Shown: positions 1 through 38,057 of the stretch, piece after piece | Numbering within the stretch: position 1 is the stretch's first letter | Layout: each line of letters opens with the position of its first letter | DNA from: a virus | Length of the DNA: 38,057 bases | Strand: one strand, 5' to 3' | IMG/VR virus record: IMGVR_UViG_3300023184_000286 | Location: 1 to 38,057 of that record | The notes under the pieces: model-generated | What the model was told of the DNA's origin: nothing | Database searches by the model: none | The model's input: only the letters and a program-made list of their open reading frames with translations | Position numbers and translations under genes: made by a program

Positions 1-351
1 AATGCGTTCGTCTTCGTAGATGTACAGTCTTGGATGTCTGAGTTTAACTTGCTCTAAACCAAAGTTTAAACACATGTATTCTAACTGCCCATTGGACACC
101 GGTGATTGCTTTTTATCAATATAAAGTTGTGCCTGCTGCGGCACTCTGCAGTCTGGAATTAAATTAATTGTTACCAGATCTTTTGCTTCTTCATCTGTTT
201 TAAACTCAACATAGGGATTGTGTTTAAACGCCCAAATTTTGGGATTGGTTATAACAGATTTCTCACCAGTGGCCAAGAATAAATTTTCAGGTATGCCTGT
301 AGTGCATACTTGATCACCTATGTGATGAAAATTATGATGAAGTTTAAACAT
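1..351 (-). CDS. Partial glycosyltransferase, GT9/heptosyltransferase-like N-terminus
   Basis: An open frame of 117 codons starts with the ATG at 351 and runs off the left edge without a stop, so the C-terminal part is missing. The N-terminus (MFKLHHNFHHIGDQVCTTG) has the small GD-x-x-x-T-x-x-P motif that opens the first Rossmann half of GT-B glycosyltransferases of family 9 (heptosyltransferase-like). It is followed by a PKIWAFKHNPYV segment typical of this fold's second strand. The preceding gene's stop begins at the next base, so the two are translated together. By position it is a member of the glycan cassette that follows on the same strand. The family assignment is inferred from pattern only; the donor and acceptor sugars cannot be told. 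Confidence 0.6.
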   Translation of the reverse strand, partial: MFKLHHNFHHIGDQVCTTGIPENLFLATGEKSVITNPKIWAFKHNPYVEFKTDEEAKDLVTINLIPDCRVPQQAQLYIDKKQSPVSNGQLEYMCLNFGLEQVKLRHPRLYIYEDERI

Positions 352-1023
352 TTATAAAAATAAGAATTTTTCTGGACGTTGCTCGTATGAAGATTGATTT
401 CTGATAGCATTAGCCACTGCACGATCTACTAGATTTATATCCACCCACCAATCCTCGTAAGGATTTTTACCATCAACCATTACATCACCGACTATTAATT
501 CGTATCCTTCATTGTATAAGAATTCTCGGCTGGCCTGCCTGACCAGCTCGCCCTCTCTGCCGGTATAGCAATCAGTTTCAAATGTAATAACTTTAAACCT
601 ATATTCATCGTGTGGCAATTTTAGTAATGATTCTAGTGTAACTACCGGAGGTTCTACATCTACCTGCAAATAATCAATAACACGCTGGTTGCCAAATTGA
701 TCTTCTAGTATTTTTTTATAGTCTGCAGTTGTAGCATTTCCAGCTATAAAAGTATTATTAGGACGTTTGGTGGCCCATTGACTAGCTAGTTCTTTATCCC
801 AATCAAGACTTACACCATTCCACCCAAATTCCTTAGCAAGCAGATATGTATTATTTGTATAATCCGGTACGTTGCATCCTATTTCTAGATAGGATCCATT
901 GGATTTGCCATTTAAAACTGACAGGACAAATATTTCCTGAAACGCTTGGCTAAATGCTTCAGTTAAGGCACTACTTCCGTCAAATTTGTATTTGACACTG
1001 CCAGGCCATTTATTGTAGTTCAT
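352..1023 (-). CDS. FkbM-like SAM-dependent methyltransferase
   Basis: 223 aa. Residues 45-50 (YLEIGC) are a class I methyltransferase motif I for S-adenosylmethionine binding. An acidic motif II-like stretch follows at about 72-76 (SLDWD), and there is a LQVDVEPP stretch near 140 where FkbM proteins carry their second conserved Asp. FkbM-type enzymes O-methylate sugars or polyketides, and phage copies usually sit in glycan loci, as here. The gene overlaps the upstream glycosyltransferase by 14 bp and abuts the next gene, which fits one polycistronic message. A methyltransferase of this fold is well supported; the substrate, probably a sugar hydroxyl, is inferred from neighbours. Confidence 0.7.
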   Translation of the reverse strand: MNYNKWPGSVKYKFDGSSALTEAFSQAFQEIFVLSVLNGKSNGSYLEIGCNVPDYTNNTYLLAKEFGWNGVSLDWDKELASQWATKRPNNTFIAGNATTADYKKILEDQFGNQRVIDYLQVDVEPPVVTLESLLKLPHDEYRFKVITFETDCYTGREGELVRQASREFLYNEGYELIVGDVMVDGKNPYEDWWVDINLVDRAVANAIRNQSSYEQRPEKFLFL

Positions 1024-1945
1024 AATAATTATCCAATATGTATTCGTATTGCTTTACCATTTTTATTGGATTCCACATTTCGTAATATTTTTCCAATGGC
1101 GCAATACCTGTTTGTATTATAGCTTTAATTGGCGTTATTTCCAAATTATTTTCGTCACATCTTATATGTTTGAAAAAATTGCTGCTGTTTACCCCAATTG
1201 GTTTTTTTGCAGCCAATGCCTTGTCGATACATGCACTTACTCCTTGACAATTGTAGTGCGGGTAAATGTACAAGTTAATGTCATTATTGTTTAACCATTT
1301 GACATTGTCGTAATCAGACATGCGGTCAGTGGTAAAATTTATAGTAACATTTGTCTTTGCCTGCGATTTTAAAAGAGTTAACTTTTGAGTTAAAGAATCT
1401 TTGTTTTCATCAACGAAGGCGCCCACACTGGCATGAATGTTAAATATAACCGGCTCGTCAAATTGATGATTAATTACCTGCAATATTGTATCAATGTTTT
1501 TGCCGCCGTGCCCGAACCCGCTGGTGCCAATCTTTATTGCACCCAGGGGAGGAGTATAATCAATATCTGGATAATATGTAATCGGCCTGATGCCTGAATA
1601 AAAATTCGTACCTGGAACCTTACTAGAATCTATTGCAATAAATTTATCAATACCGTCAAAATTTATTAGCTCTTCGTCGGATGTATGACCGTGTAAAAGA
1701 AATTGCGGCTTTTTTGTTTTTAAAAACACATCGGTGGTGCACCAAGGCATAGGAGTTTTATGCCAGTTGTAGATAATTAAATCCATATCTTCAGTTTTTT
1801 GCAGAAACTCAAAATAACTAGAAACTGTTATGTAATGAAAATTGTACTTTTTACTATGCTTTAATATATTGTATACACTCTCGCCGTAAAAAAATATACC
1901 GCAATCGGACTCCGACCCGCCAACAATTGCTATATTTTTTATCAT
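1010..1945 (-). CDS. Putative GT-B fold glycosyltransferase
   Basis: 311 aa. The N-terminus (MIKNIAIVGG) is a beta strand and glycine turn as in GT-B enzymes. The C-terminal half carries a GTSGFGHGGKN loop (about 140-150) that looks like the start of the second Rossmann domain, and then a region ending in CIDKALAAKKPIGVNSSNF (about 239-257), which resembles the donor-site helix of GT4-type enzymes. It lacks the full E-x7-E signature, so the family is not certain. It overlaps the next upstream gene by 4 bp (ATGA type) and the downstream methyltransferase by 14 bp, consistent with coupled translation in the glycan operon. Product: sugar transferase acting on a nucleotide-sugar donor, probably cytoplasmic. 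Confidence 0.55.
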   Translation of the reverse strand: MIKNIAIVGGSESDCGIFFYGESVYNILKHSKKYNFHYITVSSYFEFLQKTEDMDLIIYNWHKTPMPWCTTDVFLKTKKPQFLLHGHTSDEELINFDGIDKFIAIDSSKVPGTNFYSGIRPITYYPDIDYTPPLGAIKIGTSGFGHGGKNIDTILQVINHQFDEPVIFNIHASVGAFVDENKDSLTQKLTLLKSQAKTNVTINFTTDRMSDYDNVKWLNNNDINLYIYPHYNCQGVSACIDKALAAKKPIGVNSSNFFKHIRCDENNLEITPIKAIIQTGIAPLEKYYEMWNPIKMVKQYEYILDNYYELQ

Positions 1946-2580
1946 TTATTCCACCGCCCAGGTTCAAAGTAATTAAACAGAGCAAAGATATGCGGAGCAT
2001 AGGTAACAAAATTATTTTGTGTTGCTTGAACAATAAACTGCCCGTCGCCGTCATGGTCCAATGATAGCCTGTGTTTTTTTAACACTTCACCACTGAGTAA
2101 AATTTGTTCTAGACCTACATGACCAGGTTGCATATTTTGCGGATGTGCAAACAGCGACCAAGTTGGGTGAGAACGTGGCCATTCTAAACCAGCAGGGGTT
2201 TGATCGCCACGTAGCATGCTAACAATTAATACATCAGGAATAGAACCATGCTGACGCACTGTTTCTTTAACAGCATCGTCGACCTTGGTAAAGAAGTCCG
2301 GCTCGTAGCCATCGTCGTCGTTCATGAAACAGTACATTTCATCATCTTTAAGCTCTTGAGAATCAATGAACCAATTTAATGCACCATGACAACGAGCCCA
2401 AAATTCTACACCGTCATTTGGGCACACGTAATTTGTTATCCAGCTATCTTTAAAATTTAAGCTAAATCCAAGATCTTCATCTGTAATCACGTGCCAATTG
2501 ATGTTCATTGGCTCGAGATGTTTTTTAAGAGTGGGAATGTTTTTTAATCTTCCCACTGATGTAATAACATTGTACATCAA
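1942..2580 (-). CDS. Putative GT-A glycosyltransferase (GT2-like)
   Basis: 212 aa. The protein opens with a YNVITSVGR strand and turn, then an HVITDED stretch at about 30-36. An acidic metal-site motif (FMNDDDGYEPDFF, residues 85-97) matches the DxD that binds the divalent metal and nucleotide-sugar in GT-A enzymes. A C-terminal HDGDGQFIV segment (about 176-184) may supply the acceptor-side acidic residues. It is short for a full GT2 enzyme, so it may be a minimal catalytic domain. It overlaps the downstream gene by 4 bp and starts right after the stop of the C-methyltransferase gene. The general activity is likely; sugar specificity is unknown. Confidence 0.6.
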   Translation of the reverse strand: MMYNVITSVGRLKNIPTLKKHLEPMNINWHVITDEDLGFSLNFKDSWITNYVCPNDGVEFWARCHGALNWFIDSQELKDDEMYCFMNDDDGYEPDFFTKVDDAVKETVRQHGSIPDVLIVSMLRGDQTPAGLEWPRSHPTWSLFAHPQNMQPGHVGLEQILLSGEVLKKHRLSLDHDGDGQFIVQATQNNFVTYAPHIFALFNYFEPGRWNK

Positions 2581-3804
2581 TTATCCTGTAATTAATTTAA
2601 ATGCAGGACATGGAACAATAAATGTACCGCCAGACTTTAAGTACTCCTGCTCGCGCTGCTCAAATTCATTAATAAAGTGCCACGGAAGCACCAACATATA
2701 GTCGGGTTTTGCTGCTCGCATTTCATCTTCGCTAATGATAGGAATATTAGTGCCAATGGTTTTCATACCAAACTTATACGGGCTACGCTCTGCAATAGCT
2801 GTAATGTGCCTGTGATCAAGACCAAAGTATTGCAACAAGGTATTGCCTTTGGTGCTAGCACCGTAACCATAAACTGTCTTACCATCTTTAATAGCCTGCT
2901 CAATAAAAGAAACTACTTCAGATTTCAGTGCCTCAAGTCTGTTACCAAATTCAATCCAAGTTGCAGGATTAGAAATATCATTTTTTGTTCGCTCATACGA
3001 AAGAATACTGTTAACTCTAAAATTACAAACATCACGCAAAGGCGCAGTTGCAAAGCTGGCTACATTAGCAATATCTTTTTGTAGATAAATTCTAAAACTT
3101 CCACCATTGGTATCATTTAAACTACAGTCAACAACTTTGAAACCATTGGCTGCAAATAATTTAGAAATGCTGTTTAAGTCATAGTAATAGATATGCTCAT
3201 GACAGATATTATCAAATGCCAATTGATTGATCATCAATGGTGTGTAACTCATTTGTAATACAGCAACCCCATTGTCATCAAGAATATCATACATGTCTTT
3301 GATAAAGGGCTGCGGGTTGTCTAGATCGTAAAACATTGCAATGCAGGTAATAACTTTAGCTTTTGCATTGGCAAATTGTGTCTTATTCCATGCGTCTTGA
3401 CTAAAGAAGTCTTGTACTACAGTAGCAACCTTGCTACTTTCTGCATAGTAAGAATCGTCACACGGATCTATCCCCACCTTGCTGACATTGTCTGGTACTG
3501 CTTTTAATAATGTACCATCATTGCAGGCAATGTCGAGCCACACATCACCATCTTTTAGTTTAACTCTATTGGTAATTTCTTTAACAATACCTTGTAGTTC
3601 AAGTGTCATGCTAGTATTAATAGAGCTACGATACCAATATTGTCCCCACATTGAATGTGACGGGGCAATATCATTTAATCTGGGTGCTCCTGAATTTTCA
3701 TCTAGGTATAAATCTAGACTATATTTTTTTCTTCCTTCGACATTAGTGTCTTCTTTAATAAAGTCGCTAACGTAATGTTCTCCAAGTTTAAGTAGTTTTT
3801 TCAT
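2581..3804 (-). CDS. NovU/TylC3-type sugar C-methyltransferase, zinc site lost
   Basis: 407 aa. The central class I methyltransferase core has its SAM motif at 91-100 (DIACNDGTLL), a conserved HEHIYYY at 202-208, and the C-terminal C-methyltransferase domain motif YGASTKGNTLL at about 314-324. This domain order is that of dTDP-sugar C-methyltransferases (NovU, TylC3 and relatives), which methylate a keto-sugar. The N-terminus matches the family from its LKLGEHYVSDF segment onward, but the zinc-binding cysteine pairs usual in this family are absent: the first would lie before the start codon, and the second position reads DENSGA (35-40). The gene lies 24 bp after gmd, whose keto-sugar product is a plausible source of substrate. 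Function confident, exact sugar inferred. Confidence 0.8.
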   Translation of the reverse strand: MKKLLKLGEHYVSDFIKEDTNVEGRKKYSLDLYLDENSGAPRLNDIAPSHSMWGQYWYRSSINTSMTLELQGIVKEITNRVKLKDGDVWLDIACNDGTLLKAVPDNVSKVGIDPCDDSYYAESSKVATVVQDFFSQDAWNKTQFANAKAKVITCIAMFYDLDNPQPFIKDMYDILDDNGVAVLQMSYTPLMINQLAFDNICHEHIYYYDLNSISKLFAANGFKVVDCSLNDTNGGSFRIYLQKDIANVASFATAPLRDVCNFRVNSILSYERTKNDISNPATWIEFGNRLEALKSEVVSFIEQAIKDGKTVYGYGASTKGNTLLQYFGLDHRHITAIAERSPYKFGMKTIGTNIPIISEDEMRAAKPDYMLVLPWHFINEFEQREQEYLKSGGTFIVPCPAFKLITG

Positions 3805-3828
3805 AGGTATTTTTATAAGATTTTTTTA

Positions 3829-4857
3829 TTAGTTTACTGATTTTTGTTTTGCCATTTCGCTTTCGCACATGTCAAATACTAAATCTTTAAATGTATATTC
3901 TGGCTGCCACCCTAGTTTATTTCTAGCCAGTGTAGAATCCCCTAGTAGCGTATCAACTTCTGCTGGGCGATAAAACTCTTTATTAACTTCGATGATTTTC
4001 TTACCAGTGGTTTTGTTAAATCCCACTTCATTCATATCTGCACCTTGCCATTCAATTTCAAATCCAAGATATGCTGCAACGTCATTGCAGAAATCTCTAA
4101 CCGAATGTGCTTCACCGCTGGCAATAACAAAATCGTCCGGAATATCATGTTGTAGCATAGCCCACATGGCACGCACATAGTCTTTGGCATGCCCCCAATC
4201 TCTGAGTGCATTTAAATTGCCCAACTGCAGAACATCCTGGGTGCCAAGATGAGTACGAATCATTCCTTGAACAATTTTACGTGTAACAAATTCCGGGCCG
4301 CGTCGCGGGCTTTCATGATTAAATAAAATGCCATTGCAAGCAAATAGGTTAAAACTTTCACGATAGTTAATTGTAATCCAGTATGCATAAAGTTTTGCTA
4401 CAGCATACGGACTCCTTGGATAAAACAAAGTACTTTCTTTTTGTGGTATTTCTCTAACTTTACCGTACAATTCGCTAGTAGATGCTTGATAAAATTTAAC
4501 AGTCTTGGTTTTGGCCAGTTCTTTTGCTGCATCAAGCAAATTTAATACACCAATGGCGTTTACTTCACCTGTGTACAATGGTACATTATAGCTAACACTT
4601 ACATGACTTTGTGCGCCTAAATTATAGATCTCATCAGGGCGTACTTGATTAACAATACTTACTAAATTAGCAGTATCAGTTAAATCGCCATAATGCAAAT
4701 GTAGGCTATCTTTAATTGTTTCAATGTTTGATGTGTTTATGCCAGTGCTAATTCTTCGCACCAGGCCATGCACCTCATAATTTTTTTCTAATAGAAGTTC
4801 TGCTAAGTAACTCCCATCTTGCCCAGTTATACCAGTGATAAATGCAATTTTTTTCAT
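3829..4857 (-). CDS. gmd: GDP-mannose 4,6-dehydratase
   Basis: 342 aa, the usual length for this short-chain dehydrogenase/epimerase. The NADP-binding GITGQDG motif is at 9-15, STSE of the active site at 126-129, and the catalytic YAVAK (Tyr151, Lys155) follows; [12 protein letters not shown] and the downstream [15 protein letters not shown] are diagnostic of Gmd. The enzyme converts GDP-mannose to GDP-4-keto-6-deoxymannose, the precursor of GDP-fucose, rhamnose, colitose or perosamine. T4-like marine phages often carry it. Here it sits in a glycan cassette with a C-methyltransferase and transferases, so a branched 6-deoxyhexose is a reasonable product. No reductase or aminotransferase is visible to finish the sugar inside the window; it may lie to the left or come from the host. 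Confidence 0.95.
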
Positions 4858-4864
4858 ACTGTAT

Positions 4865-5014
4865 TTAATTTGCAGTTTTAGCCTCTAAATATTCTTTGAT
4901 GACCTTTAGTGCTTTACGACTAGTGTCGTACACATATTCTTTAGTGTCATCTTCTGTAGTGACAACTAGAATAAACCCATTGGCTACTTTACGAATTTCG
5001 ATAGATTCAAACAT
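4865..5014 (-). CDS. Small unassigned protein, 49 aa
   Basis: A 49-codon gene that is easy to miss. The ATG is at 5014 and the stop at 4865. A good Shine-Dalgarno (AAAGGAAA) lies just upstream, and a sigma70-like promoter (TTGACT, 17 bp, TACAAT) lies before it at 5040-5068. The product begins [18 protein letters not shown] and ends with a helix ([16 protein letters not shown]). It looks like a compact two- or three-strand plus helix domain with alternating hydrophobics, and resembles small proteins seen in other marine T4-like genomes, with no known function. It lies between gmd and the 285-aa glycan-associated gene but has its own promoter, so it need not belong to that pathway. Existence is well supported; function is unknown. 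Confidence 0.75.
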
Positions 5015-5039
5015 GATAGTTTCCTTTGTTGGATTGATT

Positions 5040-5068
5040 ATTGTAACAAGTTGACACTAATAAGTCAA
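5040..5068 (-). promoter_or_regulatory. Sigma70-like promoter for the 49-aa gene
   Basis: On the minus strand TTGACT (5063-5068) is separated by 17 bp from TACAAT (5040-5045). Each hexamer matches the consensus at five of six positions. The start would be near 5033, leaving a leader of about 18 nt containing the AAAGGAAA ribosome site. The inverted repeat AGTTGAC/GTCAACT (5049-5055 and 5064-5070) overlaps the -35 region and spacer and could be an operator. Confidence 0.6.
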
Positions 5069-5922
5069 CTCTTTTTGTAGAAAGGTATGAAGTATTGTGC
5101 CAAATCGACTCCATATTTTTTATGCAGTGTAAAATTTTGTATAAATTGATTTCTTAGCTGCCTCCATTGATCTAACAAGTTGGTATCTTGGTTGATCAAT
5201 GCAGTTTCTTTGAGAGTGCTTAGTTTGTCTAAGCCTGCTTCTACTGAGAATTGTGCCTTACCATCATGGTAAGGCAGTACTTTAAATTTATGTTGATTTA
5301 AAAATAAGTAGGTACTAAACAACCGCTCATGTATAAAAGGAAAATACCCAAACGAAAGACCATTTGGGTATGCTGCATTATCGTCATGTAATGCTTTTAT
5401 TTCGGCAGGGAATTTTTCAATTTCGTCATAGTAGCGTTTTGTTAGATCCATAAATCCAGCCCAAAACTCTTTAGTAGCAACACAATAGCAGGCAAATACC
5501 ATATGATCTTCACTCATTGGTTGGAACATGATAGTTACATCTATTCCCAATTTTGGAAACAGATACTCACAAATTTGTAACATATTTTTGTGGCGCCACT
5601 GTCCTTGTTCCCATACATTGTATGCTAGTACCGTTTGATCATAGTAACCGTTGAAAAAATAAACATCGTAGCCGGGATTATTTTCAATTCTTGTCACAAC
5701 ATCTTGAGCAGAAAGTAAACGTATCTTTTCTTTCCATCTCCAGCTGAATGTACCCCACATGTCTAACCCCTGGGCTAGTGCCATTTCTTGAGTTTTTAAA
5801 TTTATAGCGTACTCCACCAGTTCTGGTGTTGGATTAGCCGTATTGTCCAAGGGTGTAAACTCGTTATCTAGTTGCTCTTTTTGAGCAGCATCATAATATG
5901 CTTGATATATTTTAAGTTTCAT
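5065..5922 (-). CDS. Glycan-locus protein of unknown function, 285 aa
   Basis: I cannot name a family with confidence. The protein starts MKLKIYQAYYDAAQKEQL, has a GTFSWRWKEKI segment near 58-68 and a YDVYFFNGYYDQ segment near 85-96, and ends in an aromatic, basic helix (YFIPFYKKS). The WG-x-x-SW-x-x-KEK and YDVYFFN pattern resembles proteins found in capsule or lipopolysaccharide gene clusters, possibly a glycosyltransferase of unusual type. There is no signal peptide and no membrane segment. It is the first gene of the leftward glycan operon, directly behind a sigma70-like promoter whose start site falls almost on the ATG. A role in surface-glycan synthesis is inferred from position. Confidence 0.6.
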   Translation of the reverse strand: MKLKIYQAYYDAAQKEQLDNEFTPLDNTANPTPELVEYAINLKTQEMALAQGLDMWGTFSWRWKEKIRLLSAQDVVTRIENNPGYDVYFFNGYYDQTVLAYNVWEQGQWRHKNMLQICEYLFPKLGIDVTIMFQPMSEDHMVFACYCVATKEFWAGFMDLTKRYYDEIEKFPAEIKALHDDNAAYPNGLSFGYFPFIHERLFSTYLFLNQHKFKVLPYHDGKAQFSVEAGLDKLSTLKETALINQDTNLLDQWRQLRNQFIQNFTLHKKYGVDLAQYFIPFYKKS

Positions 5923-5929
5923 ATACTCA

Positions 5930-5958
5930 ATTATAGCATGTTTGCATAGCTACATCAA
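5930..5958 (-). promoter_or_regulatory. Sigma70-like extended -10 promoter of the glycan cassette
   Basis: Minus strand TTGATG (5953-5958), 17-bp spacer ending in TGC, then a perfect TATAAT (5930-5935). The TGn before the -10 makes it an extended -10 promoter. The expected start is about 5923-5924, one or two bases before the ATG at 5922, so the message would be nearly leaderless. It follows directly on the terminator of the upstream gene and so would start a separate transcription unit. Confidence 0.7.
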
Positions 5959-5982
5959 GAAAAACGGTGCATTGCACCGTTT
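5957..5982 (-). terminator. Rho-independent terminator after the 509-aa gene
   Basis: A perfect 9-bp stem AAACGGTGC/GCACCGTTT (5962-5970 and 5974-5982) with a 3-nt loop lies immediately after the stop at 5984. In the minus-strand RNA it ends in a short U-rich run. The -35 box of the glycan promoter begins at once behind it. Confidence 0.8.
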
Positions 5983-5983
5983 C

Positions 5984-7513
5984 TTATCTTTTTTCTCTGC
6001 CAATTTTAGATGGCTTTTCGGACGGCGGCCTGTTCTTTCGAAGATGGCTAGTTTTATCTGCTGCCATGCTGGTGCCTGCTGCTTTTGGTTTGGCAACCGG
6101 TGCGCTAGCAGCATCTTTATCTTTGCTTTTTTTAGTAGGGTCAACAACGAATGTAAAGTTACCTTTAATACCTGTACTGTAGTAATTCTTACCGGCATCA
6201 AATTCTATTGCACTAATTGCACTCCCAGGCCACTTGCTGGTAAACTTATGCAGGGTCCATTGTTTGCCTTGAAACGTTACTTTAGAGTAAACTTGAACTA
6301 ATGCACTGTGATTCAATATCAATGCTGCGTCGTGTTTAAAATTGGTATGCTCGTTAACATAGTCGGCAACTTTGTGCGCAACGGCTGCGGTTAAGTGAAA
6401 GAACAAGTTAGTAGATTCGGGGGTCTTTGTTCCACGCTCAGTTGCCAACTTTATCAATGTCTTGGATACATCTTTTGACGTGATAAAATCGTTTAAATCT
6501 AATATTGGATAGGACTTCATTGTACGAATAAAGTCGGCATCTTTGTTGTCGATTATACCATACTCAATGCCTAGTAACAAAGGTGCTTCTGCTTGCCCAG
6601 CTTCGCTTACTGTATTAATAATGTTAATAGCATCTTCTACACGCTTTAGTATCCGCTTACCTTCTTTGGTTTTGACCAATTGATTGTAAGCATCAAGGAT
6701 GTTCTTTGTACTAGCAGCAGCACCTTTACCGCCTTTGGTACTGACCTTCATGGTCCTACCATCTTCGGCAACCAGGATACTGTCGCTTAGTCCTTCAGTT
6801 TTAGTATTGCCAAAGTTAATTAATGTTCCTGCATATCCAACCCCGCCCAAGAATGCTTCTTCGGCCATTTTAGCTTCGCCTTCGTACTGACCAGACTGTA
6901 GTGCTATTGGCTGTAGTAACTCGCAGAAGTAATCCTGGAATGTAGCCAAGTCCATTTCTGTAGGCGCAGGAAAAGTGTATGGCAGTTCGCCGCCGATGGC
7001 CAAGTGCTGAGCAACTGATACTAGTATACTGTTAGGAAACTTTGCAGCTATTTGATCTACAATATCCATTGGTGTTAGGTCTTCAAGATTGGTCAGTATG
7101 TCTTGAGGTGTAGCGTGTGATTGTGTTTTAACAGCAGCCTTACTTGCATATCTGTAACCGGGTATACCAGTCTGATTATCCCAATCATTTTGCGTAGGAT
7201 CAGCTTGTACAGATTTAAAGTATTTGATAAATGCCAACGGGCCTTCGTCACCAATAAATTGAGCGATACCAAATGCTCGTGTTTGACCTTTTCTAAACCA
7301 ATTAGCAGGAGTAGGTTCTACGCCCAATTGCTCTAGTGCAGCATTAATTGCCAGCTGGGTTTCTTCTTCGGTTTCGTAATTGGCGCCACCATCTGGGTAG
7401 AAGTTGACGCTGACAAATCTGATTTGATTGCCTTCTGGGTCAGCAAAGATCTCGCCAGATTTTCTAGCACCAAGACCGCGACTTTCTGTAAGAATATTAA
7501 TTAGATCACGCAT
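5984..7513 (-). CDS. Putative head-internal protein with possible nuclease-like motif, 509 aa
   Basis: No family recognised. The first ten residues, MRDLINILTE followed by S, resemble the capsid-targeting leaders of T4 internal proteins, which the prohead protease cuts after I/L-x-E. Residues 244-264 read as a strand with an acidic start and a VSTKGGKG turn, with Lys260 placed as in some PD-(D/E)xK-type folds; this is weak evidence for a nuclease. The C-terminal 60 residues are rich in Lys, Ala, Pro and Ser (KSKDKDAASAPVAKPKAAG) and look disordered and DNA-binding. A GATAAATA late-promoter octamer lies 6 nt before the ATG. No Shine-Dalgarno is visible. The gene ends in a clear terminator. Inference: a late protein packaged with the DNA. 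Confidence 0.65.
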   Translation of the reverse strand: MRDLINILTESRGLGARKSGEIFADPEGNQIRFVSVNFYPDGGANYETEEETQLAINAALEQLGVEPTPANWFRKGQTRAFGIAQFIGDEGPLAFIKYFKSVQADPTQNDWDNQTGIPGYRYASKAAVKTQSHATPQDILTNLEDLTPMDIVDQIAAKFPNSILVSVAQHLAIGGELPYTFPAPTEMDLATFQDYFCELLQPIALQSGQYEGEAKMAEEAFLGGVGYAGTLINFGNTKTEGLSDSILVAEDGRTMKVSTKGGKGAAASTKNILDAYNQLVKTKEGKRILKRVEDAINIINTVSEAGQAEAPLLLGIEYGIIDNKDADFIRTMKSYPILDLNDFITSKDVSKTLIKLATERGTKTPESTNLFFHLTAAVAHKVADYVNEHTNFKHDAALILNHSALVQVYSKVTFQGKQWTLHKFTSKWPGSAISAIEFDAGKNYYSTGIKGNFTFVVDPTKKSKDKDAASAPVAKPKAAGTSMAADKTSHLRKNRPPSEKPSKIGREKR

Positions 7514-7518
7514 ATTTG

Positions 7519-7788
7519 TTATTTATCGATCGACACTTGTAATCCGGATAGCAAATCTTTAAATAGTCTGTTTTTAAACTTAAAAAGTTCAAGTTCAAAT
7601 CGATCGCAATGTATGTTTAATTCAAAATCTGTAAGTGAGCAGTACATTTGAGCCGTGAGAACTTCAGACATTTTATCCATATAGTCTTTGGCCTGCTGTA
7701 TATCCAATAGATCCACACAGCTTCCGCTATTTCTATATCTATGCCATTGTTCTAATAGAGTTTGTGCTCGAAATTGTATGTCATTCAC
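7519..7788 (-). CDS. Hypothetical small protein downstream of uvsY, 89 aa
   Basis: 89 aa, mostly helical and charged (RFELELFKFKNRLFKDLL near the C-terminus), with four Cys spread through it but no CxxC pair. It starts 6 bp after the uvsY stop and ends 5 bp before the 509-aa gene, so it is the last gene of the recombination operon. No domain was recognised. The length and heptad-like hydrophobics in the C-terminal half suggest a helical accessory protein. A role in recombination is possible from position only. Confidence 0.6.
   Translation of the reverse strand: MNDIQFRAQTLLEQWHRYRNSGSCVDLLDIQQAKDYMDKMSEVLTAQMYCSLTDFELNIHCDRFELELFKFKNRLFKDLLSGLQVSIDK
7520..7527 (-). promoter_or_regulatory. 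T4-type late promoter octamer GATAAATA before the 509-aa gene
   Basis: GATAAATA on the minus strand overlaps the stop codon of the preceding gene. Using the usual 6-nt distance, transcription would start at 7514, one base before the ATG, giving a leaderless message. The match could be accidental because it coincides with Asp-Lys-stop codons. Confidence 0.4.
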
Positions 7789-7794
7789 GGTAGG

Positions 7795-8247
7795 TTATAC
7801 AGATATGTCTTCCATTCCAGCAACTCGTAATCGAGTTATATTACTCAATTGAAATGCTTTGGTTTCGAGACCTTTAAGTATACCTAAGTACTTATTACGC
7901 ACGAGTGCCACAGAATTAATAAGTGTCTCGTAGTCGATTACTTCATCTTCGCCGTCAACATACTTTTCTGCGTCGCGACTGGTTAATGCGCGAGCATATC
8001 CTTCTAGGTATTTTTGGAAATGTGTACGTCTAATTTTCTTTAACTGTATGTTAAGAAAATTTAATACAGCTTCAATTTCTTGAAGCTGATTAAATCTGTG
8101 CTCTGTTATACCTGGCAGAGCAGCAATGTTTTTTTCCACAATACCTGAAATACGACATTCATTACGTGCCGAATTTAACTCGTTTTCGTAATAGTCAATA
8201 AAATCAGGTATTGCAGTAAGAGAATCAACAACTCGATTATACCACAT
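7795..8247 (-). CDS. uvsY: UvsY-like recombination mediator
   Basis: 150 aa, close to the T4 length of 137. The region from LNFLNIQLKKIRRTHFQKYL through ALTSRDAEKYVDGE and the end (LRVAGMEDISV) follows the pattern of UvsY in marine T4-like phages: a basic central helix, then a helical C-terminal part that forms the hexamer in T4. UvsY displaces gp32 from single-stranded DNA and loads UvsX. It lies two genes after uvsX in the same operon, which fits this role. N-terminal sequence is poorly conserved relative to T4, so the call rests on the C-terminal two thirds and gene order. Confidence 0.8.
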   Translation of the reverse strand: MWYNRVVDSLTAIPDFIDYYENELNSARNECRISGIVEKNIAALPGITEHRFNQLQEIEAVLNFLNIQLKKIRRTHFQKYLEGYARALTSRDAEKYVDGEDEVIDYETLINSVALVRNKYLGILKGLETKAFQLSNITRLRVAGMEDISV

Positions 8248-8249
8248 TG

Positions 8250-8474
8250 TTAATCTTCGTAGCCTAGATCGATCTCTTCTTCATCGCCTGCGTACTCTTT
8301 GTATGCTTTGCTCAATACAGAATCCACGCCACTCAATTCTTTAAGTTCAATATCGTCAAGCATGTCAACTAACAGTCCCATTAGGTTATCAGCCGCTTCT
8401 TGACGATCCTTAACTGGAATATATTGCTTAAGGATTGTGTATACTTCGGTTAGTGTATCAATTTCAATGCTCAT
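8250..8474 (-). CDS. Small acidic protein between uvsX and uvsY, 74 aa
   Basis: 74 aa and strongly acidic, especially at the C-terminus (KEYAGDEEEIDLGYED). The rest is predicted helical (IDTLTEVYTILKQYIPV, then ADNLMGLLVDMLDDIEL). It overlaps uvsX by 4 bp and ends 2 bp before uvsY, so it is translated with both. Proteins of this size and character occupy this slot in other marine T4-like phages. I know of no assigned function; an interaction with UvsX, UvsY or gp32 is a guess from position. Confidence 0.65.
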   Translation of the reverse strand: MSIEIDTLTEVYTILKQYIPVKDRQEAADNLMGLLVDMLDDIELKELSGVDSVLSKAYKEYAGDEEEIDLGYED

Positions 8475-9541
8475 GTTAACTCCTCGTCAGCTATTGTAAC
8501 ATCTTTATTCTGAGCAATGTTAGGATTAGCTTCAATATCTGCCATCACTTTGTCCAAACATCCATCGTCATTGCGTTCCCATGCCTTACGGAACTTCTTG
8601 ATAATTTCACCATCTGATGTAGTGTAGACTAGACTGTTACCTTCTTTCTTGAGCATGTTACGTGCTTCAATCAAGTCAGTCAATCCCGAATAAGGATTCA
8701 TACCTGTTTCGTACGGAATCTTAACCTGCACACTTTCAAAGGGTTTAGCATAGCGTGTTTTCATAATCTTACACGCGGCACGGATACCCTTTACTTCACT
8801 GATCTTATTGCCATCCTCGTCCTCTTTGAGTTTGAGTTTCTTCATAGCAACTACAATTGAACTTGCGTAGATAAATCCTTGCCCACCTGAGATCTTGTCA
8901 TCTGGGTCAAACATGTCTTGGCTTGCGTATGTATGATTAGTACACACCAGTCCCAGGTTTAAGTTACCAAACATGTTAACGCAATTGCGCACCAGACTTG
9001 TAAGTGCTTTGGGCTTACGACCCATGTCACCTTTCATGTCGCCTGCTTCAAATTGATTAACATCAGTTGGTGTTAGCATCATACCAAGACTATCTAGTAC
9101 AAACAGGACCTTAGGGCGATCACCTTCTGCAATGGTTTTATATTCTTTAACAAATTCACTAATCATTCTGGCTACATCGTCGATCATAGCCATATTAAGT
9201 TTGAGCAGTTTATTCTCGCTAGTATCAACACCAAGGTCATGTAACCACTTTTCATCTAGTGCATTCTCTGTATCAATTAATATAACGTAGATACCTTGTT
9301 CTTGTGCATTTTTAACTAGATTGCCACTACAGATAAAACTCTTACCTGCGCCAGATTCACCAGCAAATACTGTTACTTTGCCCAAGGGAATGCCTTTGTT
9401 AAACTCACCCGAGATAAGGTAGTTCAATGCATAGTTGTTTGTACTGATCCAATCTGTAGGATCATTGAATCCAAAGCCAATACCGTCGATTGCTTTGGTA
9501 ATTGTTTTTCTAAACTTCGAAACGTCGAAGGGTTTTGCCAT
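8471..9541 (-). CDS. uvsX: UvsX, RecA-like recombinase
   Basis: 356 aa (T4 UvsX has 391). Walker A is GESGAGKS at 61-68. A TENALDEKWL segment near 91-100 carries the RecA-type catalytic Glu region, and Walker B is VLFVLDS ending near Asp150. A CTNHTYAS segment near 200 and a SGGQGFIYAS segment near 220 match RecA L1/L2-region neighbours. The enzyme forms the presynaptic filament on single-stranded DNA and drives strand exchange and recombination-dependent replication. A ribosome site AGGAG lies just before the ATG. It follows gp32 on the same strand, with a strong hairpin between them that could lower its expression relative to gp32. Confidence 0.95.
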   Translation of the reverse strand: MAKPFDVSKFRKTITKAIDGIGFGFNDPTDWISTNNYALNYLISGEFNKGIPLGKVTVFAGESGAGKSFICSGNLVKNAQEQGIYVILIDTENALDEKWLHDLGVDTSENKLLKLNMAMIDDVARMISEFVKEYKTIAEGDRPKVLFVLDSLGMMLTPTDVNQFEAGDMKGDMGRKPKALTSLVRNCVNMFGNLNLGLVCTNHTYASQDMFDPDDKISGGQGFIYASSIVVAMKKLKLKEDEDGNKISEVKGIRAACKIMKTRYAKPFESVQVKIPYETGMNPYSGLTDLIEARNMLKKEGNSLVYTTSDGEIIKKFRKAWERNDDGCLDKVMADIEANPNIAQNKDVTIADEELT

Positions 9542-9559
9542 ATTATATACTCCTAATAG

Positions 9560-9614
9560 AAAAACCCGGGCGATACAATAACCATTTACCGGTTAGTTAT
9601 CGCAGAGGCCCGGG
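9560..9614 (-). terminator. Structured terminator or attenuator between gp32 and uvsX
   Basis: A composite hairpin fills the gap: outer arms CCCGGG (9565-9570) and CCCGGG (9609-9614), and inner arms GCGATA/TATCGC and TAACC/GGTTA around a short loop. On the minus strand it is followed by a run of five U and then directly by the uvsX ribosome site AGGAG. No promoter for uvsX alone is visible behind it, so uvsX expression probably depends on readthrough. Confidence 0.7.
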
Positions 9615-9623
9615 CCGTGTTTA

Positions 9624-10625
9624 TTACTTTTGACGATTGCGAATCATTGCTAAGATATCATCTGCACGTTGGCTTGAGGTAGCCGGTGCTGCAACTGGTG
9701 CAGTAGCAGTTGGTTCTGCTGTAAATGATTTCTCAGCTGATGCTACATCATCTTCCCAAGGAGTAGATTCTGCAGGTGCTGCCTTGGCTGCAGGTGCTGC
9801 GGTTGATGCTGGCGCTGCATCACCAAAGTTCATGCCGCTGGGCTTGAAGTATTGTCCCCAACGCTCTGGATCATATTCTTCGCCATTAACACTGGCTTCG
9901 AACATTTCTTTCATAACTTTGAGTTCAACGTCGCCTGGCTTCTTAGGCAAGAATTCGGATAGATTAAACAATCCAAATTTCTCAATTGCGTCTTGCTCGG
10001 CATTAGTCAATGCGCTTTCTTTACGTGCCCACTTGCTAGTATTATAGTCACTATAACCACCTTTAGTGGTCTTAGTAACTGTAAAGTCAAGACCAGACTG
10101 ATAGTCTGTTGGCATGCTTTCAAGATCGGGATCCATTAGCGCACTCTTGATCAAGTTAAAGATCTGTGGGCTAATGATAAAACGTCGAATTGGATTCTCT
10201 GGAGTCTTTTCATCGCTCAGTGGGTTTTCACGCACAAAGCCCTGGAACAAATAAGATTTTTTCTTCCAGTATTTACGACCCATTTCTTCCAATGCTGGGT
10301 CCTTAAACCAAGGACGAACTTCTGCCAAGATTGGGCACGGTACATCCTTACCATACATCTCCATGCATGGCACTTGTACTTGAACGGGACGGCTATCTGG
10401 TTGTCCTTTAACACCAACGAATGGCAATTTGATCATTGCACGTTCGACCCAGAAGAAAGAATTCTTTGTGTCTGCGTCAGGTAAGAAACGGATTTTTGCA
10501 CTGGTGCCTTCTTGAATGTTCCAGTGTGGGTAAATGGGGGAGTCACCATTTGATTGTGAACCAGTTGAGCCACGGTTCTCGGCTGCTTGCAATTTTGCGC
10601 GAATTTCTGCTAGAGTAGTTGCCAT
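9624..10625 (-). CDS. 32: gp32 single-stranded DNA-binding protein
   Basis: 333 aa (T4 gp32 is 301). The N-terminal helix (LAEIRAKLQAAENR) matches the LAST-type cooperativity region. The OB-fold core begins around AKIRFLPD (43-50), parallel to the T4 AVIRFLPS segment. The C-terminal 70 residues are Ala/Pro/Glu-rich and end in a short basic segment. The zinc region is altered: Cys87-x9-Cys97 is kept, but the T4 Cys90 position reads Leu100 and the T4 His64 position has no His. The gene has a sigma70-like promoter and an inverted repeat in its 155-bp leader. Gp32 coats single-stranded DNA in replication and recombination and partners UvsX and UvsY, which are encoded just downstream. Confidence 0.9.
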   Translation of the reverse strand: MATTLAEIRAKLQAAENRGSTGSQSNGDSPIYPHWNIQEGTSAKIRFLPDADTKNSFFWVERAMIKLPFVGVKGQPDSRPVQVQVPCMEMYGKDVPCPILAEVRPWFKDPALEEMGRKYWKKKSYLFQGFVRENPLSDEKTPENPIRRFIISPQIFNLIKSALMDPDLESMPTDYQSGLDFTVTKTTKGGYSDYNTSKWARKESALTNAEQDAIEKFGLFNLSEFLPKKPGDVELKVMKEMFEASVNGEEYDPERWGQYFKPSGMNFGDAAPASTAAPAAKAAPAESTPWEDDVASAEKSFTAEPTATAPVAAPATSSQRADDILAMIRNRQK

Positions 10626-10692
10626 GATGTATTTCCTTTATAAATTAAGATGGTCTTTAAGTTTGCTTAGATACACTCTGAAACTAGAATGT

Positions 10693-10717
10693 AACATATG
10701 TATTTAGTACATATGTT
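10693..10717 (-). repeat. Perfect 10-bp inverted repeat in the gp32 leader
   Basis: AACATATGTA (10693-10702) and TACATATGTT (10708-10717) are exact inverted copies around a 5-nt loop. On the minus strand the loop and first arm bases spell CTAAATA, a late-promoter-like heptamer. The start site of the sigma70-like promoter is expected near 10715, at the edge of this element. It could be a hairpin or an operator for gp32; T4 gp32 controls its own messenger through a folded leader. Confidence 0.7.
10701..10707 (-). promoter_or_regulatory. Possible late promoter CTAAATA for gp32
   Basis: CTAAATA on the minus strand, inside the inverted repeat. The expected start at about 10695 would leave a 70-nt leader. 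The same heptamer lies before gp13 and before the 494-aa gene at consistent distances, which supports it as a variant late promoter. Confidence 0.35.
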
Positions 10718-10721
10718 TGGT

Positions 10722-10750
10722 ATTTTATAGCAATATATAAAGGAAGTCAA
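10722..10750 (-). promoter_or_regulatory. Sigma70-like promoter of gp32
   Basis: Minus strand TTGACT (10745-10750), 17-bp spacer, TAAAAT (10722-10727), five of six consensus bases in each hexamer. The expected start is about 10715. The promoter is placed immediately behind the hairpin that ends the upstream gene, so gp32 and uvsX would form a separate early or middle unit. Confidence 0.65.
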
Positions 10751-10752
10751 TG

Positions 10753-10780
10753 TAATTTGGGCATCAATCTGCCCAAATTA
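10753..10780 (-). terminator. Terminator-like hairpin after the 494-aa gene
   Basis: A perfect 11-bp stem TAATTTGGGCA/TGCCCAAATTA (10753-10763 and 10770-10780) with a 6-nt loop begins one base after the stop codon. The 3' side lacks a long U run, so termination may be weak; it may serve as an RNA 3' end stabiliser. Confidence 0.6.
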
Positions 10781-12265
10781 TCAAAGTCCTGCTAGCCGTT
10801 TTAAGGTTGCTAGTTCGGCCAATGGTTGTCCGGGCTGCGGCATTGTTGCTGGTTGCGTAGCTAATGGTTGTCCGGGTTGCGGCATCGGTGCAGCGGGTTG
10901 TGGCGGAGGCTCCGGTGTTGGTTCGGGCTCTGGCGCAGGTGTTGGCTCCGGTGCAGGTGCTGGTTCGGATTCTACATCGCTTTTGAAAGACGATGGGTAT
11001 CCATTATCTTGTAGCCATTTATGTATAACCGGGCGAGCATCAACGGTTGTGCCTATATCGTCACCTAATTTTTTAATATCTGCAAATAGTTCTTCATTGT
11101 TAACTGGAATGAACTGCTCAATTGCGTTAATGGCATCCAGGCCATCCAGCCCTACTTCGATTGGCTTCTGCATTATCTTTTTAAGACCCTCAAGATCAAC
11201 ATCTTCATCGCCGGTTACTTGATCTGCCCAATCGTCAAACTCTTTGACGTATTTGTTTTCTTCAGTCATTTTGTGTTGTGCATACGCCCTATGAACATAA
11301 GGAAGTGCATTAGTTAGTCGATCATCAAACATCTTCTTAACAAAACGATTTTTTAGTTCGTTAATGTCGTATTGTTCTTCAATTGGCGGCGAAGGTTGGA
11401 ATGTTTCGGCAAAACTTTCGTAACCACGTGGTTTACCCAATCGTTTTAAGTCAGTGCGCAGGTGTTGATACCGTGCAATTGCTGCTTCGACCATTGCTTG
11501 TGTTTCACCATCTTCAAATACACGATTCTTTGTACCGCGCACAAAGAATGCCAAATTGCCCATTTCGTTGACCATACCAACAATGTGTTTACTAACATCA
11601 TCGTGTATTAAACCACCGTGTCTTAAATGCTCTGCTATTGCACGGCCGGCACTGATCTTTTTAAATGGCATTAAGAAACGCTCACCGAGCTCTGTTTCAA
11701 TGAACATGCTGTCCACCTTGCGCGACCTTGCGCCAGGTATCTCTTCATTGATAGCTTCACTGTGACGTATAACTAGTTTAATTGGGCCAAACTCTTGTAT
11801 GCTGGTACGGCTGTTGTTATAAAATTGACTTTCATCAATTCTTTCAGCAGCTTTATCATCTGTACCGTATGATGATATTGTCTTGGCAATACTTTTTAAA
11901 TCTCTAACAGTCAGATTGTCTTTGTTGATGTCTCTGATGTCAAACTTCAACATGTTACGTTTAGCAAAATAACGCAGGCCCTTTAAAAAATTAAACCATT
12001 CTTTAACATCTTCTTCATGCTCGTGCATTTTGTCTGTTAAGTTTGCACTGTACCAAACTTTTAAACTTTCTTCGTCCAAGATACTCATGGTAATGTTACC
12101 ATAATTTACGCCGGTGCTGGATATATAATCAAAGTTAAAAAATCTAGCCAAACTTGGCTTGTCATCTTCAGGCTCGTCAGCATTTTCGTCACCCAATGTA
12201 ACGTCATCAAAACGGCTGCGTATCTTGTCAAAAAGTTCTTCTGCTATTCTATCTATATTTTTCAT
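10781..12265 (-). CDS. Putative head-associated protein with Pro-rich C-terminus, 494 aa
   Basis: No named family. The N-terminus, MKNIDRIAE before ELF, looks like a T4-type capsid-targeting leader with an I-x-E prohead-protease site at residue 9. A globular mixed region follows to about residue 330, then a helical segment (VKKMFDDRLTNALPYVHRAYAQH). Residues about 435-480 form a Pro/Glu/Ala linker (PAPAPEPTPAPEPEP) and two copies of MPQPGQPLA, encoded by near-identical DNA repeats. The protein ends in ELATLKRLAGL, a motif also seen in the neighbouring 525-aa protein. It lies directly after gp17 and has a CTAAATA late-promoter heptamer with a 20-nt leader containing CAGGG. A structural or packaged role is inferred. 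Confidence 0.65.
   Translation of the reverse strand: MKNIDRIAEELFDKIRSRFDDVTLGDENADEPEDDKPSLARFFNFDYISSTGVNYGNITMSILDEESLKVWYSANLTDKMHEHEEDVKEWFNFLKGLRYFAKRNMLKFDIRDINKDNLTVRDLKSIAKTISSYGTDDKAAERIDESQFYNNSRTSIQEFGPIKLVIRHSEAINEEIPGARSRKVDSMFIETELGERFLMPFKKISAGRAIAEHLRHGGLIHDDVSKHIVGMVNEMGNLAFFVRGTKNRVFEDGETQAMVEAAIARYQHLRTDLKRLGKPRGYESFAETFQPSPPIEEQYDINELKNRFVKKMFDDRLTNALPYVHRAYAQHKMTEENKYVKEFDDWADQVTGDEDVDLEGLKKIMQKPIEVGLDGLDAINAIEQFIPVNNEELFADIKKLGDDIGTTVDARPVIHKWLQDNGYPSSFKSDVESEPAPAPEPTPAPEPEPTPEPPPQPAAPMPQPGQPLATQPATMPQPGQPLAELATLKRLAGL
10821..10885. repeat. Tandem DNA repeat encoding MPQPGQPLA
   Basis: Two near-identical copies of about 23 bp (10821-10843 and 10863-10885), spaced 42 bp apart and differing at one base, encode the repeated MPQPGQPL peptide in the C-terminus of the 494-aa protein. 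Such a repeat can expand or contract by slippage. Confidence 0.75.
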
Positions 12266-12290
12266 AGGTATAACCCTGTGTTGTTATGTA

Positions 12291-12297
12291 TATTTAG
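12291..12297 (-). promoter_or_regulatory. Late-promoter-like CTAAATA before the 494-aa gene
   Basis: CTAAATA on the minus strand between gp17 and the 494-aa gene. A start 6 nt downstream, at about 12285, gives a 20-nt leader that includes CAGGG before the ATG at 12265. This is the same geometry as the exact NATAAATA promoters in this window. Confidence 0.5.
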
Positions 12298-13863
12298 TTA
12301 AAACATAATGAAGGGCATGGGCATCATAGTTTCATCGTTTAAATCTTTAAGATGATTATCTAAATTAGGGTCATAATTTTGCAAAATTGACAGCATACGT
12401 ATAACTAACAACATACTCATTACCAGATCGTCAGTTTCCCCAATTTTTGCTGCAAATGAGCCACCTGACGCAACAAATGTCTTTAGTTCACTAATTAAAT
12501 TTGAACTGCCAATGAACAATTTTTTATGCTCAACCATGCTTTTAAACTTAACGCAGGCAGTAATTTTGCTTTTATTGGTAGTAGTAAACCCTTTACGATA
12601 GCGCCTTGCTTGCCCTACTCTTGCTGGCTCACTTAAAAATACTCCGCGTATGTTTTCCTCACCAACTTCTGCAATTGCAATCAATGCGGCTTCGCCAATT
12701 GAATTGTTTTCTACGCTATAATATATGTCAGTTTCTGTACCAATTTGTTCATACAGATAATTACATATTTCTTTAAGCACATATATTTGTCCGGGGATAG
12801 GTGTACGATTATGTTGCCATTCGGCCACTTGTCGACACGATGGTAATTCAACTACCTGCAATGCTGCAAAGTCTCCACCAGTACCTAAACTAGGATCTAA
12901 TCCTATCATATAGGTGCATCCTTTTTTGGGTTTAGAAAACCAACGTATCTGACCTTGTTTTTCAATTGGGTTACTAGGCTCTAAATCTAATAATGTTGAC
13001 GCATTTATTAATGTTTCATCATAAATCAAAAATTCGCAATTGTGTTCACGCCTGAATCTGTCTGGGCCAATACGTCCGCGTTCTTCTGATGCCCATTTTT
13101 CGTCACGATCCGGATGCTCGTCCCATGTTGACCGATATGCTTTAAATCCGTTAATACCCAACGTAGTAGTATTACCGTACTCGTCTAGACATTTATTTGC
13201 TTCTTTCCAAAGTATAGCAAACTGATCCTCGTCGCTGTTAGGCGTTGATGTGATAATTGCTTTACCACCAGTGCTAAGTGTAGGCGAAATACTAGTCCAG
13301 AACTCTTTGGCAATAGTAGGTCTTACGTAAGCAAACTCATCCGAGTATAGCAATGATATAGACATACCACGACCTGTTGTTTCAGTAGTTGTTTGTGCTA
13401 CTATACGCGATCCATTTTCAAATTCTATACTACCTTTATTATAGTTAGTAACTCCGGCACGTATAAAATCAGGAACAGACTCATATGCATAGCGTATACG
13501 CTGCATAATCTCTTGTGCGCCTGTGTATTTGTGGGCAGCAACTAGAATTGTGCTGTCTGGCACAAACATAGCATACCAAAGTAAGTAACCTGCTGCGCTA
13601 GTAGTCTTACCAGTCTGACGAGGCATTAGACTAATGCTAAAACGGTAATTGTGATATGTATCAATTAGTCTAACTTGATACGGAAACGGGTGATACAATA
13701 TCCTGCCTTGAACAGGATGCTGTATGTAAAAATACTTGTTCATGAAATACTGCGGACCGTCGACTGGATCCGCGCATTTAACAAACTCTTGTAGTTCATC
13801 CTCTGTAAAAGAGGCGACAGTAAAAGGTTTTTTAACTAATGCGAACTCGGGTGCTTTGCTCAT
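12298..13863 (-). CDS. 17: Terminase large subunit gp17
   Basis: 521 aa (T4 gp17 is 610). The ATPase domain has Walker A MPRQTGKTT (80-88), Walker B LLYSDEF (171-177) and the coupling motif ITSTP (204-208). The C-terminal RNase H-like nuclease domain has its three acidic residues in GLDPS (Asp323), VENNS (Glu385) and TDDLVMS (Asp479 region). It is the motor that cuts concatemers and pumps DNA through the portal. It is shorter than T4 gp17 mainly at the N-terminus and the far C-terminus. gp16 lies three genes upstream. No clear late octamer or Shine-Dalgarno precedes the ATG; a repeated TTTAATTATG with a six-codon mini reading frame stands there instead. Confidence 0.97.
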   Translation of the reverse strand: MSKAPEFALVKKPFTVASFTEDELQEFVKCADPVDGPQYFMNKYFYIQHPVQGRILYHPFPYQVRLIDTYHNYRFSISLMPRQTGKTTSAAGYLLWYAMFVPDSTILVAAHKYTGAQEIMQRIRYAYESVPDFIRAGVTNYNKGSIEFENGSRIVAQTTTETTGRGMSISLLYSDEFAYVRPTIAKEFWTSISPTLSTGGKAIITSTPNSDEDQFAILWKEANKCLDEYGNTTTLGINGFKAYRSTWDEHPDRDEKWASEERGRIGPDRFRREHNCEFLIYDETLINASTLLDLEPSNPIEKQGQIRWFSKPKKGCTYMIGLDPSLGTGGDFAALQVVELPSCRQVAEWQHNRTPIPGQIYVLKEICNYLYEQIGTETDIYYSVENNSIGEAALIAIAEVGEENIRGVFLSEPARVGQARRYRKGFTTTNKSKITACVKFKSMVEHKKLFIGSSNLISELKTFVASGGSFAAKIGETDDLVMSMLLVIRMLSILQNYDPNLDNHLKDLNDETMMPMPFIMF

Positions 13864-13893
13864 AATTAAATGTACTTATCGTACATAATTAAA
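13861..13893 (-). repeat. Direct repeat with mini-ORF in the gp17 leader
   Basis: TTTAATTATG occurs twice on the minus strand (13884-13893 and 13861-13870). The second copy contains the gp17 start. The first contains an ATG that opens a six-codon frame (MYDKYI) ending 2 nt before the gp17 ATG. ATGTAC/GTACAT also form a 6-bp inverted repeat. No Shine-Dalgarno is seen for either start. Confidence 0.45.
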
Positions 13894-13931
13894 CGGCGAC
13901 TATTTTGTTAGCAATAGCCACCCGAATTGTA

Positions 13932-15509
13932 TTATTTTGACTTTTTAACGTCTGTGTCGGCTTTTTTAGCTAAATCCATTGCCGCTGAGTATCCAGGAAT
14001 ATTCATCATTCTTTTTAAACGTGCTGGATCTTTTGCAGTTTCAGCACTTGCGGCCGCCAGTCTTGCCTGACGAGCTAAGAATTCTTTTTTAGATTCCGTA
14101 TTGGCTTCATCTAATGTTTTTTTGCAATCAGCTACCATTTGTTTTAATTCTGCACGGTCGCAATCAGGATGCATTTTGCAAATTTCTGCCACACTCATTC
14201 CTTTTTTACACATTTTTTCAATGTGGGCCATTGATGGTAATTTCTTTTTGCTTACAACTTTTAGTTCATTTAATTGTGCCATTAGTCTGCGTTCAATTTC
14301 GGCTAATTTTTGTTGTTCTGCTAGGTTCCCAATTGCAACTGGTGCACCAACTGTTTGACTATGCTTTCGTCTATTCAAATCATTGCCCGAATTGTATTGC
14401 ACTTCTGCGCTTTGTGTAATTGGATGTGGTTCGTTAGCATATTCGTCAAGTTCAACATCAACAACTTCAGGTTCCATTTCTTGGCTAGCACCACCGTCTA
14501 GTAGACCAGACAGTCTTAGTATTTGCGCTAGTTCTTCTGCCGCTTGGCCTTGGGCAGTAACTGTCAAAGATTTAGTTCCAGATTTGGTATCCATTGAACT
14601 GTTAATGTTCATACCAGTTTCTTCTTCTGGCTGAGCCATCATTGCTTGATCGTAGCATTCTTCTAGATTTTTGTTTTCACTAGCAGCATGATGACGTTTC
14701 CATGCTGTAGCATACAATGTGCTAAGACCCTTTTCGGCGCCGTATTGTTTGACAAAGCGTTCTTTGTTTGCTTTAACCCAACCTTCTTGTCCTGGTGCCG
14801 CTACTTCGTCGACTTGATCTTCTTCTACTGCTTGATCAAACGACTCATTTAGCCCGCGTGGGCCAGCTGGGCCTTTAGGTGTATGCACTGGTTGCAGTCC
14901 ACCAAATCTATTATTTCCAACTTTAGGCATAGTTTTAATACCTGCAAGCTTCTTTAGTTCGTCTGCGCTGTCAGACTTTGTATTAATGGATCTATCAAAG
15001 TCGTATTGGAATTGGTTAGCGCCAGGGTTGCGGCCAGGAAGTGCATGTTGTGTATATTCACCTTCTTCAACTTCTTTTGCTGGCTCGTTTTGAGGTGCGA
15101 AACGATTATCTTTATATTTTTTTAAAGCAGCACCTGTATGTATAGCTTCTTCTACATGATCGCCGTGGACTGGGCAATCTGTATCTTCTTTGTCGTCAGT
15201 GCAGGTGCATTCGTCGGCTTCTTCTAATTTAGACTTTTTCTTCTTTTTCTTTTTGCCGTCTTCGTCTTGATCGCTATCATCGTCGGATTTATGTCCATCT
15301 TCGGAATCTTGATTACCATAGCTCTTACCTTTAACTCGGGTAACACCACTGGATTTTTCGTCTTTATCTTTGTAAGAACTGCTAAACGGATCGTCGCGCT
15401 CTTCTTTCTTCTTGGCTACTTTGTCGGCAATATCGTCGCCTTTGCCCTCACCTACAGCGGATGCCGATTCTATACTATCAATTTTTGCTATCATTTTTGC
15501 GAAATTCAT
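13932..15509 (-). CDS. Low-complexity, highly charged head-associated protein, 525 aa
   Basis: No named family. The N-terminal 100 residues are Asp/Lys/Ser-rich with a run of seven lysines, then a short Cys cluster (CTCTDDKEDTDCPVHGDH, about 108-125) that could bind a metal. The middle is disordered and Pro/Gln-rich. ELKKLAGI (about 185) and ELAQILRLSGL (about 330) are related motifs. Near 430 a segment KMCKKGMSVAEICKMHPDC looks like a small helix-turn-helix or metal-binding hairpin. A good ribosome site (AAAGGAAA) precedes the ATG, and the gene starts 2 bp after the stop of the 193-aa gene. It lies between gp16 and gp17. The composition fits a scaffold-like or packaged protein, but this is inference. 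Confidence 0.65.
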   Translation of the reverse strand: MNFAKMIAKIDSIESASAVGEGKGDDIADKVAKKKEERDDPFSSSYKDKDEKSSGVTRVKGKSYGNQDSEDGHKSDDDSDQDEDGKKKKKKKSKLEEADECTCTDDKEDTDCPVHGDHVEEAIHTGAALKKYKDNRFAPQNEPAKEVEEGEYTQHALPGRNPGANQFQYDFDRSINTKSDSADELKKLAGIKTMPKVGNNRFGGLQPVHTPKGPAGPRGLNESFDQAVEEDQVDEVAAPGQEGWVKANKERFVKQYGAEKGLSTLYATAWKRHHAASENKNLEECYDQAMMAQPEEETGMNINSSMDTKSGTKSLTVTAQGQAAEELAQILRLSGLLDGGASQEMEPEVVDVELDEYANEPHPITQSAEVQYNSGNDLNRRKHSQTVGAPVAIGNLAEQQKLAEIERRLMAQLNELKVVSKKKLPSMAHIEKMCKKGMSVAEICKMHPDCDRAELKQMVADCKKTLDEANTESKKEFLARQARLAAASAETAKDPARLKRMMNIPGYSAAMDLAKKADTDVKKSK

Positions 15510-15511
15510 TA

Positions 15512-16093
15512 TTATTTTCCTTTACGTAGGTTAGGTATTGTGTTTTGTCTTGAACCAACTGGGCTGGTATTGCCTTGGTCAATTTTAGTAAGTTTGTCTA
15601 ATGGAGCATCAGCAGCGAATTCATACTTACGGCTCTCTAGTTCTTTGAGCATACTTTCTTTGCGCTTTTCGCCAACTAATAGTTGAGCACCATCAGCTGC
15701 TTCTAGATCAGGATTATTCAACACAGATCCATCTTTGGCTTTTACTGGCTCTGCCATTGGTTCTGCATTCTCGGCTTGTTTCTTGGTTCTTACTAAAACA
15801 CGCTGACGTGGAATTCCTAGTTTTTCTGCTACAACTTGTTGTAACTGATCAGTTACAACGGGATATTTAAGTGCTACATCAATCATATGGCACTCGCAAG
15901 CACCCTGGCCTGGAAAATCTATATGCTCTTGAATTGGCAAACTCTTTCCTTTGCCAACTGTTTCAACTGCATAGATTTCTAACGCACTTTTTAATTTGCT
16001 TTGCATTTCGGTGTTATAATCGCAGCCAGCAAGTTTAATGTTAAACTCATATAGCCGATTCATTTCTTGTAAGTATTGGGTGAAAGGTTTCAT
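15512..16093 (-). CDS. Putative prohead-associated protein, 193 aa
   Basis: No certain family. MKPFTQYLQE before M resembles the T4 internal-protein leader MKTYQEFIAE both in length and in ending in L-x-E. The next part, YEFNIKLAGCDYN followed by helices and the YPVVTDQLQQVVAEKLGIP segment (about 78-96), forms what looks like a small ferredoxin-like alpha/beta domain known in marine T4-like phages next to terminase genes. The C-terminal 90 residues are charged and low complexity. An exact late promoter TATAAATA lies 22 bp upstream with AGGAT before the ATG. Strong late expression and position point to a head component or internal protein. Confidence 0.6.
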   Translation of the reverse strand: MKPFTQYLQEMNRLYEFNIKLAGCDYNTEMQSKLKSALEIYAVETVGKGKSLPIQEHIDFPGQGACECHMIDVALKYPVVTDQLQQVVAEKLGIPRQRVLVRTKKQAENAEPMAEPVKAKDGSVLNNPDLEAADGAQLLVGEKRKESMLKELESRKYEFAADAPLDKLTKIDQGNTSPVGSRQNTIPNLRKGK

Positions 16094-16114
16094 TGGATAG
16101 ATCCTAATATAGTG

Positions 16115-16122
16115 TATTTATA
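16115..16122 (-). promoter_or_regulatory. Exact T4 late promoter TATAAATA
   Basis: The full T4 late consensus on the minus strand, between gp16 and the 193-aa gene. A start 6 nt downstream (16109) gives a 16-nt leader with AGGAT before the ATG at 16093. Confidence 0.8.
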
Positions 16123-16629
16123 TCATTTTAAAGACTTTGCTGCTTTGGCAGCGTCTAAGATTTGTGTTAATAGTTGATTGCGATCAATTACAGTAGCTCG
16201 CCCATCTAAAGGTAGTTGTCTACTATCGGGTTCTTTGTTGGCAGTTTGATCTAATCTTAATTTTTTCAATTGTAGATCAATCATTTTTAATTTTTTATCA
16301 ATCTTTGCCTGTTTGGCTGTAATAGCATGTCCAAGCAATACACCTGCTGTTTGTAGTATAGTGCCTGAAAATCTTGCTTCTACATTCATGCCCAAACTCA
16401 TTAGGTCTTCAAACTTTTCTTTGGCAATATTACTGAGTTCGTCTAGCTCGTCGTCGGCTGTGTCTAAGTCAGACACTTGCGGTAGAGCCGCATTGATCTT
16501 ATCGATAACATCGTTGGCACTTCTGAGTGCTGTTTGATTGTCTTCGATTACAGTTTTTGCATCCTCAATGTTGATTTCGGGTTCCGCATCGGTAGGCAAA
16601 TTGAATAGTTCTTCTAAACGTTTGGTAAT
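16123..16629 (-). CDS. 16: Terminase small subunit gp16-like, probable AUU start
   Basis: About 168 aa. The acidic N-terminus, the central helical hairpin (residues about 65-125, from ELSNIAKEKFEDLM through KMIDLQLKKLRL) and the C-terminal DRNQLLTQIL helix match the architecture of T4-type small terminases, which form rings that regulate gp17 and select DNA. The only canonical start is a TTG at 16599, which has no good ribosome site. Extending the frame upstream adds TKRLEELFNLP, a leader like those of other small terminases, beginning at an ATT codon at 16627-16629, 7 nt after a strong AAAAGGGG. A late octamer AATAAATA lies just before that. I therefore place the start at the ATT; the conservative alternative is 16599. 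Confidence 0.65.
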   Translation of the reverse strand: MTKRLEELFNLPTDAEPEINIEDAKTVIEDNQTALRSANDVIDKINAALPQVSDLDTADDELDELSNIAKEKFEDLMSLGMNVEARFSGTILQTAGVLLGHAITAKQAKIDKKLKMIDLQLKKLRLDQTANKEPDSRQLPLDGRATVIDRNQLLTQILDAAKAAKSLK

Positions 16630-16646
16630 TTTATTTCCCCTTTTGT

Positions 16647-16654
16647 TATTTATT
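16647..16654 (-). promoter_or_regulatory. T4-type late promoter AATAAATA of gp16
   Basis: AATAAATA on the minus strand, beginning at the end of the gp4 gene. The start 6 nt downstream, about 16641, would leave a 12-nt leader that holds AAGGGG and leads to the ATT codon at 16629. Confidence 0.65.
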
Positions 16655-17086
16655 TTATCGGCGAGTGCCGGTATAAATGTCGTGTTCGGTTACAATGCGA
16701 AATACCATTCCGTTGGCGGCACAAAATGCTCTAGCAGCAGCCCATTTGGCCATGTTTAGTGCAACCGCTGCTTTGTCTCGTGTGCTTTTGGCACTCTCAA
16801 AACTAGTTTCTTTTAGTGGTTTAACTTCTATGACTTCGGCATGTTTTTTCTGTGCCTTGTCTATGTAAATCATCAGGAAATCAGGCACATATATGGTGTT
16901 TTTACCAGTTAAAGGGTTCCTGTAGGGTATCATAAATGGTTCACTGGCCCATTGTATTACCGCAGGATTATTGTCACAGAATGTACAAAATGAAAACTCC
17001 CACGAACTACGGTAAGTGGGAGTCTTTTTCCCTATGTATTTTTCTACGTTTTTTATTTGAAATTTGCCTTGTGCATATTTGCTCAT
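16655..17086 (-). CDS. 4: gp4-type head completion nuclease
   Basis: 143 aa, close to T4 gp4 (150). The start KYAQGKFQIKNVEKYIGKK and YRSSWE match the T4 N-terminus. The nuclease residues of the TnsA-like PD-(D/E)xK fold are all in place: Glu30 (RSSWE), Asp69 (VPDF), then Glu87-Val-Lys89 (VIEVKP). Gp4 acts with gp2 in completing DNA-filled heads before tails attach. It overlaps the upstream 123-aa gene by 4 bp and runs up to the gp16 promoter. No truncation is seen. Confidence 0.9.
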   Translation of the reverse strand: MSKYAQGKFQIKNVEKYIGKKTPTYRSSWEFSFCTFCDNNPAVIQWASEPFMIPYRNPLTGKNTIYVPDFLMIYIDKAQKKHAEVIEVKPLKETSFESAKSTRDKAAVALNMAKWAAARAFCAANGMVFRIVTEHDIYTGTRR

Positions 17087-17454
17087 GGAAGTACCATTCT
17101 TTGTACGTACTTGCTGACCCTAGGATTATTCTTAATCCCCAAATAGCTAGTACCTACTCTATTTAAGTTTAAAAATATTGTTATGTAAGAATTTAATTCA
17201 AATTGGTCCATGCTAGCGAATTTATGTAACGTATCCATTGGATCAATCTTTTGGGCCACGCTTGTATAAATGATCGAACTGGCTAGCAATCTTGCTGATT
17301 GTTTATTATTAGTTAGTTTTTCAAAGAATCCAATGATTGCGTCGTCAACATTCTGTGCCACTGTAAAACTAGGTTGGTAAAAGTTGTTAAAGAAATCTAA
17401 TGTTGTCGTGTTACTTGACAATACAGAATCTGATAAATTATTAGGTGTTGACAT
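17083..17454 (-). CDS. Hypothetical virion-associated protein, 123 aa
   Basis: 123 aa, mostly helical. After a Ser/Thr/Asn-rich N-terminus it has a segment VDDAIIGFFEKLTNNKQSA, then NLNRVGTSYLGIKNNP (about 97-112). Proteins with the pattern A-I-x-G-F-F ... L-N-x-x-R-x-x-T-S-x-L-G are found in marine T4-like genomes next to tail genes and are usually called structural. It lies 5 bp after the tube-fold gene and overlaps gp4 by 4 bp, so it is expressed with late tail and head genes. Specific function unknown. Confidence 0.6.
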   Translation of the reverse strand: MSTPNNLSDSVLSSNTTTLDFFNNFYQPSFTVAQNVDDAIIGFFEKLTNNKQSARLLASSIIYTSVAQKIDPMDTLHKFASMDQFELNSYITIFLNLNRVGTSYLGIKNNPRVSKYVQRMVLP

Positions 17455-17459
17455 GATTA

Positions 17460-19013
17460 TTATTTGATAGTATCTTTTTGTGCTTGTGTTGATAAAATTG
17501 TTTGATTCACTGTAGTAAGTTCTGTGTTCTTAGATGCAGAAACGGTGACTGCTTTAGTTTTAATGTCTGACTGTAAATTTATATCACGCTGTATCTGCGC
17601 CAATAGTGCTGTTTTATTAGGATTAGAATCTGGTAATGCTTGAGTAGTGGATAATTTTGAATTTAATGCATTTAAGGTAGCTGTGGCAGTTCTCACTTGT
17701 CGGTCTGCCGCACTTGCATCTTTGGTTATAGTTGCTTGTTGTGTTTTTAAAGATGCAATCTGATTAGTTAGTGTTCTTTTTTGTGCGTTAACATCCATTT
17801 GATGCTGATTGGTAGCTGGTTTGTTTCTTAATTCATCGTTTACTATTTTTATTACCTTAGAACTTGCAACTCCTGCTAATGCAGCAGCTACACTATTTCT
17901 AGGAAACGATCTAGTATAGTTGCTGATAGTAGAACGTAACGATGTGCTTACTTGTGTTTTAAGTAGTTGTTTCAAATCGTACTCAGTTGGTAGAGGATTA
18001 ACTCCGCTGGCTAATTTCACTATGCTATCTTTTAAGTTTATTCCACCAAACGGTGTAGTTACCATACCATTACTGTTGAGTAAATTAGGTACAAATGTAT
18101 TAATGTCAGGATTAAATTGTTTTAGTGAGTCACTAATTGAACCAGACAAATCGGCAAAATTTGCATTTTTTAAACCAAAGCTACGTTGTTCAGTTAATCC
18201 TAACATGTTGCTGTACATATTTGTACCAAACGCACTATTTTTATTAAAACTTGGAATGATCGAGTTAGTTACATTATTTCCACTGTCAACTTGGTATCCA
18301 GTTTGTGATTTGATTCCGCTTGTTGATTTATCATAGTGTAATGTTGCAAACCCCGACGGAGTTCCTGCACTAGTAGTCCCAGCGCCGTATAGTACTGCTT
18401 CGTACTCAATGACCATTTCATGGGTCATTGGTTCGTTTTCGCCTTGTGAGTGCGACCCGTGTCTAAAACTTTTAATAATAGGATTAACTAAAATATATTC
18501 ACTAAACTTTTTTTGATGCAAACTGTATAGTCTAATAGATTTTAAAAACGGTTCTACGCTGTTTGGTGTAAAACCAAAATCAGTTACAGATTGATTTCCA
18601 TTGTATTTTTGTGTTTTTCCAGTGTAAGGATCTTGTGTTAGTTGGTAATCAGCATCTCTGTAGTAGTGCTTGAAATAACTAAACCAAAAATTTCTGACTA
18701 CATCGGCACTATCGTCATTAAAGGTAATAGTAATAGTTTCATACTTCATTTTGGTCTGCACAATTGAAGACCTGTTGTATGCATTAACAGTTTTGGTTTC
18801 CACTGTGAATTTGGGCAAATCGGCTTTTTTAACCATCATGCCAATTTCATATTTGGCGTTAGGGCCGCCTGCTAATTTAACAGCTGGATTAACATCAATA
18901 AACAAATGAAACAAGAAGCCAAGTTTTGGTACAAGTCGGTACTGATCACCCACAAATAGCCTACTGGCATGTGCGTAATCTTTTAATACTCGTTTAATTG
19001 GTCTTGAGGCCAT
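17460..19013 (-). CDS. Tail-tube-fold protein (gp48/gp54-like), 517 aa
   Basis: 517 aa. The first 215 residues follow the phage tail-tube fold: LPKFTVETKTVNAYNRSS (about 75-92), then a strand-rich KYETITITFNDDSADVVRNFW segment, and a VIEYEAVLYG strand at the end, in the same order as T4 gp54 and gp19. Gp48 and gp54 are the baseplate tube-cap and initiator proteins. The rest is an extension absent from T4 gp54: a Ser/Asn/Gly-rich region, then about 100 residues of predicted coiled coil at the C-terminus (from QKRTLTNQIASLKTQQ). It is directly after gp19 with its own late promoter and a terminator in between. Which of the T4 tube-fold proteins it replaces is not clear. Confidence 0.65.
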   Translation of the reverse strand: MASRPIKRVLKDYAHASRLFVGDQYRLVPKLGFLFHLFIDVNPAVKLAGGPNAKYEIGMMVKKADLPKFTVETKTVNAYNRSSIVQTKMKYETITITFNDDSADVVRNFWFSYFKHYYRDADYQLTQDPYTGKTQKYNGNQSVTDFGFTPNSVEPFLKSIRLYSLHQKKFSEYILVNPIIKSFRHGSHSQGENEPMTHEMVIEYEAVLYGAGTTSAGTPSGFATLHYDKSTSGIKSQTGYQVDSGNNVTNSIIPSFNKNSAFGTNMYSNMLGLTEQRSFGLKNANFADLSGSISDSLKQFNPDINTFVPNLLNSNGMVTTPFGGINLKDSIVKLASGVNPLPTEYDLKQLLKTQVSTSLRSTISNYTRSFPRNSVAAALAGVASSKVIKIVNDELRNKPATNQHQMDVNAQKRTLTNQIASLKTQQATITKDASAADRQVRTATATLNALNSKLSTTQALPDSNPNKTALLAQIQRDINLQSDIKTKAVTVSASKNTELTTVNQTILSTQAQKDTIK

Positions 19014-19032
19014 GAAAGCTCCTATTGTCTAA

Positions 19033-19040
19033 TATTTATC
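19033..19040 (-). promoter_or_regulatory. T4-type late promoter GATAAATA
   Basis: GATAAATA on the minus strand before the 517-aa tube-fold gene. A start near 19027 gives a 14-nt leader containing AGGAG. It sits just behind the terminator of gp19. Confidence 0.75.
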
Positions 19041-19045
19041 TCATT

Positions 19046-19070
19046 AAAAAAGGGCCCTAAGGCCCTTTTT
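19046..19070 (-). terminator. Rho-independent terminator after gp19
   Basis: A perfect 10-bp stem AAAAAGGGCC/GGCCCTTTTT (19047-19056 and 19061-19070) with a 4-nt loop and a T-rich 3' arm on either strand, 16 bp after the gp19 stop. It is symmetrical, so it could act in both directions. Confidence 0.9.
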
Positions 19071-19085
19071 ATTTTGCTGTTAATA

Positions 19086-19700
19086 TTAGTTAACGTTATC
19101 GCCTACGGTACGTCCAACCGATGTACCAACGCCTTCGCCAACGCCTTGCGATGCATTATCAAATCTCAACGAAATCTGAATTGTTACTACATCACTGGTG
19201 TTTGCGTAGCTAACTTCTTGGTAGTTAGCTTCTTTAACCAGGCAACCATATAGTTCCCATGTTTCAAGTACTGTTGGCTGATCTGCACCATTGCCGCCAT
19301 CTAGCATTTCGCAACGTGTAACAAACTTATAGTCGCTACCACTAGCAGCACTAGATTGCTCCATGAAGTCAAATTGCTTTTGTAATTGCTCGCCGATCAA
19401 TCTGCTAACGTTACCGGCAGCATCATCACGCAAGGTTACTGTAACGTCGCCCCAGCTTGGTTTTCCTGCTAGTTTAACTATACTGTTGTAAACGTGTACA
19501 TCAATATCTGCAAAGGTAACAGTTGGACGACTAAAAGAAACAACTTGTTTTGTTAGTTCAACTCTGTCTGCACTCACACCAAAGTTTTCAAAGCTAACTC
19601 TGAAACGATATTGTAATTTTGGCATTAACATGCCCTGTGCGCTAGCACTTTGGTTAGTGTTTAACGGTACTGTAAATCTTGTTAGTGAGGCAATTGCCAT
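19086..19700 (-). CDS. 19: Tail tube protein gp19
   Basis: 204 aa (T4 gp19 is 163). The pattern PKLQYRFRVSFENFG (about 27-41), VSFSRPTVTFADIDVHVYNS (about 53-72), WGDVTVTLRDDAAGNV (about 79-94) and a late strand-rich ETWELYGCLVKEANYQEVSY segment is that of T4-like tail tube subunits, which stack as hexamers inside the sheath. The C-terminal 15 residues are a Gly/Val-rich tail not present in T4. It has a late promoter with a 20-nt leader containing AGGAG and a strong terminator, so it forms a single-gene high-copy unit, as expected for a major tail protein. Confidence 0.92.
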   Translation of the reverse strand: MAIASLTRFTVPLNTNQSASAQGMLMPKLQYRFRVSFENFGVSADRVELTKQVVSFSRPTVTFADIDVHVYNSIVKLAGKPSWGDVTVTLRDDAAGNVSRLIGEQLQKQFDFMEQSSAASGSDYKFVTRCEMLDGGNGADQPTVLETWELYGCLVKEANYQEVSYANTSDVVTIQISLRFDNASQGVGEGVGTSVGRTVGDNVN

Positions 19701-19725
19701 ACTTTTCTCCTAAATCTGATAAAAA

Positions 19726-19733
19726 TATTTATG
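19726..19733 (-). promoter_or_regulatory. T4-type late promoter CATAAATA of gp19
   Basis: CATAAATA on the minus strand. Start expected at about 19720, giving a 20-nt leader with AGGAG before the ATG at 19700. Confidence 0.8.
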
Positions 19734-19805
19734 ACTTTTCAAACAAAAAAATTCTGGGTGTAATTGTCATTAACATTAGCTTTAATAAAAATTCTATAAA
19801 GTTAG

Positions 19806-19829
19806 AAATAGGCACCTTAGTGCCTATTT
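19806..19829 (-). terminator. Rho-independent terminator after gp18
   Basis: A perfect 10-bp stem AAATAGGCAC/GTGCCTATTT (19806-19815 and 19820-19829) with a 4-nt loop, 9 bp after the gp18 stop, with a U-containing 3' side on the minus strand. Confidence 0.85.
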
Positions 19830-19838
19830 TCTTGACTA

Positions 19839-22800
19839 TTATTTCAATCCGCTAATTGTGCCAGGGTTCTTAAGTCTTAGAGGAATGTAAATAAACTCAA
19901 CATCCTTCATTGGCTCAATTGCTATGTCAACATATAGTTCGTTACGTGCAATACGATCTGATGTGTTGTTGCTAGTATCGCAAACAACCAAGTAATCATA
20001 TAGACCACGTTTTGCAATTAGATCGTTTAGTACACCTTCAACAAGTTGTTTAACTTGATCACGTGTAATTTTATCATTTGGCTCAAACAAGAAACCATTT
20101 GCAACACCGCGCAATACTGTACGTAAGTAGTTAACTAAACGTGCTACATTGATACGATCCATTGAACTTCCTGCACCACCGACCGATGGAGCACGAGTCT
20201 TTTGACCATAAACTACAATGCCAGCACCTTGTAACAATGTGATTGGGTTCAATCTCTTTTCGTACAATGTGTCTCTTAGTTGCTGGCTAATACCAGAACG
20301 CACAAACAATCCGCTTGTAGCATCAAGATAACCAATTGCAGTTGCATTGTCAACTAGACCGCGACGTGTGCCAGCTGGCGCAAACCACTGATAGCTTAGA
20401 TTGTCACTGTGCAAGAATGTACGCAACATCATATGGCTTGCTGGTACACAAATCTCATTGCCGGCTAGATCTGAACTTAATGCGCTTGGATAGAAAATAC
20501 CAAGGTACGAATCAGCTACAGTTTGTGCTGCATCGTATGCAGTAATATCTGTCATAGTTGCTGGTAATGTCAATGGTGTATCACCAATAACAAATCCTGT
20601 ATTAACACGGTCATTGTTTAGTTGTACCATGTTAACAATTAGCTCAGGATAACCAGGGCATGCTAGCAAGTTAAATGCATATGCTTCTTCGCGTAGGTCT
20701 GTGCTACCGTCGATAGCAGACTTTAATGCTTCTACAACTACATTGCGTTGAGCTTTGTGTCCTAGCTTAGGTGAACCATCTTCATTCAATCCAATTTCAG
20801 ATACCCAAGTTGATTTTACTGTTGGTAAATCACCTTCTGTGACATTAAATGATTGTGTGTTGAAATAATCAGCAACAAACTTTTTAACACCAAAACCGCT
20901 GCGACGTGTGTTAAACAATAATGCGCCACGTGGGTATAGTCGGAAGTTAGGAGCATCTAAATCGGTGTAGTTACTGGTTAACAAAGTAGAAGTGCTTACT
21001 AAAGATCCAGTAACTGTATCCGATTCACCATCTGTGTCCCAACGAGCATCTGCAAAAATGATGCCATTTTGGCTAGTACGATCCGTGTTATCAATTAGTA
21101 CCCACTTACCACTAGAATTGTATCTATAGATGCGTGGATAATTTTCTAAATCACCAGAATCCAACCATAAGTCGCCAGGAGCCAAACTTGCACCACTTGC
21201 ACCACTTTGTGTAGTAGGTTTAGTTGGGCTAACAATAACTCCATTTGGATCAGTTGCAGTCAAGTCGTAACCACGTGAATCGCGCGATACACCCTTATAG
21301 CCTCTCCATCCGGTGGCATCATTGATCATGATATCAACTTCTGTTGCATCATCGTAATACCAATATGTGCCAGAAGCTGGCGCAGTAGATGGTTCGGTAT
21401 TACTGTATGTATAAGTCTCTGCTCTCCAATTGGTTAAGTTTAATGTGCTAGACACAATGTTAGGCACAATACCAACTGTATTAGAAGTAAATCCGGCTAC
21501 AGTAATTGGGTTACGGCTACTAGGATTGCTTCCGTTGATCAAAGAAATCACACCGCCTGAACGATGAGAAATACTAATGTGTCCCGATTGTTCAACTGTT
21601 GCTGTTACATTTGGAATGTTTTGTGCCAATATTGCTGCCACAAAATCACTTGCCGATCTTCCAGCTAATGTACATGTGTATGATACAGGAACGTCAGTAC
21701 CAGGAACCGATACAACCATACTAAATTCATCGTCAACATTAAATGCTGTTCCGCTAGGCGCAACATCACCAGTAACTTTTACTTGACCTTTAGTTAATAG
21801 TGTATAGATTGTAAAGCTACCAAGTCCATTGTTAAGCGAGTCGCACTTGACAAATTCAGTGCCCGCTGCAATTGCAGAACCACCGGAAGTTATATCTAAA
21901 CTGTACAATGCTTGGTAAAGGTTAGGATAGACTGGTGCGGCTATAGATTTCCATGCTGCAGAACTTTCGCTATAACGTTTAATGGTAAAGTTTGCACCAT
22001 CACCTTGTGATGAAGTTTTTATCCAGACGCTATGACTTGGGCGAGTTATGTCATCATAAAGCGACCAGGCAGGAACATCAGCAAAACTACCATAGTGAAT
22101 TATTGCTCTTCCAAAAGTGTGATTGGGGATGCCAATGCTGGTTAAATCGTTTTCAACCACTGGAGTAGCTGTACCAGTAGTAGTATTATCACCATTATCG
22201 GTTGCTGTAAATAGTGTACCTGTTGTACCTGCGCTGGCTCCAACATCTGCCCAGATTGTATTACCGGCTGACGCAATTCTATACTGTCTGCCAACAATAA
22301 AATCTCCGGCGTCTACATCAACAATGTTAACAGCGGTTAAGGTAATAACTCCAAGGTTATCGCCGTCGGACGTAGCAGTGTCTGAATACAATGCCAATCT
22401 GCCAGAAGATAAAACACTAGCAGTAATGTGTACATTTGCAGTAGCATCAGTATTAATTAAATTTGCCAAATTGGCCATGTTAGTAATATTACTAGGAACT
22501 ATGATAGTTGCACCATTGCCAGCGTCATTAAGTGCAAACGCACTCCCGGCTGGGAGATTAACAGTTGATGTATCGCTGGTTGTTACAGGATAGTCATCCG
22601 ACCAGGCACTGCTACCAAGTTGGTCCCAATAATTCATATCATTTTTGTGATAGATATAGTTGTTGTTATTAAACACAGTAACAGCATACTGACCAATTGA
22701 TCCAATTGATGTTTTTGGAGTAGTAGTGCCAGAAATGCAATCGGCTGCTGAAGTAATAATATTTGGAGTTTTTTCTGCAAACTCTAATGTATCTCTGTTA

Positions 22801-23240
22801 TATTCAAAAATACCAAATGTTGTTGTAGAAGTATCTAGCCAAACTGTATTGTTTGCTGGCGTCCCGTTTGGACGAATAGAAGTTCCAACTAGTTGATCAA
22901 GATCAACATCGGCTCTAACTACCCATACTCTATTACCTAATCCCAATGCGCTATATGCGGACATTAGTCCGTATTCATTTAACTCATGTCCGTGCAGCGG
23001 TGTGTCAGATGCACTTCTTCGGAATTTAGGATATCCAAATGTATTTGCCAATTCACGTTGGCTGCTAATTCCATAAACTTTTCCAGCATTGGCTTTTAAT
23101 GAGCCTGCTGTTGTTTTTCCATTGAGAGTTTTATTCTCAGCTGTAGCTAGTAAAACAAAAGGGATCGTGCCTACCCCTGTTGGTAGGTATGCGCTCTCGT
23201 CAATTACTGTAACTTCTAAACCGGGTGATACTAATGCCAT
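19839..23240 (-). CDS. 18: Tail sheath protein gp18, enlarged
   Basis: 1133 aa against 659 in T4. The N-terminus (MALVSPGLEVTVIDESAY) and the region from about 765 to the end carry the conserved sheath core, including GFGVKKFVADYF near 782-793, FNLLACPGYPEL (856-867), RRGLVDNATAIGYL and the C-terminal DVEFIYIPLRLKNPG. Between about residues 120 and 760 lies a very large protruding region. It contains several copies of a W-I/L-x-D ... Y-x-x-x-x-W type beta module (about 130-156, 403-432, 614-648, 686-716) and a segment at 307-357 (DAGDFIVGRQYRIASAG) resembling modules common in marine phage fibres. The sheath drives contraction; the insert would be surface exposed. The gene has its own late promoter and terminator. 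Confidence 0.95.
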   Translation of the reverse strand: MALVSPGLEVTVIDESAYLPTGVGTIPFVLLATAENKTLNGKTTAGSLKANAGKVYGISSQRELANTFGYPKFRRSASDTPLHGHELNEYGLMSAYSALGLGNRVWVVRADVDLDQLVGTSIRPNGTPANNTVWLDTSTTTFGIFEYNRDTLEFAEKTPNIITSAADCISGTTTPKTSIGSIGQYAVTVFNNNNYIYHKNDMNYWDQLGSSAWSDDYPVTTSDTSTVNLPAGSAFALNDAGNGATIIVPSNITNMANLANLINTDATANVHITASVLSSGRLALYSDTATSDGDNLGVITLTAVNIVDVDAGDFIVGRQYRIASAGNTIWADVGASAGTTGTLFTATDNGDNTTTGTATPVVENDLTSIGIPNHTFGRAIIHYGSFADVPAWSLYDDITRPSHSVWIKTSSQGDGANFTIKRYSESSAAWKSIAAPVYPNLYQALYSLDITSGGSAIAAGTEFVKCDSLNNGLGSFTIYTLLTKGQVKVTGDVAPSGTAFNVDDEFSMVVSVPGTDVPVSYTCTLAGRSASDFVAAILAQNIPNVTATVEQSGHISISHRSGGVISLINGSNPSSRNPITVAGFTSNTVGIVPNIVSSTLNLTNWRAETYTYSNTEPSTAPASGTYWYYDDATEVDIMINDATGWRGYKGVSRDSRGYDLTATDPNGVIVSPTKPTTQSGASGASLAPGDLWLDSGDLENYPRIYRYNSSGKWVLIDNTDRTSQNGIIFADARWDTDGESDTVTGSLVSTSTLLTSNYTDLDAPNFRLYPRGALLFNTRRSGFGVKKFVADYFNTQSFNVTEGDLPTVKSTWVSEIGLNEDGSPKLGHKAQRNVVVEALKSAIDGSTDLREEAYAFNLLACPGYPELIVNMVQLNNDRVNTGFVIGDTPLTLPATMTDITAYDAAQTVADSYLGIFYPSALSSDLAGNEICVPASHMMLRTFLHSDNLSYQWFAPAGTRRGLVDNATAIGYLDATSGLFVRSGISQQLRDTLYEKRLNPITLLQGAGIVVYGQKTRAPSVGGAGSSMDRINVARLVNYLRTVLRGVANGFLFEPNDKITRDQVKQLVEGVLNDLIAKRGLYDYLVVCDTSNNTSDRIARNELYVDIAIEPMKDVEFIYIPLRLKNPGTISGLK

Positions 23241-23264
23241 GATATTCGTCCTTTATAAACGTGG

Positions 23265-23291
23265 TTGTAGTTATTTATTTTACTACTACAA
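23265..23291 (-). repeat. Inverted repeat around the gp18 late promoter
   Basis: TTGTAGT (23265-23271) and ACTACAA (23285-23291) are inverted copies; the 13-nt loop holds the gp18 late octamer. The predicted start (23266) lies in the promoter-distal arm, so only readthrough RNA could fold the hairpin. Confidence 0.6.
23272..23279 (-). promoter_or_regulatory. T4-type late promoter AATAAATA of gp18
   Basis: AATAAATA on the minus strand. The start at about 23266 gives a 26-nt leader with AAAGGAC before the ATG at 23240. Confidence 0.75.
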
Positions 23292-23344
23292 AATCATGGC
23301 AGTTAGCGGTCCTTTATCTGGTCCTTTAAGGAATAAGTACTTAT

Positions 23345-23713
23345 ATGCCGCAATCAACTGCAACCGCTAAAAGAAAAATCTGCCCTGTATGCAAATTTTA
23401 TCCAGTGGCTGTTAATTACCATCGCAACAATAAAGTATATTATCGTGCTATGTGTACATCTTGTATTCACAAAGGTAAAAAAGTTAAACCTGAAGCACCA
23501 AATTGGTACAAATCGGGTTATAGAAAAAAAGAAAAATGTGACAAGTGTGGATTCAAGTTTAAATTGCTTGAACAATCCAATGTCTATCACGTTGACGGCA
23601 ATGAAAACAATGCCAATTGGACAAACTTAAAGACTATTTGTCTTAACTGTCAGAAAGAAGTAGGAAGTATGAAAACTGCCTGGAAACCGGGCAGGATTAC
23701 ACCAGATTTTTAA
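23345..23713 (+). CDS. Zinc-ribbon HNH-type endonuclease-like protein, 122 aa
   Basis: 122 aa. Four CxxC pairs (Cys13/16, 37/40, 65/68 and 99/102) make two zinc sites. The second pair flanks a YHVDGNENNANWTNLKTIC segment with His82, Asp84 and Asn86, the pattern of HNH beta-beta-alpha-metal nucleases (C-x2-C ... H-x-D-G ... N-L-x-x-x-C-x2-C). It is small, with no obvious extra DNA-binding domain apart from its basic N-terminus. AAGGA lies 12 nt before the ATG. It is the only plus-strand gene amid minus-strand structural genes, which may mark an independently acquired gene. Its end overlaps the dNMP kinase end by 17 bp. Catalytic activity is probable but not certain; it may instead be a transcription-linked zinc protein. 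Confidence 0.7.
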   Translation: MPQSTATAKRKICPVCKFYPVAVNYHRNNKVYYRAMCTSCIHKGKKVKPEAPNWYKSGYRKKEKCDKCGFKFKLLEQSNVYHVDGNENNANWTNLKTICLNCQKEVGSMKTAWKPGRITPDF

Positions 23714-24305
23714 GTTGAGCATACATATCTTCAATGTTGCCGTTGTTGTTAATGGTAGCATCGAATTTAGTCCCAACCCACGAAGTTTCGCTAGGATGAA
23801 TTTTATGTGAGTATAGTGCTTGAGCAGCATATATGTTGCCCTGATTGGCTTTAACTGCAATGTCATACCACCAAGGAAGCTCACCACGCTCAATCCAAAC
23901 TATGCGGCCGTTTTGTTCTTTAATGGATTTAATTTCATTGGGGAAACGGCAATCGCTAATAACTACATTGTCTTTACTATTTCGTAGCTTATTTTCTAAG
24001 CTAGCAATCCATATGTCATCGTGAAATGTTTTGCGGCATACTTCTGTGCCCCAGTTTTGTAGTATCCAACGTGGAGTAATATCCATGCCTAAACGATTGC
24101 TCCACCATTCGTCTCGCTGTTCACGCCATTCACGTGCTTGTTTAGTGCGACCTTCAAGTAATTCTCTGTCCCAGCCAAAGATAGCACTTATTGCATCCTT
24201 TAGAGTGCTAGCAAAACTTTCGCGGCGAAACTCATAAAAGTTTACCAGATAGTCTGCTGCTGTGTCTTTGCCAGATCCGATGAATCCACATATACCAATG
24301 ATCAT
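23697..24305 (-). CDS. 1: Deoxynucleoside monophosphate kinase (gp1-type)
   Basis: 202 aa. The P-loop GFIGSGKDT lies at 7-15, very close to the N-terminus, which fixes the start. DRELLEGRTKQAREWREQRD (about 46-65) with the following WWSNRLG and TPRWILQNWGTEVCR segments are characteristic of T4 gp1-type dNMP kinases, as is the VVISDCRFPNEIKSIK segment (about 113-128). The enzyme phosphorylates dNMPs to supply phage DNA synthesis. The gene has a consensus-like sigma70 promoter whose -10 box lies inside the terminator hairpin of the upstream gene, leaving a short leader with GAGGG. Early expression is expected. The end overlaps the plus-strand HNH gene. Confidence 0.9.
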   Translation of the reverse strand: MIIGICGFIGSGKDTAADYLVNFYEFRRESFASTLKDAISAIFGWDRELLEGRTKQAREWREQRDEWWSNRLGMDITPRWILQNWGTEVCRKTFHDDIWIASLENKLRNSKDNVVISDCRFPNEIKSIKEQNGRIVWIERGELPWWYDIAVKANQGNIYAAQALYSHKIHPSETSWVGTKFDATINNNGNIEDMYAQLKNLV

Positions 24306-24307
24306 AA

Positions 24308-24330
24308 AAAATGCCCTCTAAGGGCATTTT
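24308..24330 (-). terminator. Terminator hairpin fused to the dNMP kinase leader
   Basis: A perfect 10-bp stem AAAATGCCCT/AGGGCATTTT (24308-24317 and 24321-24330) with a 3-nt loop and six U on the minus strand, ending 2 nt before the kinase ATG. It would stop transcripts coming from gp13 and the 123-aa gene. In readthrough RNA it would bury the kinase ribosome site. Confidence 0.85.
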
Positions 24331-24354
24331 AGCATAGCACTAGATCAATGTCAA
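24326..24354 (-). promoter_or_regulatory. Sigma70-like promoter of dNMP kinase, inside a terminator
   Basis: Minus strand perfect TTGACA (24349-24354), 17 bp, TAAAAT (24326-24331). The -10 box forms part of the terminator stem, and the start near 24319 falls in or next to the loop, so RNA made here begins about at AGAGGGC and cannot form the hairpin. Confidence 0.75.
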
Positions 24355-24358
24355 CGTA

Positions 24359-24730
24359 TTAAACGCCGTACTGATTTTTTTTGATTTTTGCAGTTGGGCT
24401 AACTCTATATACCCCGGGCACTTCTTCGCTTCTTTTACTACTCCAAGTTTGCTTGCTGCCGTCACCAACTTGTGCAGCAGCGGCATTGATCATATCTAAT
24501 TCTTCTTTGGTATAAGGGGCTAGTAACGGATCGCCTGCAATGTAATTGTCAGCTTTGGTGGGATAATCTGGGGCGCCTGCCAGTGCAATTCCAAATCTAT
24601 AGTTTTTGTAAGCAGAGCCAGTACTCATATTTTGTCCCGGAAAGGTAACTGCATTTTGAATTGCAGATTCGTGCTCAACGGGCATAGGGTGCATTCCGCC
24701 ACTTTCAAAAATAATATCTTTAATTTTCAT
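24359..24730 (-). CDS. Small putative head-internal protein, 123 aa
   Basis: 123 aa. MKIKDIIFE before SGG looks like a capsid-targeting leader with an I-x-E cleavage site at residue 9. The remainder is polar, Pro/Gly/Ala-rich and probably partly disordered, ending in a basic SPTAKIKKNQYGV. No domain recognised. It starts 10 bp after the gp13 stop and has a GATAAATA octamer 7 nt before its ATG; otherwise it would be read with gp13. A terminator follows. A small packaged protein in the manner of T4 IPI-IPIII is a reasonable reading but unproven. Confidence 0.6.
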   Translation of the reverse strand: MKIKDIIFESGGMHPMPVEHESAIQNAVTFPGQNMSTGSAYKNYRFGIALAGAPDYPTKADNYIAGDPLLAPYTKEELDMINAAAAQVGDGSKQTWSSKRSEEVPGVYRVSPTAKIKKNQYGV

Positions 24731-24737
24731 AGTAAAC

Positions 24738-24745
24738 TATTTATC
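24738..24745 (-). promoter_or_regulatory. Late promoter octamer GATAAATA overlapping the gp13 stop
   Basis: GATAAATA on the minus strand overlaps the stop codon of gp13. The expected start is 24731-24732, one or two bases before the ATG at 24730, which would give a leaderless message. It may be fortuitous. Confidence 0.4.
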
Positions 24746-25874
24746 CAATTATCCAAGTTAATGGTTGCGAGCCATCTACGTAGTTCTTAAGATCGTTTTC
24801 TAACTGTTCCATTTCTGCCAGTGCTTCGGACTTTAGTGAATCTCCATTTAATGTAGTGCCTCCTTGCGGCCCTGCAATTTGTGCAAACTTGCTACGTGCT
24901 TCGCCTAGTATTCTTTTGGCAAAACTATACGCATAGTCTTGTAGCCACGGAAAGATCAAATGATCGTTTAACAACATAGCGTCTGGCTTATAATTGTAAG
25001 TGTGTAACAGCACAGACTCAGCTGGCATGTCAGTTTTTGGGCTTGAAACTTGTGTACTGCGCAGGTCATATGCAGTAACCGATGTTGCCTGTAATTGATT
25101 TGTGCTGGTAATAGTAATAGTGTTGCTCAATCCATTGACTGTTTGAATTAAATAGTATCCATTGTATCCAACCACTTTGCAATTAGAGATCGTTATATTA
25201 TCCCCGGGCTGTACATTCCACGCATCTTCTGTGACAATAGTTATTGTACTGCCAACAGTTTGAGCATTGGCTGTTATAGATGTCAGTCTGACGTAAGTGT
25301 GGCCAACAGCAGGTATTTTGCGGTGTACTGTTAGTTTTCTAGTAGCAGGATTCCAAGTAAAATTCATGTAACCGCCAAACATCTTCATCGATTGCTCTTG
25401 GTATTGCGCAAACAATTCGTAATTGGCCAGGCCACCAACTCTCCCCGACTGCAACATATAGGTGTTTAAATAACCACTGGCAAATGGTTCAAATTGGCTA
25501 GCTGTGGTTCCTGTTACGCTGCCGATGCCTCTACGAAATATCTGCTTAACTGTGATAATTTCAGTAGGTAAAATATATTCTTGTGTCTCAGGCAACAGAT
25601 TTAAAAATACATAACTTTCCTCAACTGAGTTTTGTGCTCGTTGACGATACTTTACCAGTGCCTGTTTGATGGCCATCAAATAATGCTCTTGATCAAGTTC
25701 GACATCAACAATGCCATCTGCTAATCTAAGACGTGCATAATCAATTATGTCATTTCTTCTTGAATCAATGGGCGGTAATACTGTCGGGTCAAACGCAATA
25801 GGACCGGGCCCCCCTAGGCTGTCAGCACTAATTGATTGGGTTATTGGATCTAATCCGGGTTTAAGTGTGGCCAT
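24741..25874 (-). CDS. 13: Neck protein gp13
   Basis: 377 aa (T4 gp13 is 309). The helical start ([35 protein letters not shown], about 39-73) parallels the T4 region with [36 protein letters not shown] matches the T4 VTRILRTNIGSI strand. The end ([32 protein letters not shown] ... [20 protein letters not shown]) matches the T4 C-terminal helices. Between about residues 195 and 285 is an inserted strand-rich segment ([19 protein letters not shown]) not in T4. Gp13 and gp14 build the neck where the tail docks. Upstream is a 15-bp inverted repeat with a CTAAATA heptamer; the ribosome site is AGGAAC. Confidence 0.88.
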   Translation of the reverse strand: [377 protein letters not shown]

Positions 25875-25890
25875 TTAAATAAGTTCCTAT

Positions 25891-25928
25891 TCTGTTGCTA
25901 AGTATTTAGCCATATACTTAGCAACAGA
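25891..25928 (-). repeat. Perfect 15-bp inverted repeat upstream of gp13
   Basis: TCTGTTGCTAAGTAT (25891-25905) and ATACTTAGCAACAGA (25914-25928) are exact inverted copies around an 8-nt loop, in the 63-bp gap between the 391-aa gene and gp13. There is no U tract, so it is not a classical terminator; it may be an RNA processing site or a stability element. Confidence 0.85.
25903..25909 (-). promoter_or_regulatory. Late-promoter-like CTAAATA of gp13
   Basis: CTAAATA on the minus strand at the loop of the 15-bp inverted repeat. A start near 25897 gives a 23-nt leader with AGGAAC before the ATG at 25874. Confidence 0.5.
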
Positions 25929-25937
25929 TACCTAACT

Positions 25938-27113
25938 CTAGGCTACTTTAAGTAGTAAGACATCACTGTTAATGCGCCCATTGAGCTTGACTTCAACTGC
26001 TTTAATGTCTTTGATAAAAGTACGCAGCACAACCTTGCCTGCTTTAGCAAAATCAGCTAACTGCTCTGCAGGTTTACGCAATGTTTTAGATACACTCTTA
26101 TCTAAATCAAATCCCATAATAGTGGATCCTTTAATAGACAATGTCTGATAGCTTGACGCTACGTATTTGCCTAGCTTGCGTGTTTTAGGATTATAAACCC
26201 ATAACTCTGCTGCACCAATTATAGTAGCAGGATTAATGCTAACAATTTTAAGAGCCTTATCTTCTTTAGCGTATTTAAGTTTGGCTACTAGTTTTTCTTT
26301 ACTAGGTGCCTTACGAACAGCCGCCTTTTTAGTTGCTTTTTTAACGTCACGATATTGCTCAATAGCTGCTAGCAATGCATCAATCCAAGTAAGGATACGT
26401 CGAAAGTCTGCTGCCTTAAGAAACTTGTAGCCCTCAACTAACTGCTCGTCATCTTTAGATTGAGCACGGGCTAGTTCGTCACGATGTGCGTCAAACACCG
26501 CTTGATACTTGCCCAATTGGCTTTGCGGCACTTTGTTAACTGTTAAAAAGTCGTAGGGTTTAAAATCTGATTTGACGTTAGTTACAACATCATCAAATGC
26601 ACCTTCAATTTCTCCAATTACCTCAGATGTTTTTTCGTTTAGACGATCTTGTATTGTGGGACGATATACTTCGCCGCCCTTGATTACTACTGCCACTTCT
26701 TCTGCTGGATCTAGATCACTTCGAGCAATAACGTTGCCGATGCTCTTGTGTAAGAACTGAATATGGCGAGCACGTAGGGGCATGCCAATGCGGTTAGCCA
26801 TTACTAGACTACAGGCTGTCATTGGCAACCACTTATCACCTGCACGTTCGAAACTCTTAATTTGATCTTTGTCAAAGTCACCGGTGGACTTCATCCATTC
26901 TACTACATACTTCTTACAATCCTTTTGATTGTAGTAGTAATTGTAATAGTAAAAGCTCTGACGCAAGTGGTGATCAAACTCCTCGTCGGAGAATTCCTCT
27001 GCACGATTGGTATCCCATTGGGGCTCGCCGCCTGTGTATTTTTCATCAACAAACAAAGGATTACGGGTTTTGTGTACTTTAGTTTTAATTTTAACGCCAG
27101 CTACTGTTGCCAT
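25938..27113 (-). CDS. Unassigned marine T4-like phage protein, 391 aa
   Basis: I do not recognise a named family. The N-terminal part has a conspicuous Tyr-rich stretch (FYYYNYYYNQKDCKKYVVEW, about 53-72). Helical segments follow to about 250, then a basic region (KKATKKAAVRKAPSKEK, about 259-275) and a strand-rich C-terminal domain (LWVYNPKTRKLGKYVASSY through ELKLNG-like strands). It has two promoters: a consensus-like sigma70 promoter and an exact late octamer TATAAATA. Early plus late expression and a lysine-rich stretch suggest a DNA-associated protein used throughout infection. No membrane segment or signal peptide is visible. Confidence 0.6.
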   Translation of the reverse strand: MATVAGVKIKTKVHKTRNPLFVDEKYTGGEPQWDTNRAEEFSDEEFDHHLRQSFYYYNYYYNQKDCKKYVVEWMKSTGDFDKDQIKSFERAGDKWLPMTACSLVMANRIGMPLRARHIQFLHKSIGNVIARSDLDPAEEVAVVIKGGEVYRPTIQDRLNEKTSEVIGEIEGAFDDVVTNVKSDFKPYDFLTVNKVPQSQLGKYQAVFDAHRDELARAQSKDDEQLVEGYKFLKAADFRRILTWIDALLAAIEQYRDVKKATKKAAVRKAPSKEKLVAKLKYAKEDKALKIVSINPATIIGAAELWVYNPKTRKLGKYVASSYQTLSIKGSTIMGFDLDKSVSKTLRKPAEQLADFAKAGKVVLRTFIKDIKAVEVKLNGRINSDVLLLKVA

Positions 27114-27144
27114 AGATTTACTCCGTTTTGCTAGTTAAGCCGTT

Positions 27145-27173
27145 ATTTTAGCAGGTTTGGGCCCACTTGTCAA
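27145..27173 (-). promoter_or_regulatory. Sigma70-like promoter of the 391-aa gene
   Basis: Minus strand perfect TTGACA (27168-27173), 17 bp, TAAAAT (27145-27150). The start near 27138 gives a leader of about 25 nt with CGGAGT before the ATG at 27113. The -35, -10 and spacer length are the same as in the dNMP kinase promoter. Confidence 0.75.
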
Positions 27174-27200
27174 GCAAAATCTGAGCCATTTTAGCAAATT

Positions 27201-27208
27201 TATTTATA
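27201..27208 (-). promoter_or_regulatory. Exact T4 late promoter TATAAATA, leftward
   Basis: The full late consensus on the minus strand. The start near 27195 would give an 82-nt leader to the 391-aa gene, passing over the sigma70 promoter. It forms a divergent pair with the rightward late promoter at 27230. Confidence 0.7.
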
Positions 27209-27229
27209 AAAATCAAACTTAAATAAATC

Positions 27230-27237
27230 CATAAATA
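27230..27237 (+). promoter_or_regulatory. T4-type late promoter CATAAATA, rightward (gp14)
   Basis: CATAAATA on the plus strand. The start near 27243 gives an 18-nt leader with GGAGA before the GTG start at 27261. Confidence 0.75.
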
Positions 27238-27260
27238 GTTAATAGCATTGGAGATATATT

Positions 27261-28361
27261 GTGCCAAGATTAAGTTTATGGAAAGACGGCAGACATTCTG
27301 CAGATTATAAGTTCTTTGATCGCAGAATCTCAGAAATGTTTACCATCGGCGGTACAGGTATTTTAATACATAAGTATCTCGGTCCACTGGATCAGGGCGA
27401 AAGTACCGATCCAACTAAACCACATTATACAAATCAAAGCGAACAAAATATACAAGATTTATTATTCCTAGAGAATAGAGATCGAAAATACGATACTAGT
27501 GTTTATACCATGCGCGGACATTATCAAGTGTCAGACAATGACTTTGATCTAAGCCAATTTGGATTATTCTTGCAAACTGGTACCTTGTTTATGACGTTTC
27601 ATATTAACGACATGATATCAATATTAGGTCGCAAATTAATGAATGGCGATGTATTAGAACTCATGCATCTTGTGGATTATGAAACATTAAATCCAGATTT
27701 GCCTGCTGCATTAAAACGTTTCTTCGTAGTTGGAGATACTAGCCGTGCCAGTGAAGGGTTTAGTCCAACATGGTGGCCACATTTATGGCGTTGCAAAATT
27801 AATCCATTAGTGGACAGCCAGGAGTATAAAGATATTCTAAATAATATCACAGTTAGTGATACCGATCCTACACCTATTAAAGATATATTAAGTACATACG
27901 ACAAATATATAAACATCAATCAGGCAATTATTGACCAAGCAGAAATTGATGTACCTAAGAGTGGGTACGACACCAAGCACATTTATCATACTAAAAAAGA
28001 CGGTGCTAGTCCTGATTTTAGTACTAAAGGATATTTAACTGGTGACGGCCTGGCACCCAATGGGCTTCCTGTATCCCAGGGGATTAGTTTTCCTAGTACT
28101 CCTGCCACAGGCGACTATTGTTTAAGATTGGATTATTTGCCCAATAGACTATTTAGATACGACGGTAAACGTTGGCTTAAAATTGAAGATGCTGTGCGTA
28201 CAAATATTACCAACAATGCAGATACAAATTCAACATTAAGAAATAGTTTCGTTAACAACTCAAATACATTTATCGACGATAATCGCAATGTGCAAAAAGA
28301 AAAACAAAACTTAAACGAAGTGCTTAGACCGCAGGCCGATTATAAGTCGCCGTTCCCATAA
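27261..28361 (+). CDS. 14: Putative neck protein gp14
   Basis: 366 aa with a GTG start 7 nt after GGAG. The start DYKFFDRRISEMFTIGGTGILIHKYLGP (about 15-42) is typical of a neck or structural protein found in marine T4-like phages. LMNGDVLELMHLVDYE (about 126-141) resembles the T4 gp14 segment that begins with EGDLIYFPM. It lies directly before gp15, as gp14 does in T4, and opposite gp13. It is longer than T4 gp14 (256 aa): residues about 277-308 carry a GD-x-x-L-R-L-D-Y ... LFRYDGKRW module like those in the gp18 insert, and the C-terminus is Asn-rich. Late expression is supported by its promoter. The gp14 identity rests mostly on order and local similarity. Confidence 0.65.
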   Translation: MPRLSLWKDGRHSADYKFFDRRISEMFTIGGTGILIHKYLGPLDQGESTDPTKPHYTNQSEQNIQDLLFLENRDRKYDTSVYTMRGHYQVSDNDFDLSQFGLFLQTGTLFMTFHINDMISILGRKLMNGDVLELMHLVDYETLNPDLPAALKRFFVVGDTSRASEGFSPTWWPHLWRCKINPLVDSQEYKDILNNITVSDTDPTPIKDILSTYDKYININQAIIDQAEIDVPKSGYDTKHIYHTKKDGASPDFSTKGYLTGDGLAPNGLPVSQGISFPSTPATGDYCLRLDYLPNRLFRYDGKRWLKIEDAVRTNITNNADTNSTLRNSFVNNSNTFIDDNRNVQKEKQNLNEVLRPQADYKSPFP

Positions 28362-28370
28362 GATATACAT

Positions 28371-29753
28371 ATGAACTCATTTTTCTATTCAGGTCAGATT
28401 CGAAGATTCTTACAGCAATTTATTAGAATGCTGAGCAATTTCCAAGTTGAACTTGGTAAGGACCGTAACGGTAATAAAACTTTACTGCGTGTGCCTATTT
28501 ACTATGGAGACAGTAGTAGACAAGCCGCAACTATTTTACGCAACAACAGCGAAAATAGTATGGCTAGTGTTCCTGCCATGTCCATTTACATCAGCGGCTT
28601 ACGATACGATCAAAAAAGATTACAAGAACCATTCCATGTTAGCAAAGTGCAGGTTAGAGAGCGTGGAGTCGACTATGATGGCAATTTTACAGAAAATTCA
28701 GGCGACATGATAACTGTAGAAAGATTAATGCCTGTACCTTACTTGTTAACTCTTAAATGCGATATTTGGACTACTAATACTGAACAAAAATTGCAACTGT
28801 TTGAACAAATAGCTGTACTGTTTAATCCTAGTTTGGAAATACAAAGTTCAGACAACTATGTTGACTGGACTAGTTTAACTTACATTACCTTAACTGATAC
28901 CAATTTTAGTAGCAGAACAATTCCAATGGGTACCGAAGAACCAATTGATATTGCTACAATGACGTTTGAATTGCCAATTTGGATTAGTGCTCCTGCCAAA
29001 GTTAAACGTATGGGGGTCATACAGCGTTTTATTGCCAGCATCTGGGATGCCACTAGTATTGATCACGAACTCAATCAATTTGACGAGGGCGGGTTGATGG
29101 CTCGCCATGTATACACGCCTGGCGGCTGCAATTTAATTTATCTAGGAAATACACTACAACTGTTTGTGTCGGGACAAGAACAGCCGTTTAGCCCCGACGG
29201 GCAGGCATTGGGACAAGCATATTCATGGCGCACATTAATTGAAGATTTTGGAGAGTTAACCAATGGTATTAGCCAGGTTAGATTAATGCAAGACGACATT
29301 GAAATAGTAGGTACAGTTTCTTATCATCCAACTGAGGACAATTTATTGTTGTTTTCTCCAATCAATGATACATTGCCTGTTAATACATTACCTGCAGTTG
29401 ATGCTATTATCAATCCGTCAAATGTTACTGTGGACGACAACTTATTAAATCCCGGCCCTGGAAAGAGATTTTTAATACTAGGTGATATTGGTAACTTAAC
29501 TGATGAAGAAGGTGCTATAGTATGGAATAGACCCGGTCTGCCATTATTAATTGCTAAGGCAAACGATATTATTGAATTTGATGGCAATGCCGGCTACTGG
29601 AAAGTATCTTTTGACAGCACAGTGGATCATACTGTAGAATACGTTACTAATTCTACAACAGGGACTCAATACAAATGGAAAAATCAACAATGGACCAAAT
29701 CGGTAGAGGGAAGATACGGCGAAGGGGCATGGAGTTTCGTTCCATATGCGTAA
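28371..29753 (+). CDS. 15: Tail sheath stabiliser gp15
   Basis: 460 aa against 272 in T4. The first 235 residues match gp15 well: FFYSGQIRRFLQQFIRMLSNFQVE (4-27) parallels the T4 YFYNSSFRRYATLMGDLFSNIQI, followed by RVPIYYGD, a PYLLTLKCDIWT strand (about 123-134) parallel to the T4 YELSIFT region, and LPIWISAPAKVKRMG. Gp15 caps the tail after sheath assembly and binds the neck. The C-terminal 220 residues are an addition, with strand-rich repeats and an end (TQYKWKNQQWTK) like the beta modules in gp14 and gp18. It follows gp14 with a 9-bp gap and overlaps the Nudix gene. Confidence 0.9.
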   Translation: MNSFFYSGQIRRFLQQFIRMLSNFQVELGKDRNGNKTLLRVPIYYGDSSRQAATILRNNSENSMASVPAMSIYISGLRYDQKRLQEPFHVSKVQVRERGVDYDGNFTENSGDMITVERLMPVPYLLTLKCDIWTTNTEQKLQLFEQIAVLFNPSLEIQSSDNYVDWTSLTYITLTDTNFSSRTIPMGTEEPIDIATMTFELPIWISAPAKVKRMGVIQRFIASIWDATSIDHELNQFDEGGLMARHVYTPGGCNLIYLGNTLQLFVSGQEQPFSPDGQALGQAYSWRTLIEDFGELTNGISQVRLMQDDIEIVGTVSYHPTEDNLLLFSPINDTLPVNTLPAVDAIINPSNVTVDDNLLNPGPGKRFLILGDIGNLTDEEGAIVWNRPGLPLLIAKANDIIEFDGNAGYWKVSFDSTVDHTVEYVTNSTTGTQYKWKNQQWTKSVEGRYGEGAWSFVPYA

Positions 29754-30166
29754 CTGAAGGAGTTGGCGCATTAATATACGCCAAGAGTAGTCAACGATAT
29801 CTATTCTTACTTAGATCGTCGGGCAGTTGGCCGTTAACCTGGGGACTTGCAGGAGGCAAGGTCGATGCTGGAGAAAATGCTGCACAGGCATTAATGAGAG
29901 AAATAAAAGAAGAACTCGGCGGCAGTATTGTTGCTCCTAAGTTTGTTCCAATTGAAATGTTTACCAGCAACAACGAACGTTTCATTTATCACACATTTTT
30001 TATTGCAGTTGATTGCGAATTTGTACCAGAGTTAAACAACGAACACCTAGGTTACGCCTGGTTGCCACTGACTGCTGTTCCAAAGCCATTGCATCCAGGT
30101 GTGTATCGCACATTCAATTCTGATGAAGTCTATAGAAAAATTCAAATTGCACAACTAAACTGTTAA
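29729..30166 (+). CDS. Nudix hydrolase
   Basis: 145 aa from the ATG at 29729; an upstream in-frame ATG at 29675 would add 18 residues but overlap gp15 by 79 bp. The complete Nudix box G-x5-E-x7-R-E-x-x-E-E-x-G is present (GKVDAGENAAQALMREIKEE, then LGG), after a typical GALIYAKSSQRYLFLLRSS strand pair and the WGLAGGK lead-in. Nudix enzymes cleave nucleoside diphosphates linked to another group: oxidised dNTPs, NADH, nucleotide sugars or 5'-capped RNA. The specificity cannot be read here; nucleotide-sugar housekeeping is possible given the glycan genes. It ends in a TTAA that also serves as the stop of the convergent giant glycosyltransferase gene. Confidence 0.88.
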   Translation: MEFRSICVTEGVGALIYAKSSQRYLFLLRSSGSWPLTWGLAGGKVDAGENAAQALMREIKEELGGSIVAPKFVPIEMFTSNNERFIYHTFFIAVDCEFVPELNNEHLGYAWLPLTAVPKPLHPGVYRTFNSDEVYRKIQIAQLNC

Positions 30167-33100
30167 GTTCTTCTTACAAAGTGATAGTCACCATCTGGGC
30201 CAGCATTATGGAACATGCCTAGGCAATCAAATCCAATTTGATTCATGTAGTCAATTACAACTGTATTCATTGGCGCGCCTTTGTTGTACTCTACTTGTTG
30301 CAATTCCAGTATCACGTGTTTAGCTGTTACCAAGACCGACGATGCACCCATGAGTACATCTAGCTCAGCACCTTGCACATCCATTTTAACTAAGTCGGGC
30401 AAAGGAAACCCTTTGTTAAACACAACAGTATCCAATGTATGTGTTTTTAAACTTCTACGATGTGATTCATTAAAATACGCAGGTGCCTCTGAGTTAACTT
30501 CCGCATTTTCTAAATAATAACTGTTGCCGCCGGGATGTTCATTGTTTTGATAAAAGTTCACAGTAGCACCGTCAACACTGCTTAATACACCCATATGATA
30601 ACGCATGCCGCGCTCTTTGTATAAGAATTCAGCAGCGTCCATGGCTTCAAAGGCAATAAATTCGGCATTGGGCCATAGAGCAGATACTTCGCTAGTCCAA
30701 TGCAACACACATGCACCTATGTCGTATATTACACGGGGTTGGTAACCAGAATCACGTAATTTTGTTAGATATTCTAAATGCGGCCAGGGCAACAATCTTT
30801 GTGCGCCAAGGTCACGTAATCTCTTTTGCTCCTTGTCAACCAAATTAGCTACAATGGAATTGTCAATTTCAAATACATAGCTACCGGTATGTTTGCACTG
30901 TATTGAAGTATCTGCCCATAGAGTAAATCCCCTGTCAACAGCTTTCCTGCAAAAATCTACATCTTCACTAACAGTATTGGCATGATTAATTGCCGAATGG
31001 TATACAAAATGCGGGTAAGGAATAGCCTTGAATACTTGTGTCTTGACCAACACACAACCAAATCCGCAGGCGGCAATTTCTACTAGGCCTGCTCCTTTTA
31101 TTTCTTCATACGGAATATTAACTTGGCCGCTATTGCCGTTATGCTTATAAACTTCAAGCTGGTGCCGCCCAGGTATTCTTTGTATGTATAATCCAGACAC
31201 TAGATCCCGGTTGTGTGCCAAAAGTTTTTGTAGTGTGTCCGGAGGAAACGATATGTCGCTGTCTACACTGAACAAATAATCAAACCCATTTATTACCCAA
31301 TCGGCAATTAGATTCCTAACTTGGTCAACATTGTATCCATAAAAATATTGGAAAGTAACTTCAAATCCATCTGGAATGATTAAATCGTAGATGCTTTTAA
31401 AAGTTTCAGGTTCTATGTTCCTAGCAGTGGGTATTGCTATTAATATTGTTTTCTTTTTTATAACCACGGGTGTTTCAATTGGGGTAGGTGTAAACATTGT
31501 TCTTTTAATTTCATCAAACACTGGACGTTCTTTGTCCAAGAATCCAGCAGTAATAGATCCATCGGATGTAGTAGCTGCAAATTGCGAATAAAAATTCATG
31601 TTGGTGACAATATAATTTTTTTTATTATCTGCCAACATTTTGTCAAAGATAAAATTATCACCAAAGTAAATATCAAGTCCTTGTGGAATTGGTGTCCACG
31701 ATTGTTTGTGTACAAACATCAAACAGCCAAAACCATATGTATGTTGGCCAGTCCATGGCACAATATCTATAGAGCCAGTGGTAATAGGCGGTTGGTCGAA
31801 TGCAGGATTATTGTCAATGTTAGTCACACCAGGACATAGACCAAATACCCCAGCAGTGGGTGTCAGTAAAGATTGCAGTTTTTCAAAAACTGCTGTGTCA
31901 AACACCACATCATCATTGACGATACATATGCGATCAAATTCGCTTACTTCAACGCCATAGTTCCAGGCTGGGTTTACATAAATGTTTCTACCAAAGTCGT
32001 GCAACTTTATTTTATCATTATTTGGTAGCACCGGAGTGCGGGTATTATCGTTATTGATGATAACAACTTCTCCGACAGATGGATGATTACACAGTGCCTG
32101 CACAAAGCCTACAAATTGGTCTGCTACACGCCACATTGTGGGCACCACTACTGAATATTTTTCAATGTGTTTACGCCCAGAAATTGTTAGTGCATTACGA
32201 GTTTGTTCACTACTGTTAACCTTATAGTCATTCAGAGGGCTAGCATCGTTATAGTTATAAACCACCTGCTGTAGACATTTTACCTGCGTTGGATCTGCTG
32301 CTTCTATTAGGCTATAGAATGTAGATCCGTCGCCGCCAGCTCTAAACCAGTTACCGTCGGCGTCTTGAAAATTTGCATCGGGTATATCTTTAATTAAGCG
32401 TTGTTTAAATGTTCTAAGATGTGTATAAGGTAAGATCCAATTGAATTGGTGTTGTCTATATGCTCGAGCTTGTTTAATTGCTTCAGGATACGGTTGGCTA
32501 ATCAGTGGAATGTTATCAACCATACTCCAGCAGGATCCATAGGTAAACTCTGTAGTGCCATCATATGTTGAGTTGTAGTAACTGAAGATAGTATTGTCAT
32601 TGACCAAGCTATCGTCACCGTCTAAGATCATTACTATAGTGTCAGGGTTAGCTATTTCTCTAATGGCTGCAACTTGGTTGTATACTGCACCTTTGCGTTC
32701 TTGATTGCAGACAATATCAAATCGATTGCGAATAGATTCTGGTAGTCTATCAATTGCAGCAATTACCACATCTACAGTATTGTCAGTGGAGCAATCGTCA
32801 ACAAGTATATGTCGATAGTTGTCGTAGTCTTGTGCTGCTACACTTTCAATGCATCTCTCTATGTAATCCTGGCAATTATAAAATGTACTAATTACAACTA
32901 TTTCTTGTTCGCTGCCAGATTTGTAACTTTCAAATTCAACAGTGTTTTGAAAACGTCTATTCCAAATTTTATGTACTTGTTTGTTTATCTTTGTCACTGC
33001 TACATATTCATCGCGAGACAGGTATGCACCTGTTTGCTTATAAAAATGTTGCTTCCACTGCAATGCAACTGTGTTCCACCCTACGTAAGGTTTAACAATA

Positions 33101-34230
33101 TTGCAATAGTATTGCTTTTGTTGATGTAGGTACGGATCGCTGTATGCCTGCACAGTCATTGCAACAAATAGCGCAACCTGATGATCTAAATTAATATTTG
33201 GAAATAATCCATTGGGTTCAATTGCATAATCTAATAGATAGCTAGCACCTTCTAGCGCAACTTCTTCCAGGGCACCGAATCTGCAGGTTATCAATGGTGT
33301 ATTATACAATAAAGATTCTAGTGCAGATATACCAAATGTTTCCGGGAATGCCGCAGGATATATCATAAAGTTAGCAGATGATAAAATCTCTGCAATTTCT
33401 TTTTGTGGTATAACTCCAGTGAATTCAATTCCTAGATCGGCGTAGGCGGGATCAACAGACATGCGGCGCCAGTCTTGCTCTTGCGCATCAGGTTCATGTG
33501 CTGTACTAAATCTATAATAGCCGCCAATGACCTTGAGTCGTGCATCAGGTATAAATTGTTTAACTCGAGGCCATATATGATTAACCAATGGCATCATACC
33601 TTTGGTTACGCTGGCATTGTAGACAAATAAGTTTCGATCTTTAGCAGCAATATCAACATTTGGGTTATGGCAGTACGCGCCATTTCTAGTAATAAACATT
33701 TTACGTTTTAATACTTCAAAGTTGCGGCGGCGACCGTGATCGCAATTGGTTATGTACGATAGGTGGAAATCACTGAGTGCAAAAACATCAGTAATCCGAT
33801 TGGCTACAGTTAATTCTTCTATTAGAGTGTCGCCTAGGCAAAATGTATCGTGCATCCACAGTACCCGCATTTTAGCTTTGGATAAAATCCTATCGTAGAG
33901 ATTGTAAGGTTGCAATGGAAATGCCCTACCATCATTTAATCTATGATAGTCTGCAGGATCAGTGAACGGAACCACTGTCCTGCTACTAACCACTATGTCA
34001 AAATAATGGTCTTGTGCTAAATCTGATACTGGACGATATGTAACTCCTCCATAGTTGCCGGGCCTTGCATGGTCAAGATCGCATGCATTGAATACGGTAA
34101 CATCAAAACCAATTTGGGCCAATTCATATGCCATGAATGTCACAGCACTTTCGCTGCCGCCCAGTCCTTGGTTAAAAACAGTAGTGCCGTCGTATGGTAA
34201 ACCAATTATATCTATTATAGCAATTTTCAT
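30163..34230 (-). CDS. Five-domain glycosyltransferase-methyltransferase fusion, 1355 aa
   Basis: 1355 aa from the ATG at 34230; an upstream in-frame ATG at 34326 would overlap the fibre gene, and the sequence before residue 1 does not look like the fold. Domain 1 (about 1-400) is a GT4-type GT-B enzyme: GLGGSESAV at 22-30 and the E-x7-E region FPETFGISALE (295-305). Domain 2 (about 440-670) is GT2: VDDCSTDNT (477-485) and LDGDD (536-540). Domain 3 (about 690-890) is GT2-like: IINNDNT and VNDDVVFD (771-778). Domain 4 (about 925-1120) is GT2-like: VDSDISFP (989-996). Domain 5 (about 1165-1355) is FkbM methyltransferase: YDIGA and KMDVQGAELDVLMGA. It would build and cap a glycan in one polypeptide. 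It lies between a Nudix gene and fibre genes. Confidence 0.85.
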   Translation of the reverse strand: MKIAIIDIIGLPYDGTTVFNQGLGGSESAVTFMAYELAQIGFDVTVFNACDLDHARPGNYGGVTYRPVSDLAQDHYFDIVVSSRTVVPFTDPADYHRLNDGRAFPLQPYNLYDRILSKAKMRVLWMHDTFCLGDTLIEELTVANRITDVFALSDFHLSYITNCDHGRRRNFEVLKRKMFITRNGAYCHNPNVDIAAKDRNLFVYNASVTKGMMPLVNHIWPRVKQFIPDARLKVIGGYYRFSTAHEPDAQEQDWRRMSVDPAYADLGIEFTGVIPQKEIAEILSSANFMIYPAAFPETFGISALESLLYNTPLITCRFGALEEVALEGASYLLDYAIEPNGLFPNINLDHQVALFVAMTVQAYSDPYLHQQKQYYCNIVKPYVGWNTVALQWKQHFYKQTGAYLSRDEYVAVTKINKQVHKIWNRRFQNTVEFESYKSGSEQEIVVISTFYNCQDYIERCIESVAAQDYDNYRHILVDDCSTDNTVDVVIAAIDRLPESIRNRFDIVCNQERKGAVYNQVAAIREIANPDTIVMILDGDDSLVNDNTIFSYYNSTYDGTTEFTYGSCWSMVDNIPLISQPYPEAIKQARAYRQHQFNWILPYTHLRTFKQRLIKDIPDANFQDADGNWFRAGGDGSTFYSLIEAADPTQVKCLQQVVYNYNDASPLNDYKVNSSEQTRNALTISGRKHIEKYSVVVPTMWRVADQFVGFVQALCNHPSVGEVVIINNDNTRTPVLPNNDKIKLHDFGRNIYVNPAWNYGVEVSEFDRICIVNDDVVFDTAVFEKLQSLLTPTAGVFGLCPGVTNIDNNPAFDQPPITTGSIDIVPWTGQHTYGFGCLMFVHKQSWTPIPQGLDIYFGDNFIFDKMLADNKKNYIVTNMNFYSQFAATTSDGSITAGFLDKERPVFDEIKRTMFTPTPIETPVVIKKKTILIAIPTARNIEPETFKSIYDLIIPDGFEVTFQYFYGYNVDQVRNLIADWVINGFDYLFSVDSDISFPPDTLQKLLAHNRDLVSGLYIQRIPGRHQLEVYKHNGNSGQVNIPYEEIKGAGLVEIAACGFGCVLVKTQVFKAIPYPHFVYHSAINHANTVSEDVDFCRKAVDRGFTLWADTSIQCKHTGSYVFEIDNSIVANLVDKEQKRLRDLGAQRLLPWPHLEYLTKLRDSGYQPRVIYDIGACVLHWTSEVSALWPNAEFIAFEAMDAAEFLYKERGMRYHMGVLSSVDGATVNFYQNNEHPGGNSYYLENAEVNSEAPAYFNESHRRSLKTHTLDTVVFNKGFPLPDLVKMDVQGAELDVLMGASSVLVTAKHVILELQQVEYNKGAPMNTVVIDYMNQIGFDCLGMFHNAGPDGDYHFVRRT

Positions 34231-34240
34231 AGTGTATTTA

Positions 34241-34246
34241 ATTATA
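34241..34246 (-). promoter_or_regulatory. Possible -10 element before the fusion glycosyltransferase
   Basis: A perfect TATAAT on the minus strand, within the inverted repeat GTGTA/TACAC and behind CACTC/GAGTG. No convincing -35 was found, and the start would lie only about 4 nt before the ATG. Weakly supported. Confidence 0.3.
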
Positions 34247-34273
34247 CACTCATTGAGTGAAAAAATAAACCTA

Positions 34274-36124
34274 TTAGTACGTGTTTTGCGGATCGTACGG
34301 ACTAGTTCCAGTTTGTCCTTTGACAAAATATCCCGTTCTTATGCTGGCCAATCTAGGATCATTATCATCGGTCACCGGTTGTATAGTTTGATAATTAGTT
34401 GGATTAACATTGCTGGCTACGAATTGTTTGTCCGAATTAACCAACATAAATTCTGGGCGCACCATTGTGGTAATTATCAATGGTTGCATTGTTACAGATG
34501 CAACACTACTACTATTTGCAACAAAGTATCTACTGACTACTGTGGTTTGTGTGCTATCGTCGGCAGTATTCCTACGGTAGTTAAATGCTTGATTATACGG
34601 TACTGCGTAATTTATTGCATTGTAAGAAATTGACGGTGTAGTTGCCAATGTATCGTAAGTAACCAAACTATTAAGAGCAGTAGGTGTAGAATAATTAAAC
34701 AAATTGTTAACTGCTGCATCAATTCCAGTAGGCGAATAACCTGTTTTGGTAATAGCTTGTGTCAAACTCAAATCACCAGAGTTAAGCATTGAGCCAGGTA
34801 GATTTGTATATACATTAGGTGGGCTAGGATTTGGATACGCATAGGTCGAATTTCCGCCCGCAGTATTGTATATAATAACAAAGGCACCACCAGCACCCCA
34901 ACCCCTAGCCGTATCGACACTGGATACCGCCCCACCTGCTCCACCACCTCCAAACAGGCCGCCGTTGCCGTTAAATCCCGGGCGACCACCTATGCTGGTA
35001 GTATTAAATATCAAATTGGCGCTGCCGCCATTACCAGAGTTGTTTGCAGTGCCGCCTGCGCCGCCTTGTCCAAGTCCCCAGATATCTACTCCGCCACCGC
35101 CACCGCTGGCTGTAGTAGTACTAGATCCGCCGCCACCGCCCCCTCCGTAGCCTCCGGTGTTGCCTGTTAGCAGAGCACTACCATTGGCACCATTGCCACC
35201 AGCTGTGGAATTTACCCAGCCATTTGCACCACCACCACCACCGCCATATGGTCCACCAATACCGCCTTGGCCAGTGTCTAAATAGAAATTAACAGTGGTA
35301 CTAGTAGTAATAGCATGATAAACATAGCCGCCCGCCACAGTAACGTTAGATAAATTAGTTGCATTAGCAATACCCGGGTAACGGAATAAAACTATACCCG
35401 AGCCGCCTGCACCACCATAATTAGTATTTGCTGGGGAGTTAGGAGCACCACCACCACCGCCGCCGCCGGTATTTGGTGCGCCGGCCTGGGCACTGTTAGG
35501 GATTCCGTAAAGTCCGCCGTTACCACCACCACCTGTGCCACCAAAACGTTGTATGCCGGCAATATTACTCGATCCGCCGCCGCCGCCGCCGGCGTAATTT
35601 CCAGAAAATACATACGTTCCGAGTATCCATGAATTACCCGGTCCGCCGTTGCCCGATACACTAGCAGTCCTAGCTACACCATTGCCATTGGCACCGCCAC
35701 CGCCGCCTGCACCTTGAAGTCCAGCAGTTGCGGCGCCGCCTGCGCCGCCTACATAACCCTGAACGGGAGAAGTGACTACTGTAATTCCACCACCAGCGGC
35801 GTCCCCTGATCCGCCTCCGCCCGAGCCGCCTGGGCCACCTGCATTAAGTGAGGTAACATTAGTACCCCCGTATCCGCCGCCATTGGCATTAGATCCAAAT
35901 GCAGTAGTATTGCCGCCTGCTGTAGGCGGTGTTAAATTGGACGAAAATGATCCCCTTCCGCCTGCTCCAATTACTACACTATAAGTTATTGTGGAACTAA
36001 CTGACACATTAGAAAAATAGCGGAAGCCCCCAGCGCCGCCTCCTCCGCCGCCAGCACTGCCTAGACTAGAGCCTCCTCCGCCGCCGCCGGCTACTAATAA
36101 CAGATCGATTGAAATTATTGCCAT
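34274..36124 (-). CDS. Glycine-rich tail fibre/adhesin protein, 616 aa
   Basis: 616 aa. It opens with IDLLLVAGGGGGGSSLG and continues to about residue 420 with dense Gly runs in GGGGGGxxx blocks separated by short strands. This pattern occurs in phage glycine-rich fibre domains and recalls the polyglycine-II core of T-even-like gp38 adhesins. The C-terminal about 200 residues are ordinary sequence and include PEFMLVNSDKQFV and DDNDPRLASIRTGYFVKG, which are shared with the 3' part of the gene at the right edge. The codons for Gly give a GGN/CC-rich strand and a false proline-rich frame on the other side. The ATG is 1 bp after the previous stop. A host-recognition role is inferred from composition and place. 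Confidence 0.75.
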   Translation of the reverse strand: MAIISIDLLLVAGGGGGGSSLGSAGGGGGGAGGFRYFSNVSVSSTITYSVVIGAGGRGSFSSNLTPPTAGGNTTAFGSNANGGGYGGTNVTSLNAGGPGGSGGGGSGDAAGGGITVVTSPVQGYVGGAGGAATAGLQGAGGGGGANGNGVARTASVSGNGGPGNSWILGTYVFSGNYAGGGGGGSSNIAGIQRFGGTGGGGNGGLYGIPNSAQAGAPNTGGGGGGGAPNSPANTNYGGAGGSGIVLFRYPGIANATNLSNVTVAGGYVYHAITTSTTVNFYLDTGQGGIGGPYGGGGGGANGWVNSTAGGNGANGSALLTGNTGGYGGGGGGGSSTTTASGGGGGVDIWGLGQGGAGGTANNSGNGGSANLIFNTTSIGGRPGFNGNGGLFGGGGAGGAVSSVDTARGWGAGGAFVIIYNTAGGNSTYAYPNPSPPNVYTNLPGSMLNSGDLSLTQAITKTGYSPTGIDAAVNNLFNYSTPTALNSLVTYDTLATTPSISYNAINYAVPYNQAFNYRRNTADDSTQTTVVSRYFVANSSSVASVTMQPLIITTMVRPEFMLVNSDKQFVASNVNPTNYQTIQPVTDDNDPRLASIRTGYFVKGQTGTSPYDPQNTY

Positions 36125-36125
36125 A

Positions 36126-37157
36126 TTACACCGTTATCCTAAGAGCATACTGTTTAGTTATGGTTTGGGCCGGGCCCGACACTGATGCACTAACAGTAAA
36201 CGGTGGGTATTCAGTTGCTGATGACAAATTTTGTTTAGTCCACGATATTGCGCCATTAGCGGTTGTTAAATATGCACCAGTGGGCAAGCTGCCAGAACTA
36301 ATACTATAGGTAATTGTCCTAGCACCAGGATCCACTGCTGTTAATCTAACAATAATACCAGTAGCATCCACATAAGTGCTACTAATGTTATCTGTTGTCC
36401 AATACAAACTACTGCCACCAGCGCCACCACCAGCAACTACAACCGCAACATTACTAGTAGATAAAGTCATGTATGTGCTTCCGCCAGTATTGCCAAATAC
36501 TGCGCCAGGTGCGCCGCCAGCGCCAACAACTATTGTATAAGTTTGACCTGGCGTTACTGTGTACGAGTTAGAGTAGGCAACATTGGCGCCATTGCCACCA
36601 TTGCCGCCAGCTGTTTTTTGTACGCCGCCGCCGCCGGCGCCAATGGCACCTAATGTAATACTGGTTACACCGGCAGGCACCGTCCATGAATAAGTGCCCG
36701 GGCTAGTATATGTCTGTGCAGTATACCCACTGATATTTGAAGTAATGTCGCCGTAGGGAATGTTTAGTCCGCCGCCAAAGTATTGTGTGGTATAATAGTT
36801 ACCATTGGTTAGTGCAGAAGTCAAGTTGGCTGATACAGCATCAATACCGCTATTGCTATATCTAAAAGTTTGTCCACTATTTTTTGGACTGTTTTCTAAT
36901 ACCGTAGCACTGTTGACAATATTGTAGTTAAGTGTAGTACCCAACAAGCCGCTTACGTTGCCAATGTTGCTGGCAATCAATGATTGCACTGATCCCGAAT
37001 AATCTTTTCGAGTATCTACATTACTACTAGTTCTAACAATCGTTTCCGACGGAACCATATCACCTGCCGTATTAATGCCCCCAGGTGATGATTTGGTAAC
37101 TATAGTAGTTATTTGATTTACTACTAGATCTACAGAGGTTAATTGACTGAACGACAT
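36126..37157 (-). CDS. Glycine-rich fibre protein with Ig-like C-terminus, 343 aa
   Basis: 343 aa. The N-terminal half is Ser/Asn/Thr-rich with a segment FRYSNSGIDAVSANLTSAL (about 107-125) that has a counterpart in the 616-aa neighbour. Residues about 148-205 are a standard glycine-rich phage domain (SPGTYSWTVPAGVTSITLGA, then GAGGGG runs, then YTVTPGQTYTIVVGAGGA). The last 70 residues (ITYSISSGSLPTGAYLTTANG through TITKQYALRITV) form an Ig-like/cadherin-type beta domain of the kind called He_PIG. It is probably a distal fibre component. It lies 1 bp before the 616-aa gene and 15 bp after the next, so the three are one operon. Confidence 0.72.
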   Translation of the reverse strand: MSFSQLTSVDLVVNQITTIVTKSSPGGINTAGDMVPSETIVRTSSNVDTRKDYSGSVQSLIASNIGNVSGLLGTTLNYNIVNSATVLENSPKNSGQTFRYSNSGIDAVSANLTSALTNGNYYTTQYFGGGLNIPYGDITSNISGYTAQTYTSPGTYSWTVPAGVTSITLGAIGAGGGGVQKTAGGNGGNGANVAYSNSYTVTPGQTYTIVVGAGGAPGAVFGNTGGSTYMTLSTSNVAVVVAGGGAGGSSLYWTTDNISSTYVDATGIIVRLTAVDPGARTITYSISSGSLPTGAYLTTANGAISWTKQNLSSATEYPPFTVSASVSGPAQTITKQYALRITV

Positions 37158-37172
37158 GCTTATATTTAACTG

Positions 37173-38057
37173 TTATAGGAACTGGTCAGGTTCTGTTGGA
37201 TCTTGCTGATTACCAGTTTTGGTAATATAGGCAGCTTTTACTGTTAGTTTTCTAGGATCATTTGCAGTAGTTATAGGTTTTGCAACTTGATAATTGTATG
37301 CCCGATCGTAAGTAGCCGGGAAAGCAGGGTCATAGTTGACCAACATCCATTCTGCTTGATAGTTAACTGTTACTGTAATATCGGCTGCAATTACATTGTT
37401 AGCTGCCATTGCCGATCTTGTGACCAAAGTACGCCCAGTATTGTTATCTGTAAAATAATCAAATTTTACAGGCGAGTTTGCAGCAGTCGGACCGTAACCA
37501 ATATTGTTAACCACCGCCTGGTCAAATGCTTCTTCACCAATTGATGCTGTTAAATTTGAATTAAAATTAGTGGTGTTAGTAGTTTGTATTCCGCTTGAAT
37601 AGTTTAAATTAACAGGACTAATAATAGGATACTGATAAGATCCAGAATCTATAGAATAGATTAATGCAAATGCGCCATCACCTCCCCACCCTTGTGACAG
37701 GTCCAACAAACTAGTAACGCCACCACCACCTCCTCCGCCATATAATCCGCCGTTGGCACCAAAACCAGGTTGTGCGCCGTTGCCAGTTAGGCCTAGGATA
37801 TTTTCACTGCTGCTGCCTGTGCCAGGATTACCAGCGGTGCCTGTTGGGGTTACAGTTGATGAAACGGTTGGACTGCCAGTCGCAGTTATAGTAAATGCAT
37901 TAGTACTGGTATCTATTATACTACTGGATTGTGCTATTAGCAGACTGGTATTGGCAATTGCTTGCAATGGTGGAGTAGGCACAGTAAAGTTGGCAGTGTA
38001 TAATGCTGTGCCTTTTACTATGCGAATATTGTTTATATAGGCGCTTATGTTAAGAGT
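37173..38057 (-). CDS. Partial LamG-like, glycine-rich fibre protein
   Basis: 295 codons are visible and the frame stays open to the right edge. A start at the internal GTG at 37982 is therefore an artefact: the residues just before it read INNIRIVKGTALYTANFT, the end of a LamG/concanavalin-like domain of the type seen in phage fibres. A short glycine-rich section follows (GFGANGGLYGGGGGGG), then the C-terminal domain with QGWGGDGAFALIYS, EWMLVNYDPAFPA and TTANDPRKLTVKAAYITK, which align with the same segments in the 616-aa protein. The two genes are thus paralogues that share a C-terminal domain of about 130-200 residues. Host-binding role inferred. Confidence 0.75.
   Translation of the reverse strand, partial: TLNISAYINNIRIVKGTALYTANFTVPTPPLQAIANTSLLIAQSSSIIDTSTNAFTITATGSPTVSSTVTPTGTAGNPGTGSSSENILGLTGNGAQPGFGANGGLYGGGGGGGVTSLLDLSQGWGGDGAFALIYSIDSGSYQYPIISPVNLNYSSGIQTTNTTNFNSNLTASIGEEAFDQAVVNNIGYGPTAANSPVKFDYFTDNNTGRTLVTRSAMAANNVIAADITVTVNYQAEWMLVNYDPAFPATYDRAYNYQVAKPITTANDPRKLTVKAAYITKTGNQQDPTEPDQFL

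Follow-up and report, generated by a model that had tools for sequence, protein, structure and literature searches.

Expression of the T4 gp1-like dNMP kinase encoded by this phage is probably decided by the point at which its transcript starts, since the early promoter of the gene, which is of the host type (σ70), lies inside an RNA hairpin that covers the ribosome site. RNA initiated at this promoter would begin in the loop and lack the 5′ arm, so that a free ribosome site would lie at most about 14 nt from its 5′ end, and RNA arriving from the upstream late unit would carry both arms, fold the hairpin and hide the Shine-Dalgarno (SD) sequence. In the window phage and in about one in six relatives, such read-through RNA would probably also terminate at a T-run. 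No ligand or signal would be sensed in this process, as the start point of the transcript alone would decide. The evidence obtained directly comprises the anatomy of the leader, the conservation of its promoter, the coevolution of the arms in the sense RNA and the lack of pairing at a control gene and in those relatives that have no recognisable promoter. A switch that is on early and off late offers the best reading of this layout, from which we infer the start site, the strength of repression and that the incoming RNA is late, as well as the benefit, which would lie in making the kinase early and not late.

Anatomy of the kinase leader and its genomic surroundings

The window, by which we denote the entire analysed stretch of 38,057 nucleotides, is a 38-kb fragment. 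On its minus strand, positions 24354 to 24303 contain, in this order, TTGACA-17-TAAAAT, GCCCTTAGAGGGCATTTTTT and the ATG of the kinase. The features of the region, all on the minus strand, are as follows:

19839–23240: tail sheath gene (late), downstream of the kinase, with AATAAATA 39 nt before its ATG
23697–24305: dNMP kinase, T4 gp1-like, 202 aa (PHROG 139, E=9e-55; PF21448)
24303–24305: kinase ATG
24306–24311: TTTTTT run, likely making the hairpin an intrinsic terminator for read-through RNA
24308–24330: hairpin AAAATGCCCT-TAG-AGGGCATTTT (23 bp), 10 perfect pairs, loop of 3
24308–24317: 3′ arm AGGGCATTTT
24314–24318: SD-like GAGGG, ending 8 nt 5′ of the ATG, mostly in the 3′ arm
24319: predicted transcription start (A), seventh base after the -10, in the hairpin loop, placed by spacing
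24321–24330: 5′ arm AAAATGCCCT, upstream of the predicted start and so missing from promoter-started RNA; its role is supported by arm covariation
24326–24331: -10 hexamer TAAAAT, with TG two bases upstream; five of its six bases within the 5′ arm
24349–24354: -35 hexamer TTGACA; relatives keep TTGAC(A/C/T) at -47 to -55 from the ATG
24359–24730: co-directional ORF directly upstream of the kinase, 123 aa, no family matched
about 24738–24745: T4-type late-promoter-like GATAAATA before the 123-aa ORF
24741–25874: neck/head-tail adaptor, a late structural gene (phrog_211 'head-tail adaptor Ad2', E=9e-30)

This arrangement confirms three claims of the first-pass annotation, which had recognised at 24303–24354 a near-consensus promoter with its -10 in the stem, a GAGGG about 8 nt before the ATG that is paired in the 10-bp hairpin, and an RNA start that is predicted to fall into the loop. 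It corrects a fourth, as the gene directly upstream, previously taken to be gp13, is instead the 123-aa ORF, and the neck/adaptor gene is found one gene further. Upstream of the kinase, the same strand thus carries the 123-aa ORF, the neck/adaptor gene and one more gene, and downstream the tail sheath. The order neck, small ORF, kinase, sheath is kept in the cultured phages CBB, Kaldavass, XbC2, BF, 121Q and GAP32 and in others.

The hairpin has a minimum free energy of −11.6 kcal/mol in the window sequence, and its GCCC/GGGC stem followed by TTTTTT displays the GC-rich stem and T-run of an intrinsic terminator. It is not among the sites listed by a terminator scan of the window, apparently because its A-U pairs were counted as part of the stem, leaving only TT as tail. 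By itself the hairpin is unremarkable, since 12 sites in the window can form a perfect hairpin of at least 9 bp; it is the overlap of hairpin and promoter, and the retention of this overlap in relatives, that goes beyond chance. The motif TTGACA-N17-TAAAAT is present twice in the window, where 0.03 occurrences are expected from shuffles, and a repeat search confined to the window revealed no second copy of the combined promoter-hairpin element.

The surrounding genes carry signs of late expression. The T4-type late motif NATAAATA is found nine times in the window, in eight cases no more than 60 nt from the start of an ORF, and it is located within 60 nt upstream of 8 of the 33 main ORF starts (0.01 expected per start). 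It precedes the 123-aa gene and the sheath and is absent before the window kinase, and none of the 150 promoter-bearing kinase leaders scanned in relatives contains it. In a close relative of 199 kb, 17 of 101 long ORFs are associated with the motif compared to 0.7 expected, and a larger relative encodes a T4-gp55-like late sigma factor. The counts of the motif on the same and opposite strand upstream of the kinase in relatives (69 vs 46 loci) were too weak to be used as evidence. The kinase appears as a gene with a σ70-type promoter within late territory, where the lateness of the neighbours, and with it the late timing of the upstream unit in this fragment, is deduced from motif and gene identity.

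Three further elements were observed in the window. A perfect 15-bp hairpin with a loop of 8 and without T-run (25891–25928) lies immediately upstream of the neck/adaptor ribosome site, two tandem extended -10 promoters TGCTAAAAT, with a -10 identical to that of the kinase promoter, are located upstream of a 391-aa gene (27145–27216), and a 122-aa ORF on the plus strand (23345–23713), for which no Pfam match was found, is antisense to the gap between kinase and sheath and overlaps the 3′ end of the kinase.

Conservation of the layout in relatives

Four scans provided at least about 296 kinase loci with 221 distinct leaders, 176 of which remained after near-copies had been collapsed; as these relatives are not independent, the counts overstate the number of evolutionary events. 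Among the matches listed, a promoter, called at a hexamer match of at least 9 of 12, is found in 150 of the 176 non-redundant leaders at a nearly fixed distance to the ATG, and the base at the predicted start is A or T in 146 of these 150 and never C. The upstream ORF ends at a median of 55 nt before the kinase ATG, and the intergenic gap therefore consists essentially of promoter and leader. Since this ORF is co-directional in 146 of 149 cases, its orientation was uninformative as a contrast.

The layout proposed for the window recurs upstream of gene 1 in relatives, as had been suggested as a check: the position of the promoter, the predicted start within the hairpin and the ribosome site or AUG in the 3′ arm are kept, with compensatory changes, in about 118 of the 150 promoter-bearing leaders, and a weak helix or none is found in the remaining 32. 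The -10 and discriminator lie within the stem in about 90 leaders, in line with the original expectation of a conserved -10 in the stem, whereas in 27 leaders, which depart from it, the 5′ arm is located at the -35 and spacer instead. The conserved trait thus appears to be a 5′ arm upstream of the start site rather than a -10 in the stem. Similarly, the earlier description of a terminator that hides the ribosome site holds for the hiding but only in part for the termination: a T-run is present in 24 of the 150 leaders (the window and 23 relatives) and absent in 126, from which it appears that hiding of the start site is the common feature of these leaders and termination an extra.

The pairing was quantified by joining each sequence between promoter and predicted start to its own leader and computing the interaction energy. 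With a mean of −9.80 kcal/mol, own pairs are considerably stronger than combinations with promoters of other phages (−5.33, sd 0.20) or shuffles of own composition, in which spacer and discriminator were shuffled and the hexamers kept fixed (−5.55, sd 0.17). A value of −10 kcal/mol is reached by half of the leaders compared to 3% of sequence windows inside the upstream genes, which average −3.8. In 17 relatives without recognisable promoter, many of which overlap the upstream stop, the average is −2.5. No signal was detected for the late-sigma gene of the same clade, whose 38 promoters are equally conserved (−2.51 own vs −2.67 foreign). In five large relatives, the mean for other promoter-bearing ORFs lies between about −3.5 and −4.7, with a z close to 0 in four of the genomes, and the kinase is first or among the first of the promoter-bearing genes in G001, G002, G004 and G007, whereas it is not an outlier in G006 (dE −5.6). 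These genome-wide scans, together with the late-sigma control, led us to reject pairing as a generic property of the promoters of these phages. Counts of minimum-free-energy base-pairs between pre-start sequence and leader separated own and foreign combinations poorly (13.6 vs 12.1), whereas energies and helices do separate them. A late-sigma leader with a start-codon stem (L314:2044) was considered as a second case and rejected, as its stem is not conserved.

In foldings of longer RNA, the modelled closure of the ribosome site by read-through is moderate. The median openness of the SD is 0.38 in read-through RNA and 0.50 in promoter RNA, the latter being modelled as more open in 108 leaders and as less open in 25. 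For the window, the respective values are 0.44 and 0.68, whereas the modelled openness of its AUG falls from 0.58 in read-through RNA to 0.26 in promoter RNA.

Coevolution of the arms and alternative explanations

Compensatory changes were identified in three separately aligned groups of leaders, in each of which the covariation score was reached by none of 500 shuffles and collapsed upon sliding the alignment by one to three columns. In one group, the -10 is paired to the start codon (TATAATNNN...NNNATTATG), in another it is the discriminator that pairs to the start codon (TAGCG...CGCTATG), and the third is of the terminator type found in the window. In a fourth group, of the -35 type (A4), which was misregistered by MAFFT and whose arms were for that reason read by eye, bases following the -35 pair with the SD (TTGACCCCTGTAAT...ATTACAGGGGTT), with arm variants such as CCCCCG/CGGGGG, CCCCG/CGGGG and CCCCTCA/TGAGGGG. 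In total, the 118 helices comprise 87 distinct arm pairs in several registers with variable loops, and a quickly computed kinase tree with many weak branches requires 71 or more changes of hairpin class. It thus appears that the layout is conserved by pairing and not by sequence.

These data bear on three alternative explanations. The inverted repeat could be an operator in the DNA, bound by a dimeric protein that represses the early promoter, and a dyad symmetry around -10 and start is indeed typical of operators. G-U pairs, however, form only in the sense RNA, and a DNA palindrome would show G-U and A-C mismatches alike. Within helices seeded by Watson-Crick pairs, we found 37 internal G-U compared to 4 A-C mismatches at a background ratio of 527:407 (Fisher p about 6e-6, a value that is optimistic since the relatives share descent), which argues that the pairing of the arms was selected in RNA. 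As moreover the hairpins differ greatly in arm sequence, in register and in the length of the loop without losing their pairing, and neither a conserved recognition sequence nor a fixed spacing of half-sites was found among the kinase leaders, we give hardly any credence to an operator.

More weight, although still an unlikely account, has the proposal that the hairpin is an ordinary terminator of the upstream unit, into whose 50 bp the promoter was packed for compactness, with the hiding of the ribosome site being incidental. The T-run in the window and its 23 relatives would be accounted for in this way, as would the terminator-like hairpins that precede the kinase in the cultured relatives CBB, GAP32, BF, Munch and XaC1 and the promoters nested in terminators in front of DnaJ-like genes of the same phages. 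It would not account for the 126 leaders without T-run, most of which still have coevolved pairing with SD or AUG, nor for the stems that extend into the start codon in two large groups. A hairpin acting mainly on the processing or 3′-stability of the late mRNA, as RNase site or protector of the 3′ end with the kinase merely located downstream, would be compatible with its position where the upstream cistron ends and with its formation in read-through RNA only. We consider this very improbable, since the 3′ arm covers the SD or AUG and not just any part of the intergenic gap, and since promoterless relatives lack the pairing. The control of kinase expression by the start point of its transcript remains our preferred interpretation.

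Relation to known systems and to other early genes

A comparable geometry is found in the T4 late genes e, soc, 49 and I-TevI, and also in segB and in mobE of Aeh1, where the ribosome site is hidden in RNA started upstream and the promoter is contained within the 5′ arm (PMC3014915, PMC2988022). The genes under such T4-type read-through hairpins are all late (PMC2988022). As in e, soc and I-TevI, the SD, the AUG or both are paired in upstream-started kinase RNA, as judged from predicted pairing and covariation, and the kinase promoter overlaps the 5′ arm or directly follows it, so that RNA from its predicted start would not contain the hairpin. In T4, a late local promoter (TATAAATA) serves a late gene and the hidden RNA is early or middle, whereas the kinase promoter is of the σ70 type, the gene product acts in nucleotide metabolism and the RNA that reads in probably belongs to the late class. 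The kinase layout thus seems to work like the T4 hairpins while departing from their late genes and late promoters. In open-licence papers, to which the literature search was confined, we found no early gene that uses the T4 geometry in the reverse sense, and this absence is weak evidence.

Strong σ70 promoters combined with stem-loops are also a property of the PeSL elements of RB49 and phi1, which Arbiol et al. reportedly described in 2010 as an early σ70 promoter with a terminator stem-loop. PeSLs are repeated, mobile and interchangeable cassettes in hyperplastic early regions, unlike the kinase element, which occurs once in the window, in the region from neck to sheath. The early promoters of RB49 often contain a hairpin overlapping spacer and -10 (such as ATGGGAGTAGTAAAATACTCCCAT), and we take these to be probable PeSLs; in contrast to the kinase leader, their SD is located outside the stem and the pairing between pre-start sequence and leader does not exceed background (mean −3.77, z −0.07). 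In the RB49 sequences L635–L637, many early promoters carry a GC-rich hairpin with the -10 as loop or 3′ arm (L635 near 39130, 36985 and 3201). In the transposase genes of IS10 and IS50, a hairpin over the ribosome site guards against outside transcription. The kinase would similarly be shielded from read-through by a pairing that is impossible in internally started RNA, although IS10 and IS50 protect a mobile element by use of terminal repeat sequence and have no temporal phage programme.

Related layouts are found at other genes of these phages. At DnaJ-like genes, the promoter lies within a terminator hairpin whose arms covary (22 leaders, pairing −14.8 vs −8.4), and some MazG genes show the -35-type layout (8 promoter-bearing leaders, −11.8 vs −6.5). 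Nine kinase relatives (L277, L284, L297, L294, L115, L290, L137, L154 and L243) have a -10-like sequence about 5 nt from the ATG and no SD and thus a probably leaderless early mRNA; incoming RNA would in this group lack a ribosome site by another route. On balance, we lean towards a wider reading, in which promoters nested in hairpins, as T4 start-site hairpins of reverse polarity, would insulate early genes in the late territory of a large phage clade from late RNA, having re-evolved repeatedly in different registers and apparently been replaced by leaderless starts in one group, with some form of it being used by no fewer than three early genes (dNMP kinase, DnaJ-like and MazG). If so, temporal control by the start point of the transcript would run in both directions in T4-like phages, selection would maintain complementarity rather than sequence in a mechanism that is testable with one reporter pair, and a simple sequence signature would become available for early genes shielded from incoming RNA in uncultured phages.

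Individual leaders illustrate the diversity of these elements. Among the DnaJ-like cases (L567, L611, L583, L298:3342, L310:11306 and L365:4495), arms include AAAGGTATAG/CTATACCTTT, GGTCAGTT/AACTGACC and AGCAAGG/CCTTGCT, and in MazG-like (pyrophosphatase) leaders (L475, L476 and L531) hairpins of the type TTGACTCCTAAT..ATTAGGAGTTT link -35 and SD. In the distant cultured Agrobacterium phage Atu_ph07 (L331), a kinase-leader hairpin GGTATTCTCT..AGAGAATACC surrounds a possible -10 just before position 1192. The region 2681–3000 of L019 contains a relict kinase start, consisting of a hairpin promoter (TTGACC..TATAATTGTCGTATAGGAGATAGTTATG) and about 8 kinase codons, which some 250 nt of other DNA separate from a second σ70 promoter with a working, hairpin-free kinase start. 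This arrangement is also present in L018, L020, L022, L023, L026 and L028 and apparently reflects an insertion that cost the hairpin.
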